Source: Oscillospiraceae bacterium (GTDB taxonomy: Bacteria; Bacillota; Clostridia; Oscillospirales; Oscillospiraceae). From it: a stretch of DNA of 64,000 bases. The translations under genes and the position numbers were made by a program. The notes beneath the pieces are model-generated. The model ran no database searches. It saw nothing but the letters and a program-made list of their open reading frames with translations, and had not been told where the DNA came from. The DNA is taken from NCBI GenBank assembly GCA_902795195.1, contig CADBKF010000002.1, forward strand, positions 1 to 64,000, written 5' to 3'. This document shows, in pieces, positions 1 to 64,000 of this stretch (position 1 is its first letter; the number at the start of each line of letters is the position of its first letter).

Positions 1-73
1 TCCGGGCAGCGTTGGAGCATTTTCAAATGCTGCCGCCCGGTGGGCTTCCCGTCAACCTATAAAGGAGTATACG

Positions 74-314
74 ATGAAAAGAATCAGCTGTCAATACAAT
101 ATCGACACTGTGTGTGAAAATCGGGTACGACAATGGCGGCACGGTTTCCATCGACTGCATCGCGGTCGAGAACCGGATCCCCCGCAACATGTACGAATGC
201 TCCGAGCCGGACTGCCGCATCTGCAACGATCCTCCGGAATACGTTAAGTTAGTCCGGTCCGAAGCGGTTGATCATAATCTGCACAAGTACGATGACGATT
301 CTGGATTGGACTGA
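74..314 (+). pseudogene. DUF6061-like small protein, frameshifted
   Basis: From the ATG at 74, with a good Shine-Dalgarno at 63-67, the frame reads MKRISCQYNIDTVC and is then thrown out of phase inside a GTGTGTG run (110-116). The rest continues in another frame from a GTG at 114 to the stop at 312-314. Joined, the two parts match the intact gene at 23780-24028 in this window (shared RISC-YN-DT-C and IDCIAVEN blocks). Two extra bases in the GT run would restore the frame. The family name is from memory of small gut-Clostridia proteins on integrative elements, and its function is unknown. A short AGCATTT/AAATGCT hairpin lies just upstream at 17-32. Confidence 0.6.
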
Positions 315-317
315 AAA

Positions 318-657
318 ATACGCCTGAAAGTGATTGACCTTCCGACAACCATGATGGATTTGCCGGAAGGTCAATCTTGGGTTTTTTGAGATGGTGAACA
401 ATATCCTGATTGAGGTGATGGGGACCATTGCTGAGCAGGAACGGTTGACTATCAAGCAGCGCCAGGCCGAGGGCATTGCGGCAGCCAAGGCCAAAGGTAA
501 GAGGCTCGGTAGGCCGCCGATGAAAAAGCCAGAGAACTGGGTGCAGGTGTATGGTTCCTGGAAACGCGGCGAGATCACGGCAAGAAAGGCGATAGAAATG
601 CTGGGCATGAAAACTGCGACCTTTTACAAGCTCGTTCGCACGGTGGAGAATAGATAG
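318..657 (+). pseudogene. Serine recombinase, 3' fragment with frameshift
   Basis: This is the C-terminal part of a resolvase/invertase-family serine recombinase. It begins abruptly four bases after the preceding DUF6061-like stop and lacks the catalytic N-terminus. The segment is a close direct repeat of 3242-3560. Relative to that copy, a T run at 380-386 is one base longer, which puts a stop after the SWVF motif. The remainder reads in another frame through the IAEQERLTIKQRQAEGIAAAKAKGK helix (shown here as motif, residues before a C-terminal HTH) and the HTH tail to the stop at 655-657. It is certainly inactive. Confidence 0.8.
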
Positions 658-670
658 GCCGGGTAAAGTC

Positions 671-713
671 TCGATAAATGTCCGCCCATTCTTAGCAATT
701 TCGATAAATGTCC
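671..713. repeat. Paired 13-bp direct repeat
   Basis: TCGATAAATGTCC occurs at 671-683 and again at 701-713, exactly 30 bp apart, just downstream of the broken recombinase. A related tail (TAAAGGTAGA at 760-769) recurs at 3602-3611 after the second recombinase copy. These could be recombinase binding half-sites or element ends. Function is inferred only from position. Confidence 0.45.
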
Positions 714-727
714 AGTTGGAGAATTAT

Positions 728-749
728 AGAGCGTTTTTCGCGCTCTTTT
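728..749 (+). terminator. Small hairpin terminator
   Basis: AGAGCG (728-733) pairs with CGCTCT (741-746) over a 7-base loop and is followed by a short T run. It would insulate the upstream recombinase debris from the promoter of the sugar operon. Confidence 0.5.
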
Positions 750-815
750 GGAGTGTGCATAAAGGTAGATTTTTCTGTTTATTCCCAGTGTTTTCAAGGG
801 GTTGTGCGATTATCG

Positions 816-869
816 TTGCTTTTTTGGAACTTTCTGTGTATAATATTTTTATTATCAGAAATAAAAATA
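816..869 (+). promoter_or_regulatory. Promoter and dyad upstream of the frl genes
   Basis: TTGCTT at 816-821 and a perfect TATAAT at 839-844 are separated by 17 bp. A 10-bp inverted repeat (844-853 with 860-869, AT-only arms) starts at the last base of the -10 box and is a candidate operator. The transcript would begin near 851 and run through the truncated reading frames into frlB. Confidence 0.55.
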
Positions 870-908
870 CGGCCCATTTGATTCCATGGATATCGGAGGA
901 CAAGCGCC

Positions 909-983
909 ATGAAAATGCTTTGGCGGCTGAGCCGGGAGGCCATCCGGTACAAGACTCTCTACCGTGATGCGGAACCTCCTTGA
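909..983 (+). pseudogene. N-terminal stub of an ABC exporter-like gene
   Basis: A strong ribosome-binding site (CGGAGGA, 894-900) and ATG at 909 open a 24-codon frame whose first ~17 residues (MKMLWRLSREAIRYKTL) resemble the cytoplasmic lead-in of ABC transporter permease-ATPase fusions of Clostridia, such as LSREAxRYKxLY. After that the frame runs into unrelated sequence and stops. With the acetyltransferase tail immediately after it, this looks like a deletion junction. The family call is from pattern memory on a very short stretch and is tentative. Confidence 0.35.
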
Positions 984-1068
984 AAAGCTGGGCTTCTTGC
1001 CTTGCGGAACGATCTATGTGGAAGAGGACGATTTCCCGCGCCTGGCATTTGAGAAAACAAGCCCTTGA
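967..1068 (+). pseudogene. C-terminal tail of a GNAT acetyltransferase
   Basis: The frame reads MRNLLEKLGFLPCGTIYVEE and ends DDFPRLAFEK, which is the usual C-terminal strand pair of GNAT N-acetyltransferases (LLEKLGF...CG.IYVE). The acetyl-CoA binding part upstream is missing. The fragment overlaps the end of the ABC-like stub in another frame, so one deletion appears to have removed the 3' part of a transporter gene and the 5' part of an acetyltransferase gene from an operon leading to frlB. Confidence 0.55.
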
Positions 1069-1109
1069 TTTATTCCGGTACACATACTGTTATCTGGAGG
1101 AACCAACCC

Positions 1110-2105
1110 ATGTTGAAATTCGACGAAGCGCAGAAAATCCAAAGCATACGCGGTGCTCTTGCCCTGCGGGCAGAGATCGAATCCATTGTAGATGCTGCCT
1201 TGGAACGAGGTGTGCGGAATCTTTGCTGGCTGGGCATCGGCGGCACCTGGGCCAGCGCCCAGCAGGCGGTCTGCCACATGAAGGAGCGGACCGGCATGGA
1301 GACCTTTGCCATCAACGCCGCAGAATATGCAGTTGTTGGGGACCTTCGGATTGGAAGAGGAAGCTTTGTGGTCTTTTCTTCCGTCAGCGGAACTACTACC
1401 GAGGTTGTCGCGGCTGTGGAGAGAGCCAAACAGGCAGACGCAATGGTCCTCGGCTTTGTGGACGATGCGGACGCGCTCCTGGCAAGACTTGCGGATTACT
1501 GTATATCTTATCCAGGCAACGAGCAGCTCAAGTTCTTTATGACAGCTGATCGCTTTCTTGATCGGGCCGGAGAACTGCCGGAATATGCGGAGATGTATGC
1601 CCGGTTCGACCGCTCCCTGCCGGAGGCACTGGTCAGTGTGGAGAAGGCTGCAGACCCCTTTGCAGCAGCCTTTGCCGCCGCCCACAAGGACGATCCGCTG
1701 CACTACTTCGTCGGCGCCGGGACACTTTGGGGCGCAACCTACTCCTATGCCATGTGCTTCTGGGAGGAGATGCACTGGCTGCGGTCCAAGTCCATCCACG
1801 CAGCAGAACTCTTCCACGGGACCCTGGAGGTCATAGGAGAAGATACGCCCGTGACGCTTTTCATCGGCGAGGATGCCCAGCGTCCCCTGGGAGAACGGGC
1901 AGCCCGATTCTTGGCGAAGGTCAACCGGAATTACACGATCATAGACACAAAGAACTATGAGCTTCCCGGTATCGGTGCGGCTTTCCGCGGGGCGGTCAGT
2001 CATCTTGTGATGCGTGCCGTCACCGGCCGGATCGACGTCCATCTGGAGGCCCTGACCGGGCACGACATGAGCTTGCGGCAATACTACCGAAAGCTGGATT
2101 ACTGA
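1110..2105 (+). CDS. frlB: Fructoselysine-6-phosphate deglycase-like SIS protein
   Basis: This 331-residue protein with tandem SIS (sugar isomerase) folds probably splits fructoselysine 6-phosphate, or a related Amadori product, into glucose 6-phosphate and an amino acid in the cytoplasm. The first SIS domain shows GIGGTWAS and SSVSGTTTE (phosphosugar-binding Ser/Thr loops). The second shows the FWEEMHWLRSKSIHAAEFFHG-like block of FrlB enzymes (here ELFHGTLE). The start ATG follows GGAGG at 1096-1100. The gene lies 21 bp before frlD, an arrangement typical of Amadori-product operons. No transporter or GntR regulator is present, which is unusual for the pathway. Other Amadori amino acids are possible substrates. 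Confidence 0.8.
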   Translation: MLKFDEAQKIQSIRGALALRAEIESIVDAALERGVRNLCWLGIGGTWASAQQAVCHMKERTGMETFAINAAEYAVVGDLRIGRGSFVVFSSVSGTTTEVVAAVERAKQADAMVLGFVDDADALLARLADYCISYPGNEQLKFFMTADRFLDRAGELPEYAEMYARFDRSLPEALVSVEKAADPFAAAFAAAHKDDPLHYFVGAGTLWGATYSYAMCFWEEMHWLRSKSIHAAELFHGTLEVIGEDTPVTLFIGEDAQRPLGERAARFLAKVNRNYTIIDTKNYELPGIGAAFRGAVSHLVMRAVTGRIDVHLEALTGHDMSLRQYYRKLDY

Positions 2106-2126
2106 ATCCCAAAAAGGGGGCACAGC

Positions 2127-2915
2127 ATGAAGATTGCCTGTATCGGCGACAACTGCATCGACAGCTACGATGAAACCGGAAAATACTATCCCGGCGGGAA
2201 CGCCGTAAACGTCGCCGTCTATTTGCGCCGCCTGGGATTGGAATCCTCCTATGTGGGGGCTGTCGGAAACGATAAAAACGGTGAGCGGCTGCGCCGCGCG
2301 CTCCTGGAAAAGGGTGTGGAGGTCTCCCGCCTGCGGGTCATCGACGGCCCGACTGCCGTGAGTCATGTGCGGATGCTTGACGGAGACCGGGTCTTCGGAG
2401 CGTATGAGGAGGGCGTCATGGCGGATTTTCGCCCAACGCAGGAGGACGTGGAATTCCTCTGCATCCACGACCTTGCTGCCGCAACCCTCTGGGGCCACGC
2501 GGAATCCGTCCTGGCGGAGCTTCGCCGCAGGGGAATCCCTACGGCCTTCGACGCCTCGGAAAGTCCCCTCTGTGAAACCGCCCGGATCGCTCTGCCCCAT
2601 ACAAGCCTGTTTTTCTTCTCGGACTCCAACAGTGAGGATGATGCTCTGCGCGATAAGCTTCGAGCGCTTCGGTCCATGGGACCGGAGCTGGTGATTGCCA
2701 CACGGGGCGGACGGGGCAGTCTGGCCTTCGACGGTACGGAATTCTATACTGCCGACGTCGTTCCCTGCCCTGTGGTGGATACCCTCGGTGCGGGAGACAG
2801 CTACATTGCCGGCTTCCTGGCTGCCTGGCTTTCGCGTCAGCCCGTCCCGATCTGCATGACCGCCGGTGCGAAAAATGCCGCCGTAACCATCGGATACACC
2901 GGAGCGTGGAAATGA
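2127..2915 (+). CDS. frlD: Fructoselysine 6-kinase-like PfkB family sugar kinase
   Basis: This 262-residue PfkB/ribokinase-family kinase would phosphorylate fructoselysine, or a similar Amadori compound, at C6 to feed FrlB. Visible landmarks match FrlD closely: GDNCID near the start, GGNAVNVAVY (substrate loop), DRVFGAYEEGVMADF, LWGHAE, and the ATP-site signature DTLGAGDSYIAGF with catalytic Asp in GAGDS near residue 230. It ends YTGAWK, as in FrlD. RBS AAAGGGGG precedes the ATG. Both frl genes are intact, although genes on either side are broken. Substrate assignment rests on family resemblance. Confidence 0.8.
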   Translation: MKIACIGDNCIDSYDETGKYYPGGNAVNVAVYLRRLGLESSYVGAVGNDKNGERLRRALLEKGVEVSRLRVIDGPTAVSHVRMLDGDRVFGAYEEGVMADFRPTQEDVEFLCIHDLAAATLWGHAESVLAELRRRGIPTAFDASESPLCETARIALPHTSLFFFSDSNSEDDALRDKLRALRSMGPELVIATRGGRGSLAFDGTEFYTADVVPCPVVDTLGAGDSYIAGFLAAWLSRQPVPICMTAGAKNAAVTIGYTGAWK

Positions 2916-2958
2916 AATCTTCTACCGGCAAATTCAAATAATCGTCCTTTTCAGCATT

Positions 2959-3604
2959 TTGGCGTATGATAAAGCTGCGTATGTGCTGGCGGAAGCCGCC
3001 AGTACCGTGGAAAGAGCAAAACCTCGACCGCCAGATCGCGGCCTTTGTTGCGATGGGAGCCGAGGAACGAGAAATCATAACGGACAAGGAAAGCGGAAAG
3101 AGCCTGGACCGGCCAGGCTACCAGGCACTGAAAAACGTGATCCTCCGAAAAGGGGACACACTGGCGGTCAAATCTCTCGACCGCCTGAGCCGGAACAAGA
3201 CCGACATCCGCAACGAATTACAATTCTTCAAAGATCAGGGGATACGCCTGAAAGTGATTGACCTTCCGACAACCATGATGGATTTGCCGGAAGGTCAATC
3301 TTGGGTTTTCGAGATGGTGAACAATATCCTGATTGAGGTGATGGGAACCATTGCTGAGCAGGAGCGGCTGACCATCAAGCAGCGCCAGGCAGAGGGTATC
3401 GCGGCAGCCAAAGCCAAAGGGAAGAGATTCGGCCGCCCTGCTATCATCACCCCGGAGAATTGGCGGGAAGTGTACGCATCTTGGAAGGGCGGGGAGATTA
3501 CAGCAAAAACCGCTTTGGGATTGACCCATTTGAAACGGACCAGTTTCTATAAGCTCGTAAGGCTGACAGAGCAGAATAGCAGCGGATTTTCTGACTGTCC
3601 GTAA
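2959..3604 (+). pseudogene. Serine recombinase, N-terminus frameshifted
   Basis: From about 3010 the frame (EQNLDRQIAAF ... SLDRLSRNKTDI ... GKRFGRP ... FYKLVR) is a nearly complete resolvase-family serine recombinase with a C-terminal HTH. The N-terminal strand carrying the catalytic serine (expected YVRVSTxEQN) lies in another frame as AAYVLAEAASTVE from 2959. A perfect 7-bp inverted repeat with a 3-base loop (CTGGCGG/CCGCCAG, 2986-3002) replaces the two residues before the serine, and the frame shifts between GTGGAA and CAAAACCTCGAC. The gene is probably dead. An active enzyme would need programmed frameshifting, which nothing here suggests. The copy at 318-657 is its paralogous fragment. 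Confidence 0.65.
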
Positions 3605-3770
3605 AGGTAGACTTTTGCAACCAGAGCATTATAAACCATTATTTGCGTTCGTAAAACTCCGTTTATAGATAGCGAACATGTCCATAATTGCGGAGGCTTT
3701 TACGGGCAAAACAGGCAAAAACGGCTCCTGCTTATTTTCCCTTTGCAATCCTACAATTTTTCGCTCAGTG

Positions 3771-3971
3771 TCAAAATGCGCAAAGCATGAAGTATGCCAG
3801 CGGGAGTGATGTAAACATGAGTGTGAAAACCGAAACCAATGCAATTTCTACCAGACGGTCCTGCTTTTTACGCCTTCGTTCCCTTTTTGCTCGTCTAAAC
3901 TCAACCAAGGTATACGTAATCGCACAGCAAGCCGCTACACACAGAAAAGCCAGGAACTTAAAAAGTATCAT
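3771..3971 (-). CDS. Small two-helix membrane protein
   Basis: This 66-residue protein starts at an ATG (3971) preceded by AGGGATGG. It has two hydrophobic segments (about residues 4-24 and 42-64) separated by a very basic RRAKRERRRKKQ loop, so it probably spans the membrane twice. It lies 22 bp downstream of another small minus-strand gene. No family was recognised. Small size and lack of a recognised family keep confidence modest. Confidence 0.4.
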   Translation of the reverse strand: MILFKFLAFLCVAACCAITYTLVEFRRAKRERRRKKQDRLVEIALVSVFTLMFTSLPLAYFMLCAF

Positions 3972-3993
3972 GCGCCATCCCTTCAGTCGCTGC

Positions 3994-4158
3994 CTAGTCA
4001 ACAACGCTTCTCTTCAGTTTTCCGTTTACAAACTCGACCAAAACGTAATCCGTATCCTCATCGTTCATGAGGCATAGCGAGAAATCATAGTCTTTCAGAC
4101 CATAGTTGTCGATCATAACGTCCCGATACTGCTGGTTCAGGGCCTTCAGCTTTTTCAT
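3994..4158 (-). CDS. Small hypothetical protein
   Basis: This 54-residue acidic, soluble-looking protein begins MKKLKALNQQYRDVMIDNYG and has the block MNDEDTDYVLVEFVNGKLKR. Longer upstream starts exist, but this ATG precedes the protein-like composition. It is followed closely by the small membrane protein gene, suggesting a two-gene unit. No family was recognised. Confidence 0.4.
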   Translation of the reverse strand: MKKLKALNQQYRDVMIDNYGLKDYDFSLCLMNDEDTDYVLVEFVNGKLKRSVVD

Positions 4159-4183
4159 GGCGGTATTCCCATAGAAATCATAA

Positions 4184-4378
4184 CGGAAGAATACTGCAGA
4201 AGTTGGACAAATTATTGTTGCAAGAGTTGATGATAAAACCAGCCTCAAACGATACTATCTTGACCCACAGCGAAAAAAGATTATCCTACATCCTGAAAAC
4301 GAATCATACGAGGATCAAACCTTTGACGAAGTAGATATTCAAGGAATTGCAAAGATGGTAATAAAGGCTCTTCACTGA
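4184..4378 (+). pseudogene. C-terminal fragment of a LexA/S24-type repressor
   Basis: From about 4193 the frame reads GQIIVARVDDKTSLKRYYL, followed by HPENESY and VDIQGIAKMVIKAL up to a TGA at 4376-4378. This is the final beta-rich segment of LexA-like or phage-repressor S24 peptidases, including the VARVDD strand and the catalytic lysine position (SLKRYY). The HTH and the serine nucleophile are absent. The reading frame is closed upstream at 4181. It marks a lost prophage or element repressor. Confidence 0.65.
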
Positions 4379-4403
4379 TCTTTTATCTTTTGGTTAAACA
4401 GTG

Positions 4404-4431
4404 TAGTGAGGGATAACTTAATCCCTCACTA
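4404..4431. terminator. Perfect 11-bp inverted repeat between convergent units
   Basis: TAGTGAGGGAT (4404-4414) and its exact complement (4421-4431) flank a 6-base loop. It sits between the plus-strand LexA-like fragment and the minus-strand TnpV gene, so it probably ends transcription from both sides, although neither flank has a strong T run. Confidence 0.5.
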
Positions 4432-4443
4432 TAAATGCCATTA

Positions 4444-4938
4444 TTATCTATAAATACATTCGCTGGACACGATCTCTTCTGCGCGGTTGCGGATGTTGTT
4501 CATGTGCCTGACCCATGCCATTTGGTCATTGGCTTTGAGATCCTCGGTGACGCCCTCGCGCTCGGCCATTTGGCGGATCAAAGGGTCAAGCATGGTGTTG
4601 GCCTGTTCGTCGATCTGGGCGAAGTAGGTGCCCAGCTTGCCTTCAGCGGCCAGTTGAGAATAGACATGACGCTGGGTGCGTTTCAGGAAGGCTGCGTGAG
4701 CCCGACCAAAGCGGCCAATGACGGGGTGGTCGCTCATTTGTGCGCCGGGATCTGCAGCCGGTATGTTTGGAGTTGTCCGAGCCAATGCTGCGCTTATGGC
4801 AGCGGTGTTTTCTGTGTGCCTGCCGTCTTCTGTGGTCGCCTGGTCAGCGATTTCAAATCGAGTTCCGATGGGCAGGTAATAGTCTCCTACCAGTTCGTAC
4901 TTCCAGCCGGTTTTCAGGTCAATAATGTATCTCTCCAT
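4444..4938 (-). CDS. TnpV-like transposon-encoded protein
   Basis: The 164-residue protein carries the TnpV pattern: VGDYYLPIG near the N-terminus, IGRFGRAHAAFLKRTQR, then IDEQANTMLDPLIRQMAEREGVTEDLKANDQMAWVRHMNNIRNRAEEIV (key points: L--QMA--EGVTE-LKA----W---MNNI---AEEIV). TnpV proteins occur on Firmicutes integrative elements, and their biochemical role is not established. The ATG at 4938 is chosen because GGAGGT lies seven bases upstream. A TTG five codons earlier overlaps that site. It is followed 15 bp upstream by the HTH gene. Confidence 0.75.
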   Translation of the reverse strand: MERYIIDLKTGWKYELVGDYYLPIGTRFEIADQATTEDGRHTENTAAISAALARTTPNIPAADPGAQMSDHPVIGRFGRAHAAFLKRTQRHVYSQLAAEGKLGTYFAQIDEQANTMLDPLIRQMAEREGVTEDLKANDQMAWVRHMNNIRNRAEEIVSSECIYR

Positions 4939-4953
4939 TTTCTGCACCTCCAA

Positions 4954-5160
4954 TCACCAAGCGCTTCCAACCCGATCTGTATTCTGCTCCATCCAGATGA
5001 GCAGTTTATCTTTCGCCACCAACAAACGGGACGCGACATGCAGGGTCGGAAAGTCTTCTCTATGGAGAAGCTGATAGGCACCGGCGCGGGAGATTCCCAG
5101 ATAGTCCTTCAGTTCTTTCACGCTGAGCACTCCAGGCAGATCCTCATAGTCCTTATACAT
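4954..5160 (-). CDS. Excisionase-like helix-turn-helix protein
   Basis: This 68-residue protein of the MerR/AlpA-like winged-helix class reads LSVKELKDYLGISRAGAYQLLHREDFPTLHVASRLLVAKDKLLIWME, the standard excisionase fold with a recognition helix at ISRAGAYQLL. The start has AAAGGAG eight bases upstream. It is about half identical to the protein at 8057-8266 in the neighbouring island. Likely a directionality factor or regulator of a now-lost integrase. Confidence 0.75.
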   Translation of the reverse strand: MYKDYEDLPGVLSVKELKDYLGISRAGAYQLLHREDFPTLHVASRLLVAKDKLLIWMEQNTDRVGSAW

Positions 5161-5406
5161 TGCTTTTTCTCCTTTCGGTTTTGTTCGGAAATAAGACTCC
5201 AGTTTACAGCATGGACTGGCAAGAACTATGCTTCTACCGGCAAATGCTTGTGTGATAATTCTTCGTTGTGGCAGACCCGTTTCTCGACCCTTTACGAAAA
5301 TAATCGCTAAAGATTATATGGATGACATAGACTATATCTTGTGGTTCACCTCGATGATATGGACTTTATACCACAATATATGCCGTATGCGACGTTCCGG
5401 ATCGTC

Positions 5407-5466
5407 TTCGAATCCACCTTCCCCCACCAGTCCCGGACGTGAAAACGTCCGGGATTTTCGTATTTT
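5407..5466 (+). other. Left attachment-site repeat (tRNA 3' end plus terminator)
   Basis: Bases 5407-5429 are TTCGAAT (T-loop), CCACC (T-stem 3' strand), TTCCCCC (acceptor 3' strand), A and CCA: the 3' end of a tRNA. A rho-independent hairpin follows, CCCGGACG/CGTCCGGG at 5432-5453 with a T-rich tail. The whole 60 bp recurs at 24177-24236 with one mismatch (5430). The tRNA body upstream is missing here. Apart from this site, 5161-5602 shows nothing gene-like. Confidence 0.85.
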
Positions 5467-5602
5467 AGCAGGAAAATGGCAGATTTTAAGCTCAAAAAGT
5501 TCTGCGTAGATACAGCCGGATTTGAATTACCCTTGTACTGACCCTTAAGCAAGCGTCAGAGCATGGCCTTTTTTGACCACAATAAACAGGATAACACATC
5601 CT

Positions 5603-6781
5603 TTACTGCGTCCGGTTTTCGTTCTCTTTTTGCAGCTTATGAATGAAGTCGTTCATGCGGTTGGCACTCTCCCGTTTCATTCCCTGGGTTGCGTGCGCGT
5701 AGGTAGCCAGCGTAAAGGCGGCAGTCGAGTGGCCGAGGTTTTCCTGCACGGTCTTGATATCGTCTCCGGCTTGCAGGCTGTTGACTGAAAACGTATGCCG
5801 CAGATCGTGAAACCGAAGATCCGGCATTCCCAGTTGGGTGACAATTCGCTTGAAGTTCATGTACAGCGTCTTGTTGTTGACATATCGCCCGTTCGGTGTA
5901 GTAAAGACAAGATTCTCAGCGTTGTCCCACAGTTCACCGGCAGCGTCTTTCCACCCTTCCTGCTGACCCTTTTGCAGTTGCAGCACGTTCATAACCTCCG
6001 CTGCAACGGTCAAGGATCTCGCTTTGCTGTTCTTCAAATTGGAAAAGTGGAACTCCTTTTCGCCCTTGGCTCGGTTGTGCTGCTTGTTGATCAGTAAGGT
6101 TCCCTTTTCAAAATCCACACAGTCCCAGGTCAACCCCAGCAGTTCTCCCTGCCGCAAGCCGGTAAACAGTGCAACAAACAGCGGGTATTCATAGGGATCG
6201 CCCTTAATCGCGTTCAAAAAATCCATCACGTCTGCGCTATCCATCGTCTGGAGCGGCTCTTTCTCGATCTTAGGGAGCACCGCGCCCTCGGAGGGATTGA
6301 TTCGTAAGTAGCCGTTGATCTTCGCTTGTTCCAAGGCCCCGTGCAGCGCACCGTGGATATTCTTGATCGTCTTTGGCGACAACCCCCGTTCTTTTACAAG
6401 GGCGTTATAAGTCTGCTGGATTTGGTGCGGCGTCAGCTTATTCAGCCGGATCTTTCCCAACGTTGGCTTCAGATGAACACGGATATGCTGTTCATAGCTT
6501 GCCCAGGTCTCCTTCCGGATGTTGATCTTGTATTCCTTGAGCCAGATGTCCAGCCAGTCGCCGACCGTCATTTCTGTGGGCGCAATGTAGGTCCCTTCCT
6601 GCAAGTCATTAAGAATCTTGGTCAGCTTCTGCCGGACCTCCCGTTTCGTCGAGCCATAAACAGAGTTCTGCTTCTGTTTCCCGTCTTCGGTATAACCGAC
6701 GGTGTATCTTCCCTCCCATCTTCCGTCACTTCGTTGACGGATGCTGCCGTTGCCGGCGTCATTTCGTTTTTTGGATGCCAA
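5603..6781 (-). CDS. int: Tyrosine recombinase (integrase)
   Basis: This 392-residue integrase of the phage/ICE type has an AP2-like arm-binding N-terminus (GSIRQRSDGRWEGRYT), a SAM-like core-binding domain (about 72-165) and a catalytic domain with R210 (TGLRQGE), H326 and R329 (HDLRH), H351 (LGHST) and the nucleophile Y361. It would join the element to the tRNA 3' end repeated at 5407 and 24177. The start is TTG with GAGGA six bases upstream. Its position beside the attachment repeat is typical. The full residue set suggests it is active. Confidence 0.93.
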   Translation of the reverse strand: MASKKRNDAGNGSIRQRSDGRWEGRYTVGYTEDGKQKQNSVYGSTKREVRQKLTKILNDLQEGTYIAPTEMTVGDWLDIWLKEYKINIRKETWASYEQHIRVHLKPTLGKIRLNKLTPHQIQQTYNALVKERGLSPKTIKNIHGALHGALEQAKINGYLRINPSEGAVLPKIEKEPLQTMDSADVMDFLNAIKGDPYEYPLFVALFTGLRQGELLGLTWDCVDFEKGTLLINKQHNRAKGEKEFHFSNLKNSKARSLTVAAEVMNVLQLQKGQQEGWKDAAGELWDNAENLVFTTPNGRYVNNKTLYMNFKRIVTQLGMPDLRFHDLRHTFSVNSLQAGDDIKTVQENLGHSTAAFTLATYAHATQGMKRESANRMNDFIHKLQKENENRTQ

Positions 6782-6829
6782 TTTGTCCTCACTTTCTACA
6801 GTTTTGCATGGAAGTTATTTTATAGTCTT

Positions 6830-7891
6830 CTAATTACTTCTTTTGTCGGAATCCAGCCAGGCGACGAAGTCCTCCAGGGAAAGCTCACCTGCGACGCAGC
6901 GGTCACGCTTTGCCCGGGCCTCTTCGGACCACTGGTTGAACTCTTCCCGCGTCATAATGCCATAGCGGACTCTGGCATTGTGCGCTTTGTAGGAGCGCTT
7001 GTACTCGCGGATGGCGGGATTTTCCATCTTGCGCTGCTCGTAGAGCCGCAGCGCACCAGCTTCCTTGCAGGTTTTGGTCGAGCCCTCGATCTGCCGGCTG
7101 CAATAGTCCGGTTTGTAATTGCCGGTAACACCGAAGTATCTGCCGCAGTATTTGCAGGTGCGGAAGTGGACGTTTTCTATCAGATACTTATTCACCATAT
7201 AACCCATCAGATCATCCGGAGACTCTACGGTGAGAACTTCTGCTACAACAGGCTTCCTCGGTGTCAGGTACGTATTCTCTCTCCCCAACTCTTCAAAGTA
7301 TGCCGTCTCGAGATTGCCGCCTGTAAAAAGTACATCGAGGTGCACGTGACCGTAGCTGAACAGCGGATAGAGATCGGGCTGCTCTTCGTGCTTGGCCAGG
7401 TACCGATACGCCAAATTGACTGCGCGATCTACCGCGAACACTTCCGCAATCTGCTTCATCGTGGCTTGCAGCTCTTCATATCGGGCTGCAAGCTTTTTAA
7501 TATCGGTCAAAGAAAGCTTTTTCCCGCTTCCCTGATCTGCGAACAGCCGCATGATCGCTGCCACGTATGGCGCAAAAATCGTTCCCTGCGCTTTCCAATA
7601 CCGATAAATCTCCCGCAGCATCAGAAAGTTCTCCGTCGGATCTTTTCCTTCATTGATTGTCGTGATTGCCTCCTGCATCACCGGAAGCTGGGTCTTCATC
7701 ACAGTAAGATCGGCATACAGAAAGTCAGCAAGACATCTGCCTGCTTCCGTTTCCTGGTGCCAGAAAAGGCCCTCGGTCTCCGGTGCTTTGCGATCACAAG
7801 CTCGGATCTCAATGATCTCTGTCGCGTTTATGACGCAGGCACGCACGGTAATCTTCCCATGCGGAATCGGGTAAGGGTAATTCTCAAGCAT
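6830..7891 (-). CDS. DUF6076-like zinc-finger protein
   Basis: The 353-residue protein has a largely helical N-terminal two thirds and a C-terminal zinc-binding module CKYCGRYF---GNYKPDYC, then an RSYKAHNARVRYG block rich in basic residues. The pattern matches DUF6076 proteins, which accompany integrases on Clostridia elements and have no assigned function. The ATG at 7891 is preferred over 7897 because GGAG then lies at eight bases. It is divergent from the excisionase/RepA genes and co-directional with the integrase 48 bp downstream. DNA or RNA binding is a reasonable inference from the C-terminus. Confidence 0.7.
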   Translation of the reverse strand: MLENYPYPIPHGKITVRACVINATEIIEIRACDRKAPETEGLFWHQETEAGRCLADFLYADLTVMKTQLPVMQEAITTINEGKDPTENFLMLREIYRYWKAQGTIFAPYVAAIMRLFADQGSGKKLSLTDIKKLAARYEELQATMKQIAEVFAVDRAVNLAYRYLAKHEEQPDLYPLFSYGHVHLDVLFTGGNLETAYFEELGRENTYLTPRKPVVAEVLTVESPDDLMGYMVNKYLIENVHFRTCKYCGRYFGVTGNYKPDYCSRQIEGSTKTCKEAGALRLYEQRKMENPAIREYKRSYKAHNARVRYGIMTREEFNQWSEEARAKRDRCVAGELSLEDFVAWLDSDKRSN

Positions 7892-7948
7892 ATGCATTGC
7901 TCCATTTCTAAATAGACTGATATTTTGAAAATATTTATTATAAACCTA

Positions 7949-7977
7949 TTGACATTTGAATAGTTATCTGCTATTCT
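7949..7977 (+). promoter_or_regulatory. Promoter of the xis-repA-like unit
   Basis: Perfect TTGACA at 7949-7954 and TATTCT at 7972-7977 are separated by 17 bp, with transcription expected near 7984. The 70-base leader ends in a strong CGGAGGT site before 8057. Confidence 0.7.
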
Positions 7978-8056
7978 ATAAACGACCTATCGTCCATATT
8001 ATATACCACACGGTCTATATTGTCAAGTAGGTAAATAAAATTTTTTCGGAGGTACT

Positions 8057-8266
8057 ATGAACAACAAATTTGAAGCCGCGCCGCTGGTGCTCAACGCAAC
8101 CCAGTTGGCACAAACCCTGGAAATCTCCCGTGCAAAAGCTTATCAGCTTATGCGCCGGGCGGACTTTCCGACGCTGATGATCGGCAAGCGAATGCTCGTC
8201 CCGAAAGACAAGCTGGCCGACTGGGTAGATCGCCATACAGGAGGTGGTCAAAATGTCAGCGTATGA
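8057..8266 (+). CDS. Excisionase-like helix-turn-helix protein
   Basis: The 69-residue protein has an AlpA/excisionase fold: LNATQLAQTLEISRAKAYQLMRRADFPTLMIGKRMLVPKDKLADWV. It is the counterpart of 4954-5160 in the left island. It overlaps the following ATPase gene by 14 bp, so the two are translationally coupled. It probably controls excision or early transcription of the element. Confidence 0.8.
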   Translation: MNNKFEAAPLVLNATQLAQTLEISRAKAYQLMRRADFPTLMIGKRMLVPKDKLADWVDRHTGGGQNVSV

Positions 8267-9440
8267 AAAAATGACCGTTCCGCTTCCGTCTGCGCCAACA
8301 GACGGGGAACAGTCATTTCTCAATGGTTCTGAAAACACTTTAGCACAGTTTGGCGAAAAATGCAACAACGATTTTTCGGAAAACACCTGCAATGTATCCG
8401 AGGAAGCCTGCGAAAAGCTCCTTCGGCGGATGCAGGACCCGGCGTACTTACCCACCATGTCTATGAGGGAACTCTACAGCACATCCTTCGCCGGCAGGCC
8501 GCCGATCATCGACGGTCTGCTCCACACGGGCGCCTACCTTTTGGTAGGTGCCCCGAAGGTGGGAAAATCCTTTCTGGTCGCACAGATCGCCTACCATGTG
8601 AGTACAGGTCAGCCGCTATGGGGGTATCCTGTCAAGCAGGGCACGGTTTTGTATCTTGCGCTGGAGGATGATTATCAACGACTACAGTCCCGGCTTTTTC
8701 GTATGTTCGGAAGCAACACCGCGGACAGGCTGCACTTCGCCACGGCTTCCAAGCAGCTTGGGAAAGGGCTGAGCGAACAGCTGAATCAGTTTTTACGACA
8801 GCACCCTGACACAAAGCTGGTGATCATTGATACGCTGCAGCGTGTCAGAGAAAGCACAGAGAGCTACAGCTATTCAAGCGACTATGACGCGACAGGGCAG
8901 CTCAAGCGCCTCGCCGATGCCAACAACATTTGTCTTTTGATCGTCCATCATACACGCAAGCAATTTGCCGAAGACAAGTTTGAAATGGTCAGCGGAACAA
9001 ACGGTTTGCTCGGTGCAGCGGATGGCGGCATGGTCTTATACAAGCAGAAGCGCACGGACGCCGACGCGATTTTGGACATTGTCGGCAGGGATCAGCAGGA
9101 TCAGCGATTGTATCTGGAGCGGAACCAGGAAACGCTTGCGTGGGAGCTGACGAAAACCGAGACGGCACTTTGGGAGGAACCCAAGGACCCATTGCTGGAA
9201 AAGCTCAATGCCTTCCTCACCCCGGAACAACCAATATGGTCCGGCAGCGCAACGGAGTTAAAGAGGCTTTTGGATTGGGAGGAAGCCGCCAACGCACTGA
9301 CTTATCACCTGAACGTCCGGCAGTCGGCGCTTTTTGAATTGCATCAGATTCGTTATTGCAATCAACACACGCGCAATGGCAGCCGGATCACTTTGCAGCG
9401 TGAATCATCGTCAGCGCTTCCAATAGATCACGAAGCGTGA
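8253..9440 (+). CDS. RepA-like RecA-fold ATPase/helicase
   Basis: The 395-residue P-loop NTPase of the RepA/DnaB-like (AAA_25) type has Walker A GAPKVGKS at 99-106, an ALEDD loop near 136-140 and Walker B LVIIDT at 189-194 followed by a conserved VHHTRK (about residue 235). Such proteins act as replication helicases or primase partners of plasmids and integrative elements. The ATG at 8253 follows GGAGGTGG, and the longer GTG start overlaps that site. Its stop codon lies inside the first of a set of 9-bp repeats, which fits a replication-initiation region. A role in element replication is inferred. Confidence 0.75.
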   Translation: MSAYEKMTVPLPSAPTDGEQSFLNGSENTLAQFGEKCNNDFSENTCNVSEEACEKLLRRMQDPAYLPTMSMRELYSTSFAGRPPIIDGLLHTGAYLLVGAPKVGKSFLVAQIAYHVSTGQPLWGYPVKQGTVLYLALEDDYQRLQSRLFRMFGSNTADRLHFATASKQLGKGLSEQLNQFLRQHPDTKLVIIDTLQRVRESTESYSYSSDYDATGQLKRLADANNICLLIVHHTRKQFAEDKFEMVSGTNGLLGAADGGMVLYKQKRTDADAILDIVGRDQQDQRLYLERNQETLAWELTKTETALWEEPKDPLLEKLNAFLTPEQPIWSGSATELKRLLDWEEAANALTYHLNVRQSALFELHQIRYCNQHTRNGSRITLQRESSSALPIDHEA

Positions 9441-9507
9441 CGATTGTGACGGTGGTGACGATGTTTTCTAGCCCACAAAAAGACCGTCACATCGTCACCA
9501 TCGTCAC
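9437..9507. repeat. Inverted clusters of 9-bp iterons, candidate origin
   Basis: Three contiguous 9-mers, GTGACGATT, GTGACGGTG and GTGACGATG (9437-9463), are followed after 20 bp by inverted copies CATCGTCAC (9490-9498) and CATCGTCAC (9499-9507), with a partial CCGTCA at 9484-9489. The first copy contains the stop codon of the RepA-like gene. The arrangement could bind the RepA-like protein as an origin, or fold as a long hairpin ending its transcript. Confidence 0.6.
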
Positions 9508-9547
9508 AAAAACCTGCGGATAAAACAGAAGCCGCACTCTTTTACGC

Positions 9548-9775
9548 TTACAGAACTCTGTGTTTCTGATCTGTGCGGCCGGTCAAATAATCCAGGGAAA
9601 CCTCAAACAAGTCCGCAATGCGCACGAGGATTTCGATGCGAGGTTCCCGTGTCATCAGCTCATAATTCTGATATGCCTTCTCGGTAATGTCGCAGTAAGT
9701 CGCGACCTGCATCTGCGTCAAACCGTTCGCCTTGCGGCATTCTTTCAATCTTTGCGCCAGAATCTCTTTCATCAT
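9548..9775 (-). CDS. XRE-family helix-turn-helix regulator
   Basis: The ~75-residue Cro/CI-like repressor has LKECRKANGLTQMQVATYCDITEKAYQNYELMTREPRIEILVRIADLFEVSLDYLTGR, covering the five-helix HTH_3 domain and its usual DYLTG end. Tandem ATG codons follow an AGGTG site, and the first is used here. It faces the gene at 9893 across a 117-bp intergenic region holding two dyads, so it probably represses its own promoter and that of its neighbour. Confidence 0.85.
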   Translation of the reverse strand: MMKEILAQRLKECRKANGLTQMQVATYCDITEKAYQNYELMTREPRIEILVRIADLFEVSLDYLTGRTDQKHRVL

Positions 9776-9780
9776 AATCA

Positions 9781-9847
9781 CCTACAATCGTTCTTGACAG
9801 AACAATTGTAGGTGATTACAATTTCCTATATACCAACATATGTTGGT
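9781..9847. promoter_or_regulatory. Two operator-like dyads between divergent genes
   Basis: CCTACAATCGTTCT (9781-9794) and AGAACAATTGTAGG (9799-9812) form a 14-bp inverted repeat with one mismatch, ending only 6 bp from the XRE start codon. A second perfect 16-bp palindrome, ACCAACATATGTTGGT, spans 9832-9847. Both are plausible binding sites for the XRE protein. Confidence 0.6.
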
Positions 9848-9892
9848 GGTTTCAATTTTATTTGAACCGCCACAGGAGAGGAATTGTTGAAG

Positions 9893-10204
9893 ATGAAAGA
9901 GAAAGCCTATTTCGTTTTCCGCCCGCGCAGGATGGAAGACTTGCTGCCTGGAAACAAGAATGGAAAATGGCAGGAGTTTCAAATCGTGAAAACAATCCAT
10001 CTAGGCAAGCTCGACTTTGAAAACTTTGCAAACGATCTGCTGGTAGACCGGCAGTTTATCGAGGACAATGCGGTTCTTTGTCAGCAGCCAAACGACTGTC
10101 TGCTGGTCACAACAAGGGCCCACACCAACGAACTGCTGATTCTCCCGTGGAAAGGTAGTTACGTCCGCTTTGCAGCCTTGCGCCAGCGGATTCGCTTGTT
10201 GTGA
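9893..10204 (+). CDS. Small conserved element protein (DUF6329-like)
   Basis: The 103-residue protein begins MKEKAYFVFRPRRMEDLL and contains LDFENFANDLLVDRQFIEDNAVLC, a pattern I associate with small DUF6329-type proteins on Firmicutes integrative elements. That name is from memory. No catalytic motif is visible. AGGAGAGG lies 11 bases before the ATG, and a TTG at 9887 is an alternative start. It is divergent from the XRE regulator and probably controlled by it. Confidence 0.6.
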   Translation: MKEKAYFVFRPRRMEDLLPGNKNGKWQEFQIVKTIHLGKLDFENFANDLLVDRQFIEDNAVLCQQPNDCLLVTTRAHTNELLILPWKGSYVRFAALRQRIRLL

Positions 10205-10258
10205 TTGCAGGAAACCAGAGCTTTTATATTCTATTTCGTTACTGATAAGCTGGTCATG

Positions 10259-10787
10259 TGGACGTCCAGACACCTGTTTGCGATAGCTGGCAAGCAATGC
10301 ATCTGGACGTCCAGTCTTTCGTTTGCCGTTAGCGGCAAGCGATGCGTCTGGCTACCCAGAAGCAAAAATGCAAACCGGCATCTGCCTTCATTTGCATTTT
10401 CTCTTGTTGAGGCACAGCCCCAAACCCCAAAATGTGCCGATGGCACAGCTGCGCGATTTCAAGAAATCGCTGAAATGGAAATGGCCAAAGCCTCAACTAT
10501 ATACAAGGACACCCGTGCGCCATTTCACTTTTTTCATTCCGTGCCTCACGGAGAATCCAGCGTTTTACAAAAACGCGTCGCTGCGATCCCATCGCATTCT
10601 TGGGCTTGGGGGATTCCCCAACAAGGAAAAACGTCAGATCGCCAACAGACGATCCGACAGTTTTTCGCATGTGTATATACAGATGCATCGCTTGCCGGTT
10701 TTCCGGCAGAATGCATTTTGGATAGCCACAGGCCCAGCTTGCTTATAAGACCACTTTCAAGTCTTTTCCTGTGTCTTCTCTGTGGTC
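10259..10787. repeat. Dense array of short stem-loops, non-coding
   Basis: At least ten short perfect or near-perfect hairpins lie in series: 10259-10268 and 10303-10314 (GGACGTCC palindromes), 10323-10338, 10433-10447, 10453-10470, 10538-10552, 10560-10576, 10582-10596, 10606-10621, 10637-10654, 10693-10708 inside 10683-10716, and 10749-10787. A GGCAAGC-ATGC-TCTGG sequence occurs twice directly (10290-10306, 10334-10351) and once inverted (10680-10698). Open frames here do not look like proteins. It may be a structured RNA, a transfer or single-strand origin, or a composite of palindromic repeats. Confidence 0.65.
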
Positions 10788-10826
10788 ATGTGTGCTAGTA
10801 ATGTTGTTTAATTAAGGTATAACCAC

Positions 10827-10856
10827 TTGACATTGTTCCACTTTGCATTCTACAAT
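10827..10856 (+). promoter_or_regulatory. Promoter of the large cargo gene
   Basis: TTGACA at 10827-10832 and TACAAT at 10851-10856 are separated by 18 bp, with transcription starting about 36 bp before the ATG at 10900. Confidence 0.7.
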
Positions 10857-10899
10857 AATAGCAAATGATAATCTTGCTTGATGCGACGAGGTGGTTATA

Positions 10900-13800
10900 A
10901 TGAATCTCATGGATGGAGGAAACCTTCAACAGTTGATAGATAGTCAAAAGAAACTCTCTGAATGCCTACTTCCGGAATTAGTTAAACGGCTGATTCTGAG
11001 CAGCCGTTCTAGCTTGGATAGCATTCGGTTCCCGGGCATGGACGACGTTTGGGCGCCGGGATTTGATGGCATTGTTGAATGCAGCTCAGGCTCAACTTAC
11101 GTTCCGGAAGGACTTAGCGCATGGGAATGTGGAGCGAATGCTGATTCTCTAAAAAAAGTAAATGAGGATTATCAAAAAAGAACTGATGATCCTCTTGGCG
11201 TTGAAAAGGCAGACACTACATTCTTCCTTGTTGTTCCCCGTGTTTGGGCGTATGACAGCCAAGGTGCTCCAAAAACAAAATGGGAGTCTGACCACCAGGG
11301 GGTTTGGAAAAATGTCCGTATCTATGATGCAATAACTCTCGCAGCTTGGCTCAATTCTGAGCCCACGGTGTGTGCGTGGTTTCTGGAACAATATGGACAA
11401 CTGGGTAGAATGGAGCTCTATTCTGTCACCAAAGCTTGGGAGAGATTTGCAAACTTAACGACGCCTGCGTTGTCGCATTCCATGTTCACAGAAGGTCGAG
11501 AAGAAGAATCGGCAAAGCTGATTGAGCAACTTAGTCAAAAGCAAATTCGCGTAAAAGCATCATCCTTCAAGGAAGCATATGGGTTTTGCCTTTCTGTTCT
11601 TTTACAAGATCAGGAGGCATCAAATAATGTTGTGGTTGTGGGCACAGAGGACACCTATTGCCGACTCTCTCGTGACTTAACCGGTAAAACATTTTTGTTA
11701 TCTTTTCCTTTCTCCGGTCAGGTTTCTGACGCCAACCGCACAATCGTTTGTTATTCAAGACAAGATATCGTTGCTCAAAATGGGATTGCTCTTCACCCGC
11801 TCTGGAAATCTCAATTTACAAAGGCTCTGCTAGACATGGGAATCCCTCAAGTGAAGGCTGATGAGCACTACGCTTTTTCGCACGGAAACATACTTGCCCT
11901 GATTCGCAGAATTCCTGGGAATGCAGCTGATCCTCGCCCGGGATGGGCATCTGATGACAATGCTACCAAGCTTCGTGCACTCATTTTTCTACGAAGCCAC
12001 TGTATTACAAATGAGCTGGAAAAGCAGGTGCTTGCAGAAATCAGCGGCACGGATTATTCCGAATTGCAAGATTGCTATGAATCTTTTTTGAATTTGGAAG
12101 ATCCTCCAGTAAAAAAGGTAAACAACATAATCGTTGTCATCAACCATGAAGAAGCATGGCTGACTCTGAATATCGACATTGCAGACAGAGTATCACAACG
12201 AGCATTTGAAGTAATCAAAAGATTGCTTTCCGAATGCAAGGATGCTGAGGATGCAAGCTATTCTCTGCAAGCTTCTATTATTCGCAGGCTGGCATTTAAT
12301 TATCTGTTTTACGCTGAAACAGGATCGGATGTAGATGAAATCAACAAGCAGATAGCTGAGATTCTATCTTTTTCTCAATATGAAGGCAGTAAGCAGATCG
12401 TGTTATCTATCTTACATCATTTTGCAGAGGCTGCTCCTAACGCTGTTCTATCGTTTTTGCAGGCCGAGTCCAAAACCGGTGTCATTTCGAAGGTTATTTC
12501 CGAAGAACGGAAATGGTCGAATTATTTTACCAGCGTTCGATCTGCTTTAGAGCAGCTTGTCGAAGTGGATAGCACAGCGATCCAAGCAAGCAGTATACTG
12601 TACGAGTTGAGTCAAGCACGAGGAAATCCTTCCAATGTTGAGTCATTACGGGGATGCTTGCGAGATACCCTGTGTCTATGGAGCAATCATGCGGCTTTGA
12701 CAGTATCGGAGAAAGCTGCACTTATCGTGAGATTTATTCAAAATAATCCGTCCTTTGGAGTACCGTTTGCGATTGAAGTATTGTGCGTTGAGTCTTTGGC
12801 GAGAGGTGTTCGATTTGGAAAGAAAGAACGCGAACGTGAGCCGGTTTTACGTGAAGAAGGGTATCAAGCCTATCTCAACATCTCTACGGCCTTACTTGAA
12901 AAATCAATCCAGATGCAGCACCTTGACTGGGTGGAAAAGGCTTTTCAGAACTGCTTTAAGCTTCCTTACGCAGCAATTTCCTCTGCAGCAGTTTTATTTG
13001 TAACGGCAGATTATACACCTGAACAATTGGTCCCTCTCTCGTTTATAGTTCGGAGGCAAATGTACGGTATTAAGAAATATATCTGGAAAGATAGAGAGCC
13101 CTGGCTCGAGCCACTTTCTGCATGGTTAGCACGCATGGATGGAGAAGATCCGGTTCTTCGTTATGGTTGGGTCTTTTATCAATACCATAAGGTACCCTGC
13201 CTCGAATTCCTCCAGAACCAATCAGAAAACTATTCAAAAAATATGCAGCGAGTAGAGGAGCTGCGAAAGGATACAATTGCTTCCGTTCGAGAAGCAGCAG
13301 GATCAGACGCCGTTGTCAGGCTGGTGCAGTGCATGGAGAATGACTTGGATTGGGGAATTTTCTTAGCTAGCGCACTAACAGATACCGAACATCAACCTGT
13401 TGCTGATACACTTGTTGAGCAAAATAAACTCAGGACTCTTTCTGGGTTACTGGACTCAATCGAACTATCCAAAGCAACGGAGATCTTTAAGGGTTTGTCC
13501 GAGGTGCTTCAAAGGCAGATGCTTCCACTTTTAGGCCGTGACGATATAGATTCTTGGCTCACATCGGAAGAATACGAGAACCTCTATTGGAAGCATAAGC
13601 GGCTGTACATTGATAGTGCGCGAAACACCGATGGGAAATACCAGAAAATATTAAAATACAATCCTTGTGGCGCCCTTCCCCTTTTTCTGCATGAAAATTT
13701 TGATCCAGAGAACTCAGAGTCAAATAGAGTCCTTTATGAAGTGTTCCGCGCAATCGCAGGCACTGATTACATCTCTGATCCCGGCTTACTTGCACATTTT

Positions 13801-14406
13801 GTGCAGGTATTTGACATGAAGTTTTATACAGACGAATGGGCCGAGCTGTGCCTTCGATTATATAACAAGAAGGCTTTCGGAAAGCAATATAATTACTATC
13901 CCACATGCTTGCAAATCTATTTCTATCGCCACCCTGAAAAAGCTGTTGAGTTCTTCAATGCCGACGAGAATCTTTTCTGGGAGCATTTCACTTATCATTA
14001 CAGCATTCCAGAAGAAGCGTATGAGGATTTGGAATTATTCGTATCATGGTGTGATTCAATTTACAGGTCGATTGAGGCTGGTCCTGAAGCCCTTGCATAT
14101 GTATTTGGCCGAACAAAAAACGGATCTGACGGGATATTTCCACATGAATTTGTGCGGGAAGCTTTGGAAAGATATAGCAACGCCAAATTTACCGTAAGAG
14201 TTGCAAATGCTAAACAATCAGCTGGCGATATGCGAATTGTGAACGATGGCTTATATGAGCATAAAACCGCCGAGAAATACAGGCAACAGGCTAGATCATT
14301 GGAACTACGCTACCCTCAAACAGCAAGTATTTTGAAATATCTTGCCGCATTCCTTGATTGGGAGTCACGCGAAGATCTGGAGTACGCCGAGCTCTTTCCG
14401 GGATAG
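10900..14406 (+). CDS. Large protein with nuclease-like N-terminus and helical body
   Basis: This 1168-residue protein is not confidently assignable. Residues ~25-165 look like a PD-(D/E)XK-type nuclease domain: PGFDGIVE (D56, E60), then VPEGLSAWECGAN (E76), K85/K86, DYQKRTDDPLG, and FFLVVPRVW before a VRIYDAITLAAWL strand-helix. Residues ~215-345 resemble an NTPase-like middle without a true Walker A (the only GKT, 262-264, is not preceded by GxxxxG), with GNILALIRR and PGWA near 329-350. The remaining ~800 residues appear alpha-helical and repeat-like. The layout (nuclease, degenerate STAND-like core, helical sensor) recalls large single-protein anti-phage effectors. GAGGTGG precedes the ATG. 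It lies immediately upstream of a type I restriction system on the same strand. Function is inferred, not shown. Confidence 0.6.
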   Translation: MNLMDGGNLQQLIDSQKKLSECLLPELVKRLILSSRSSLDSIRFPGMDDVWAPGFDGIVECSSGSTYVPEGLSAWECGANADSLKKVNEDYQKRTDDPLGVEKADTTFFLVVPRVWAYDSQGAPKTKWESDHQGVWKNVRIYDAITLAAWLNSEPTVCAWFLEQYGQLGRMELYSVTKAWERFANLTTPALSHSMFTEGREEESAKLIEQLSQKQIRVKASSFKEAYGFCLSVLLQDQEASNNVVVVGTEDTYCRLSRDLTGKTFLLSFPFSGQVSDANRTIVCYSRQDIVAQNGIALHPLWKSQFTKALLDMGIPQVKADEHYAFSHGNILALIRRIPGNAADPRPGWASDDNATKLRALIFLRSHCITNELEKQVLAEISGTDYSELQDCYESFLNLEDPPVKKVNNIIVVINHEEAWLTLNIDIADRVSQRAFEVIKRLLSECKDAEDASYSLQASIIRRLAFNYLFYAETGSDVDEINKQIAEILSFSQYEGSKQIVLSILHHFAEAAPNAVLSFLQAESKTGVISKVISEERKWSNYFTSVRSALEQLVEVDSTAIQASSILYELSQARGNPSNVESLRGCLRDTLCLWSNHAALTVSEKAALIVRFIQNNPSFGVPFAIEVLCVESLARGVRFGKKEREREPVLREEGYQAYLNISTALLEKSIQMQHLDWVEKAFQNCFKLPYAAISSAAVLFVTADYTPEQLVPLSFIVRRQMYGIKKYIWKDREPWLEPLSAWLARMDGEDPVLRYGWVFYQYHKVPCLEFLQNQSENYSKNMQRVEELRKDTIASVREAAGSDAVVRLVQCMENDLDWGIFLASALTDTEHQPVADTLVEQNKLRTLSGLLDSIELSKATEIFKGLSEVLQRQMLPLLGRDDIDSWLTSEEYENLYWKHKRLYIDSARNTDGKYQKILKYNPCGALPLFLHENFDPENSESNRVLYEVFRAIAGTDYISDPGLLAHFVQVFDMKFYTDEWAELCLRLYNKKAFGKQYNYYPTCLQIYFYRHPEKAVEFFNADENLFWEHFTYHYSIPEEAYEDLELFVSWCDSIYRSIEAGPEALAYVFGRTKNGSDGIFPHEFVREALERYSNAKFTVRVANAKQSAGDMRIVNDGLYEHKTAEKYRQQARSLELRYPQTASILKYLAAFLDWESREDLEYAELFPG

Positions 14407-14471
14407 CCATACATGGTTTACCCTTCGTTCGTGCCAAAAATATTATTATACTTGTCCCATCAGAATCGCGG

Positions 14472-14499
14472 TTGCATTTCCGACAAAAAACAGTATAAT
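14472..14499 (+). promoter_or_regulatory. Promoter upstream of hsdR
   Basis: TTGCAT at 14472-14477 and a perfect TATAAT at 14494-14499 are 16 bp apart, about 45 bp before the hsdR start. It lets the restriction operon be expressed separately from the upstream gene. Confidence 0.6.
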
Positions 14500-14550
14500 A
14501 TTCTTGGGTATATATACTGAATGCAAGACTATTGAAAGGATCTGACTGCA

Positions 14551-17307
14551 ATGCTTCCCGAAGAAAAAGCAAGGCTTAAAATCGATAAGCAGCTGATTAA
14601 TGCAGGCTGGGATGTCGTTTCCAGGGATGAGTATGTACCACAAAGCTCGTCCGCGGTAAAAGAAGCGCTCATGCTAGGCAACACCGAAAGTGACTACCTG
14701 CTCTTTGTGGATGACAAAGCGATTGCTGTTCTTGAAGCAAAGCGTGAAGAAAACCCATTGGGCGTGGATGTGCAGGGGCAGGCAGAGGACTATGCCTGCA
14801 ATCCGCAGGATTGGTATGGAGTTTGGTTCCCAGATCAAATCCCCCTGGTGTATCTTGCAAATGGCAAGAAGATTCTCTTCAGGAACATGCTGCATCCGGG
14901 AAGCGACTATGTTGAGCTTTCAGCTATGCATTCCCCGAAGAAAATGCTGCAATTGATTGGTCAAGTCTCCGAATATGGTGCTCTGCCCCGATTGGATCAA
15001 CGCGGGCTGCGTGAATGCCAGTACCGAGCTGAGCGCAAATTTGAGGAAAACTTAAAAGAGGGAAAGAAAAAGAACCTTGCCATTTTGGCGACCGGTTCTG
15101 GGAAAACATACCTGGCTTGCTTGGCAAGCTATCGGTTGTTGAATTATACACCGGCTAATAGGGTTCTGTTTCTTGCAGATAGAAATAACCTTGCGCGTCA
15201 GGCCTTATCGGAGTTCTCCACGTTCTCCCGCACAGAGGGTCAACAGGATATGAGTTCTTTGTATGTGATAAACCAGCTAAAGAAGAACGAAGATATCTCA
15301 GCCGATATTGTGATCTCAACGATACAGAAGCTGTATGCGGTTTTAACTGGAAAAACGCTTTCTAATGACGAAAGTGAAGACGCCGAAGATGAGAGAAATA
15401 TCATAGAGGAAGAAAAAGACGACAAGAAGATCGTTCAGCTCGACGAGAATCTGACACTGCCGCCCGATTACTTCCAGCTTATCATCGTGGACGAATGCCA
15501 CAGATCCATTTATGGAAAATGGCGAGCTGTGCTGGATTACTTCTCTTCCGCAATCGTTCTCGGTTTGACCGCTACGCCGACGCCAGAGGCCCTTGCGTTC
15601 TTTGATAATAACAAAGTTGCGGAGTATGGGATCGAAGAATCCGAAGTGGATGGCGTGAACGTCCCACCGCGTGTATATCGGATTATTACGAAGGTCACTG
15701 AGCATGGCGGGGCCATCAAGGCAGGCACAAAAGTTAAGGAGAAATCGCGCCGGACGGGTAAAGAAGCCAGCTATAATGTTGCGCATCGCGTAGATTATGG
15801 CTCCAACGAGCTCGATCGCTCCGTTGTAAACCCGGAGCAAATTCGAGAGGTTTTGGAAGCATATAAGAAAGCCATCTATTCAGAGCTATATCCCGATCGA
15901 GAGGAAAAATGGCAGTATGTTCCCAAGACTTTGATCTTCGCCAAAGACGATAACCATGCAACGGAAATCGTTGAAGCGGTAAAAGAAGTGTTTGGCTCCG
16001 TGTTTGAAGATGGAGAAGTACCGGAACATTTCGTTCAAAAAATCACATATACAGCGGGAGACTCAAACCAGCTGATCAATAATCTCCGAACCACAAAGGA
16101 TTTTCGAATTGCGGTGACTGTAACCCTGGTTGCAACCGGAACGGATGTAAAGCCTCTGGAAGTTGTCCTGTTTATGAAGGACGTGCATTCTGACGTGCTG
16201 TACACGCAGATGAAGGGGCGCGGCTGCCGTCGCATTGATGATGACAAGCTGCGGGAAGTCACACCGAATGCCAACACAAAGGATTGCTATTACATTGTGG
16301 ATGCGGTTGGCGTTACGGAATCGACGAAGGTCATTCCACATCCGGTCATGGGAAACAACTCCGGCGTCAAACTGCTTCCCTTGGACAAGCTGCTTGAGCA
16401 TCTGGCGCACAATGAGTTGAGCGATGAAAACCTGTGGCTTCTCCGGGATTATTGCTCTTCCATCCATCGGCGCTATGAAAACAACGCCCTCTTTGGGCGG
16501 CATCTGGATTCCTTTATCAATTCATTCGGCTTTACACCGAGAACAATCGCCTTCAACATCCAGCAAGCATACGATGCAGAGATTCTGCCGCCGTTTGTAA
16601 GTCCTTCACAGGACAATACAGACCGTATGACCTTGATTTACGATCTGATCACCAGTGTTCCCGCCCGGCGCAAGCTGCTGGAGATGCAAAAGGGCTACGT
16701 TGTGACGACCGAAGAAGATCCGGACGAGCTGATTTACGCAGGGTTCTCCAAAGAAACGGCGAAGTCTTTCATAGAGAACTTTGAAAAGTATTTGGAAGAA
16801 AATAAGGACAGCATCGAGGCGCTGCGGATCATTTATAATTCTGAAGATACCGTCATCACACACAGCATGCTGGTAGATCTGCGGGATCGTCTGCTGGCAG
16901 AAAGCCGCCAATACAGCGCATTTCAGATCTGGAAGAATTATCGTGTGCTGGATGAAGTCGGCAATGTGGACGAATTGGATATGAAGACCAATGTCAACAT
17001 GCTGACCAACCTGATTCAGATCGTGCGCTATGCGTACAAGAAGAACCAAAAGCTCAGCAGCCTGCTCAAAGGCTATGCGCAGCGTTTCAACCTGTACTGC
17101 GGTCAGGCACAGCGTGAACTTTCCGAAGACCAAAAAGAAATCATGCGGCGGATTGCGGACTATGTCATCCATGGTGGTGCGATCTCCGTCATGGAGTTGA
17201 ACGAAATTGATACGGACCTCTGGCGGAAGGGTGTTACCCGCTTTGGTGCATCCACGCTGGGAGAGGAAATGCAGGTTATGTCAAAATTCCTGCTGAAAGC
17301 AGCATAA
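14551..17307 (+). CDS. hsdR: Type I restriction enzyme, R subunit
   Basis: The 918-residue HsdR provides ATP-driven DNA translocation and cleavage for the HsdRMS complex. The N-terminal nuclease motif is D48 (ESDYLL) with E62-A-K64 (VLEAKRE). The helicase core has Walker A ATGSGKT (180-186), DECH (314-317) and GLTATPT (338-344). Motif VI-like residues appear at QMKGRGCRR. The C-terminal ~300 residues match the EcoEI-type coupling domain. GAAAGGA precedes the ATG. hsdM starts 13 bp after its stop. Length and motifs are complete, so it should be functional. Confidence 0.95.
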   Translation: MLPEEKARLKIDKQLINAGWDVVSRDEYVPQSSSAVKEALMLGNTESDYLLFVDDKAIAVLEAKREENPLGVDVQGQAEDYACNPQDWYGVWFPDQIPLVYLANGKKILFRNMLHPGSDYVELSAMHSPKKMLQLIGQVSEYGALPRLDQRGLRECQYRAERKFEENLKEGKKKNLAILATGSGKTYLACLASYRLLNYTPANRVLFLADRNNLARQALSEFSTFSRTEGQQDMSSLYVINQLKKNEDISADIVISTIQKLYAVLTGKTLSNDESEDAEDERNIIEEEKDDKKIVQLDENLTLPPDYFQLIIVDECHRSIYGKWRAVLDYFSSAIVLGLTATPTPEALAFFDNNKVAEYGIEESEVDGVNVPPRVYRIITKVTEHGGAIKAGTKVKEKSRRTGKEASYNVAHRVDYGSNELDRSVVNPEQIREVLEAYKKAIYSELYPDREEKWQYVPKTLIFAKDDNHATEIVEAVKEVFGSVFEDGEVPEHFVQKITYTAGDSNQLINNLRTTKDFRIAVTVTLVATGTDVKPLEVVLFMKDVHSDVLYTQMKGRGCRRIDDDKLREVTPNANTKDCYYIVDAVGVTESTKVIPHPVMGNNSGVKLLPLDKLLEHLAHNELSDENLWLLRDYCSSIHRRYENNALFGRHLDSFINSFGFTPRTIAFNIQQAYDAEILPPFVSPSQDNTDRMTLIYDLITSVPARRKLLEMQKGYVVTTEEDPDELIYAGFSKETAKSFIENFEKYLEENKDSIEALRIIYNSEDTVITHSMLVDLRDRLLAESRQYSAFQIWKNYRVLDEVGNVDELDMKTNVNMLTNLIQIVRYAYKKNQKLSSLLKGYAQRFNLYCGQAQRELSEDQKEIMRRIADYVIHGGAISVMELNEIDTDLWRKGVTRFGASTLGEEMQVMSKFLLKAA

Positions 17308-17314
17308 GAGGTAG

Positions 17315-20106
<2,792 letters not shown>

Positions 20107-20118
20107 TGAGGTGAAATA

Positions 20119-20352
20119 ATGATTGACTATTATAATCTGAAAAAGAATTATATTGCTGCAGTTCAAATGGGCTTGAATATGGGCTTGGCAGATCCAGAGC
20201 ACGGAAATGATCTTCTTCACAAATTCTGTGAAAATCTAATTGATAACAGTCATTACAGTGAACAAGACAAGCGCTATATGAAGCACGACTTAGAGCTTGT
20301 CAAAGAAGCACTAGCAAAAGAAATTGAACAAATTGATTCAACATGTGTCTAA
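20119..20352 (+). CDS. Small helical protein between hsdS and the ATPase
   Basis: The 77-residue charged, probably all-helical protein reads MIDYYNLKKNYIAAVQMGLNMGL..., ends EIEQIDSTCV and has no recognised family. It follows hsdS by 12 bp with its own GAGGTG site, so it is co-transcribed. It could be an accessory subunit, an inhibitor of restriction, or a partner of the downstream ATPase. Nothing in the sequence decides between these. Confidence 0.65.
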   Translation: MIDYYNLKKNYIAAVQMGLNMGLADPEHGNDLLHKFCENLIDNSHYSEQDKRYMKHDLELVKEALAKEIEQIDSTCV

Positions 20353-20478
20353 TTTGTTGTTTTGAACACAGGTGTTTTCTATCCTTTTTTCTTGTTGAAC
20401 AGTATCAATTTACTGACCAATTTGAGGAATGAACTTGCTGTTTGTGGTGAGGAAACTATAAGAAAGAGAGACATAAAA

Positions 20479-21948
20479 ATGGATATTGAATTGATTAGAA
20501 AAATTGACTTTGGCGAAATAGATGGATATGGCGATCCAAATCTAGAGAAATATTTTTTAGACAATGGGTATTGGGAGAAAATAATAAATGGAAATGTTTT
20601 CTTCGTAGTTGGGAAAAAAGGAACAGGAAAGTCTGCAATATTTCGCATGATTGAAAATGAATCATACAAAAATGGTGCGATTATTGTGAACAAAGATTTT
20701 GGTGAATTTCCATTTGAGAAACTATTAGAACTCAATGATGATAGTTTTGCAAAACCCAATCAATACCAAACAATTTGGAAAAACGTAGTTTTTAATCTAT
20801 TTATCCAAGCTATCGCAAGACTTCCTTTTGAAAACAATGCATACTACGAAGAGATAGTGTCATATAGGGATATGTTCCTAGGAAATGCCGTTGAATTGCA
20901 TAAAGATATTATCTCAAAAGCCTCAAAAATAGAAGGGAGTCTTTTAATAAAAAACATAGGTGGCAACATTGCAAGTGAAGTAAGTCAAAGCTATAAATAT
21001 GGTGATGACAACATCACCATGGTTAATTCAAGATTGAGCGATTTGCTTGTTAATTATTTCGTTACCACTGCTACTGAAAGCAAAATCATAATTCAGTTTG
21101 ATAGACTTGATGATAATTATAATCAGTATCAAGATCTTGAAGAGTATTATCAGGCAATAATAAGTCTTTTTAAGACAGTATATAGCTTTAATCAGCTACT
21201 GCGTTCTAAAAGAGTAACAAACGCAAAAGTAGTTCTTTATATCCGCTCGGATATCATTAAAGCAATTGCTTCACGTGATGCTGAAAGTGCACGCTGGGAT
21301 GATTTTCGATTGGATCTAAATTGGAAAATGAATAGCATTAAAGAGGCATATCAGTCTGATCTTTACAAAATGGTTGAGAAAAGAATTCAAGCATCCGGCC
21401 GGGAATTTGAAGGAAAATCATTTAGTGATGTTTTTGACATTGACGATAAAACATTAAAAGGATGCGGGATACGAGATTTGTTCAAATCACTTGTATTGCA
21501 AACGCTATTTAGACCACGAGACCTTATAAGCCTATTAAAAACACTTCAGAGAGAAATACTTAGAAACGGCCAATTCAATGAGGCAGTTTATACAGAAACA
21601 TTAAAAAAGTACTCCAATTGGCTTGTAAATACCGAGATAGCAAATGAGATCAATCCAGTATTGCGTGAAGATTACAAATACGTGATAGAGCTATTACGGC
21701 TGTGCGGATCAAAAAATATAAGTGTTAAAACTTTTTCCGAGAGATACAATTCTGTCAAGCACGCTTTTCACCTTAACCCTTTAGAATTACTTGAATACTT
21801 ATATGGAGTTGGGATAATTGAAAACACCTGGAGAAATAAAAAAACCGGAAAATATATGCATAGGTCAATCTTCAGAAATGAAGGAGATTTTGATAGAAAT
21901 ATGCAATTGAGAATTATTCCATCTGTATGGAACGGATTAACGGTATAA
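20479..21948 (+). CDS. P-loop ATPase, Sll1717-like
   Basis: The 489-residue protein has FFVVGKKGTGKSAIF with Walker A at 45-52, just after GDPNLEKYFLDNGYWEKIING. An acidic IIIQFDRLDD (203-212) is the likely Walker B, and R-finger-like arginines occur around YIRSDI. The opening matches the Sll1717 family of P-loop ATPases, related in style to KAP-type defence ATPases. The ATG at 20479 has AAGAGAG eight to fifteen bases upstream, and a longer frame from 20362 lacks a ribosome site. The gene is much more AT-rich than hsdRM. Its role is unknown; the position after a type I system suggests defence. Confidence 0.7.
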   Translation: MDIELIRKIDFGEIDGYGDPNLEKYFLDNGYWEKIINGNVFFVVGKKGTGKSAIFRMIENESYKNGAIIVNKDFGEFPFEKLLELNDDSFAKPNQYQTIWKNVVFNLFIQAIARLPFENNAYYEEIVSYRDMFLGNAVELHKDIISKASKIEGSLLIKNIGGNIASEVSQSYKYGDDNITMVNSRLSDLLVNYFVTTATESKIIIQFDRLDDNYNQYQDLEEYYQAIISLFKTVYSFNQLLRSKRVTNAKVVLYIRSDIIKAIASRDAESARWDDFRLDLNWKMNSIKEAYQSDLYKMVEKRIQASGREFEGKSFSDVFDIDDKTLKGCGIRDLFKSLVLQTLFRPRDLISLLKTLQREILRNGQFNEAVYTETLKKYSNWLVNTEIANEINPVLREDYKYVIELLRLCGSKNISVKTFSERYNSVKHAFHLNPLELLEYLYGVGIIENTWRNKKTGKYMHRSIFRNEGDFDRNMQLRIIPSVWNGLTV

Positions 21949-22043
21949 CGGCCATTCTCTATGTCTTCTTTAGATATGCTCATTGACTTGATTATTGCCA
22001 CACAATCCTTTTTCAAGCCATTCGTAAATAAATGAACTCTAGG

Positions 22044-22083
22044 AAAGGCACCCCGTAACCTATTGGTTAAACGAGGTGCCTTT
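22044..22083. terminator. Bidirectional terminator
   Basis: AAAGGCACC (22044-22052) pairs with GGTGCCTTT (22075-22083), with nested CGTAACC/GGTT-ACG pairing in between and TTTTCTTTCT after it. It separates the co-directional cargo from the opposing DUF4143 ATPase gene. Confidence 0.8.
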
Positions 22084-22121
22084 TCTTTCTCATCGTAGTT
22101 GCGTATGATTTGCCCAAGTAA

Positions 22122-23438
22122 TCAAAAGAACATCACATCATAGATTGGCAAATACACAATATTGCCGGTTTGCGTGACGGTTCGTTCGTTAGACAGCACA
22201 AAGGCCTTTTTTACATGATAATCCGGGTTGCTGACAAAGGTGTTTAAGGCGCTGTGGACGGTGAAATCTCTGCCGGACTTCACTTCGATGGGGACTGCGG
22301 AGAGGCTGTCATAGTCGTCGATCAGGAAATCAACCTCGCCCTTGCTGCGGTTGTCATAGTAAAACAGCGGATGTCCGTGCGCAGCAAGCTCTGTCGCAAC
22401 AACTGTCTCGTAGAGTGCACCGAGATTGACGCTGCGTTCATCGTCCAACACAGCGCGGATGTTGTCGCCGTAGAGAATGCCGCTCAGGATGCCGACGTCG
22501 TTCAGGTAGAGCTTCAGCAGGTTTTTTCCCGCAGACTGGAGCAGCGGAAACACCGGCGTGGAGATCGCCTGCACGCTACACGCGATTCCTGCGCTGACCA
22601 AGTAGTCAAATTCGTCCTGGTAGTTCCGAAAGGTCTTTCCTTTCTTGTTCTCGATGCTCTGGGCAACAACGCGCTTCTTCTTGTTCTCCATGTTGGAGGG
22701 GATCAGGTCATAGATTCTGCGAATATTCAGCTTGCGCGCGGTGTCGTATTTGGACGCATCCGCGGCATAGTAGTCATGAATTTCCGCTTGAATCTCGCGT
22801 ACGGCGCGGATGTTTTTCTCTGCTACATACGCATTCACCGCGTCAGGCATTCCGCCGACAAGAAGATACTTTCGGAACAGATCCATCATCCGCTGATGTA
22901 CCGCCTCATGTGGAGTTTCCAACTGCTCGAACTTCTGCCGTATCACGGAAACAGCCTGCTGATTGACGCCATTGGCGTAGAGAAATTCCTCAAAATCCAG
23001 CGGATACATCCGCACCTTACGGATGCTGCCCATCGGAATGGAGCTGGTCTCCGCCAATGTGACACCCAGAAGAGACCCGCTGGCGATATAGGTAAACCGC
23101 CCATCCTGCACCAAGAATTTCAGCAGCGTGAGAAGCTCTGGATATGCCTGAATCTCGTCAAGAAAGATTAGCGTATTTTCCCGCTGCTTCATCCGATCTC
23201 CGGCCAGCATGCTGACCTGCAAATAAAAGTCCTCTACAGACCGGACACTAGCAAAAAGCCGCGGCCCGACAGAATCTTCGATCAGGTTGATTTCGATATA
23301 ATTCTCAAACAGGCGCTGCCCGACATGATGGATGATGTACGTCTTGCCCACCTGACGTGCTCCGTCAATCAGCAAAATCTTCTTGTCATCAGATTTCAGA
23401 TGCTCTTCAATCAGCGTTTCAATTTTTCGGTACAGCAT
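22122..23438 (-). CDS. AAA/DUF4143 family ATPase
   Basis: The 438-residue protein has an N-terminal AAA_14 domain with Walker A GARQVGKT (26-33), Walker B TLIFLDEIQ (near 88-96) and SGS sensor (near 120). The C-terminal DUF4143 domain has VDFLI and EVKSGRDF, a PD-(D/E)XK-like pattern (D in EVDF, E-V-K). Such proteins are common and patchily distributed in gut bacteria and have no settled role. The ATG at 23438 has AGGAGG at eight bases. An open extension upstream encodes repeated LKSH units and is better read as promoter DNA. It is convergent with the cargo operon. Confidence 0.85.
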   Translation of the reverse strand: MLYRKIETLIEEHLKSDDKKILLIDGARQVGKTYIIHHVGQRLFENYIEINLIEDSVGPRLFASVRSVEDFYLQVSMLAGDRMKQRENTLIFLDEIQAYPELLTLLKFLVQDGRFTYIASGSLLGVTLAETSSIPMGSIRKVRMYPLDFEEFLYANGVNQQAVSVIRQKFEQLETPHEAVHQRMMDLFRKYLLVGGMPDAVNAYVAEKNIRAVREIQAEIHDYYAADASKYDTARKLNIRRIYDLIPSNMENKKKRVVAQSIENKKGKTFRNYQDEFDYLVSAGIACSVQAISTPVFPLLQSAGKNLLKLYLNDVGILSGILYGDNIRAVLDDERSVNLGALYETVVATELAAHGHPLFYYDNRSKGEVDFLIDDYDSLSAVPIEVKSGRDFTVHSALNTFVSNPDYHVKKAFVLSNERTVTQTGNIVYLPIYDVMFF

Positions 23439-23453
23439 GTTCAATCCTCCTCT

Positions 23454-23564
23454 ATGACTTTTCAACAGGATTCTATCGTTAAAAATATGACTTTTCAATA
23501 AGATTATATCATCATGAAAATGACTTTTCAATATATATTTGTCGAAAATAATACAACTTTTCAA
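23454..23564 (-). promoter_or_regulatory. Four 12-bp repeats with exact 33-bp period, forming tandem promoters
   Basis: On the minus strand TTGAAAAGTCAT lies at 23454-23465, 23487-23498 and 23520-23531, and TTGAAAAGTTGT at 23553-23564. Each TTGAAA is a -35-like box. The third is followed after 17 bp by perfect TATAAT (23503-23508), the second by TAGAAT (23470-23475, also 17 bp) and the fourth by a weaker CAAATA (23536-23541). The first would place its -10 over the start codon. So the array contains at least two good tandem promoters for the DUF4143 ATPase. Confidence 0.7.
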
Positions 23565-23717
23565 AACATGGTGATATAGAACGACGCCTTTTAGATTCCT
23601 GCGTACGCAAAATGAGGCTTGCAAACCCGTAAAAACACTGGCTTGTTTTACTGCTTTCCGGCACGGGTAATATGATTTCCTTCTCCTGCCCGTTTTTGGT
23701 ATTCAATCTGCGTACGC

Positions 23718-23743
23718 AAAAAGCTGCCCCAAACTGGGGCAGC
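23718..23743 (-). terminator. Terminator of the DUF6061-like gene
   Basis: On the minus strand GCTGCCCC and GGGGCAGC (23723-23743) close a 5-base loop and are followed by TTTTT (23718-23722). Confidence 0.8.
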
Positions 23744-23779
23744 TTTGGATAGGATTGTTCAAACAAATCTGACTCTTTC

Positions 23780-24028
23780 TCAATCAAGTTGACCGTGGCT
23801 TGTAACCAGTTGCAGATACTCCGCAACGTCTCCGCTTAGAACGAGGTCTGCATAGGCTGCTGGATCGTTATAGATCAAATAATCCAGCTCGGATTGCTCG
23901 AAGCGGTTTCGAGCGAATTGGTTTTCGACGGCGATGCAGTCGATAGCGAGCATGGAGCCATCGGAGTATTTGACTTCCACACAGGCGGTGTCTAGGTTGT
24001 AGCAACATGAGATTCGTTTGTGATTCAT
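23780..24028 (-). CDS. DUF6061-like small protein
   Basis: The 82-residue protein MNHKRISCCYNLDTACVEVKYSDG... carries IDCIAVENQFARNRFEQSELDYLIYNDPAAYADLVL. AAGGAG is eight bases before the ATG, and a strong terminator follows. It is the intact version of the frameshifted gene at 74-314, so the same gene sits near the end of both islands. Function unknown. The family name is from memory. Confidence 0.65.
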   Translation of the reverse strand: MNHKRISCCYNLDTACVEVKYSDGSMLAIDCIAVENQFARNRFEQSELDYLIYNDPAAYADLVLSGDVAEYLQLVTSHGQLD

Positions 24029-24176
24029 AGGTGATTTCTCCTTACCCTTGACGTTACCCTTAACGCAAGGAAAAATAATAGAATTAGAAGACTATAAAAT
24101 ACGAAATTCACCCGAAAACAAAACTGATTTACACATTATTGTACATAAAATGTCATAAAAAACGTGATTTCAAGTG

Positions 24177-24236
24177 TTCGAATCCACCTTCCCCCACCAA
24201 TCCCGGACGTGAAAACGTCCGGGATTTTCGTATTTT
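24177..24236 (+). other. Right attachment-site repeat (tRNA 3' end plus terminator)
   Basis: This copy matches 59 of 60 bases of 5407-5466: tRNA 3' end at 24177-24199 and terminator hairpin at 24202-24223 with a T-rich tail. It marks the right end of the integrative element. The sequence beyond it looks like host chromosome. The rest of 24029-24176 is AT-rich and holds no visible gene. Confidence 0.85.
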
Positions 24237-24281
24237 TACGGGAAAACAGAGGATTTTTGATACAAAAAAGAAGGAGAGTGC

Positions 24282-24330
24282 TTGACATGCGAACGATCGG
24301 TCGCTATAATAATAGTGACCGATCGTTCGC
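24282..24330 (+). promoter_or_regulatory. Consensus promoter inside a 14-bp inverted operator
   Basis: TTGACA (24282-24287) and TATAAT (24305-24310) have 17-bp spacing: a perfect consensus. GCGAACGATCGGTC (24289-24302) lies in the spacer, and its exact inverse lies just after the -10 box (24317-24330). Binding of a TetR dimer, or two, would block the promoter completely, so the downstream gene is probably autorepressed. Confidence 0.9.
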
Positions 24331-24351
24331 ATGTTGTTTTGGAGGGATACA

Positions 24352-25464
24352 ATGGCAAATGACACGAAAGAACGGATTTTGATTGCTGCGCTGGAGATGT
24401 TCTCTAAAAACGGTTACGCAGGGACGAACCTCCGGGAATTGGCCGGGTCTCTCGGGATGGGAAAATCCTCAATGTACCGTCATTTTGAGAGCAAGGAGGC
24501 GCTCTGGAACACGCTGCTGGATCGGATGATCGCGTACTATGGCGCGCGCTTCGACTCGAGCGAGCACCTGCCGCCGGTGCCGGATTCCCTGGACGACCTG
24601 GTCTCAATGACCATGCGCATGGTGGATTTCACAGTCCACGACGAAAAGATCGTGATGACGCGCAAGGTGCTGGCCATCGAGCAGTTTCGGGACGAGCGGG
24701 CAAAGCAGCTTGCCACGAAGCATTTTCTCACCGGCCTCACGCAGATGTTCACCCACGTCTTTCGCGGCATGATGGACAAGGGGCTGCTGCGGCAGGATGA
24801 CCCGGAAATGCTGGCCTTTGCCTACACCACGCCGATTTCCGCGCTCATTCACCTCTGCGACCGCGAGCCGGAGAAAGCAGGGGAGGCAACCTCGCAGATC
24901 GAGGCGTTCAGCAGGCACTTTGTTCAGACCTACGGAAAAATCCTCACCGTCAAAGAAGCAGCCTACAGCGTTCTTCGCCTGCTGGGCAAAGGCAAGGGCG
25001 GCTATTCCTACCTGGCCGAACGGGACGGGCAGCAGGTGGTGGTCAAGCAGATCCACCATGAGCCCTGCGACTATTACCGCTTCGGGAACAAGCTTGAAGC
25101 GGAGCTGCGGGATTATGCGCGGCTGCAGCAGGCCGGGATCCGCATTCCGGCCATGCTTGCAGCGGATGAAGCAGCTGAGCGGATCGTGAAGGAGTACATC
25201 GAGGGCGACACCATCTGTGACTTCTTGCGATCCGGCCGTTCCGTGGCGCCGTATCTGCCGCAGGTGCGGGAGATGGCGGCCCAAGCCAAGGCCTGCGGAC
25301 TCAACATCGACTATTTCCCCACCAATTTCGTGGTGCAAGGCGGGCGCATCTGGTATGTGGACTACGAATGCAATGACTACATGGATGAGTGGAGCTTCGA
25401 GAACTGGGGCGTCAAATACTGGTCCAGAACGCCGGAGTTGGAAGAGTATCTGAAACGAGGATGA
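24352..25464 (+). CDS. TetR regulator fused to a kinase-like domain
   Basis: The 370-residue protein starts with a TetR DNA-binding domain (residues 5-50, AGTNLRELAGSLGMGKSSMYRHFESKEAL region) and a ~145-residue ligand-binding domain. From ~199 it continues into a small protein-kinase/phosphotransferase-like domain: glycine loop GKGKGG (212-217), K232 in VVVKQI, catalytic-loop-like NIDYFPTNF (D320, N325) and D337 in YVDYECN (DFG-equivalent). In related bacteria I recall this kinase domain as a separate protein, so the continuous frame is a fusion. GGAGGG precedes the ATG. An operator dyad surrounds its promoter. It ends in an ATGA overlap zone with the acetyltransferase gene. Confidence 0.85.
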   Translation: MANDTKERILIAALEMFSKNGYAGTNLRELAGSLGMGKSSMYRHFESKEALWNTLLDRMIAYYGARFDSSEHLPPVPDSLDDLVSMTMRMVDFTVHDEKIVMTRKVLAIEQFRDERAKQLATKHFLTGLTQMFTHVFRGMMDKGLLRQDDPEMLAFAYTTPISALIHLCDREPEKAGEATSQIEAFSRHFVQTYGKILTVKEAAYSVLRLLGKGKGGYSYLAERDGQQVVVKQIHHEPCDYYRFGNKLEAELRDYARLQQAGIRIPAMLAADEAAERIVKEYIEGDTICDFLRSGRSVAPYLPQVREMAAQAKACGLNIDYFPTNFVVQGGRIWYVDYECNDYMDEWSFENWGVKYWSRTPELEEYLKRG

Positions 25465-25469
25465 GCGGA

Positions 25470-26333
25470 ATGCAATTCAAGCGATATACAAACGAAGACT
25501 ACAACGCCGTCTGTGATTTCCTGATCGCGTTTTGCAGTCGGGACGGGCGGCGCCTCAACTGGAACTGGGGTCGATTTGAATGGATGGTCGGGCACCCGGA
25601 ATTCGACCAGAGCCAGGCCTCCTCCATCGGACTGTGGATGGAGGACGGCAGGGTGATCGGCGCAGCAATTTACGATATGTATTTTGGCGAAGCCTTCTGC
25701 GGCGTGCTGCCGGAATACGAGGCGCTGTATCCGGAAGTTTTGGATTACGCATACCGGGAGCTCAAGGACGAGGCGGGGCTTGGCATTGCGATCTGCGATG
25801 AGGATTGGAAGCAGATCGCAGCCGCAAAGGCGGCCGGCTTTGTCCGCGCAGAGCAAACGGAAACGCTGATGACGCTCGCGCTGGACCGTCCGCGCGCTGC
25901 ACGGCTGCCAGAGGGGCTTTCCTTTGCAGAGCTCGACCCAACTAAGGACGCCGAAGCGCTTCAATGGCTGTTCTGGCAGGGCTTTGACCACGGAACCGAC
26001 CGGACAGAGTTTGAACACACGGAGCAGGTCCCTGCGCGCCCCCGTCCGCACTTCAACCGGCATCTGAGCGTTGCGGCAGTCAATGCCGCGGGAGAGCCGG
26101 TTTCCTGCTGCTGCCTGTGGTTCCGAGAGGGGACCGACGATGCCTACGTGGAGCCGGTCTGCACAATCCCGTCCTACAGAGGAAGGGGCGCCGCAAAAGC
26201 CGTCATCTTTGAGGCGCTGCGGCGCGCCGAAGCGCTCGGCGCAAAGCGGGCCTGCGTCCTCTCGGACATGGAATTCTACAAAAAACTCGGCTTCGTCCCA
26301 AAATGGCACTACACGTTTTATTGGAAGGCGTGA
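25470..26333 (+). CDS. GNAT family N-acetyltransferase
   Basis: The 287-residue protein has two GNAT-like halves. The C-terminal half carries the acetyl-CoA loop YRGRGAAKAVIFEALRRAEALGAKRACVLSD, then YKKLGFVPK. ATG 25470 has GAGG nine bases upstream, while an earlier ATG (25461) overlaps the TetR-kinase stop. It is co-transcribed with the regulator. The substrate is unknown; antibiotic or metabolite acetylation would fit the TetR context. Confidence 0.8.
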   Translation: MQFKRYTNEDYNAVCDFLIAFCSRDGRRLNWNWGRFEWMVGHPEFDQSQASSIGLWMEDGRVIGAAIYDMYFGEAFCGVLPEYEALYPEVLDYAYRELKDEAGLGIAICDEDWKQIAAAKAAGFVRAEQTETLMTLALDRPRAARLPEGLSFAELDPTKDAEALQWLFWQGFDHGTDRTEFEHTEQVPARPRPHFNRHLSVAAVNAAGEPVSCCCLWFREGTDDAYVEPVCTIPSYRGRGAAKAVIFEALRRAEALGAKRACVLSDMEFYKKLGFVPKWHYTFYWKA

Positions 26334-26383
26334 GAAGCGGCGAAATGGACTGGATACTGAAACACACAGGAGGATGACGAAGC

Positions 26384-27055
26384 ATGGATACAAAGCTGTT
26401 TTTTCAGGCAATCGTGAAATTTCTGAGCGGTCTGCTGCTGGTCGGCCTGTTGCTGTTTCTGCCGGCAGGGACCTTTGCATTCTGGCAGGCCTGGCTGCTC
26501 ATGGGGATCCTGTTTGTTCCGATGTTCATTGCAGGCCTGATTATGATGAAAAAATCGCCGGCGCTTCTGCGGAAGCGGCTGGATGCCAGGGAGGCGCAGG
26601 CCGAACAGAAGACGGTGATCGCGCTCAGCGGGCTGATGTTTCTTGCTGCGTTTCTTCTCGCCGGGCTGAATTTCAGGTTCGGCTGGCTGGTGCTTCCGGC
26701 CTGGGCCTCGTATGCAGCGGCAGCCCTGTTCCTGTTGGCCTATGCCCTGTATGCAGAGGTGCTGCGCGAGAATGTCTGGCTCTCGCGGACAATCGAGGTG
26801 CAGGAGAACCAGAAGGTCATCGATACCGGGCTGTACGGGATCGTGCGGCACCCGATGTACATGAGTACGCTGCTGCTGTTTCTTTCGATGCCGCTGGTCC
26901 TGGGCTCCGTCATTTCGTTTGTGATCATGCTGGCGTATATCCCGATCATCGCAAAGCGCATCCGCAATGAAGAGCAGGTGCTGGGACAAGGGCTTGCAGG
27001 ATATACAGAATACAAAACGCGGGTCCGGTACAAGGTGATCCCGTTTGTGTGGTGA
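26384..27055 (+). CDS. ICMT-like membrane methyltransferase
   Basis: The 223-residue integral membrane protein has about five hydrophobic helices and the C-terminal SAM-binding signature GLYGIVRHPMYMSTLLLF of the isoprenylcysteine carboxyl methyltransferase/PEMT superfamily, ending with RIRNEEQVLGQGLAGYTEYKTRVRYKVIPFVW (key: EE--L-----GY-EY---VRYK--P). Bacterial members methylate small lipophilic or phospholipid substrates, and the actual substrate is unknown. GGAGG precedes the ATG. It is part of the TetR-kinase operon. Confidence 0.85.
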   Translation: MDTKLFFQAIVKFLSGLLLVGLLLFLPAGTFAFWQAWLLMGILFVPMFIAGLIMMKKSPALLRKRLDAREAQAEQKTVIALSGLMFLAAFLLAGLNFRFGWLVLPAWASYAAAALFLLAYALYAEVLRENVWLSRTIEVQENQKVIDTGLYGIVRHPMYMSTLLLFLSMPLVLGSVISFVIMLAYIPIIAKRIRNEEQVLGQGLAGYTEYKTRVRYKVIPFVW

Positions 27056-27095
27056 GGCGTGCGGGAGCAGAAACGTAGTGCGGGAGGACAAACAG

Positions 27096-27845
27096 ATGCA
27101 GTTTCGGGAATTTGGTTCCGCGCAGGGGAGGACGCTGCTCTTTCTGCACGGCGGCGGGCTGTCCTGGTGGAATTACCGGGAAGCAGCGGAAGCGCTGCAG
27201 CACGAATTTCATATCATCCTGCCCATCCTGGACGGACATGCGGGCAGCGACCGCCCGTTTACAAGCATCGAGGAGAATGCAGCGGAACTCATCTCCTGGA
27301 TCGACGCCCATTGCGGCGGCTCGGTGCTGCTGATCGGCGGTCTGTCGCTGGGCGGGCAGATCCTGCTGGAGATGCTCTCCCAGCGCCCGGCGATCTGCAG
27401 CCACGCGCTGATCGAAAGCGCGGCGGTGATCCCGTCCCGCCTGACGAATGCCCTGATTGCGCCGGCCTTCGGCAGCAGCTACGGACTCATCCGGAATCGC
27501 AGCTTTGCCAGGCTGCAGTTTCAGTCTCTGCACATGAAGTCCGAGCTCTTTGAGGACTATTACCGGGACACCTGCCAGATTCAGAAGAGCGACATGATCG
27601 CGTTCATGAAAGCAAGCACCGCTTACACGCTGAAGGACGCGATCCGCAGCACAGCGGCCGAAGTGCATGTGTACTACGGCAGCCGGGAAACCGGCGAGAT
27701 CAAGCGCTCTGCCGAGCGCATCGGAAAGACGCTCCCGCGCGGGCAGATCCGTTGCCTGCCCGGCTGCCACCACGGGGAGTTTTCCATCAACCACGCAGAC
27801 GAATACGCGGCTGCGGTCAGAAGCATCGTAAGCGGCAAGACGTGA
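27096..27845 (+). CDS. Alpha/beta hydrolase
   Basis: The 249-residue protein has an oxyanion HGGG loop (about 18-21), nucleophile elbow GLSLGG (S84), a likely acid around D48 or the late strand, and C-terminal HH (225-226) in GCHHGEFS as catalytic histidine. It has no signal peptide and is cytoplasmic. GGGAGG lies eight bases before this ATG. It is last in the TetR-kinase operon and converges on the rhamnosidase gene just 1 bp downstream. The substrate is unknown, possibly a lipophilic ester or xenobiotic. Confidence 0.85.
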   Translation: MQFREFGSAQGRTLLFLHGGGLSWWNYREAAEALQHEFHIILPILDGHAGSDRPFTSIEENAAELISWIDAHCGGSVLLIGGLSLGGQILLEMLSQRPAICSHALIESAAVIPSRLTNALIAPAFGSSYGLIRNRSFARLQFQSLHMKSELFEDYYRDTCQIQKSDMIAFMKASTAYTLKDAIRSTAAEVHVYYGSRETGEIKRSAERIGKTLPRGQIRCLPGCHHGEFSINHADEYAAAVRSIVSGKT

Positions 27846-30368
27846 TCATAGGGTAAAGCTTCCGGGGCCCAGGACCTGCGTGCGGCCGTCCGGGAGGCGC
27901 AGCTCTGCGGTGCAGTTGGCGGGAATGGAGACGGTATAGCTGATTCTTCCGTCTCGCTTTTCCCACTTGCTCTCCACCGGGCCGTAGACGCTCAGATACC
28001 GGGCAGATGCAAAGCTGAAGTGTCCGCCGGGCTGCGGCGCGATGACAAAGCGGTTTTCTCCGGCCACGCGGATGCCGCACATGGAGGAAAAGAGCCATTC
28101 CACCATGGCGCCCTTGGAGTAGTGGTTGAGACTTGCAATGCCGCCGTCTTTGCAGTTGGGGCCCTCCCAGGCCTCCCAGATTGTGGTGGCGCCGGCCTTG
28201 GGCATGGCGAGCCAGCCGGGGACCTCCTCGTTTTCGAGCAGCCGGTAGGCGTATTCGATACCCAGCTGCGCCAGCACATAGAGGATCAGCGGCGTGGAGA
28301 GAAAGCCCGTGCCCAGGCGCCAGCCGTAGCGGTCCAGGGCCTCGATCAGGCGTTTTTTGGCATATTCCGTCTGCGCGTCATCGAGCAGCTCCATGTACAG
28401 CGGCCGCACGAGCTTGGCCTGGCGGTCGGTGTCCAGAGAGAATTTCTTCGTCCGGACCAACGCCTGATAACCCTGCTTCGCCTGCTCTGCGGTCTCGTGA
28501 TACAGCTTTGCGTCGTCCGGCTTGTCCAGCACACGGGCAATGTTCTCCATGTGATGCATCAGATAGACCACATAGGCGGTGGTCTCCTCCGGGTGAGGCG
28601 AGACGAAATCCGACACGGCAAAGGGCTTCACGTCGGCGGGCTCGGCCCATTCGCCGTAGGCCTGGCCGTAGTTGGAGATCTGCTTCCGCGCCTTCCGTTC
28701 GATGCCGGTGGGCAGGGCAGTGGGGTACCACTTGCCCAGGGTGCTCCGCTTATACAGGGCATAGCGGCGCATGCTCTCGTAGCTTTCCTCCAGGATGCGC
28801 CGGTCGCCGTACTGGCTGTAGATGACCCAGGGGATCAGCACGCCCGCGTCGGACCAGCCTGCGGAGCCGTCCATGGGATTCATATAGGCGTCTACGCCGC
28901 CCTTCGGCGCGATCTGCGGATAACAGCCGTTTCTGTGCTGGATGTCCCGCAGATCGTTTTCATATTTGCGGGCAAACGGGGCGAAGCGGAAGAGATAGGA
29001 GGCGGTTCTGGCAAAAATCTGCGCGTCGCCGGTCCAGCCGTGGCGCTCCCGGGTGGGGCAGTCGGTGGGAATGTCCAGATGGTTGTTCTTGGCCGACCAG
29101 ACCGTGGCCTCAAAGAATCTGTTCAGCAGCTCGTTCGAGCTCTCAAACCAGCCGGTGCGCTCAAGGTCGGAGTAGACCGCGATCGCGGTGAAGTCCTCGG
29201 GACGGAAGGGGACGTCCGTCTCCACCAGCACGTACTGGAAGCCAAAGACGGCGAAGGTGGTTTTGTAGTCGTTGCGGCCCTCGGCGCAGGTGTAGTCCAC
29301 CTGCTGCAGGGGGGTCGTGATTTTTTTGTTGGTACACTGGATGTTCTTTTGCGTGAACTCGCCGTCCTGATCCAGCAGCTCGCCAAAGCGGAGGAAGATC
29401 CGCTGCCCCACTCTGGCCTCCAGCGAGAAGGACAGATAACCCGCGATATTCTGGCCGAAGTCCAGCACAGTTTTGCCGCCGGGCGTGGTGATCAGCTTCG
29501 GCTTGAAGGTCTCGTGCTCGGTGACAGGCACGTTGTTCGAGCAGGTGGGGCGGACGCTGTGCCTTGTCAGCCGGGCAAAACCGTTGTACATGGGCGTGCG
29601 GAAGGCCTCGACGATCTCGCCGTCCTTGTTGTCGGCAAAGCGGATGGGGCCGTCGTTCGACCACTGCCAGCTCTCGTCGGTGCAGACGGTTTGTCGGCTG
29701 CCGCCCGGATACGTGATTTCGAGCTGCGCCAGCAGCTTGGTCTCGGTGCCGTACTGATTTTTGAGGCCCCACGCGCCGCAGGAGCCGCGATACCAGCCGT
29801 CGGCAAGCTGCACCGTCAGCTCGTTTTCACCGCTGCGCAGAAGCGCCGTCACGTCATAGGTCTGATACTGCACGCGCTTGCGGTAGTCGGTGTAGCCGGG
29901 CGCCATGACAAAGCTGCCGACTTTTTCCCCGTGGATCTTTGCCTCATACAGACCGCAGGCGGTGATGTAGAGCCGTGCGTTTTCAACCGGCTGCGACACG
30001 CAGAACGTTTTGTGGAAGCAGTCCACGGGATAGCGCTGCTTTTTGTCCGCCGCGAAATTGCCGGTGATCCATTTGGCCTGCCAGCTGGAAATACCCCGCT
30101 CAAAGAAGGCCTCGCTCCAGGGCCCCGGTGTGTCGGCCTCATCCCAGAGGCGGATCTTCCAGCTGACCCGCTCCCGGTCGTGGAGGCCCTTGGGGTACTC
30201 GGCCCACATGGCGCCGGATTGGACCTTGCCGCTGTCCCAGCGCTCGGTGACGATCTGATAAGCGGTCTGCTTTTCGCCGCCATCAACGTTCCACATCAGC
30301 CGGGGATGCTTGACGTCAATGCCGATGGGATTTTCCAAATATTCGGTTCTCATCCGTATCGCTTTCAT
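27846..30368 (-). CDS. Alpha-L-rhamnosidase, GH78
   Basis: This 840-residue inverting glycosidase would release alpha-L-rhamnose from glycosides. Domain order fits GH78: N-terminal beta domains (to ~330), concanavalin-like region [14 protein letters not shown], the (alpha/alpha)6 barrel starting at [21 protein letters not shown] (motif with general-acid Asp/Glu candidates) and a C-terminal beta sandwich. It has no signal peptide, so it acts on imported rhamnosides. Its start overlaps the stop of the transporter gene by 4 bp (ATGA), so the two are coupled. It ends against the converging hydrolase gene. Confidence 0.93.
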
Positions 30369-31795
30369 TTTGTTTCCTTTCTGGCCTTGATCTCGGCCTG
30401 CTCTGCTGGGAGGTTCTTTTCAACATCGAGGAACTTCAGCACGACCACCAGAATGAGGCCGGTGAAGACCTCCAGTCCCAAAAACGCGAAGATGATGACA
30501 GAATACACCGCCGCAGGCTGCGCTGCCGCCACCGTATTGCCGGCAGCGTCCAGGCTGGGGGCGATATAGCCGGCCTTGGCCAGCATCCAGTTGAATACGC
30601 CGGTCATGATGCCCACCATGGCAACGGCAATGATGTTGTAGATCGACATTGCCGCACCATCGATGCGCTTGTCGGTTTTCCATTCCAGGTGGTCCAGACA
30701 GTCGGCAAACAGCGCCATAAAGACGTACGCGCAGGGAAGTCCGCCGATGTTTTTGATGAACTGGCCGATCAGCACGATCACCATGCTGCGCGGGAACAGC
30801 CAGCAGATCAAACTCCCCACGGCGTAGAGCAGAAAGCCCACCAGGGTGACGTTGCGCTTGCCGAACTTCTTCGCCAGCGGCCACACCGCGAAGATGCCGA
30901 TGCCCATCGGGATGCCGCCGATGACCGACACCAGCATCTGGGTGATGCCGTCGTTGTAGGTGCCCAGCACGTAGTTGCAGTAGTAGACCAGGCCCAGGTT
31001 CTTGAGGGTCACGCCGATGGTGTAGATCAGGAAATAGACGTACATCAGCACCATATATTTGTCGGTGAACAGCAGCTTGAGCTGTTGACCGAAGGACAGG
31101 GCCGCTTCCGTTATGTCCGAGGACTCCTCCGTCACGCGCTCCTTGGTGAAGAAATACTCCAGCAGCGTCAGCGGCAGGGCCAGGATGGAGAGCACGGACA
31201 TGAGGGTGATCCACTTGGACTTGTCCACGCCGATGGCCGGCATGATGACCATCGGGAACACCAGGGCAACCAGGATACCGGACATCATGATCGTGGCGAT
31301 CTGGTTGAAGACCGACAGGCCGCCTCTGGCGGTGCCGTCGCGGGTGGAGAGCGGCACCATGAGATTGTGGCTCATGTTGAAGATCGTGTAGGCGAAGGAG
31401 TAGAACAGGTTGTAGGAGATCATGACCCAGAGCGCCTTGAGCGTGTCGCTGCCCTCGGGGACCGTGAAGAGCAGAATGCCGGTCACGGGCACCAGCACCG
31501 CAGAGAGCAGCAGCCAGGGCCGGGCCTTGCCCTCTTTGGTCTTTGTCCGGTCGATGATCTGGCCCATGATGACGTTGGTGATGGCGTCGATCACCTTGGA
31601 GACGATGGGGAAGATCGTCAGAAACAGACCGCTCCATAGCGGGGTGAGGTTCAGCACGTCCGTGTAGTAGACGTTGAGATAGGTGGCCAGCACTGCGTTG
31701 AGCAGCAGCGCGCCGGCGGGACCGATCAGATAGCCCAGCCATTTTTCCTTCGCCCGGACCTCCGGGGATTTGACGGCACTTGCAGGCAGCTTCAT
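30365..31795 (-). CDS. GPH-family sugar:cation symporter (MFS)
   Basis: The 476-residue membrane protein of the glycoside-pentoside-hexuronide (MelB-like) family has about twelve hydrophobic segments, the early [14 protein letters not shown] and [14 protein letters not shown] helices, and the loop [27 protein letters not shown] (MelB motif D--D--MG---DRT---GK-RPW). It probably imports rhamnosides for the coupled GH78 enzyme. GGAGGAG precedes the ATG. It is driven by a promoter shared back-to-back with the AraC gene. Confidence 0.92.
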
Positions 31796-31828
31796 GGCTT
31801 GCTCCTCCTTTTGGATCGTTCTGTATCC

Positions 31829-31884
31829 AATATATCACAGGCACATAGAATTGTCTTGCATAATTGTAAGAAAATCTATAAAAT
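31829..31884. promoter_or_regulatory. Back-to-back promoters of transporter and AraC gene
   Basis: Plus strand: TTGCAT (31856-31861), 17 bp, TAAAAT (31879-31884) for the AraC gene. Minus strand: AAGACA (complement of 31852-31857), 17 bp, TATATT (complement of 31829-31834) for the transporter-rhamnosidase pair. The -35 boxes overlap, which suits shared control by the AraC protein. Confidence 0.6.
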
Positions 31885-31914
31885 AGTAATGAAATCAAAC
31901 GAGGAGCGATGGAT

Positions 31915-33111
31915 ATGCAGTTGGATCATGAATATCTTGCCCGCTCGATGGCCCGGCTTTCCGGTGTCCCGGTGCGGGTGTTTGAAGGCAGGACGCTGCG
32001 CTGTGCCTTCTACCCGGCGCCGCTGCCCAGGGATCCCATGGCGCTGTATGAAACAGAATTGTTCTCCATCGAAAGTCATGTCGGGTATTACACCTCGCCC
32101 CTGTTTCACTGCTACGGCGTGCTCAACGCGATGGGCCTGCGCTATGTGCTGGGGCCCACCTCACAGATCATGGCGAACGACCAGCAGCTGCGGGCGCTGG
32201 CCTTTCAGCTGGACGTTCCGGCGGATGAGACCGGGGCCTTCCTCGATGGGATGCGTGCCATCTCGCCGCTGCCGGCGGAGACGCTGCTGCAGATGCTGCT
32301 CACGCTGAACCACCTGCTCCACGACGGAGAACGCCTGACGCTCTCCGACGTGACGATCGCAGACGACGAGCAGCGGCTCATCAAAACGCGGGTCGAGCAG
32401 CGGCGCACGGAACAGAACTACGAGACGGAAGGCACAGCCGCACAGGCGCACAACACGCTTCAGATCGAAGCGCTGCTGATGGGCATCGTCCGAAGCGGGG
32501 ACAGCGCAGCTCTGCGGCGCTGGCTGGCCCAGGCCCCGCTGGTGCAGGGCGGCAAAATCGCTGCAGATCAGCTCCGGCAGCAGCGCAATCTGTTCATCGT
32601 CACCGCCACGCTGATCTCCCGGGCAGCCATCCAGGGCGGCCTGCGGGAGGACGACGCCTTCTCGCTCTCCGACGCCTATATCCAGCGGGTGGAGCTGCTC
32701 ACGGGCTATGGGCAGATCATGAACCTGCAGTACAACATGATCCTGGAATTCACCGAGCAGGTGGAGCGGCTGCGCCGGGGCAAGCACGCGAGCAAGCTTG
32801 CCCTGGATGTGGCAAACTACGTCCGGCACCACCTGTCAGAGCCCATCCGCGTGGACAAAATGGCGGAGGCATTCTATCTCAGTCGCCCCTATCTGTCCGC
32901 CAAATTCAAGCAGGAGACGGGCCGGAGCCTGACGGATTTCATCCTCAGCGAGAAAACCGAGGAGGCCAAGCGGCTGCTGCGCTACTCCGACAAATCCCAG
33001 TCTGCCATCAGCGCCTACTTGGGCTTTTCCTCTCAGGGCCACTTTGCCAAGGTCTTCGAAAAATATGCCGGCATGACGCCGGGCGAGTATAAAGCAAAGC
33101 ACAGCGCATAA
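31915..33111 (+). CDS. AraC-family regulator of rhamnoside use
   Basis: The 398-residue regulator has a large unassigned sensor part (1-280) and a C-terminal AraC double HTH (about 285-395: EPIRVDKMAEAFYLSRPYLSAKFKQETGRSLTDFI and SAISAYLGFSSQGHFAKVFEKYAGMTPGEYK regions). GAGGAG lies eight bases before the ATG at 31915; an ATG two codons earlier is too close to it. It is divergent from the transporter-rhamnosidase operon, which it probably activates on rhamnose or a rhamnoside. Confidence 0.9.
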   Translation: MQLDHEYLARSMARLSGVPVRVFEGRTLRCAFYPAPLPRDPMALYETELFSIESHVGYYTSPLFHCYGVLNAMGLRYVLGPTSQIMANDQQLRALAFQLDVPADETGAFLDGMRAISPLPAETLLQMLLTLNHLLHDGERLTLSDVTIADDEQRLIKTRVEQRRTEQNYETEGTAAQAHNTLQIEALLMGIVRSGDSAALRRWLAQAPLVQGGKIAADQLRQQRNLFIVTATLISRAAIQGGLREDDAFSLSDAYIQRVELLTGYGQIMNLQYNMILEFTEQVERLRRGKHASKLALDVANYVRHHLSEPIRVDKMAEAFYLSRPYLSAKFKQETGRSLTDFILSEKTEEAKRLLRYSDKSQSAISAYLGFSSQGHFAKVFEKYAGMTPGEYKAKHSA

Positions 33112-33127
33112 CGGCGCTGTGCTTTGC
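33094..33127. terminator. Strong bidirectional hairpin
   Basis: A perfect 14-bp stem (33094-33107 with 33114-33127) includes the AraC stop codon in its loop and is followed by a T-rich run (TTATTTTTTT) on the plus strand. It serves both the AraC gene and the converging GH3 gene. Confidence 0.85.
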
Positions 33128-33134
33128 TGCATAT

Positions 33135-35456
33135 TTATTTTTTTAGTGCCAACACCAGCCGCAGAACGTTTGCTGCCGTGCGCTGCAGCTCTCCCCGGGT
33201 GATGCCGTCGGGCTGACCGAGGGTTTCAAGCAGGGTGCCGTCGGATTGGTAGGTCTTTGCCACGTGCTTCATGTCGCCGGGCATCAGCACGTCCACCTGG
33301 GCGCGGACGCGGTAGGCGTTGTCGCGCAGGCGCGGGAACTCCGGGCTTCTTGACTTCTGCATCCACCAGTCGGTGATGACGCAGCCGGTGTAGCCCCATT
33401 CGCCGCGCAGCACCGTGGTGACGAGGTCGTAGTTGTAGTGGCTCCAGACCCCGTTGACCTTGTTGTAGCTCGTCATGATCGTGCGGGGCTTGGCCTCCCT
33501 GACCACGATCTCGAAGTTTCGCAGATAGATCTCGCGCAGGGCCCGTTCGGAGAGCCGGGAATCGTTCGTGTTGCGCTTGGTCTCCTGGTTGTTGCAGGCA
33601 AAATGCTTGGGGCAGGCGGCCTTGCCCTGACTCTGGACGCCCCGCACCATTGCGGCAGCCATCTTGCCGGAGAGCAGCGGGTCCTCGGAGAAATACTCAA
33701 AGTTCCGGCCGCAGAGCGGGTTGCGGTGGATGTTCATGCCGGGCGAGAGCTGCACGTCCACGCCGTAGTGCACCATCTCCTCGCCCACCTTGGCGGAGAG
33801 CGCTTCCACCAGCGACGTGTTCCAGGTGCAGGCCAGGGCCGTGCCGCAGGGGAGAAGAGCGCAGTATTTTTTCAGCCGAAGGCCCGCGGGCCCGTCGGAG
33901 GTGATGATGGGCGCGACGCCTTTTTCGCGGAGGCTCTCGATCACGCCGCCGAAGGCGCCCGCGTTGCCCACAACGCCGAGTTCACTGCCCATCATGCCGT
34001 GACCGCGGCTCAGGGCCTCCAGCTCCTGGTCCGTCAGGCTGCCGATGAACTGCGCGAGGCTGGCGCTTCCGGCGCGCACCTGGTCCAAGGTGCAGGCGCG
34101 GGCTGCGGGGAGCGCGGCAGGCAGGTTCTCCAAAATCCGGCTGCGCAGCGCGGCGCTGGTCTGACACAGCGGCGTGCACTGCTCCACGGTGATCTCGCGC
34201 TCCAATGAGAAGCTGCCAAGCTCCGTTTCTCCGGCGGTGAAGCGGTAGTCTCCGGCCTCCAGCACAAAGCGGCTGCTGCCCTCATCGTAGGAGGCAAGGC
34301 ACTTGTCGTCACAACGAAGGGTCAGCGTCTCGCTCTCGCCGGGAGCCAGCGTCTTGGTCTTGCCAAAGGCCGCCAGCACCCGCAGCGGCTTGTCCAGCCG
34401 GCCCTCGGGGGCAGAACACCAGAGCGGAACGATCTGCTTGCCGGGGCGTTTGCCGGTGTTGGTGACGGTCACGACCGCTTCCACGCCGGAATCCAGACGG
34501 TTCAGGCCGACGGCCTTGATCTCAAATTCCGTATAGCTCAGGCCGAAGCCGAAGGGGTAGAGAACCTTTTCCGGGTGCAGGTCGAAATACCGGTAGCCCA
34601 CATAGATGCCCTCGGCGTAGTTGTTGTATGCCTTGCCGCCGAAGCTGGCGCTGCTGGGGTAGTCCTCATAGCGGCGGGCGATCGTGTCGCTGAGCCTGCC
34701 GCAGGGGCTGAGCTTGCCGGTCAGCACGTCGGCAACCGCGTTGCCGCTCTCCATACCGCCCTGCCAGACCAACAGGATGGCAGAGAGCTTGTCGCCATAT
34801 TCCTCGGTCCAGGCCATGTCCGGAATGCTGCCGACGTTCAGCAGTACCACGACTCTGGAGAAGGCGGCCGTCACCGCGTCCAGCATGGCCCGCTCGGCGT
34901 CGGTCAGATAGTAGCTGCCCTGGGTGAGCGTGTTTTCCCGGTCCTCGCCGGCAGCCCGGCCAAGGACCACGAGGGCGGTGTCCGCCTGCTTTGCGGCGGC
35001 CTGCACCAAGGCCTCGTCCAGCGGCATCTCGGGGTGACTGTAGGGCCAGTGGCCCCACCAGCCGTGGTCGGCCTTGTTGTCCTCCTGCTGCGTCCAGGTT
35101 TCATACGCCTGCCGCACGGCGGCATTTACCGGCACGCCGGCGTTGTCCAGACCCTCGAGCAGATTCACGTGATAAGGCGCGCTCACGTCGCCGCCGCTGC
35201 CGTAGCCCACATAGAACCAGTCGAGCTGGCAGCGGCCGAAGACCGCGACCTCTTTTTCCGGGTCCAGCGGCAGCACGCCGTCATTTTTCAGCAGCACGCA
35301 GCTCTCCGCGCCGGCCTGCCGGATCAGCGCCCCGATCCCGGGCGTCACATAGCGCTCCCCATTGGCAGTGGTTTCCTCCTGCATCAGACCGTTTCCCATC
35401 GCGGAATCAATGATCCGCTGGATGAGCTGACCGGCCTTCTTTTTCCATTTGTTCAT
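33135..35456 (-). CDS. Beta-glucosidase, GH3, permuted domain order
   Basis: The 773-residue protein has GH3 domains in circularly permuted order. The alpha/beta sandwich (GH3-C: AESCVLLKNDGVLPL, VVVLLNVGSIPDM, LPFGFGLSYTEF-like YPFGFGLSYTEF) comes first. A fibronectin-III-like segment (TNTGKRPGKQIVPLW) follows, then the catalytic barrel (GVAPIITSDGPAGLR, KHFACNNQE, FEYFSEDPLLSGKMA) with the nucleophile Asp in CVITDWW (about D696). Permuted GH3 enzymes are known, for example from Ruminococcus. It has no signal peptide. AGGAGG precedes the ATG at 35456. Substrate (beta-glucosides) is by family only. Confidence 0.9.
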   Translation of the reverse strand: MNKWKKKAGQLIQRIIDSAMGNGLMQEETTANGERYVTPGIGALIRQAGAESCVLLKNDGVLPLDPEKEVAVFGRCQLDWFYVGYGSGGDVSAPYHVNLLEGLDNAGVPVNAAVRQAYETWTQQEDNKADHGWWGHWPYSHPEMPLDEALVQAAAKQADTALVVLGRAAGEDRENTLTQGSYYLTDAERAMLDAVTAAFSRVVVLLNVGSIPDMAWTEEYGDKLSAILLVWQGGMESGNAVADVLTGKLSPCGRLSDTIARRYEDYPSSASFGGKAYNNYAEGIYVGYRYFDLHPEKVLYPFGFGLSYTEFEIKAVGLNRLDSGVEAVVTVTNTGKRPGKQIVPLWCSAPEGRLDKPLRVLAAFGKTKTLAPGESETLTLRCDDKCLASYDEGSSRFVLEAGDYRFTAGETELGSFSLEREITVEQCTPLCQTSAALRSRILENLPAALPAARACTLDQVRAGSASLAQFIGSLTDQELEALSRGHGMMGSELGVVGNAGAFGGVIESLREKGVAPIITSDGPAGLRLKKYCALLPCGTALACTWNTSLVEALSAKVGEEMVHYGVDVQLSPGMNIHRNPLCGRNFEYFSEDPLLSGKMAAAMVRGVQSQGKAACPKHFACNNQETKRNTNDSRLSERALREIYLRNFEIVVREAKPRTIMTSYNKVNGVWSHYNYDLVTTVLRGEWGYTGCVITDWWMQKSRSPEFPRLRDNAYRVRAQVDVLMPGDMKHVAKTYQSDGTLLETLGQPDGITRGELQRTAANVLRLVLALKK

Positions 35457-35556
35457 TGCATCGACCTCCTTTTGCCCCATCATATCATATTTTTCACTGC
35501 TTGAACAGATTCCAATGGAAAAGTCTTGCAAATTTTTCCAGCATATTTTATACTGA

Positions 35557-35700
35557 ATGATAGATATCGTCTACGGAACCGATCCCAAGCGGCAGGCACT
35601 GGATGTCTACCGCCCCAGGGCGGCGGAAGGGAAGCTCCCGGTGATCGTCAGCATCCATGGCGGCTGGGTCTACGGTGATAAGGAGCGCTATCAGTTGCGA
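35557..35700 (+). pseudogene. N-terminal remnant of an esterase
   Basis: The first ~46 codons read IDIVYGTDPKRQALDVYRP ... VIVSIHGGWVYGDKERYQ, the start of a small alpha/beta-hydrolase esterase (usual HGGGW, here HGGW, one glycine short). The homologous sequence then stops and no nucleophile elbow follows. It is a truncated relic beside the GH3 gene. Confidence 0.65.
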
Positions 35701-35800
35701 TATCCGCACGCAGGCCGCTGCGCGCTGCAACGAGGACGAGTGCAGCTTCTTCCGCAGCCGGCTGTAAAGCGGCCATTTCCGAGAGAGGAGCGGAAGCGTT

Positions 35801-36385
35801 ATGAAATCTACAGTCTGGATCATTGTGATCCTATGCATCCTGACCGCGCTGCTGATCGGCTGCACGGCGCAGAAGAAACCGGAGGAGACTATGAATACAG
35901 ATACCCAAGAAGAGACCGTTACCAAAACGCCGGAGATGACCGAGAACGCAGCCCCGGAGACCACAACCGGGGCGCCTTCGACAGAAGCGGATCCGGAGGA
36001 ATTTGCCGCCATCCAGCCAGTGCCGACGCTGGCGATCGAGGCAGGAGACCGCATCTTCTATGCAGATCTCGAGGACAATTCCTCGGCAGAAGCGTTCATC
36101 GAGCAGCTGAGCCGGGAACCCGTCACGCTGGAGCTGCACGATTACGGCAGCTTTGAGAAGGTCGGGCCGCTGCCCTGGGCGCTGCCGCGAAACGACGAAA
36201 CGATCACCACAGAGCCGGGCGATGTGATCCTCTACCAGGGTGATCAGATCACGATCTACTACGATGAGAACACCTGGAGATTCACGCGGCTGGCAAAGAT
36301 CGGCAGCGTGACCCGGGATGAGCTGCTCGAAGCCCTCGGCCCCGGCGACGTAACGGTCCGGATGTGGATCGAGTGGAGCGAATAG
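35801..36385 (+). CDS. Cyclophilin-like fold lipoprotein
   Basis: The 194-residue lipoprotein has signal helix and lipobox LLIGC (C21), a Thr/Glu-rich linker to about residue 75, then a cyclophilin-like domain: LEDNSSAEAFIEQL, DYGSFEKVGPLPWALPRNDETITTEPGDVILYQGDQITIYYDENTW. That fold lacks the proline-isomerase residues of true cyclophilins and its role is unclear. GAGAGGAG precedes the ATG. It ends at a terminator shared with the nuclease gene. Confidence 0.85.
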   Translation: MKSTVWIIVILCILTALLIGCTAQKKPEETMNTDTQEETVTKTPEMTENAAPETTTGAPSTEADPEEFAAIQPVPTLAIEAGDRIFYADLEDNSSAEAFIEQLSREPVTLELHDYGSFEKVGPLPWALPRNDETITTEPGDVILYQGDQITIYYDENTWRFTRLAKIGSVTRDELLEALGPGDVTVRMWIEWSE

Positions 36386-36403
36386 ATGGTTATTTCAGAA
36401 AGC

Positions 36404-36436
36404 AAAAGCCCCGCAGGATGATCCTGCGGGGCTTTT
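36404..36436. terminator. Bidirectional terminator
   Basis: A 16-bp stem, AAAAGCCCCGCAGGAT (36404-36419) with ATCCTGCGGGGCTTTT (36421-36436), lies between convergent genes. It has T runs on both sides. Confidence 0.9.
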
Positions 36437-36445
36437 GTTGTATGA

Positions 36446-39301
36446 TTACCTGGAGCTTTCAGCAAGCGCTCTGTAGAGGAAGGTCACGATCTGGCCTCTC
36501 GTGCAGGTGTCGGCGGGAGCAAAGGTGGTGGGGGTCTTGCCGTTGGTGACCTCATTCTCCACGGCCCACAGGACGGCCTTGTAATAGTAGGCGGAGTCGC
36601 TCACATCCGTGAAGGGATTGCTCGCCGCGGGCTCCGGCTTGCCCTGCGCGCGCCACAGGAAGGTCACGACCTGGCCTCTGGTGCAGGGGGCGTTCGGGCT
36701 GAACTTGTCCTTGGCCGTGCCGGAGGTGATCTCGTTCTCCACGGCCCACAGGACCGCGTCGGTGTAATACTTGCCGGCCGGTACATCCGTGAAGGGGTTT
36801 TCCGTCGAGGTGGGGGCGGGGCTGCCCTTGGCGCGCCACAGGAAGGCTACGACCTGCGCGCGGGTGCACTTGTCGTTCGGGCTGAAATGGGTGTCGTCGG
36901 TGCCCTTGGTGATCTGCGGGTCGGAATTCACCGCCCACAGGACGGCGTTGTAGTAGTAGGCACCCTCGGGCACGTCCACAAAGGGATTCTCCGGCACAGG
37001 CGGCTCGAGCTTGTCAATGGGCTCGGTCCAGGTCTGGGTCCCGAAGGCCGGATTCTCGAAGGCGGCTGTATAGGTCCGTTCGCCCTCGGCCTCCATCGTG
37101 GGCTCGAGCGTCACTTCGCTGGTCGTGGCGACCGTTTCGGTCTCGACGTGGCTTGCGTCGCGCTTGCAGATCCGGGTGGCGGTGCAGCGGCTGCTGTCCT
37201 CAGCCCATTCATAGGTCGTCTCATCCCAGTCATGGCCCAGCGCGTCCACATAGTCTGCCACGTAGCTCTCGCCGCACAGGCAGGTATAGGTGGTGTAGCC
37301 CTGTTCGGTGCAGGTGGGCGGCGTGACGACGGCCTGGTAGTTGTGCACATGCGGCGTCTCGTCGGTCAGCGTTGTGTAGCAGCGGGTGCCGCTGACCGAG
37401 CCGTAGAGGGAAACCGGCACCTGGCTGGAGGTGTAGGTCGTGAAGCGCGGGGCGCTCGAGTTGTACTGGATGCTGCCCTGGCTGCCAGTGCTGGGCGAAA
37501 TCGTCGCCTTGCCGCCGTCGATCGTCACGGACCAGAGATAGGCGCTGTCGCTCTCGGTGACCTCGGTTTTCTGCGTGTCGAAGGTGATCTTCTTTGCACC
37601 GTCTGCCCGCAGGGCGGCGCCGTTGGTGTCGTAGATCGCAAAGTAATTGCCGACGGTGCGGAAGGAGAAGACGTTGATCTCGGTTGCATTGGTGACGGTC
37701 GTGCCGGTGAAGGTGACGGCGTTGAAGCCAAGATAGGTGTTGCCGGACACGTCATTGTTCATCATGACGTTCTGGGTCGGCGCGGCGACCACATACTCGC
37801 CGTCGCCTACGGTCTGCGTCAGTGTGTATTCGCCGGTTGCACCGCCCTCGCCCTCGGTCATGTAGGTGTAGAGCGCGTAGAGCACGGCGCTCTCCTGCGA
37901 GAAGGTGTATTCGCTGCCGGCGTTCAGGTATGCGGGCTTCTGCGTCTGGTCCTTGACCGGTTCGCTGACCCAGCCCACGAAGCTGTAGCTGTGCGCGCTG
38001 TCGCTGGGCGTGCCGGTGGGGGAGGGCAGACGGACGGTGTCGCTGAGATAGCCCTCGATCGGCTCGCACTGGACACCATCGGGGACCGAAAAGCGCAGGA
38101 CCGCCCTGGACCGGAGCGCAAAGTGGATCGTCAGCGTGCAGTCAGCCTTGACCTTGGACAGGCGGAAGCTGTTGCCGTTCTGGCTGACCACTGCGGCGTC
38201 CGCGGGGTCGAGCGTGTAGCCGGCGGCATAGTAGCCCTCGGCGGGCACGGCGGTGTAGTATTTGCCGCTGCCGGTGACGGTGCCGTGGCTCTCATCGTCG
38301 GAGACGGCGGTGATGTTATAGGTCTCGGTCTGCATATTCTGCGCGTTGCCGGAGGGGGTGTCCATCTCCGGGACCTCGCGGCCGAAGAGCAGCCAGGCAA
38401 ATTCGGGGTAATCGATGAAGACGTTGCGGTTGCCCTGGACGTTCTGCACGCAGTCGTTGCGGCTCATCTCCCAGGTGTCGACCGGGTCGAGCTCGCACCA
38501 GGAAAGCAGCGTATCCAGGCTCTCAATGACCTTGTTGCCCTGGTTGGCGTTGTTGCCGGAGCCGGAGGCCGCGGTCTTGACGCAGAGGTTCGTGTTTTCG
38601 CCGGAGGTGGTGGCATAAGCGGTGTAGACGTAGAGCAGGATGCGCGCCACGTCGCCCTTGACGTTGTCCTGGACCTCCACGATGCCGAAGTGATCGCCGG
38701 CGGTGTAGCTGCTGTCAAGCCACAAAACGTCACGGCCGTTGTACGTATAGGTCTGATAATTGTCCAGCACGCCGCGCACATTGCCCATGGTGTAGTGGCT
38801 GCGGGTGGAGTTGACCGCGGAATTGGTGGGGCGCAGATGGTGCAGGTCGGAGCCGGCGCCGGACTGGTAGAAGTTGCCCTGGCTCTTGGGCCAGACGTGC
38901 TCGCGGTTGTATTTTGGGTCTACAACACTGGAATCGAAATCCGAATAGAACAGGATCGCGTCGGACTTGCCCTGGGCAGAGTCGGTGGTTTTCCAGTAGC
39001 TGGTGAGATCACCGTAACTGACGGTGTTGGTGAGGGTGTTTCGCATCAGGTCGTGCAGGGCGTTGAACAGAGGGCTGCCCACAGCCTCGGCGGAGCTGTC
39101 GGTCTCATAGGCCTCAAGCTCGGAGAGTGCTTCCCAGGTGTTGGAGCCGGTGTAGTAGGCCTCTGCCTGGCTGCTCAGCGCGGTGCAAAGCTCGTGGCGG
39201 ATGCCGGTGTTCTGCGTGCTTCCGGCGGCGTACACAGTCAGCCCGCCCAGCGTCGAAAGCAGCAGAACCAGCACAAGAAGGACGGAAATACAACGCTTCA
39301 T
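36446..39301 (-). CDS. Secreted endonuclease I with three SLH domains
   Basis: This 951-residue cell-surface protein has a signal peptide (1-26, ending VYAAG). An endonuclease I (beta-beta-alpha metal) domain covers about 40-320 with EHVWPKS (134-140) and DLHHLRPTN (152-160) as catalytic and metal-binding residues. A repeat-like middle (320-770) includes a C-rich THTHNY...CTCGESY-type stretch. Three C-terminal S-layer homology repeats (from ~775, each FxDV...YYYxAVLWAVexxItxG...F.P...CTRgQvVtFLwRA) follow. SLH repeats attach it to the cell wall. It would degrade extracellular nucleic acid for nutrients or biofilm control. It has its own promoter and terminator. Confidence 0.9.
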   Translation of the reverse strand: MKRCISVLLVLVLLLSTLGGLTVYAAGSTQNTGIRHELCTALSSQAEAYYTGSNTWEALSELEAYETDSSAEAVGSPLFNALHDLMRNTLTNTVSYGDLTSYWKTTDSAQGKSDAILFYSDFDSSVVDPKYNREHVWPKSQGNFYQSGAGSDLHHLRPTNSAVNSTRSHYTMGNVRGVLDNYQTYTYNGRDVLWLDSSYTAGDHFGIVEVQDNVKGDVARILLYVYTAYATTSGENTNLCVKTAASGSGNNANQGNKVIESLDTLLSWCELDPVDTWEMSRNDCVQNVQGNRNVFIDYPEFAWLLFGREVPEMDTPSGNAQNMQTETYNITAVSDDESHGTVTGSGKYYTAVPAEGYYAAGYTLDPADAAVVSQNGNSFRLSKVKADCTLTIHFALRSRAVLRFSVPDGVQCEPIEGYLSDTVRLPSPTGTPSDSAHSYSFVGWVSEPVKDQTQKPAYLNAGSEYTFSQESAVLYALYTYMTEGEGGATGEYTLTQTVGDGEYVVAAPTQNVMMNNDVSGNTYLGFNAVTFTGTTVTNATEINVFSFRTVGNYFAIYDTNGAALRADGAKKITFDTQKTEVTESDSAYLWSVTIDGGKATISPSTGSQGSIQYNSSAPRFTTYTSSQVPVSLYGSVSGTRCYTTLTDETPHVHNYQAVVTPPTCTEQGYTTYTCLCGESYVADYVDALGHDWDETTYEWAEDSSRCTATRICKRDASHVETETVATTSEVTLEPTMEAEGERTYTAAFENPAFGTQTWTEPIDKLEPPVPENPFVDVPEGAYYYNAVLWAVNSDPQITKGTDDTHFSPNDKCTRAQVVAFLWRAKGSPAPTSTENPFTDVPAGKYYTDAVLWAVENEITSGTAKDKFSPNAPCTRGQVVTFLWRAQGKPEPAASNPFTDVSDSAYYYKAVLWAVENEVTNGKTPTTFAPADTCTRGQIVTFLYRALAESSR

Positions 39302-39336
39302 GAAAAAACCTCCCTTGATATAATCTTCACATTTTC

Positions 39337-39364
39337 ATTATAATACATGCAGGGAAAAATGCAA
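39337..39364 (-). promoter_or_regulatory. Promoter of the SLH-nuclease gene
   Basis: On the minus strand TTGCAT (39359-39364) and perfect TATAAT (39337-39342) have a 16-bp spacer. The leader carries AAGGGAGG before the ATG. Confidence 0.65.
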
Positions 39365-39654
39365 GAGGCAGCGAAAAAAATGCTGCCGAAATCAAAATTC
39401 CGAAAAAATTTTCTGCGGCAGCCAGAGAGAAAAAATCTTTGTGAAGAAAAAATGAAGCCGATTTGGTGAAATTCAACAAAACCGCAATATCTGGCGGGTT
39501 AACAAAAACGAACCGCACAAGATGTCGTGGTCAAAAAAATAAATGTTACAAAATGTAATATTTTTCAAATTTGGATTTTCGCCGTTTTTTCGACAAAAAG
39601 TGCATGTTTTTATGTTAAAATTATGTGAAAATCAAACTTTTTTCAAAAAAGGGC
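39365..39654. other. AT-rich intergenic region, no gene seen
   Basis: This strongly AT-rich stretch between divergent SLH-protein genes has many A and T runs and no convincing reading frame or hairpin. Such composition may provide UP-element-like promoter support to both sides. Confidence 0.5.
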
Positions 39655-39683
39655 TTGAAAAATTTTTACTGGTGTGCTAAAAT
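39655..39683 (+). promoter_or_regulatory. Promoter of the second SLH-protein gene
   Basis: TTGAAA (39655-39660) and TAAAAT (39678-39683) are separated by exactly 17 bp. AAGGAGG follows before the ATG at 39730. Confidence 0.7.
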
Positions 39684-39729
39684 GATTACGAAATGATACA
39701 ATTTTGATTTTACGACAAGGAGGTTTCCG

Positions 39730-41109
39730 ATGAAACGTAGATGGATTGCGGCCAGCCTGGCGCTGCTCATGGTCTTTGTACTTGGCAGTTCGGCGTTCGC
39801 GGCCAGCTATGACGGTAGTGTCAACGTAGAAAATATTATCGAAGGCGGCAAGAAGATGTACGCCAATTTCGAGGGCGGGTACGACAACGTGGTGCCGAGC
39901 GATTCCGGCGCGGTCGGCCTCGGCATTCTCGGCTGGCGTGCCTGCAAGGCGCTTGAGCTTCTGCAGATCGCCTGCAAGAAGGCGCCCTCTTACGCACAGA
40001 GCGTGCTGGGAAACAGCTTCTATTCGGAGATCATGAACACCTCGTGCCTGTATCCGGCCTGGTCCTCCAGAACGCTCAACAGCACTGAGGCCGCAGCATG
40101 CAAGATCCTGATCAGCTCTTCCTACGGCGTTGCCGCACAGAACGAGCTTGCCAGAACCGACATCACCCGGCAGATCGGGGAGGCGTGGAACCAGGGCATC
40201 CGCAGCGACGCGGCGATTCTCTATTACTGCTCCGTGTCCAACCATTACGGTCCCGGCGGCGCGCAGACCTTCATGACATATGTGCGCCAGGCGCTCGGCA
40301 TCTCTTCCAGCAGCACCATCACCTCGCTTGAGCAGCTCCACAGCGGCGTTGTCAGCGCGGCGAGCCTGCCCGGCAACAACGTGGCAAGCACCCTGAGCTA
40401 TCGCACCAAGATCTATAATTACATCAAATACACCCTCGGCTGGAACACCACCGGCGGCGGCTCCACACCGGTCTCGCCCCTGCAGCCGCCCAGCGGCGGC
40501 GGTGGTTCCCCAGTCGGCGGCGTGCAGATCGGCAGCTACTATTACACCGACGTCTCGCCCACATCCTGGGCGCTCAGCGGCATCCGCTATGTGGTCGAAA
40601 ACGGCCTGTTCCAGGGCACATCCAACTCGACCTTCAGCCCGAGCATGAGCATGAACCGCGCGATGGCGGTCACGGTTCTCTACCGGATGAGATACCCGAA
40701 CGGCGCAGTTCTGCTGGGTTCTCCTAAATCCTTCAATGACGTTCCGGTCAACAGCTATTATTCCGATGCAGTTCGCTGGGCGAATCAGGCCGGCATTGTC
40801 AACGGCATGACCCCAACGACCTTCGAGCCCGATCGGCCGCTGACCCGTGAGCAGCTTGCGACCCTGCTCTACCGCTACGCCGAATACACCGGCAAGCTCG
40901 GTACGGTGGATCAAAGTGCCTGGTGTCTGCGGACGTTCCCGGATTGCAGTGAAACGCACAATTATGCCAAGGTCGCTATGGGATGGGCCGTGGACAATGG
41001 CCTGATCAAGGGCGTCGGCGTCAATGGCTCGACGATCCTCGACCCGCAGGGCTATGCAACCCGTGCACAGGTGGCTGTGATTATCATGCGCTTTCTGCAG
41101 ATGAATTGA
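39730..41109 (+). CDS. SLH-domain surface protein, possible cell-wall hydrolase
   Basis: The 459-residue exported protein (signal peptide to about A24) has an N-terminal domain with YANFEGGYDNVVPSDSGAVGLGILGWRACKALELLQ. This resembles the EGGY-----D-GA-S-G--QW----A--LL start of lysozyme-like cell-wall hydrolases of Clostridia, with the Glu in FEGGY as candidate catalytic residue. A Gly/Pro/Ser linker (about 237-265) leads to three SLH repeats (YTDVSPTSWAL, FNDVPVNSYYSDAV, FPDCSETHNYAKVAM). Surface attachment is secure; the hydrolase idea is inference. Confidence 0.8.
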   Translation: MKRRWIAASLALLMVFVLGSSAFAASYDGSVNVENIIEGGKKMYANFEGGYDNVVPSDSGAVGLGILGWRACKALELLQIACKKAPSYAQSVLGNSFYSEIMNTSCLYPAWSSRTLNSTEAAACKILISSSYGVAAQNELARTDITRQIGEAWNQGIRSDAAILYYCSVSNHYGPGGAQTFMTYVRQALGISSSSTITSLEQLHSGVVSAASLPGNNVASTLSYRTKIYNYIKYTLGWNTTGGGSTPVSPLQPPSGGGGSPVGGVQIGSYYYTDVSPTSWALSGIRYVVENGLFQGTSNSTFSPSMSMNRAMAVTVLYRMRYPNGAVLLGSPKSFNDVPVNSYYSDAVRWANQAGIVNGMTPTTFEPDRPLTREQLATLLYRYAEYTGKLGTVDQSAWCLRTFPDCSETHNYAKVAMGWAVDNGLIKGVGVNGSTILDPQGYATRAQVAVIIMRFLQMN

Positions 41110-41130
41110 CGAAAAACGACAAGAAAAGTT

Positions 41131-41158
41131 CCGCGCAGCTTCGGCTGCGCGGGCTTTT
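41131..41158 (+). terminator. Terminator with UUCG tetraloop
   Basis: CCGCGCAGC (41131-41139), loop TTCG and GCTGCGCGG (41144-41152) are followed by GCTTTTTC. Confidence 0.9.
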
Positions 41159-41190
41159 TCTTTTGCAGGCCGAATTTGTGAAGGATGGTG

Positions 41191-41219
41191 TTGCAAATTG
41201 CGGCGACATATTATATAAT
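41191..41219 (+). promoter_or_regulatory. Promoter of the O-acetylation pair
   Basis: TTGCAA (41191-41196), 17 bp and TATAAT (41214-41219) lie about 35 bp before the MBOAT start. Confidence 0.7.
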
Positions 41220-41254
41220 ATCCATAATTCGGCATTTCGAGAGGGGGAATTTTC

Positions 41255-42676
41255 TTGGTTTTCTCCAGCCTGCTGTTTGTTTTTCTGTTCTTTATTGCGA
41301 ATATTCTGACCCAGGCGCTGGTCAGCGACATGCGGAAAAAGAACATTGTGATGCTCTGTTTTTCCCTGTTTTTCTATGCCTGGGCCGGTGTGCGCTATGT
41401 GTTCTTGCTGCTGGGCATGACCGCGATCTGCTGGCTGGCCGGCCGGCTGATCGCTCACACGAACCGGAAGCAGGAAAAGAAGCTCTGGCTCACGGTCTGC
41501 ATCGTTCTGGTGCTGCTGATTCTGGGCTTCTTTAAGTACACCGGCTTCTTCCTGCGCAATCTGCAGGGGCTGACGGGCTTCCCCAAGGTCATTCCGGAGA
41601 TCGCGCTGCCCATCGGCATCAGCTTCTATACCTTCCAGCTTTTGAGCTATGTGGTGGACGTCTACCGCGGCGACGCCGAGGTGCAGGAGACCTACTGGCT
41701 GCTGCTGCTCTACGCCAGCCTGTTTCACCAGTGCATCGCGGGTCCGATCGTCCGCTATCGCGACGTCAACCACGACATCCTCCACCGCAAAACGACCCTG
41801 CCGGAGATCAGCCGCGGCGTGACGCGCTTCGCCGTGGGCCTTGCAAAGAAGGCGATCCTGGCCAATGGCTGCGCGGCCGTGGCAGATTCGCTCCTGGCAT
41901 CCGAGACCCTGGCCTCCACGTCGGTGCTCGGCATGTGGCTGGGCATGATCGCCTACATGCTGCAGATCTATCTGGACTTTTCGGCCTATTCCGACATGGC
42001 GATTGGCATGGGCCTCATGTGCGGCTTCCACTACAAGGAGAACTTCAACTACCCGTATGTGGCCGATTCCATCACAGACTTCTGGCGGCGCTGGCACATC
42101 TCTCTGAGCTCCTTCTTCCGCGACTACGTCTACATCCCCCTGGGCGGCAACCGCTGCTCCAAGCGCCGGCACATCTTCAACATGTTCGTCGTCTGGGCGC
42201 TGACCGGCATGTGGCACGGCGCGAGCTGGAACTATATTTTCTGGGGCCTGTATTTCTTTGTGTTCCTGGTCGCGGAGAAATACCTGCTCGACGTTGACCG
42301 GATCGCAAAGCCCGTGCGGCATTTGCTGGTGCTGCTGGTGGTGCTCTTCGGCTGGGTGCTCTTCCGCTTTGAGGATCTCTCCCAGCTGGGCACGGCCCTG
42401 GGCGGCATGTTCGGCTTCAACCGCAACGCGTTCACGAACCTGGAAACCGGCCTGATGTTCAAAAACAACGTGTTCTTCCTGATCTTTGCCTGCATTGCGG
42501 TGACGCCGGTCGGCAAGAACCTCACGAATCTTCTGAAAAACCTCACCAAGGGGAATGTATGGGGCCTGCGGCTCTACGGCGTGTGGGACGTGGCCTGCCC
42601 GCTGATTCTGGTGTTCCTGTCTGCCATGGCGCTGGCCGGCAACAGCTACAATCCCTTCCTCTACTTCCAATTCTAA
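41255..42676 (+). CDS. MBOAT-family O-acyltransferase (AlgI-like)
   Basis: This 473-residue polytopic membrane protein transfers acyl groups, usually acetyl, across the membrane onto extracellular polysaccharide. Typical segments are IALPIGISFYTFQLLSYVVDVYRG, YLDFSAYSDMAIGMGLM, FWRRWHISLSSFFRDYVYIPLGG and GMWHGASWNYIFWG with the conserved histidine. The start is TTG with GAGAGGGGG nine bases upstream. It is followed 12 bp later by its AlgX-like partner. The polymer acetylated is not encoded here. Confidence 0.93.
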   Translation: MVFSSLLFVFLFFIANILTQALVSDMRKKNIVMLCFSLFFYAWAGVRYVFLLLGMTAICWLAGRLIAHTNRKQEKKLWLTVCIVLVLLILGFFKYTGFFLRNLQGLTGFPKVIPEIALPIGISFYTFQLLSYVVDVYRGDAEVQETYWLLLLYASLFHQCIAGPIVRYRDVNHDILHRKTTLPEISRGVTRFAVGLAKKAILANGCAAVADSLLASETLASTSVLGMWLGMIAYMLQIYLDFSAYSDMAIGMGLMCGFHYKENFNYPYVADSITDFWRRWHISLSSFFRDYVYIPLGGNRCSKRRHIFNMFVVWALTGMWHGASWNYIFWGLYFFVFLVAEKYLLDVDRIAKPVRHLLVLLVVLFGWVLFRFEDLSQLGTALGGMFGFNRNAFTNLETGLMFKNNVFFLIFACIAVTPVGKNLTNLLKNLTKGNVWGLRLYGVWDVACPLILVFLSAMALAGNSYNPFLYFQF

Positions 42677-42688
42677 GGGGGCGAGACG

Positions 42689-44143
42689 ATGCAAACTTCC
42701 AAAAAACGAGAATTACAGCAGACGCGGCAGCGCATCGCCCTGCTCAAGATCCTGGGCTTTCTGGCGCTGCTGGTCGTCATGGGCTTTATCGGCCTTCTGT
42801 GGTTTGCCCGGCCCAAGACCTCTGTGATCGAAAAGCGCGATCTGACCGAGTTCCCGAAGTTCACGCTCCAGGGCGTGTGGGACGGCAGCTTCTGCTCCCA
42901 GGTGGACACCTGGTATGCCGACACCTATCCGCTGCGCGAGGGCCTGATCTCGATGGACACGAAGCTCGAGTCCCTCTACGGCGTGCGCGGCGAGCAGATC
43001 GTCGCCGGCGGCCAGGTGGCCGACGAGATCCCCGATGAGAGCGTCGATCTGGCGGAGCTTGCCCGAAGAGACGAGACCGAGGCGCCCACGGAAGCCGCCG
43101 GCGGAGTTGTTACACCGACCGGCGAAACCGAGCAGACAGCGACCGAATCCGATGCCGAGACCGAGGCGCCGACCCCGGCCGGCGGAGCGAACGACGTGAC
43201 CACGCCTGCCGAGCAGGCCGGCACGATCTATATCACAGAGAACTGCGGCTACGGCGTCTATTATTTCAGCCAGAGCGGCAGCGCGCGCTACTGCATGGCG
43301 GTCAATTCCGTGGCTGAGGCCGTTCGCGGCCAGGCGCAGGTCTATTGCCTGATCGGGCCGATCTCCGCGGGCGTCATGCTCTCCGACGAGGTGCGCGACC
43401 AGACCGGCGGCAGCGACGAGGCCGAGGCAATGAACTGGATGTTCAGCCAGATGGACAGCTCAGTCAAAAAGGTCAACGTCTACAACATCCTCAAGCAGCA
43501 CAACAACGAATATATCTACTTCCACACCGACCACCACTGGACCGCGCTGGGCGCCTACTACGCCTACTGCGAGTTCTGCAATCAGAAGGGGATCACGCCG
43601 CACAAGCTCTCTGAGTTCCAGACCATGGAATTCCCGGGCTTTTTGGGCACCTTCTATTCCTCGAGCAACCAGAGCCCGGCCCTGGCGGCCAACCCCGACA
43701 CCGTGACGGCCTACATCCCCAACGGCACCAACGACATGGAGATGTACGTCTCCAACGGCAATGGCACCTATACGCGCTATGACTGGCGCGTGGTCAACGA
43801 CGTGTCGGACTATGCCAAGAGCGAGCTCTATGCCGCCTTTGCCGGCGGCGACCAGCCCTACAACTACGCGCACAACGAGAAGATCAGCGACGGCAGCGCG
43901 GTGCTGATCGTCAAGGACTCCTACGGCAACGCGTTCATCCCGTTCCTGATCGACCACTATGAGCACATCTACTGGGTGGACTACCGCTCGTATGAGAGCT
44001 ACTGCGCCTGGGCCGGCACCGGAAATTCGTCCCTGTCCGCGTTTGTGAGAGCCAACAACATCAACGACGTGATCCTCTGCAACAACATCAACTCCACCGG
44101 CAGCAGCTCGCTGCTTGACTACATGGAGCGGATCTTCAAGTAG
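42689..44143 (+). CDS. DHHW/AlgX-like acetylation partner
   Basis: The 484-residue protein has one N-terminal membrane anchor (about 19-38), a Thr/Glu/Ala-rich low-complexity insert (~125-175) and an SGNH-like extracellular domain with HTDHHWTALGAYY and VLIVKDSYGNAFIPFL (Ser and Asp-His-His sites). DHHW/AlgX-type proteins accept acetyl groups from the MBOAT partner and acetylate cell-surface polysaccharide. AAGGGGG precedes the ATG. It is the second gene of a two-gene operon. Confidence 0.88.
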   Translation: MQTSKKRELQQTRQRIALLKILGFLALLVVMGFIGLLWFARPKTSVIEKRDLTEFPKFTLQGVWDGSFCSQVDTWYADTYPLREGLISMDTKLESLYGVRGEQIVAGGQVADEIPDESVDLAELARRDETEAPTEAAGGVVTPTGETEQTATESDAETEAPTPAGGANDVTTPAEQAGTIYITENCGYGVYYFSQSGSARYCMAVNSVAEAVRGQAQVYCLIGPISAGVMLSDEVRDQTGGSDEAEAMNWMFSQMDSSVKKVNVYNILKQHNNEYIYFHTDHHWTALGAYYAYCEFCNQKGITPHKLSEFQTMEFPGFLGTFYSSSNQSPALAANPDTVTAYIPNGTNDMEMYVSNGNGTYTRYDWRVVNDVSDYAKSELYAAFAGGDQPYNYAHNEKISDGSAVLIVKDSYGNAFIPFLIDHYEHIYWVDYRSYESYCAWAGTGNSSLSAFVRANNINDVILCNNINSTGSSSLLDYMERIFK

Positions 44144-44264
44144 GGGTCAGGATTCAGGGGTCAGGGGTCAGAAGTGAGGAGCGAGAAACGAGGAGTGAGG
44201 AGTTGCCGGACAGCAGCCAGCAGAAAGCGCAAAGCGCAAAGTGCAAAGAGCAATGTGTCCGATA

Positions 44265-44299
44265 TGTCATTCTGAGGAGCTTGCGACGAAGAATCTGGG
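44265..44299. repeat. Half copy of an intergenic palindromic repeat
   Basis: TGTCATTCTGAGGAGC at 44265-44280, then TGCGACGAAGAATCTGGG, matches the left half of the full repeat lying inside the GH53 gene at 45651-45714. The inverted right half is missing. Upstream, 44144-44260 holds only short direct repeats of GGGTCAG and GAGGAG-type units. Confidence 0.7.
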
Positions 44300-44353
44300 A
44301 AAAAGGCAATAGGGAATTAGGCAATAGGGAATGAGGCAATAGGCAATAGGAGA

Positions 44354-44482
44354 CGTAGGGGACGGCGTCTCGACGTCCCGCCGACTCTCACCGCAGCGTA
44401 GGGGACGGCGTCTCGACGTCCTGCCGACCCACACCGCAGCGTAGGGGACGGCGTCTCGACGTCCCGCCGACCCGCACCGTGA
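44354..44482. repeat. Three 43-bp tandem repeats
   Basis: Units starting CGTAGGGGACGGCGTCTCG at 44354, 44397 and 44440 are nearly identical and contain the palindromic GACGGCGTCTCGACGTC core. A related GGACGGGTCACCCGTCC palindrome follows at 44491-44507. It looks like an interspersed intergenic repeat family, not a CRISPR. Confidence 0.8.
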
Positions 44483-44540
44483 CTTGTAGCGGACGGGTCA
44501 CCCGTCCGAATGCTCCATATGAACAATCTGAACCAAAAAA

Positions 44541-44589
44541 ATAGGCAATAGGAGAACGACACGCTTGGTCGTAAACTCCTATTGCCTAT
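44541..44589. repeat. GCAATAGG palindromic repeat, copy 1
   Basis: A perfect 14-bp outer stem (44541-44554 with 44576-44589) and an inner CGAC/GTCG stem, followed by TTTTT, lie just past the end of the minus-strand GH53 gene. The same family recurs at 58306-58369. Loose GGCAATAGG half units precede it at 44302-44350. Confidence 0.8.
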
Positions 44590-44619
44590 TGCCTTTTTAA
44601 CTATTGCCTTAAATCAATC

Positions 44620-45825
44620 TTACAGTACGCTCATCAGCTCCAGCGCCGGCAGGGCGGCGCCGTCGTAGTCAAACAGCGCCTGGTTGGCCCATTCGTTGCC
44701 GCCGGGGCCGGCTTCGTGGATGTAGCGAAGCGCTGCGTCGGTGGCCCAGTGCGAGCCCTTGACCGGCAGCCAGGCCGGCTCCCACCAGATGAGGCCGCGG
44801 CCGAGGCGGTTCGGCACCTGCCGGATGACGGCCGCAAGATCCTGCAGGAACTGGCATTGACCCGCCGGGGTCATGGGGTAGGGGACTGCCGCTGCAGTCT
44901 TCTCATTGGCCGCCAGCCCGCGTTTTTCCGTGCGCTCCAAGCCCTCGTGCCGGTTGCATTCGTCCAGCGTGAAGGCCGTGGAGGTCTCTGCAATGATGAG
45001 CGGCTTGCCGTAGCGCAGGGCAATGTCGTTCATGTTCCTGCGCAGATCGTCCATGGAGCCGTGCCAGAAGGGGTAGTAGCTCAGCCCGATGCAGTCGAAG
45101 TCCGCGCCGCCGTTTTGCAGATAATTGTCGAACCAGCGGCGATAGAGCTCGTTTGAGCCGCCGTTGTCCAGATGGAGCATCACCGGGATCGCGGGGTCGA
45201 TCTCCCGGATGGCGCGGATCGCAGCTGAGACGATCCGGGCGATGGCATCGTAGTGCGGCACCCGTGCCACGGGCCAGAGCAGGCCGTTGGAGAGCTCGTT
45301 TCCGGGCGCAACCATGTCGGGCAGCAGGTCCAGCGCCTTCAATTTCTGCAGCGTCTGCAGCGTGAAGTCGTAAACCGCCTGCACCAGGCCGTCCTCGTCC
45401 AGGCCCTGCCAGGCCTTGGGCGGGTACTGCTTGCCGGGATCGGCCCAGAAATCGGAATAGTGGAAATCCAGCAGCCAGGCCAGCCCCAGCGTTCTGCAGC
45501 GTCGTGCCATCTCAATGGTGCGCGCCAGATCGTTGGTGCCCGCGCCGTAAGGGCTGCCGTTTTCATCGTACGGGTCGTTCCAGAGGCGCAGCCGGATGAG
45601 GTTGACCCCATGCCGCTTCAAAATGACCAGCGCATCCTCACTTTCAGCTTTGTCATTCTGAGGAGCCTGCGACGAAACATCCGAAAAAGATGCTTCGCTG
45701 CGCTCGGAATGACAGGGTTTGGACCGTTCATAAAACCGGCCGCCGCAGGCCTCTACTTCCAAAAGAGAAGATAGGTCCGCACCCTTGATCATCGGTGCAG
45801 TTTCCAGGAAATTCATATCAGACAT
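44620..45825 (-). CDS. Cytoplasmic endo-beta-1,4-galactanase-like protein, GH53
   Basis: The ~401-residue GH53 enzyme has no signal peptide. Motifs are IKGADLSSLLEVEACGG, LIRLRLWNDPYDENG, LLDFHYSDFWADPGKQ, APGNELSNGLLWPV (general-acid Glu) and IIAETSTAF (nucleophile Glu). It would trim imported beta-1,4-galacto-oligosaccharides. Residues after FYERS (about 38-63) are not GH53 sequence but the translation of an intergenic palindromic repeat (CHSERSEAS...), inserted in frame before the first helix. Start 45825 overlaps the zinc-ribbon gene; ATG 45816 is also possible. Confidence 0.85.
   Translation of the reverse strand: MSDMNFLETAPMIKGADLSSLLEVEACGGRFYERSKPCHSERSEASFSDVSSQAPQNDKAESEDALVILKRHGVNLIRLRLWNDPYDENGSPYGAGTNDLARTIEMARRCRTLGLAWLLDFHYSDFWADPGKQYPPKAWQGLDEDGLVQAVYDFTLQTLQKLKALDLLPDMVAPGNELSNGLLWPVARVPHYDAIARIVSAAIRAIREIDPAIPVMLHLDNGGSNELYRRWFDNYLQNGGADFDCIGLSYYPFWHGSMDDLRRNMNDIALRYGKPLIIAETSTAFTLDECNRHEGLERTEKRGLAANEKTAAAVPYPMTPAGQCQFLQDLAAVIRQVPNRLGRGLIWWEPAWLPVKGSHWATDAALRYIHEAGPGGNEWANQALFDYDGAALPALELMSVL
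45651..45714. repeat. Intergenic palindromic repeat inside the GH53 gene
   Basis: The 64-bp unit begins TGTCATTC and ends GAATGACA, with further internal pairing (CATC/GATG, GAGC/GCTC). On the gene strand it is read as CHSERSEASFSDVSSQAPQN-like residues, the well-known translation of this repeat type. It keeps the reading frame open. Confidence 0.85.
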
Positions 45826-46030
45826 CAAAGTCGAAGCGCTCATACATCGCACGGTAGCGGAAGCGTGCCAGCTCGTTCTTTGCCAGCACGTCGGCCTCGT
45901 TGCCGCGGTACTGGCAGCGCAGGCAGTAGTATTCGTCCTTGTCCTTGTCGTAGAACATATCCATGTCGATGTCCCGCAGGAAGCAGGACGGACAGCGGTA
46001 ATTCAGTCTGCCCTTTCCAGATTGAGCCAT
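45818..46030 (-). CDS. Small zinc-ribbon protein
   Basis: The 70-residue protein has CPSC and CLRC pairs (NYRCPSCFLRD ... DEYYCLRCQYRG), a rubredoxin-like or treble-clef zinc ribbon. It overlaps the preceding 609-residue gene by 28 bp and the GH53 gene by a few bases, so the three form a coupled unit. Function is unknown; binding of nucleic acid or protein is possible. Confidence 0.65.
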   Translation of the reverse strand: MAQSGKGRLNYRCPSCFLRDIDMDMFYDKDKDEYYCLRCQYRGNEADVLAKNELARFRYRAMYERFDFDV

Positions 46031-47832
46031 GTGGTAAAGACCTCCGTTTCCTTGAGATTGCGCTCATAGCCGAGCGTGAACATGGGGCTGAACGCGTAAC
46101 CCTCGCGCACAAAGCCGATCTTGTTTCTGCCATTGGCCAGCATCGAGACGCGGGTCTTGATCGGCGGAATCACGCAGTCGATCTCCTCGGCGCCTTCGCG
46201 GATCAGCTCGCGGCACTTGTACTCGTAGGAAAGCTCCTCCTCGTCGATGTGCAGGCGCAGGCTGGACATGTCTTCGGTGTACTCGGTGGTGCCGTAGCAG
46301 GCGACCAGATACTCCTTGATCGTGATCTCCGCGTCGGGATCGGACATGGACAGGATCTTGCGGTCGAAACGAATACTTGAGCTTCCTTCCGCGAACGTGA
46401 TGATTGTTTGCAGCCGGACCTTCAGGCCGTCGGCAAAGACCAGCTCGACCGGGTCGAGGGTCAGGATGCGGTCCTCGCCCTGCTGAGAAAACTGCGCCTT
46501 GGTCCGGCACAGGCAGAGGTCGATCTCCTCGCCCTTGTAGCAGACCTTGGCCGAGCGCACGGTGCCTTCTCCTGCGTAGTGGGTAAAGTAGCCGGCGCGG
46601 TACTTCTCCTGGATCAGGAAGGGGTAGCTGGCGTCCTGGATGTGCGGCGTGCCGATGCCGACGGGCCACTCGAGCTTGGCGGCATAGGGCCGCAGATCGA
46701 CGATGGCGCCGCCCTGGTCCATGTTGACGCAGGCGCGCATGTAGGGGTCGCAGTACCAGAACAGCTGCTTGTCCGAGCCGTAGAGGATGTCGCGCCAGAG
46801 GGCGCATTCGGGCTCGGTGTAGTGCTTCGTTTCGCGGTAGTAGTCGGCAAACTCGGCCATGGTCATGTCCACGAGCTTGCCCTCTTTCTTGAGCTTGCCG
46901 TAGTAGGCGCAGCCGTCCTCATAGGACTTGAGCAGCAGCTCGTAGGGCTGCTCCCAGCGGCCCATTTTGTTCATCCAGCCGGGGCCGACGAACATCATGT
47001 TGTAGGCATAGCCGTTGTTGTACTTGGCCAGGCTGCGGTACTGGTCGATCAGATTGTAGAGATAGGGGTATTCCCAGGTCTTGGTGTTGTAGATCATGCC
47101 GCGCAGCACATTCTGCGGGTGGGTGCCGAAGTTGGAGCCGTTGCCGTCGTAGCAGGCGAGCAGATCGCGGCTCAGGTGCGGGATCGCGACGATGCCGCTG
47201 TCCTCGGCCTCGTTGGCAGCCGGCGCGTGGGTGTTGGCCTTGGAGGGGATCCAGGGCGCCCAGGGGCCGCCGTCCATGAAAGTATACCACGAGTTGTTGC
47301 AGGTGTGGTAGGCCTTGGGGCCCTCCTCCCAGCAGGTGGCAACCGCGCACTTGACGGAGGGGTACTCGGCCTTGATGAAGTTGATGAGCTCGGCGTCCAT
47401 GTAATAGGAGCCGGTGGATTCGGGATAGAAGCCGAAGGCGTCGTGGAACTTTTCAAACACGTCGCGCACGATGGCCTTCTTATCCTCCATGGAGAACATC
47501 CAGATGCAGAAGTCCTTGGTCTTGTACTTCTGGCGGAACTGCTCGCAGGGCAGGCCCAGCAGCGTCAGACCGATCTCATCGCCGAATTCCTCGTGGTGCT
47601 GCTTGGCAAGCGCCACGGCCTCGTCGTTGAAGAGGGAAGCGTAGGTCATCTGAATCGTGGTTTTCAGGCCGTTTTTGTGGGCGCAGGCCTGCTGCGTCTT
47701 GAAAATATCAAGGCTCTCGGTCAGAAGCGCCTTGCGGCCGAGGTCCTCGGCCTTTCCGTGGCCGGTGACCTTTACGGCATATTCCGGCACCATCTCGGGC
47801 CGGTGGATAATGTTGACAATAAAGCGGTCCAT
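46003..47832 (-). CDS. Unrecognised protein of the galactan locus
   Basis: The 609-residue cytoplasmic protein has no family I can name. The N-terminal ~300 residues look like an alpha/beta barrel (TTIQMTYASLFND, GDEIGLTLLG, GFYPESTGSYYMDAELINFIK, VAIPHLSRDLLACYDGNG) reminiscent of NodB-type deacetylase or glycosidase barrels. The rest is beta-rich, ending with a sandwich-like domain. It lies directly downstream of the sugar ABC transporter, so a role in processing the imported glycan is a fair inference. GAGGA sits five bases before ATG 47832. Confidence 0.7.
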   Translation of the reverse strand: MDRFIVNIIHRPEMVPEYAVKVTGHGKAEDLGRKALLTESLDIFKTQQACAHKNGLKTTIQMTYASLFNDEAVALAKQHHEEFGDEIGLTLLGLPCEQFRQKYKTKDFCIWMFSMEDKKAIVRDVFEKFHDAFGFYPESTGSYYMDAELINFIKAEYPSVKCAVATCWEEGPKAYHTCNNSWYTFMDGGPWAPWIPSKANTHAPAANEAEDSGIVAIPHLSRDLLACYDGNGSNFGTHPQNVLRGMIYNTKTWEYPYLYNLIDQYRSLAKYNNGYAYNMMFVGPGWMNKMGRWEQPYELLLKSYEDGCAYYGKLKKEGKLVDMTMAEFADYYRETKHYTEPECALWRDILYGSDKQLFWYCDPYMRACVNMDQGGAIVDLRPYAAKLEWPVGIGTPHIQDASYPFLIQEKYRAGYFTHYAGEGTVRSAKVCYKGEEIDLCLCRTKAQFSQQGEDRILTLDPVELVFADGLKVRLQTIITFAEGSSSIRFDRKILSMSDPDAEITIKEYLVACYGTTEYTEDMSSLRLHIDEEELSYEYKCRELIREGAEEIDCVIPPIKTRVSMLANGRNKIGFVREGYAFSPMFTLGYERNLKETEVFTTWLNLERAD

Positions 47833-47852
47833 AGTCATCCTCATTTGACAGG

Positions 47853-47887
47853 AAAAACAGCCGGCGGGAAATGTCCGCCGGCTGTTT
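47853..47887 (-). terminator. Terminator after the ABC transporter genes
   Basis: AAACAGCCGGCGG and CCGCCGGCTGTTT (47855-47887) close a 7-base loop; on the minus strand a T run follows at 47857-47853. Read-through would still supply the 609-residue gene. Confidence 0.85.
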
Positions 47888-47898
47888 CCAATTGCGGC

Positions 47899-49020
47899 TT
47901 AGTAGATCAGGTTGGTCTGGTTTTCCTCGTCGAAGAAGTGCATGACCTTGCCCTCAAAGGTGATGTTGAGCTTGTGGCCCTGGACAAGGTTCTCGCGCTC
48001 GGCAGCGGTGAGGTCGATGGTCGGCACGCGGACGATCAGGCGGGTGCCGTCCTCGGTGTAGACATGCAGATGGAGCTCGGAGCCCATCATTTCGTTGACC
48101 TCCAGCGTGACGGGGATCGAGGTCTCGCCGGGCTTGGCCAGGCGGATGTGCTCGGGACGGGCGCCCAGAAGAATCTCACCGGCGGGGACGTTCTTCTTCG
48201 CGAGCAGCTCGCCCTTTTCGCCGTCGACCGGGAGCTTGACGCCGAAGGGCTTGACATAGTACTTGCCGTTCTCCTTCAGCAGCTCGGTCTTCATGATGTT
48301 CATCTTCGGCGCGCCGATGAACTCAGCGACGAAGAGGTTGGCCGGGCGCTCGAACACCTCGGTGGGGGTGCCGACCTGCATGATGTAGCCGTCCTTCATG
48401 ATGACGATGCGGTCGCCCAGGGTCATGGCCTCGGTCTGGTCATGCGTCACGTAGATGAAGGTGGTGTTCAGCTTCTGACGGAGCAGAATGATCTCGGCAC
48501 GCATCTGGTTGCGGAGCTTGGCGTCCAGGTTGGAAAGAGGCTCGTCCATCAGGAAGACCTTGGACTCACGCACCATGGCGCGGCCGATGGCGACACGCTG
48601 GCGCTGGCCGCCGGACAGTGCGCGGGGCTTACGCATCAGGTAGTCGGTGATGCCCAGGATCTCGGCGGCGTTGGTGACGCGCTCGTAGATCTGATCCTCG
48701 GGCATTTTCTGCAGACGCAGGGAGAAGGCGATGTTGTCATACACCGTCATATGGGGGTACAGGGCATAGTTCTGGAAGACCATGGCGATGCCGCGATCCT
48801 TGGGCTGCAGGTCGTTGACGACCTCGCCGTCGATCTCGATGGTGCCGTCGCTGATCTCTTCCAGACCGGCGACCATGCGGAGGGTGGTGGACTTGCCGCA
48901 GCCGGACGGGCCGACGAAGACGACAAATTCCTTATCCTTGATGTCAAGGTCGAAATCGTGCACGGCGACGACCTTGTTGTCATATACTTTCTTGACTTTC
49001 GTCAGTTTCACACTTGCCAT
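47899..49020 (-). CDS. Sugar ABC transporter ATPase (MsmK/UgpC type)
   Basis: The 373-residue ATPase energises carbohydrate ABC importers. It shows Walker A GPSGCGKST (about 37-45), signature LSGGQRQRVAIGRAM, Walker B VFLMDEPLSNLD and H-loop YVTHDQTEAMTLGD, followed by C-terminal OB/TOBE domains (from ~240) typical of MsmK/UgpC. It lies downstream of the matching permeases in the galactan locus. It may also serve other sugar importers, since such ATPases are often shared. Confidence 0.95.
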   Translation of the reverse strand: MASVKLTKVKKVYDNKVVAVHDFDLDIKDKEFVVFVGPSGCGKSTTLRMVAGLEEISDGTIEIDGEVVNDLQPKDRGIAMVFQNYALYPHMTVYDNIAFSLRLQKMPEDQIYERVTNAAEILGITDYLMRKPRALSGGQRQRVAIGRAMVRESKVFLMDEPLSNLDAKLRNQMRAEIILLRQKLNTTFIYVTHDQTEAMTLGDRIVIMKDGYIMQVGTPTEVFERPANLFVAEFIGAPKMNIMKTELLKENGKYYVKPFGVKLPVDGEKGELLAKKNVPAGEILLGARPEHIRLAKPGETSIPVTLEVNEMMGSELHLHVYTEDGTRLIVRVPTIDLTAAERENLVQGHKLNITFEGKVMHFFDEENQTNLIY

Positions 49021-49054
49021 ATCATGATACTCCTTTACACAGCTTGATGATGGG

Positions 49055-49942
49055 TCAGCCCTTGACCGCGCCGCCGGTCACGCCTTCCACATAGTACTTC
49101 TGCAGGCACATGAAGAGGATGGTGACGGGGATGGCAACGATCACGCCGCCTGCGCAGAATCTGGTGTAGCACTGGCCGATCTGGTCAAGGTTCAGCCAGT
49201 TGTACATACCCACGGCTACGTTCATGCCTGCCGAGGTGCCGAACGAGATGTATCTCGCAAAGACGAAGTCGCCCCAGGGCGCCATGAAGGCGGTCAGGAT
49301 GGTGTAGATTACGATGGGCTTTGCCAGGGGAAGGATGATCTTGTAGAGCACCTGCGCACGGGTAGCGCCGTCCACACGGGCTGCCTCGTCGAGGGACTTG
49401 GGAATCGTGTCGAAGAAGCCCTTGGACACATAATAGCCCATGCCGGAGGAGGCCACGTAGACCAGAATCAGACCGGGCACCGCGTTGGCCTGGGTCAGGC
49501 CGAGGTCCTTCAGAACGCGGTAGAGGATGATCATGGTGAGCATGCCGGGGAACATGCCGAGAATCAGCATGAACTGCATCAGGGGCTTGCGAAGCTTAAA
49601 GCGGAAGCGGGAGAGCGTGTAGCTCATGCAGAGCACGATAACGGTCTGGATCACAGCCGTGACGAGTGCGATGATCAGCGTGTTGAGATACCACTTCTTG
49701 AAGTCGGTGTGCCAGAGATCGATGTAGTTCTTCCAGCCCCACTGCTTGGGGATGACATAGCCGACCTGCCAGGTGGATTCCACACGGAAGGACTGGAGCA
49801 CGATGCAGATGAACGGGATGAGCCAGACAATGCTCATGATGACCAGCAGGATGTAGATGATGGTGTTGCTGATGGTGTTGCTGGCCTTCAGACCCATGTG
49901 CCGTTTCAGGGAGCCGGCGGGAGCAGTTTCGTTTTTCATCAC
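49055..49942 (-). CDS. Sugar ABC transporter permease (MalG-like)
   Basis: The 295-residue permease has six predicted membrane helices and the EAA loop SLDEAARVDGATRAQVLYKIILPLAKP. It shares a 4-bp ATGA overlap with the upstream MalF-like gene, so the permeases are coupled. It would form the channel with that protein for beta-galactan oligosaccharides. Confidence 0.93.
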   Translation of the reverse strand: MMKNETAPAGSLKRHMGLKASNTISNTIIYILLVIMSIVWLIPFICIVLQSFRVESTWQVGYVIPKQWGWKNYIDLWHTDFKKWYLNTLIIALVTAVIQTVIVLCMSYTLSRFRFKLRKPLMQFMLILGMFPGMLTMIILYRVLKDLGLTQANAVPGLILVYVASSGMGYYVSKGFFDTIPKSLDEAARVDGATRAQVLYKIILPLAKPIVIYTILTAFMAPWGDFVFARYISFGTSAGMNVAVGMYNWLNLDQIGQCYTRFCAGGVIVAIPVTILFMCLQKYYVEGVTGGAVKG

Positions 49943-51486
49943 TGGAAATCCTCCTCATTCTTGACTGAGGGCAGCACGTTGTAGACGATCAGCGAGATGA
50001 CCGCGACCACGATGAACACCAGGATGCCGACCACAGACGCCAGGTAGTACTTCGACTCCGCGCCGGTGGTGATCTTGAAGAGCCAGGTGATCAGCAGGTC
50101 CGTGTAGCCTACAGAGCCGGCCGCGCCGGAGGCCGCTGCATTGGTCGGAGCGCCGCCGGTCAACAGGTAGATGACGTTGAAGTTGTTCATGTTGCTCGTA
50201 AAGCTGGTGAGCAGATACGGGCCGGTGATGAACAGCATGTAGGGCAGGGTGATCTTGGTGAACTGCTTCCAGCCGCTGGCGCCGTCGATCTTGGAGGACT
50301 CGTACAGGTCCGCGGGGATGTTCATCAGAATGCCGGTGGCGATCAGCATCAGATAGGGGATACCGATCCAGATGTTGATGATGATGACCATGATGCGCGG
50401 CAGCAGACCGCTGTGGGCGTTGTTGCCGAGGAAGTCAATGGCGTTGGACGGGGAGATGAGCTTCAGATCGATGAGCAGGCCGTTGATGATGCCGTTGAGC
50501 GAGAACATCTTCGAGACATACAGCAGGGAGATGAACTGCGGAATGGCGATGGTCATAACCAGAACGGTACGCCAGACCTTCTTGAGGTGGATGCCCTTCT
50601 TGTTGATCATCATAGCAACGAACATGCCGAGGAAGTAGTTGGTGAAGGTGGCGAAGAAGGCCCAGATCAGTGTCCAGGACAGGATCTCGCCGAAGGTGGC
50701 GGAGTAGTTGACGCCGCTGCCGCTCCAGGAGAGCATGGTGCGGAAGTTGTCCAGACCGACCCACTGGAACAGGGCGTTGTTGAAGCCGTCGTGCGCACCG
50801 TCATAGTTGGTGAACGCAACGAGGATCATGAACACGATGGGCATGACCGTGAAGAGCAGGATGCCGGTCAGAGGCAGGGCAAGCAGGGTCTTGTGGAAGT
50901 TGTCGTCGACCATGGAACGAAGATCGTCCTTGCCGCTGCGCAGCTTTTTGCCGCTCTTGAGGATCTGCTCAGCGATCTTGTTCTGCTTGACGTTGGCACG
51001 CCATGTATAGATGAATGCAACAATGAAGAAAAGCGTGAGAACGCCGTAGAGCAGGATCTTGAACGAGTTGTCGCCGTAGACCGTGGTGTAGGCGTCGTGC
51101 ACGACACTGTATTCTTCGTGCGGCCCGATTTTACCAAGGGAGGGCAGCATACCAAGCCAGTAGCCGCCGGTGGTGATCATGTAGACGATAAAGATGACCT
51201 CAAAGGCCAGGAACAGCAGACCGCGGAGGATCTGACCGCGCGCCAGGCAGCCGAAGCCCATGACCAGGTAAGAAACTTTTGTCTTCCAATCACCGTTTTT
51301 GAACGTCGAGAAAATGTCAGCAAACTCTCTTCCGATCGAGAGCACCAGATTCTTGAAGAATCTGCCGATGCCCAACCCAAGGTTCTTGAAGAAGGTCGGG
51401 ATCGCAAGGAAGAAGCTGGCCAACTTATAGAGGAAGCGCTTCCCCTTTGACAGCTGGAGATATTCCAGATCGCTGTATTTTTTCAT
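49939..51486 (-). CDS. Sugar ABC transporter permease (MalF-like)
   Basis: The 515-residue permease is long for the family: about 200 N-terminal residues with two to three extra hydrophobic segments (ILRGLLFLAFEVIFIVYMI, ILLYGVLTLFFIVAFIY), then the usual core with EAA loop DLYESSKIDGASGWKQFTKITLPYM. Start ATG 51486 follows AAAGGGGCG; the longer frame has no site. It lies downstream of the binding-protein gene across a stable hairpin. Confidence 0.93.
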   Translation of the reverse strand: MKKYSDLEYLQLSKGKRFLYKLASFFLAIPTFFKNLGLGIGRFFKNLVLSIGREFADIFSTFKNGDWKTKVSYLVMGFGCLARGQILRGLLFLAFEVIFIVYMITTGGYWLGMLPSLGKIGPHEEYSVVHDAYTTVYGDNSFKILLYGVLTLFFIVAFIYTWRANVKQNKIAEQILKSGKKLRSGKDDLRSMVDDNFHKTLLALPLTGILLFTVMPIVFMILVAFTNYDGAHDGFNNALFQWVGLDNFRTMLSWSGSGVNYSATFGEILSWTLIWAFFATFTNYFLGMFVAMMINKKGIHLKKVWRTVLVMTIAIPQFISLLYVSKMFSLNGIINGLLIDLKLISPSNAIDFLGNNAHSGLLPRIMVIIINIWIGIPYLMLIATGILMNIPADLYESSKIDGASGWKQFTKITLPYMLFITGPYLLTSFTSNMNNFNVIYLLTGGAPTNAAASGAAGSVGYTDLLITWLFKITTGAESKYYLASVVGILVFIVVAVISLIVYNVLPSVKNEEDFQ

Positions 51487-51514
51487 AAGTTCGCCCCTTT
51501 TAATTGAATATAGA

Positions 51515-51546
51515 TTGGCTGGAGCCAATTGCTTGACTCCAGCCAA
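51515..51546 (-). terminator. Hairpin between binding protein and permease genes
   Basis: A perfect 10-bp stem (51515-51524 with 51537-51546) and 12-base loop lacks a good T tail. It probably attenuates transcription or protects the 3' end of the binding-protein message, giving it higher expression than the permeases. Confidence 0.65.
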
Positions 51547-51600
51547 AGGGTTTACGGTTTAGCCAAAGTACAGATATTTACACTTTGGATTTTGAGAGGA

Positions 51601-53199
51601 TTAGGCCGGCTGGAGCGTCAGGCTCTCGTCGGTCATATCCAGAACGACGGTGTAGGTGCCGTCAGCCTCGACGACCAGGTTGTCGCCGTTGAGGCCGTTG
51701 ACGCCGTAGTTGACGTCCCAGGAAGCGCCCTGGCGGACCTTCAGTTCTTCACCGGCATGGAGCTCGAGAGGCTCGGAAACGAAGCAGCCGCCAGCCTCGG
51801 ACATCGGGAAGTCGGTGTCCCAGTTGGTGCCGCAGATGTTGCCGATGACGGACCAGGCTTCCTTCTCAGCCTCGCTCATGGTGAACAGCGCGGAGATGGC
51901 GTTGTAGTAGTTGTCCAGAGCAGCCTGCAGGCCGGCCTCGTCGGTGGCGTTCTCAACGTCGGTGCCGATGACCTTGGCGATATCCCACCAGGAGCCGTGG
52001 ATCTGGCCCTGCGGCACGGAGCAAGCAGCGTTCTGCTTCAGCAGAGCGGCCAGAGCCGGGGAGGCCTGGACTTCGGCGTTGGCCTGGTCAGCCAGGTTGG
52101 AGGGACCCCAACCAACCGCCTGGAAGCGCTCGAGCTGAGCAGCTTCGCCAGTCAGGTACTGAGCCAGTCTGTGCAGAGCGGCGGCCTTGTTGGCGTCGGT
52201 CTGGGGCTTGACACCCATCAGCTTGCAGCCGTTGAAGGAGCCCATGTGGTACTCCTGGCCGTCAACGGTGAAGGAAGGCAGGTCGGTGGCGCCCAGGTTG
52301 TCGCCCAGGATGCCGGAAACGGTCTCGTAGGCCCAGGTACCGGTGACCACGATGGCGCAGCCGGAATCGAAGCCGGCGCCGTCGGAGGAGGACAGGTACA
52401 TCGGGGAGTCGACCAGCTTCTTCATGCCCTTGACAGCGATCAGGCCCTCGGGGCTGTTGAAGTTGTCGTCAACGGAGATGAAGTTGCCGTCCGCATCGGT
52501 GACCCAGTTGGAGTGGCAGCCGGTTGCGAAGAAGAAGGAAGCGATGTACCAGGCGGAGGTGTCGGTCTCCATGGAGAAGTACTTGTTGGCGGCTTCGCAG
52601 TCGGCAACCAGCTTCTCGAGGGAGTCAAGGTCCTCTTCGGGGATGACGGACTTGTCGTAGTACATGAAGTAGCCGTTGTCGGAGGTCAGGGGGTAAGCAA
52701 AGAGCTCATCGCCAGTGGTGGCCGCAGCAACGACGCCGGGGTCGTTGGCAGACTTCACGGTCTCAGCAGCCTGCACGCCGAGCTTGGACAGGGCGTTGGC
52801 CTGCACCAGACGAGCGAACTGGTCCTGCGCGAAGCAGAAGATGTCGCCGCCGGCGGCAACGTCGGTGATCATGTTGGTGGCAGCGTCGCCTTCGCCGACG
52901 GCCTCGACGGTCGCGTTGAAGGTGATGCCGTACTCGTTGCTGGAGTTGAAGTCCTCGATCTGCTTCTTGGTCAGATCGACGATGGCGTCAGCGACCCAGA
53001 CGGTGATGTCGTAGGTGCCGGCGATTTCGCTGGTGCCGTTGTTGGCGGGAGCGGGGGTCTCGTTGCCGCCGTTGTCAGCGGGAGCCTCAGCGCCGTTGCC
53101 GGCAGGAGCTTCGGTGGGGGTGGGGGTGGTGTTGCTGCTGCACGCGGCCAGAGCGAAGATCATGACCAGAGCAAGCAGCATGGCGAGAATTCTTTTCAT
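51601..53199 (-). CDS. Solute-binding lipoprotein with C-terminal glycan-binding-like domain
   Basis: The 532-residue lipoprotein (lipobox ALAAC, C20) has a Thr/Pro/Ala/Asn/Gly linker to ~55, a family 1 sugar-binding core (YDITVWVAD ... MKKLVDSP ... KPQTDANKAAALHRLAQYLTGE) to ~440, and then an extra ~80-residue beta domain. That domain, WSVIGNICGTNWDTDFPMSE ... ELKVRQGASWDVNYG ... GDNLVVEADGTYTVVLDM, resembles the small sandwich modules found in amylases and SusE/SusF-like glycan-binding proteins. AAGGAGG precedes the ATG. It captures the oligosaccharide for the downstream importer, and the extra module may add polysaccharide binding. Confidence 0.9.
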   Translation of the reverse strand: MKRILAMLLALVMIFALAACSSNTTPTPTEAPAGNGAEAPADNGGNETPAPANNGTSEIAGTYDITVWVADAIVDLTKKQIEDFNSSNEYGITFNATVEAVGEGDAATNMITDVAAGGDIFCFAQDQFARLVQANALSKLGVQAAETVKSANDPGVVAAATTGDELFAYPLTSDNGYFMYYDKSVIPEEDLDSLEKLVADCEAANKYFSMETDTSAWYIASFFFATGCHSNWVTDADGNFISVDDNFNSPEGLIAVKGMKKLVDSPMYLSSSDGAGFDSGCAIVVTGTWAYETVSGILGDNLGATDLPSFTVDGQEYHMGSFNGCKLMGVKPQTDANKAAALHRLAQYLTGEAAQLERFQAVGWGPSNLADQANAEVQASPALAALLKQNAACSVPQGQIHGSWWDIAKVIGTDVENATDEAGLQAALDNYYNAISALFTMSEAEKEAWSVIGNICGTNWDTDFPMSEAGGCFVSEPLELHAGEELKVRQGASWDVNYGVNGLNGDNLVVEADGTYTVVLDMTDESLTLQPA

Positions 53200-53333
53200 T
53201 TGTTTGTTTCCTCCTTATAAATATAAGATGGTATAATTCTAGGCTTACGCCTTGGAATTACAAAAGATAAGAAGCGGCTGAGCCGCCGCGCGCCGCCGGC
53301 CTCGCAGACCGGTCGATAAATCCTATTGCTGTA

Positions 53334-53362
53334 ATTATACTACAAAATTTTGCCGTTGTCCA
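53334..53362 (-). promoter_or_regulatory. Promoter of the galactan transporter operon
   Basis: On the minus strand TGGACA (53357-53362), 17 bp and TATAAT (53334-53339) give a strong promoter. The ~130-base leader contains a GC-rich stretch with GCGGC/GCCGC pairing around 53274-53290, which may be a regulatory structure. Confidence 0.7.
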
Positions 53363-53414
53363 CAAAAATATTAAAAAATATGAAGATTTTTTAGCAGATT
53401 CTTAGTATTCTGTG

Positions 53415-53453
53415 AAAAAATGCGCCAAACCCCTTGGATTTGGCGCATTTTTT
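53415..53453. terminator. Bidirectional terminator
   Basis: AAAAAATGCGCCAAA (53415-53429) pairs with TTTGGCGCATTTTTT (53439-53453), separating the secreted galactanase gene from the transporter operon promoter. Confidence 0.9.
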
Positions 53454-53455
53454 GC

Positions 53456-55390
53456 TTATCCGACTGCGTTGAGTGCGGCGTCGTCGATCTTGCCCCAGGC
53501 GCCGTTTCCGACGCCGGCGCACTTGACGTAAATGCCGACGGTCAGCGTCTGTCCGGCATGATATTCGATGCCGTCCACCACGCCGGTATCCCAGCTGCCG
53601 TAGGAGGTGATCTCCATCGGCGCGGTCGCAACGAGCTCGCCGTCGAGCTTGGCGTAGGCGTAGATCTCGGTCTCGCCACCGTCGCCGCCCATGATGGACA
53701 CCGAGAAGCGGTAAACACCGTCAGAGAGCTCGGACGGTGTCTGCTCCATCGTGAACTCCACGCTGTTCTTTGCCGCGCTCCAGAAGTGCATGTGCCACTC
53801 GCCGGAGAGGGAATCGGACTGCTTCTGCTCGACATAGAGCTGCTCTGCACCGCCCAGATCCTCCACGGTCCAGGGGCCGAGCTCACCGGACTCAAAGCTG
53901 CCGTTTTCGAGCATATTCGGGGCGATCAGCTGCACCGTGCAGCTGACCTCGCGGCCCTCGACCTCGGTGGAGAGCACATAGCTGCCGGGACCGGCGCCGC
54001 TTAGCTGCTCGGCGCCGATCCAATTCGCGGGCACCGCCTTTGCCGAGTTGTCGCTCATAATGACGTCCACGGTCTCAGGCAGCGCCACCGGCTGGCCGAC
54101 TTCCGCCTGCAGGAACAAATTGTTCACATCGTCGACCTTGAGCTCCGCCTCATTTCCGAAGCGCACGAGGCGGAAGACCTTGAGCGATTCCAGCGCCGTG
54201 CCGTCGGGGCCGAAGAAGCACTGGTTGTCCACCGCGCTGCCGCCGTACCACTTGCCGGCGTCCTCGGGATCGTAGACCGCCGCGTAGCTCGAGGCCCAGC
54301 CGGAGCCGTACTGCTCCCAGAGCTTCTGGTTCTCCTCATAGGAGCTGCCGCCCACGGTGATCCACGCGCCCTCCCAGTAGCAGACGCCCAGGCAGTTGGT
54401 GGTCTGGGCGGCGGTGGCGATGACGTTTCTCACGCAGTTGGTCTGGCCCTGCATCGTGTAGGGATAGTCCTTGGTGACCGCGCTCTCGTCGGAGATCGTG
54501 TTGCCGCTGAAGTCCGTGTCCTCGGGGGTGTTGGCGTAGGAGGTCTCCATGACAAAGGTCTTTTTGTCATAGCCCTCGGCGATCCGGGAGAGGGTCTTCT
54601 GCAGATTCTCCAGCGTGCCGTGCCAGTAGGGATAGTAGGAGGTCGCAAACACGTCATAGTCCACGTCGTAGACCTTCAGCTGCTTGGCGTAGTCCATGTA
54701 GGCGCTGGAGTTTTCGGGGTTGGCAAAGTGCAGCGCGACCTTGGCCTTGGGGCAGGTCTCGCGCACGGCGGCGGAGCCTGCGGAGAAGAGCTTGCTCATG
54801 GCGTACCAGCCGGTTTCACCGGCCAGGCCATTGTTGGTCTCGTTGCCGACGGAAACCATGTCGATCTCGGTGCCGCTCTTCTGGATCGTCTGCAGAGCCT
54901 GGACGGTGAAGTCGTGCAGGGCTGCGGCCTTGTCCTCAATGGCGAGGTCCTCCCAGGCTCTGGGGGCCTGCTGCTTGCCGGGATCGGCCCAGAAATCGGA
55001 GTAGTGGAAGTCGACAATCAGCTTCAGGCCGTACTTGGCGGCTCGCTTGCCGATCTCAGCGGCCTTTTCCACGTCGTTGTTGCCGCCGCCGAAGCCGTTG
55101 CCGTTTTCGTCATACGGTTCGTTCCACACGCGCACGCGGATGTGCGTCAGCCCGTTTTCGGACAGCAGGCGGAACAAATCCTGCTCCTTGCCGTCAAAAT
55201 CCCGATAGACGACGCCGCTGGCCTCCTCGGCGAGCACAGAGGAGACATCCATGCCGAGGATGAAGTCCTCGGGGAGATTTTCGACCTGTTCTACATACAA
55301 AAAGCTGTCGGGCTTTGTCAAAGGGGAAGGCTGTGCGGAGCAGCCGGCCAGCAGCGCAAGCGCCAGTACCAATGCGATCAAGCGTTTCAT
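53456..55390 (-). CDS. Secreted endo-beta-1,4-galactanase lipoprotein, GH53
   Basis: The 644-residue lipoprotein (lipobox LLAGC, C17) has an N-terminal GH53 barrel (about 40-400): GMDVSSVLAEE, THIRVRVWNEPYDENG, IVDFHYSDFWADPGKQ, VSVGNETNNGLAG (general-acid Glu) and FVMETSYA (nucleophile Glu). A bacterial Ig-like module (~405-490, ALPETVDVIMSDNSAKAVPANW) follows, then a carbohydrate-binding sandwich (~495-640, LENGSFESGELGPW). It cleaves beta-1,4-galactan at the cell surface for the adjacent importer. Full-length and intact. Confidence 0.93.
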   Translation of the reverse strand: MKRLIALVLALALLAGCSAQPSPLTKPDSFLYVEQVENLPEDFILGMDVSSVLAEEASGVVYRDFDGKEQDLFRLLSENGLTHIRVRVWNEPYDENGNGFGGGNNDVEKAAEIGKRAAKYGLKLIVDFHYSDFWADPGKQQAPRAWEDLAIEDKAAALHDFTVQALQTIQKSGTEIDMVSVGNETNNGLAGETGWYAMSKLFSAGSAAVRETCPKAKVALHFANPENSSAYMDYAKQLKVYDVDYDVFATSYYPYWHGTLENLQKTLSRIAEGYDKKTFVMETSYANTPEDTDFSGNTISDESAVTKDYPYTMQGQTNCVRNVIATAAQTTNCLGVCYWEGAWITVGGSSYEENQKLWEQYGSGWASSYAAVYDPEDAGKWYGGSAVDNQCFFGPDGTALESLKVFRLVRFGNEAELKVDDVNNLFLQAEVGQPVALPETVDVIMSDNSAKAVPANWIGAEQLSGAGPGSYVLSTEVEGREVSCTVQLIAPNMLENGSFESGELGPWTVEDLGGAEQLYVEQKQSDSLSGEWHMHFWSAAKNSVEFTMEQTPSELSDGVYRFSVSIMGGDGGETEIYAYAKLDGELVATAPMEITSYGSWDTGVVDGIEYHAGQTLTVGIYVKCAGVGNGAWGKIDDAALNAVG

Positions 55391-55405
55391 TTTGCGTTTC
55401 TCCTT

Positions 55406-55948
55406 CTAGGGTAATTGCAAAAGCTGTTCTGCGATGAATTGCGCCGCGCCGTCAGAAAGGTGCACGGAGTTGAGCCCATAGGCCAGGTAGTAGTCCTCCG
55501 GCGGCGTGTCGGCGTCCCAATAGGCGATGTAGTCCGTGAGTATGCCGCTGCGGGTTTGCCCGTCGTAGATCTTGTAGACCACCGCGCCGTCCTCAAGCGT
55601 CAGCGCTTCGGCGTCCAGGGTCATTTCGCTGCCGGTGAAGGCGTCGGGATAGCTTGCGAGCTTCGAGGCCGGCAGGATGTAGAGATCGGAGCTCACGATG
55701 TCCTGGCTGAACATTGCGTAGTCAAAGCTGTGGACCTCCATGGCCTTGATGCCCTCGGGCAGATCCTCCTCGAGCTTCTCGGCCAGCGCGATGTCGTCGA
55801 TGGCGGGGCAGTCGGCATAGAGCGTGACCTTCTTTTCCGGCTTGACGTCCATGGCCAGGCTGAAGACCCAGCCCCAGAAGATCGCCGAGAGCAGCGCGCA
55901 CAGCACCAGCCGGTGGAAGATCGAGCCGATGTTTTTCAAAAACTGCAT
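55406..55948 (-). CDS. Membrane-anchored hypothetical protein
   Basis: The 180-residue protein has one N-terminal membrane helix (about 13-33) and an extracellular domain (VTLYADCPAIDDIALAEKLEEDLPEGIKAMEVHSFDYAMF ...) that looks like a periplasmic-binding-protein half, but it is not assigned. AGGAGG precedes the ATG. It lies 10 bp after a two-helix membrane protein gene, so they are co-expressed, upstream of the galactanase gene. Confidence 0.7.
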   Translation of the reverse strand: MQFLKNIGSIFHRLVLCALLSAIFWGWVFSLAMDVKPEKKVTLYADCPAIDDIALAEKLEEDLPEGIKAMEVHSFDYAMFSQDIVSSDLYILPASKLASYPDAFTGSEMTLDAEALTLEDGAVVYKIYDGQTRSGILTDYIAYWDADTPPEDYYLAYGLNSVHLSDGAAQFIAEQLLQLP

Positions 55949-55958
55949 AGGCCCCTCC

Positions 55959-56453
55959 TTACGTCAAACGCTCATAGGCTGCGACGTAGCCGTGCACCAC
56001 GTAGAGCACCAGGTGTTCGCCGGCCTTCTTGATGCGCTTGACCTTTGTGGCGTTGATGCTCACGCGCCGAACGCCATCGGGCGTTTCGACCTCGAGCTTG
56101 CGCAGCGCGATGCTGCCGCGGATGCGGAAGCGCTCCTTCGTGAGCCGGACCCTGCCGCGCAGGACCTCCGGCGCGCCGTCCGAGAGCGTCTCGGCGTGCT
56201 GCAGCTCCCGCTTGCCGCCGCGGATGGAGAAGGTGGAAAAGTAGATCGTGATCCACCCGGCCAGCGTGCTGATGCAGATGGCGATCAGCTCGTGCCGGAG
56301 CTCGTTGCGGCGATTGACCGTCACGATCAGGCCGATGATCGCGCCCAGGGCCAGGACGAGCAGCACCGGCAGCGCCCAGGTCCAGAAGCGCCGCCAGAAG
56401 CGCAGCTGCCTGAGGTCCCGGTCAGTATAGAGCGGAATTGCGGTATCGGGCAT
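55959..56453 (-). CDS. Two-helix membrane hypothetical protein
   Basis: The 164-residue protein has membrane helices at about 26-48 and 56-75 and a basic C-terminal cytoplasmic domain (LRGRVRLTKERFRIRGSIALRKLEVETPDGVRRVSINATKVKRIK). GGAGGTGAG lies just before ATG 56453. Divergent from the amylase gene. No family recognised with confidence. Confidence 0.7.
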   Translation of the reverse strand: MPDTAIPLYTDRDLRQLRFWRRFWTWALPVLLVLALGAIIGLIVTVNRRNELRHELIAICISTLAGWITIYFSTFSIRGGKRELQHAETLSDGAPEVLRGRVRLTKERFRIRGSIALRKLEVETPDGVRRVSINATKVKRIKKAGEHLVLYVVHGYVAAYERLT

Positions 56454-56566
56454 AGCCTCACCTCCGAATCGGAAACAAAAAATCCATTTTTCATTATATC
56501 TCATAGAAAACGGAAATGCAACCGAAAGATTTTCCGACTGCGGCCGCGCGCAGACGGGGAAGGGGA

Positions 56567-56595
56567 TTGACATTTTTCGCGGAATTTTGTACGAT
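56567..56595 (+). promoter_or_regulatory. Promoter of the amylase gene
   Basis: TTGACA (56567-56572), 17 bp and TACGAT (56590-56595), followed by GGGAGG before the start. Confidence 0.7.
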
Positions 56596-56626
56596 ACAAG
56601 AAAAGAACACAGGGAGGAATATGCTT

Positions 56627-58294
56627 ATGAGACGTTATTTGGCACTGCTTCTGCTCCTGGCCATGCTCCTGGGGCTTTTTGGCTGCACGGCGAACGTGGA
56701 CCCGGGCCCCGTACAGGCAGACACCGACGCACAGACCGAGCCTGCCCCGGAAACCGAAGCGCAGACCGGCGAGCTCAGCCTGCAGGAGGACTATTTTGCG
56801 CAGGCGGCCGCCACCGAGGACAACGCCAGAGTGTTCTATGAGATCTTTGTCGGCTCCTTCTCCGACTCGAACGGCGACGGCGTGGGCGACCTCAAGGGTA
56901 TTTTGAACCGCCTGGACTACCTCAACGACGGCGACCCGACCTCCGGCAAGAGCCTGGGCATCGAGGGCATCTGGCTCACGCCGATCTTCACCTCGCCCAG
57001 CTACCACAAGTACGACGTGGCGGATTATTACGAAATTGACCCCAAGTTCGGCACAATGGAGGACCTCCAGGCCCTCATTGACGCCTGTCACGCGCGGGGC
57101 GTCAAGCTGATTCTGGACATGGTCATCAACCACACCAGCACCCAGTGCAGCTGGTATAAGTCCTTCGTCCAGGCGCACAAGGATCAGGACACGGAATCCG
57201 AGTTCTACAATTTCTATTCCTGGAGCCAGGAGGACAGCATTCCAGCCGGCCGCGTCTTCAACAAGATCGGCGGCACGCTGGACTACTACGAGTGCAACTT
57301 CTGGGATCAGATGCCAGAGCTCAACTTCGACAATCCGCAGGTCCGCCAGACCGTGCTGGACGTGGCGAAGTTCTATCTAGACATGGGCATCGACGGCTTC
57401 CGCTTCGACGCGGCCAAGTACATCTACTACGGCGAGCACGAGCGCAGCGTGGAGTTCTGGAACTGGTACATGGACGAGCTGCGCGCCTACAAGCCCGACA
57501 TCTACACCGTGGCCGAGGTCTGGGACAGCGACGGCGTGACGGATCTGTACTTTGACGCGCTCAACTGCTTCGACTTCACGGTCTCGCAGGCCGAGGGTCT
57601 GATCGCCCAGACTGCAAACAAGGGCGACGTCAACAGCTACTGCGCCTATGTGCAGAGCTACCTTGAGACCATCGCCGGGAAGAACCCCGACGCAATGTAT
57701 CTGCCCTTCATCGCCAACCACGACACCGACCGCGCGGCCGGCTATCTGCCCGACGCCAGCGGCCAGATGCAGATGGCGGCCAACCTCTATCTGCTGGGCC
57801 CCGGCTCGCCGTTCCTGTATTACGGTGAGGAGCTCGGCATGCGCGGCTCGCGCGGCGGCGCCAACACCGACTCCAACCGCCGCCTGGCCATGGTCTGGGG
57901 CGACGGCGACACGGTGAAGGACCCCGAGGGTACGACCTACCAGGCCTCCAACCAGATCAGCGCCGGCGCCATGCAGCAGGCGGAGGATCCCAACAGCCTC
58001 TATACATATTATAAAAAGGTCATAGCGATCCGCAAGGCCAACCCCGAGATCGCCCGGGGCGTGTACACCGCGCTGTCCTTCCCGGAGGACAAGGCCAGCG
58101 GCTTTGTGGCCTCACTGGACGGCAGCTTCGTCTGCGTGATCCACAACACGACGCAGCGGGAGATCACGATCGACCTCAGCAAGGGTACGGATCTGAGCTT
58201 CACGCAGATCACCGCCATGATCGGCCTCGGCGAAGCCACCCTGAACGGCACGATGCTCACGATCGGCGCGCAGACGAGTGTGGTATTGAGATAG
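56627..58294 (+). CDS. Alpha-amylase-family glycosidase lipoprotein, GH13
   Basis: The 555-residue lipoprotein (LFGC lipobox, C20) has an acidic Thr/Glu linker, then a GH13 barrel with the four conserved regions: DMVINH (164-169), GFRFDAAKY (nucleophile D261), VAEVW (acid/base E297) and FIANHD (D366). A short C-terminal beta domain follows. It acts outside the cell on alpha-glucans. ATG 56627 is preferred because GGAGG is nine bases upstream; ATG 56621 is too close. Specificity (amylase, neopullulanase-like or other) cannot be read from the motifs alone. Confidence 0.92.
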   Translation: MRRYLALLLLLAMLLGLFGCTANVDPGPVQADTDAQTEPAPETEAQTGELSLQEDYFAQAAATEDNARVFYEIFVGSFSDSNGDGVGDLKGILNRLDYLNDGDPTSGKSLGIEGIWLTPIFTSPSYHKYDVADYYEIDPKFGTMEDLQALIDACHARGVKLILDMVINHTSTQCSWYKSFVQAHKDQDTESEFYNFYSWSQEDSIPAGRVFNKIGGTLDYYECNFWDQMPELNFDNPQVRQTVLDVAKFYLDMGIDGFRFDAAKYIYYGEHERSVEFWNWYMDELRAYKPDIYTVAEVWDSDGVTDLYFDALNCFDFTVSQAEGLIAQTANKGDVNSYCAYVQSYLETIAGKNPDAMYLPFIANHDTDRAAGYLPDASGQMQMAANLYLLGPGSPFLYYGEELGMRGSRGGANTDSNRRLAMVWGDGDTVKDPEGTTYQASNQISAGAMQQAEDPNSLYTYYKKVIAIRKANPEIARGVYTALSFPEDKASGFVASLDGSFVCVIHNTTQREITIDLSKGTDLSFTQITAMIGLGEATLNGTMLTIGAQTSVVLR

Positions 58295-58305
58295 GCAATA
58301 GAGAA

Positions 58306-58369
58306 TAAGGCAATAGGCAATAGGAGAACGACGCAGTCCGTCGCACAACTCCTATTGCCTATTGCCTTA
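58306..58369. repeat. GCAATAGG palindromic repeat, copy 2
   Basis: A perfect 21-bp stem (58306-58326 with 58349-58369) has an inner CGACG/CGTCG stem. It belongs to the same family as 44541-44589 and lies between convergent genes, where it could also act as terminator. Confidence 0.85.
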
Positions 58370-58382
58370 TTGCCTGTTGCCT

Positions 58383-59666
58383 CTAATCAATGGGCTGATA
58401 ATAGACATCCAGCATGGTCTCAAAGAGATTGTCCTCATCGGGGTACATGATGGCGACCTTGTAGCCGTGGATGTTGAGGACCCAGTCCATGGTGCCCTCG
58501 AGGCCGAGCATCTGGATGCTGTTCCGGTGCAGCAGGAAGGTCTCTGCCAGGAAGATCACATCGCTGAGGTCGGTGTCGGTCACAATGTAAGGCATGATCG
58601 TCTGATAGAGCTTCGAGATGATACTGAAGTCCGAGCGCGCCTGCCGGATCGTGGTGCCGGCAAATTCCTGGATATACTGCTTTTGCCGCACCATACGGAC
58701 GTTGTTGCCCTCCAGATCATGGGTACGGTGGCGCAGATAATGATCGCAGTTTTGATCGTGCAGCGTAATGACGTCGCCGGCCTTGACATCGGTGCCGTCG
58801 GGCATGCTCAGATCCTCGAGAGAGGTGAGCGTGACGCCGCCGATGGTCTCGTTGGCCTCAATGACGCCCTCCATATCGATTGCGATATACTTGGAGATCG
58901 GCATGCCGTAGAGCAGCTTGGAGACCGTCGCCAGCGTGTTCTCGCAGCTGAGCTCGCGCCGGTTGCCGTAGGAGTAGGCCACACAGATCTGGTGCTTCTG
59001 ATAGCCGATCGGCTTGCCGCTGCCGGAGTAGACCATCATTTCCGCTTCGGTGTCGCGGTTGATGTGCAGGATCTTGATCTCGCCGGTCTCGGTGTCCTCG
59101 GCGATGAGCAGAATGACGTCGGCCTGGCCGGCGGAGCCCTGCGTCTCGACCTCGTTGAGGTCTTTCCGGTCCACGCCCAGCAGCAGCACGGTCGTGAGGT
59201 TTTCGTTCTGTCGGTAGCGGACGCCGTTGTAGGTCAGCGTTTTGCCGGCGTCCTCGGTGACGATCCGCTCGTCATTCTCCGGCAGCGCGATCTGCGCGGT
59301 GCTGAAATCGGTCAGAAGCTGGGACCTGCCGCGGTTGAACTGATACTGCAGCCACTGATCTGCGCCCAGCACCGCCAGGCTCAGCAGCAGCACAACGGAC
59401 AGCAGAACGGCCAGAATCCCGCGCAGCACCGGATGGCGCTTCTTCGGGGGCTCGTCGTCCTCGTCCTCGTCTTCCTCATCCGCTTCCGGCGTCAGATCGG
59501 CCGCATCGGCTTCGTCAACGGGCAGGACCTCCTCAGGCGCTGTATCGTCCTGCTGCACGGCCCGGTCCAGATCCAGCTCCGGGACCGGCCCGCCGAACTC
59601 GGCGAGAATGGAATCGAGTTCCTCGTCGGGATTGCTCCACTGCGCATCATTCGGTTGGTTGTTCAT
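58383..59666 (-). CDS. LytR-CpsA-Psr family protein
   Basis: The 427-residue protein has a cytoplasmic, very acidic N-terminus (EADEEDEDEDDE before PPKKRH), one membrane helix (about 84-104) and an extracellular LCP domain (TTVLLLGVDRKD, DVILLIAEDTETGEIKILHINRDTEAEM, SKYIAIDMEGV, HYLRHRTH). LCP enzymes attach wall polymers to peptidoglycan or act in related envelope assembly. ATG 59666 overlaps the end of the sortase gene by 20 bp, so they are coupled. Confidence 0.9.
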   Translation of the reverse strand: MNNQPNDAQWSNPDEELDSILAEFGGPVPELDLDRAVQQDDTAPEEVLPVDEADAADLTPEADEEDEDEDDEPPKKRHPVLRGILAVLLSVVLLLSLAVLGADQWLQYQFNRGRSQLLTDFSTAQIALPENDERIVTEDAGKTLTYNGVRYRQNENLTTVLLLGVDRKDLNEVETQGSAGQADVILLIAEDTETGEIKILHINRDTEAEMMVYSGSGKPIGYQKHQICVAYSYGNRRELSCENTLATVSKLLYGMPISKYIAIDMEGVIEANETIGGVTLTSLEDLSMPDGTDVKAGDVITLHDQNCDHYLRHRTHDLEGNNVRMVRQKQYIQEFAGTTIRQARSDFSIISKLYQTIMPYIVTDTDLSDVIFLAETFLLHRNSIQMLGLEGTMDWVLNIHGYKVAIMYPDEDNLFETMLDVYYQPID

Positions 59667-60483
59667 CGACCAATACCCCCTGGACCAGGTAGCGGATTTT
59701 ATCGTTGTTGACATAGGTGCAGGTGCTGAGCGTGACGATGTGATCGTCCAGCGTCAGCTCCACGCCCTCACGCACATTGGCGATCACGGTGCGCGGAGAA
59801 AGGATCGTGTCAAGATACTCCTGGAAATCCTCGTCCTTGCCAAAGTCGAAGTTGTTGAGGATGTGCCGCGTGTCGTAGGCGTGCGCTGAGGCGATCCGGT
59901 AGGTGTAGACGCGGTCCGGCGTGTAGATATAGAAGAACTCATGCTCCTGGAAGAAGGTTTCGTCCTCAAAGTAGAGCAGGTTCGTGAAGCGCTCGCCCTC
60001 GCGCTTCATGTTGTGCCCGTAGAGCACCGTGACGCGGTCTGTGAAGTCCTTGGCGTTGGCCTTCTGAGAGTAGATCTCGCCGGCAAACAGATAATTGCCG
60101 TTGATGTCGTGGTGCAGATAGAAGTTGTCGTCCATCTCGCCGTGGGCCTGCAGCACCGGCAGGTCGATCCCGGTGCCGGGGATGACGATCCAGGCGTAGA
60201 CGTCCTCGTTGAGCTCGGTGTATTCCGCCCAGTCGATCGGGTTTTCCGCCAGCGACCGGGTTTCCTCCGCGTCGGTCTCCTCCGGAACAGCGGAGGCAGG
60301 CTCTGCGTCCGTCAGCGTGGGCAGCGCCTCCTCGTCGACGCCGGAAGAATGTGCCGGCGCCGAGAGCAGCTGCGGCAGCAGCAGGATCACCGCGCCTACC
60401 AGCACGAGCAAAGAGACGACCAGCACCGCGATCCACACCCCGCGGCCGGTCTTCTTGGTTGGTTCCTTACTGTATTTTCCCAT
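59647..60483 (-). CDS. srtB: Class B sortase
   Basis: The 278-residue membrane-anchored transpeptidase has an N-terminal helix (about 16-38), an acidic linker, and a class B catalytic core with H157 (LYGHNM), C255 (LSTCTY) and R264 (DKIRYLVQG). It would attach a sorting-signal protein to the wall. No substrate with an NPxTx-like C-terminus is encoded nearby. GGAGG precedes ATG 60483. Translation continues into the LCP gene by overlap. Confidence 0.92.
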   Translation of the reverse strand: MGKYSKEPTKKTGRGVWIAVLVVSLLVLVGAVILLLPQLLSAPAHSSGVDEEALPTLTDAEPASAVPEETDAEETRSLAENPIDWAEYTELNEDVYAWIVIPGTGIDLPVLQAHGEMDDNFYLHHDINGNYLFAGEIYSQKANAKDFTDRVTVLYGHNMKREGERFTNLLYFEDETFFQEHEFFYIYTPDRVYTYRIASAHAYDTRHILNNFDFGKDEDFQEYLDTILSPRTVIANVREGVELTLDDHIVTLSTCTYVNNDKIRYLVQGVLVDEQPTE

Positions 60484-60561
60484 GTTGCAATCCTCCATTG
60501 AACTATCATTATATAATAAGACGCGACGATTGTCAAACAGTTCCGGAGGAAATACCGCAAG

Positions 60562-60596
60562 AAAAAAGCAGAGCTGAAAAACAGCTCTGCTTTTTT
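60562..60596 (-). terminator. Terminator of the aldolase gene
   Basis: A 15-bp stem, AAAAAAGCAGAGCTG with CAGCTCTGCTTTTTT, around a 5-base loop has A/T runs on both sides. Confidence 0.9.
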
Positions 60597-60607
60597 CCTT
60601 TGGAACA

Positions 60608-61576
60608 TCAGGCCTTGCCGGCGCAGCCGAGGACGTCGACCAGCTTGTGGCGGACGAGCTCCTTGATGTTGGCACGGGCGGGCTTGAGGTACTGTCTGGG
60701 ATCGAAGTGATCCGGATGCTGCGCCATGTACTGACGGATGGTGCCGGTCATGGCCAGACGCAGGTCGGAGTCGATGTTGATCTTGCAGACGGCCAGCTTG
60801 GCAGCCTCACGCAGCTGCTCCTCGGGAATGCCGATGGCGTCGGGCATCTTGCCGCCGTTCTCGTTGATCATCTTGACATATTCCTGGGGGACGGAGGAGG
60901 AGCCGTGCAGCACGATGGGGAAGCCGGGCAGACGCTTGACAACCTCATGCAGAACGTCGAAGCGCAGGGGAGGCGGCACCAGGATGCCCTTCTCGTTGCG
61001 GGTGCACTGCGCGGGGGTGAACTTGTAAGCGCCGTGGGAGGTGCCGATGGCGATGGCCAGGGAGTCGCAGCCGGTGCGGGTGACGAATTCCTCGACCTCT
61101 TCCGGATGGGTGTAGGAGGAGTCCTCAGAGGAAACCTTCACGTCGTCCTCGACGCCGGCCAGGGTGCCGAGCTCGGCCTCAACGACCACGCCGTGGTCAT
61201 GGGCGTACTCAACGACCTGCTTGGTGATGCGGACGTTCTCGTCGAAGGGCAGGGAGGAGCAGTCGATCATGACGGAGGTAAAGCCGCCGTCGATGCAGGA
61301 CTTGCAGGTCTCGAAGTCGGGGCCGTGGTCCAGATGCAGGGCGATGGGGATCTCGGGGCACTCAATGACGGCAGCCTCGACCAGCTTCACCAGGTAGGTG
61401 TGGTTGGCGTAGGCGCGGGCGCCCTTGGAGACCTGAAGGATGACAGGAGCCTTTTCCTCGCGGCAGGCTTCGGTGATGCCCTGCACGATCTCCATGTTGT
61501 TGACGTTGAAAGCGCCGATGGCGTAGCCGCCGTCGTAGGCCTTCTTGAACATTTCGGTGGTAGTTACCAGAGGCAT
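60608..61576 (-). CDS. fba: Class II fructose-1,6-bisphosphate aldolase
   Basis: The 322-residue zinc-dependent aldolase of glycolysis and gluconeogenesis has zinc-site motifs LHLDHG (about 83-88), EAELG (near 133), GTSHGAYKF and VLHGSSSVP. It is a single-gene transcript with its own promoter and terminator. Codon use is strongly biased like highly expressed genes. Length and motifs are complete. Confidence 0.97.
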   Translation of the reverse strand: MPLVTTTEMFKKAYDGGYAIGAFNVNNMEIVQGITEACREEKAPVILQVSKGARAYANHTYLVKLVEAAVIECPEIPIALHLDHGPDFETCKSCIDGGFTSVMIDCSSLPFDENVRITKQVVEYAHDHGVVVEAELGTLAGVEDDVKVSSEDSSYTHPEEVEEFVTRTGCDSLAIAIGTSHGAYKFTPAQCTRNEKGILVPPPLRFDVLHEVVKRLPGFPIVLHGSSSVPQEYVKMINENGGKMPDAIGIPEEQLREAAKLAVCKINIDSDLRLAMTGTIRQYMAQHPDHFDPRQYLKPARANIKELVRHKLVDVLGCAGKA

Positions 61577-61613
61577 AATAGATTACACTCCTTGTTTATT
61601 GATTTGCAGCTTC

Positions 61614-61641
61614 ATTATACCATATTTTTCCGGAAATACAA
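61614..61641 (-). promoter_or_regulatory. Promoter of fba
   Basis: On the minus strand TTGTAT (61636-61641), 16 bp and TATAAT (61614-61619), with AAGGAG before the start codon. Confidence 0.65.
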
Positions 61642-61680
61642 GAAGCAGTTTTCGATTTGTGAAAATTTGAGGAATTTTGA

Positions 61681-62652
61681 TCATATTCCGCGGCCCGGAA
61701 AATATTCCGACACAAAATCGACGTCCCGGACATGGAAGCTCTTTCCGTTCAGATAGTCCAGCGCGCCGGCGTCCGTGGTGAAGCGGAAGGTGAGCTTGTA
61801 GGAATAGAGCGCCTGATACTTGCGGTCATAGCGCTTGTCGAGCTTGCCGTATTTGCCGTCGCCGAGCAGCGGCGTGCCGTTGTGGGCCATCATCGCGCGG
61901 ATCTGGTGGGTACGGCCGGTGATGAGCTCGCACTCGACCAGAGACAGGCCGTTTTTCGTCTGCAGCGTCTCGTATTTGGTCACGGCGGTCTTTGAGCCCG
62001 GCTGCGGCTGATCGGTCACATAGACCCGGTTCTGCTTGGCGTCCTTGAAAATATAGCCCGAGAGCGTGCCGCTGAGGGGCCTTGGCGTGCCGTGGACGAT
62101 GCAGAGGTAGCGCTTGTCGATCTCCCGGTCCTTGATCTTCTGGTTCATGACGCGCAGAGCCTCGGCGGTCTTGGCCGCAATCACAATGCCGCCGGTGTTG
62201 CGGTCGATGCGGTTGCACAGCGCCGGGGTGAAGCTGGCCTCGTCCCGCGGCCGCCATTCCTTTTTCGCGTAGAGATACGCCTGGATGTGGTCGATGAGCG
62301 TGCGGCCGTATTCGGCCCCGTCGTGCGGATGCACGGCCTGGCCGGGCTTCTTGTCCACCAGCAGGATGTGCGCGTCCTCGTAGACAATGTCGAGCTTCGG
62401 GCTCGCCACGGTGAGGTAAGCGTTTTCCTCCTTCGGCACGTCGAAGAATTCGTCGTTAATATATAATGAGAGCACGTCGCCCTCCTGCAGGCGGGTGTCG
62501 CGCTCGGCCCGCTTTCCGTTGAGCTTGATCCGCTTGAGCCGGATGTACTTCTGACACAGCGACGCCGGCAGCAGGGGAACGGCCTTGGCAAGATAGCGGT
62601 CAAGCCGCTGATTTGCGTCGTTTTTCCCGATTGTGAGCTCCTTCAAATCCAT
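61681..62652 (-). CDS. RluA-family pseudouridine synthase
   Basis: The 323-residue protein has an N-terminal S4-like RNA-binding domain (QRLDRYLAKAVPLLPASLCQKYIRLKRIKLNG) and a pseudouridine synthase core with VDKKPGQAVHP, catalytic Asp in LCNRIDRNTGG and LVECELITGRTHQIRAMMAHNGTPLLGDGKYG. It modifies uridines of rRNA or tRNA; the target (RluC- or RluD-like) cannot be decided. It is divergent from yceD. Confidence 0.93.
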   Translation of the reverse strand: MDLKELTIGKNDANQRLDRYLAKAVPLLPASLCQKYIRLKRIKLNGKRAERDTRLQEGDVLSLYINDEFFDVPKEENAYLTVASPKLDIVYEDAHILLVDKKPGQAVHPHDGAEYGRTLIDHIQAYLYAKKEWRPRDEASFTPALCNRIDRNTGGIVIAAKTAEALRVMNQKIKDREIDKRYLCIVHGTPRPLSGTLSGYIFKDAKQNRVYVTDQPQPGSKTAVTKYETLQTKNGLSLVECELITGRTHQIRAMMAHNGTPLLGDGKYGKLDKRYDRKYQALYSYKLTFRFTTDAGALDYLNGKSFHVRDVDFVSEYFPGRGI

Positions 62653-62730
62653 TCACCCCCAAAACCAAACCCATTTTACCATATCGTGGGGCAGAGTCAA
62701 CAAAAAAGTCGAAAATATTGAAAAAAACAT

Positions 62731-62759
62731 TTGACAAATGGGGGCCGGATGGCTATAAT
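62731..62759 (+). promoter_or_regulatory. Perfect consensus promoter of yceD-rpmF
   Basis: TTGACA (62731-62736), 17 bp and TATAAT (62754-62759) fit a highly expressed ribosomal-protein operon. Confidence 0.85.
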
Positions 62760-62794
62760 ATCTCCTGCATGACTGTGAGAATCGAGGAAACGCT

Positions 62795-63304
62795 ATGCTG
62801 CTGGATGTATCGAAGCTCAAAAACGAACCCGGCGGAACGTTAGCCTTTGAGGTCAGTCTCGATCTGAGCGATCTGACGTTTTGCGGCGACTGCCGCGCTG
62901 CCCGGCCGGTGCATGCCGCGGGCACGGTCCGAAACACCGCAGATGTGTTCGTTTTGAGCGGGGAGCTCACGGCGACACTGGAGGGTGTGTGCGACCGCTG
63001 CGCGAAGCCTGTCACCCGGGCGATTTCCCTGCCGATGCACGCGGTGCTCTCTGAGGCGCTGGCAAACGACGACGGCGAGGAAGACCCCTGGCTCTTCCTG
63101 CTCGACGGCGACAAGGCCGACCTCGACGAGATCGTCACCACGACCTTTGTGCTCGGCATGGACACGAAGTTCCTGTGCAGGGACGATTGCAAGGGCCTGT
63201 GCCCAAGCTGCGGCAAGGACCTCAACCTGGGGCCCTGCGACTGCAAGGCGGAGCCCGATCCGAGACTTGCTGTGCTGAAACAGCTGCTGAAAGAAAAAGA
63301 ATAA
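62795..63304 (+). CDS. yceD: YceD/DUF177 family protein
   Basis: The 169-residue protein contains VCDRCAKPV and CKGLCPSCGKDLNLGPC, the cysteine motifs of DUF177 proteins, and PDPRLAVLKQLL at its end. The family lies almost always directly before rpmF and is linked to 23S rRNA accumulation or processing. GAGGA precedes the ATG. rpmF follows 45 bp later. Confidence 0.92.
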   Translation: MLLDVSKLKNEPGGTLAFEVSLDLSDLTFCGDCRAARPVHAAGTVRNTADVFVLSGELTATLEGVCDRCAKPVTRAISLPMHAVLSEALANDDGEEDPWLFLLDGDKADLDEIVTTTFVLGMDTKFLCRDDCKGLCPSCGKDLNLGPCDCKAEPDPRLAVLKQLLKEKE

Positions 63305-63349
63305 ATTTTGATTTAGCCGATGAGGCAGAATGACCGAGGAGGTGTCACC

Positions 63350-63535
63350 ATGGCTGTTCCGAAGAGAAAAGTATCCAAAGCTAGACGCGATAAGAGACGC
63401 AGCTCCCACTGGAAGCTTTCTGTTCCCGGCGTCGTCGCCTGCCCGAATTGCGGCAAGCCCCGTCTGCCCCACAGAGCGTGCAAGGAATGTGGCTACTACA
63501 ATGGCCGTCAGGTTATCGAAGTCGCTGCGGACTAA
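63350..63535 (+). CDS. rpmF: Ribosomal protein bL32
   Basis: The 61-residue L32 begins [18 protein letters not shown] and carries the zinc ribbon CPNC...[16 protein letters not shown] precedes the ATG. Second gene of the yceD-rpmF operon. Confidence 0.97.
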
Positions 63536-63557
63536 GCTCGAACAAGAAAAAAGTTGA

Positions 63558-63584
63558 GAGGAGGGCATTGGCTCTCCTCTTTTC
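63558..63584 (+). terminator. Terminator of yceD-rpmF
   Basis: GAGGAGGGC (63558-63566), loop ATTG and GCTCTCCTC (63571-63579, one wobble pair) are followed by TTTTCTTT. Confidence 0.85.
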
Positions 63585-63608
63585 TTTGTATGATTCATTT
63601 TTAATTCC

Positions 63609-63730
63609 GTAGTGGCCGATGCCCACATCGGCCATCCAATCCAGTGCGCCCGTAGTGGCCGATGCCCACATCGGCCATATGACACGTCGCAGAATGTCTT
63701 TTTATGGCCGATGTGGGCATCGGCCACTAC
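63609..63730. repeat. Three copies of a 27-bp palindromic repeat
   Basis: GTAGTGGCCGATGCCCACAT, continued by CGGCCAT, occurs at 63609-63635 and 63652-63678, and inverted at 63704-63730. Each copy contains its own GGCCGATG/CATCGGCC stem. A third intergenic repeat family in this window. Confidence 0.85.
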
Positions 63731-63753
63731 GAATCTGCGGAGGGAGGCCTTGT

Positions 63754-64000
63754 ATGCGAAAGCTGGTGCTGTTTGCCGTGCCGTTTGCGCTGGCGGTACT
63801 TTCGCTGTATCTTTTCTCCGCTGTACATATGCTGATCGGTGCTGGGATTGGGCTGCTGCTCTTCCTGATCACAGTTCGCAGCAAATGGCGGTGGCGCATC
63901 CAGGCGCTGATCGCGCTTGCTGGCCTCTGCCTTGGCTTCGTTTATTGCGCTGCTTACACGCAGATTTTTGTTCAACCCGTTCAGCAGCTGGACGGGCAGA
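63754..64000 (+). CDS. ComEC-like protein, N-terminal part (runs off the window)
   Basis: The frame from ATG 63754 (GGAGGG upstream) is open to the window end. It encodes three hydrophobic helices (MRKLVLFAVPFALAVLSLYLF..., MLIGAGIGLLLFLI, ALIALAGLCLGFVYCAAY) followed by a QLDGQ-type turn. This matches the N-terminal membrane part (DUF4131) of ComEC/Rec2 DNA-uptake channels. Only ~82 residues are seen, so the call is provisional. Confidence 0.6.
   Translation, partial: MRKLVLFAVPFALAVLSLYLFSAVHMLIGAGIGLLLFLITVRSKWRWRIQALIALAGLCLGFVYCAAYTQIFVQPVQQLDGQ

Follow-up and report, generated by a model that had tools for sequence, protein, structure and literature searches.

The transfer origin (oriT) of Tn1549 is served by a MOBP relaxase together with MobC, and its nic site is RYGCTTG↓C, with the arrow marking the nick; the nic site of pRJ6 (MOBP7) is TGCTTG↓CCA (PMC7755788). 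Orphan oriTs, oriT-only islands, and oriTs with branched hairpins are already known (PMC4652767). As far as the accessible text of these reports goes, iOriT and MGI islands (PMC11389934, PMC5704250) are integrative and carry an oriT with no relaxase, and the relaxase-less oriT-bearing plasmids of S. aureus (O'Brien 2015, PMC4652767) have a predicted branched single-stranded DNA (ssDNA) hairpin beside the nic core. In ICEBs1, the single-strand origin (sso) sso1 directly follows the relaxase gene nicK (PMC4595007). Relaxase-less mobilizable islands are hard to recognize because oriT sequence diverges.

In the window, the whole stretch of 64,000 nucleotides analyzed here, we found a block of hairpins in an island that lacks a relaxase. 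We consider it very probable that each half of this block is a Tn1549-type oriT used by MobA/VirD2-like (MOBP) relaxases. This reading draws on structure, covariation, polarity, the nic match, homology with Tn1549 oriT, att repeats, and the lack of a detected cognate relaxase; from these we infer nicking, transfer, and the use of both origins. The block shares with Tn1549 oriT the nic, the nic-proximal hairpin, a core of helices P3, P4, and P7 and, in relatives, the position. It differs in that mobC and the relaxase are absent in cis, in that it holds two complete inverted origins plus partial units, and in that its modules have extra hairpins, P1 and P2, that are missing in mobC-proximal copies. 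The island is of the kind of the iOriT hitchhikers (PMC11389934) and of scenario IV of PMC5704250; whereas MGI islands were recognized, in the accessible text, by similarity to a known oriT, here the sequence has diverged and the structure has been kept. Divergent oriT pairs are not described in the accessible text on iOriT/MGI islands or the O'Brien plasmids, and a targeted search with partial coverage of the open literature returned neither a covariation-based description of a Tn1549-type oriT nor a report of divergent oriT pairs.

A hairpin block in a tRNA-Tyr island

The block lies between a short gene (9884-10204) and the cargo genes. An earlier note, made from the sequence alone, had placed serial short hairpins at 10259-10787. 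We confirmed these, detecting 39 inverted-repeat pairs at the settings used, and the placement was good, the organized part being about 10257-10742. A 591-nt stretch folds at -228.2 kcal/mol compared with a shuffled mean of -167.7 (sd 8.2; z = -7.4), and 0/100 shuffles were as good. The unit GGCAAGC-ATGC-TCTGG, described as present twice direct and once inverted, does occur so, at 10289 and 10334 (+) and at 10679 (-), and comprises one half of the P5 hairpin together with the nic-like tail. Doubts about coding were also borne out. The ORFs that cross the block, of 197 aa (10205-10798) and 141 aa (10323-10748), look like chance; the first was unmatched in Pfam and the second had a single nonsignificant match. 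We rejected a coding reading, Pfam having given no credible family for either. The conserved protein frame that the note had raised as a counter-case was not found: the stems vary through compensatory changes and through indels whose lengths are not divisible by three, so no such frame runs through the block.

The block consists of two complete copies, W1 and W2, of one module of about 145 nt, arranged head to head with the heads 84 bp apart, and outward of each lies a partial P5-plus-tail unit (Table 1). The nested palindromic repeat among the candidates of the earlier note is thus accounted for by a pair of inverted oriT modules with partial repeats of the nic-proximal hairpin. The 20-nt P5 palindrome of the left partial unit recurs exactly in two further islands of this genome. 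With DNA parameters W1 folds as modeled (z = -3.9), and the fold of W2 has z = -5.4. W1 is 58% like W2, and neither is more than 66% like any other module; this divergence leaves decay or altered specificity possible.

Table 1. Features of the island and its hairpin block, with positions in the window
Feature	Position	Strand	Support
attL: 3' end of tRNA-Tyr gene (TTCGAATCCACCTTCCCCCACCA) plus terminator	5404..5487	+	84-bp direct repeat, 89% identical to 24174-24257
Island tyrosine integrase, adjoining attL	5606..6781	-	PF00589 E 7.9e-25; Phage_int_SAM_3 E 1.3e-18
RepA/DnaB-like AAA_25 ATPase	8244..9440	+	PF13481 E 1.2e-29
Outermost partial P5-like palindrome (TGTGGACGTCCAGA)	10257..10270	-	sequence
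Extra partial unit, P5 hairpin plus nic-like tail (minus strand ...GCATTGCTTG↓CC), left-facing	10289..10318	-	sequence
Predicted oriT module W1 (P1-P2-P3-P4-P5-tail)	10332..10473	-	R1 114.9 bits, E 9.1e-32; R2 98 bits
W1 predicted nick GCTTG↓C	between 10336 and 10335	-	
Spacer between heads, GTGCGCC near 10515 weakly MOBQ-nic-like	10474..10556	.	sequence
Predicted oriT module W2	10557..10698	+	R1 124.8 bits, E 9.6e-35; R2 93.3 bits
W2 predicted nick GCTTG↓C	between 10694 and 10695	+	
Degenerate outer P5-plus-tail unit (CCCAGCTTGC), right-facing	10716..10742	+	sequence; inverted repeat
Cargo: 1171-aa protein, then HsdR, HsdM, HsdS (Type I restriction-modification)	10891..20106	+	
attR: second copy of tRNA-Tyr 3' end	24174..24257	+	84-bp direct repeat

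The island, integrated at tRNA-Tyr, spans about 18.8 kb, and its genes encode an integrase, an AAA_25 ATPase, and a Type I restriction-modification system. Its att sequence was found within or adjoining intact tRNA-Tyr(gta) genes of four congeners. Homologues of the AAA_25 ATPase are also encoded beside modules at two other loci (L055 and L058), and the interior of the island also holds DUF6076 and further ATPases. We searched for relaxases of the PF03432 and MobA_MobL families. At E 1e-6, the whole genome, which is 92.8% complete, yielded no PF03432 relaxase, and the one MobA_MobL relaxase is encoded off the island, on another contig (C19). The island is a putative oriT-only integrative mobilizable element of the iOriT kind, and it probably travels between bacteria via the machinery of another element.

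Three further observations concern this genome. The 1171-aa protein (10891-14406), encoded directly after the block, had no Pfam, NCBIfam, or PADLOC match and is a candidate defense or island gene. At L154, about 3560-3610 (G000 contig 19), a textbook MOBQ origin, an inverted repeat plus TAAGTGCGCCCT, lies upstream of the MobA_MobL relaxase gene. Left of the island, a 268-bp direct repeat (85%; 318-586 and 3242-3509) flanks a PfkB-family gene and overlaps a resolvase-family gene; these repeats possibly mark a second, nested element.

A conserved fold that ends in a nic motif

The module was recognized from short matches elsewhere when this genome and 22 congeners were searched at the DNA level. 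From 5' to 3' it reads P1, CAGC, P2, P3, CAAGC, P4, P5, NNY, GCTTGC, where P1 is GCGATTT/AAATCGC in the genus of the window, P2 is TGTGCC/GGCACA, P3 is TTGGG/CCCAA, P4 is a long hairpin of free sequence, and P5 is GCATSTG...CASATGC. A further helix, P7, can form between the CAAGC that follows P3 and the terminal GCTTG, and it encloses P4 and P5. The core of the oriT module is P3, P4, P5, and P7; many copies also have P1 and P2, which the copies upstream of mobC lack. We rejected P4 as an intrinsic terminator, its T-run being missing from many copies. We likewise rejected P5 as a perfect double-stranded palindrome: it is one in several copies from the same genus, but family copies have unpaired GGGA-type loops.

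To follow the fold beyond sequence similarity, we used a covariance model built from six copies that include W1 and W2 (R1) and a second model (R2). R1 found further copies in the genus, with E down to 1e-42 (training copies included). The module was present in 100/300 genomes and 53/106 genera in a scan of the family, and in 80/391 genomes and 64/223 genera in a scan of the class. In an alignment of 28 copies, 97.7% of cells were paired compared with 71.7% after shuffling, with 288 double-change cells and double changes in 30 of the 40 pairs. In 102 copies (100 distinct), again over 40 pairs, 95.6% of cells were paired compared with 66.9% after shuffling (0/500 shuffles as high), and there were 1,052 double compensatory cells compared with 307 in shuffles. 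The earlier note had proposed covariation in homologues as a check; it was strongly passed and indicates a single-strand structure, not RNA. In blastn searches of plasmid and phage collections, neither the block nor one relative gave a match, which is the expected outcome where structure persists and sequence does not. The fold outlasts the sequence, so a covariance model detects Tn1549-type origins class-wide and flags defense and other islands as probable hitchhikers.

P5, which sits 3 nt before GCTTG, covaries at 7/7 pairs and is 98.1% paired in the 102-copy alignment. At paired positions we counted 42 G-T compared with 11 A-C cells (p = 2e-5), an excess showing that the folding strand is the one that ends in GCTTGC. 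This tail is found in 96/102 modules, nearly always after a pyrimidine, and in W1 and W2 it reads TCGCTTGCC. The conserved YGCTTGC matches the published nic of Tn1549, RYGCTTG↓C, with the leading purine missing in most modules, and the end of the P7 helix coincides exactly with the published YGCTTG↓C nick site. P7, which was not in the model behind the first alignment, covaries at one pair: CAAGC/GCTTG becomes CGAGC/GCTCG in three modules, which come from two genomes, and a single wobble intermediate was seen. This covariation is only suggestive of the helix.

Position and polarity relative to relaxase genes

We found 38 of 108 modules, from 24 genomes, within 5 kb of a gene for a MobA/VirD2-like relaxase (PF03432). 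The relaxase gene was on the 5' side of the module in 38/38 cases, whichever its strand, so the tail always points away from it. Transfer genes must enter last when DNA is transferred from an oriT, and this is the direction required of one. In 22 of the 38, the relaxase gene is on the same strand and the module typically follows directly after its stop codon, beginning 11-23 nt past it at several loci. The other 16 are on the opposite strand, and in the 12 of these that we inspected, the relaxase gene is preceded by a mobC-like reading frame, with the module at the start of that frame. R2 matches also lie upstream of annotated mobC at three loci (L099, L100, and L101). At one of these, the Tn1549-type element of pMG2200 (L099), R2 matched immediately upstream of mobC-relaxase (E 5e-15, tail TATGCTTGC), and unconstrained DNA folding of this copy yields P3, P7, P4, and P5. 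Together with the published nic, this match identifies the module as a Tn1549-type oriT. A transfer origin for an element without its own relaxase, one of the candidates in the earlier note, is therefore the option favored by the evidence.

The same-strand copies occupy the position of sso1 in ICEBs1 (PMC4595007), which likewise has multiple hairpins, is strand specific, and lies directly downstream of a relaxase gene. This would fit a single-strand origin, with hairpins from which synthesis of the second strand is primed once a strand has been transferred. Of the relaxase-linked copies, 22 have the ICEBs1-like position and 16 do not. The relaxase of ICEBs1 is of another family, and sso1 is not a nic site. 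Against an sso, the most conserved sequence of the module is the nic motif, copies on the opposite strand are found upstream of mobC, where an oriT canonically lies, and the copy on the Tn1549-type element covers the oriT region of that element. We consider an sso unlikely as the identity of the module, although such a function could coexist in P1-P4.

A structured noncoding RNA transcribed through the module, either a riboregulator or a 3'-UTR element, would account for the strong covariation with G-U-type wobbles and for the 22 modules that follow a relaxase gene on its own strand. It does not account for the 16 on the opposite strand, for which a 3'-UTR RNA is inadequate as an explanation, or for the known oriT nic at which the module ends, and P4 is not a terminator in many copies. 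For the window and its relatives, Rfam gave no match at the gathering score and none specific at a relaxed threshold. The fixed position and polarity relative to relaxases, the nic at the 3' end, and the match to Tn1549 oriT argue that the fold forms in ssDNA at an oriT. Thus, the large structured RNA that the earlier note had listed was not borne out, and we hold any such RNA to be very improbable.

The closest modules outside this genome, 57-64% alike and from the same genus, include relaxase-linked ones (G002 and G015). Since no cognate relaxase was detected in the genome, the helper must come from elsewhere, and by this resemblance a relaxase of the G002/G015 type would be plausible.

Head-to-head pairs

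Defining a pair as any two modules less than 1.5 kb apart, we found 18 close pairs, of which 16 were head to head with tails outward (spacings of 38-674 nt), 2 were in the reverse arrangement, and none was in tandem. A relaxase gene lay within 5 kb of 0/18 paired compared with 38/90 single modules (24 genomes; p = 2e-4, the modules being not fully independent). A large serine recombinase was encoded near 6/7 other pair loci examined; at the seventh (L068), on a short contig, there was none among its three scanned proteins. Two pair loci also carry a nearby RepA_N or Viral_Rep gene. Pair mates are 40-68% identical, and several are closer to mates of other pairs. Therefore, the paired arrangement is old and has been retained, and did not arise by a recent inverted duplication. 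Dispersal by copying, without retention for transfer, as mobile palindromic repeats (REP/MITE-like) or as a recombinase-binding array, would explain several copies per genome, inverted pairs, partial units, and frequent neighboring site-specific recombinases, but mates this different are not recent copies, the stems covary, the relaxase polarity is fixed (38/38), and tails-inward pairs, unexpected of terminal repeats, exist (G249), so we rejected this reading as scarcely credible.

For a Tn1549-type oriT pair, we propose that the integrase would excise the island as a circle and that a MOBP relaxase of a co-resident element would recognize the folded P5 and tail. The borrowed relaxase would nick GCTTG↓C and pilot the strand out through a secretion channel that is also borrowed. 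Possible roles of P1-P4 are in termination, in relaxosome assembly or, sso-like, in second-strand synthesis. With two complete outward-facing origins, either strand would be transferable; strand choice and dual relaxase specificity are two ideas for why both would be kept. A more tentative proposal, which we regard as possible but short of probable, is that relaxase-less integrative elements of the class have maintained the divergent oriT pair as an architecture, in which two differently evolved Tn1549-type origins, placed head to head, would allow transfer of either strand or two relaxase specificities, and that the invariant upstream CAAGC serves as a guide within the module, pairing with GCTTG so that the nick falls where the helix ends. 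The recurrence of outward pairs, maintained as two distinct lineages, poses a testable question: why an element has two opposed origins.

Some pair spacers contain a further motif. In five (L068, L069, L073, L103, and L104), an inverted repeat is followed by a MOBQ-nic-like TGCGCC site (AAGTGCGCC in two), and in the window spacer GTGCGCC, at about 10515, has no clear repeat. The spacers are possible dual-specificity transfer sites by these motifs. As a second, MOBQ origin, the spacer is suggestive in the five G312/G236 pairs and weak in the window, and we did not adopt it.

Two further arrangements were observed. At L011 (4805-6119, G000 contig 11, with AbiEii and Nmad3 genes), a further locus of this genome, two modules, one of them weak, lie 1 kb apart with tails facing. 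The Tn1549-type element of pMG2200 (NC_011642.1) has a second, weaker oriT-like match (L099 541-673, E 1.9e-8, tail TTGCTTGCCAG) between the vanR-B side and the mobilization genes, and it may thus carry two oriT-like sites.
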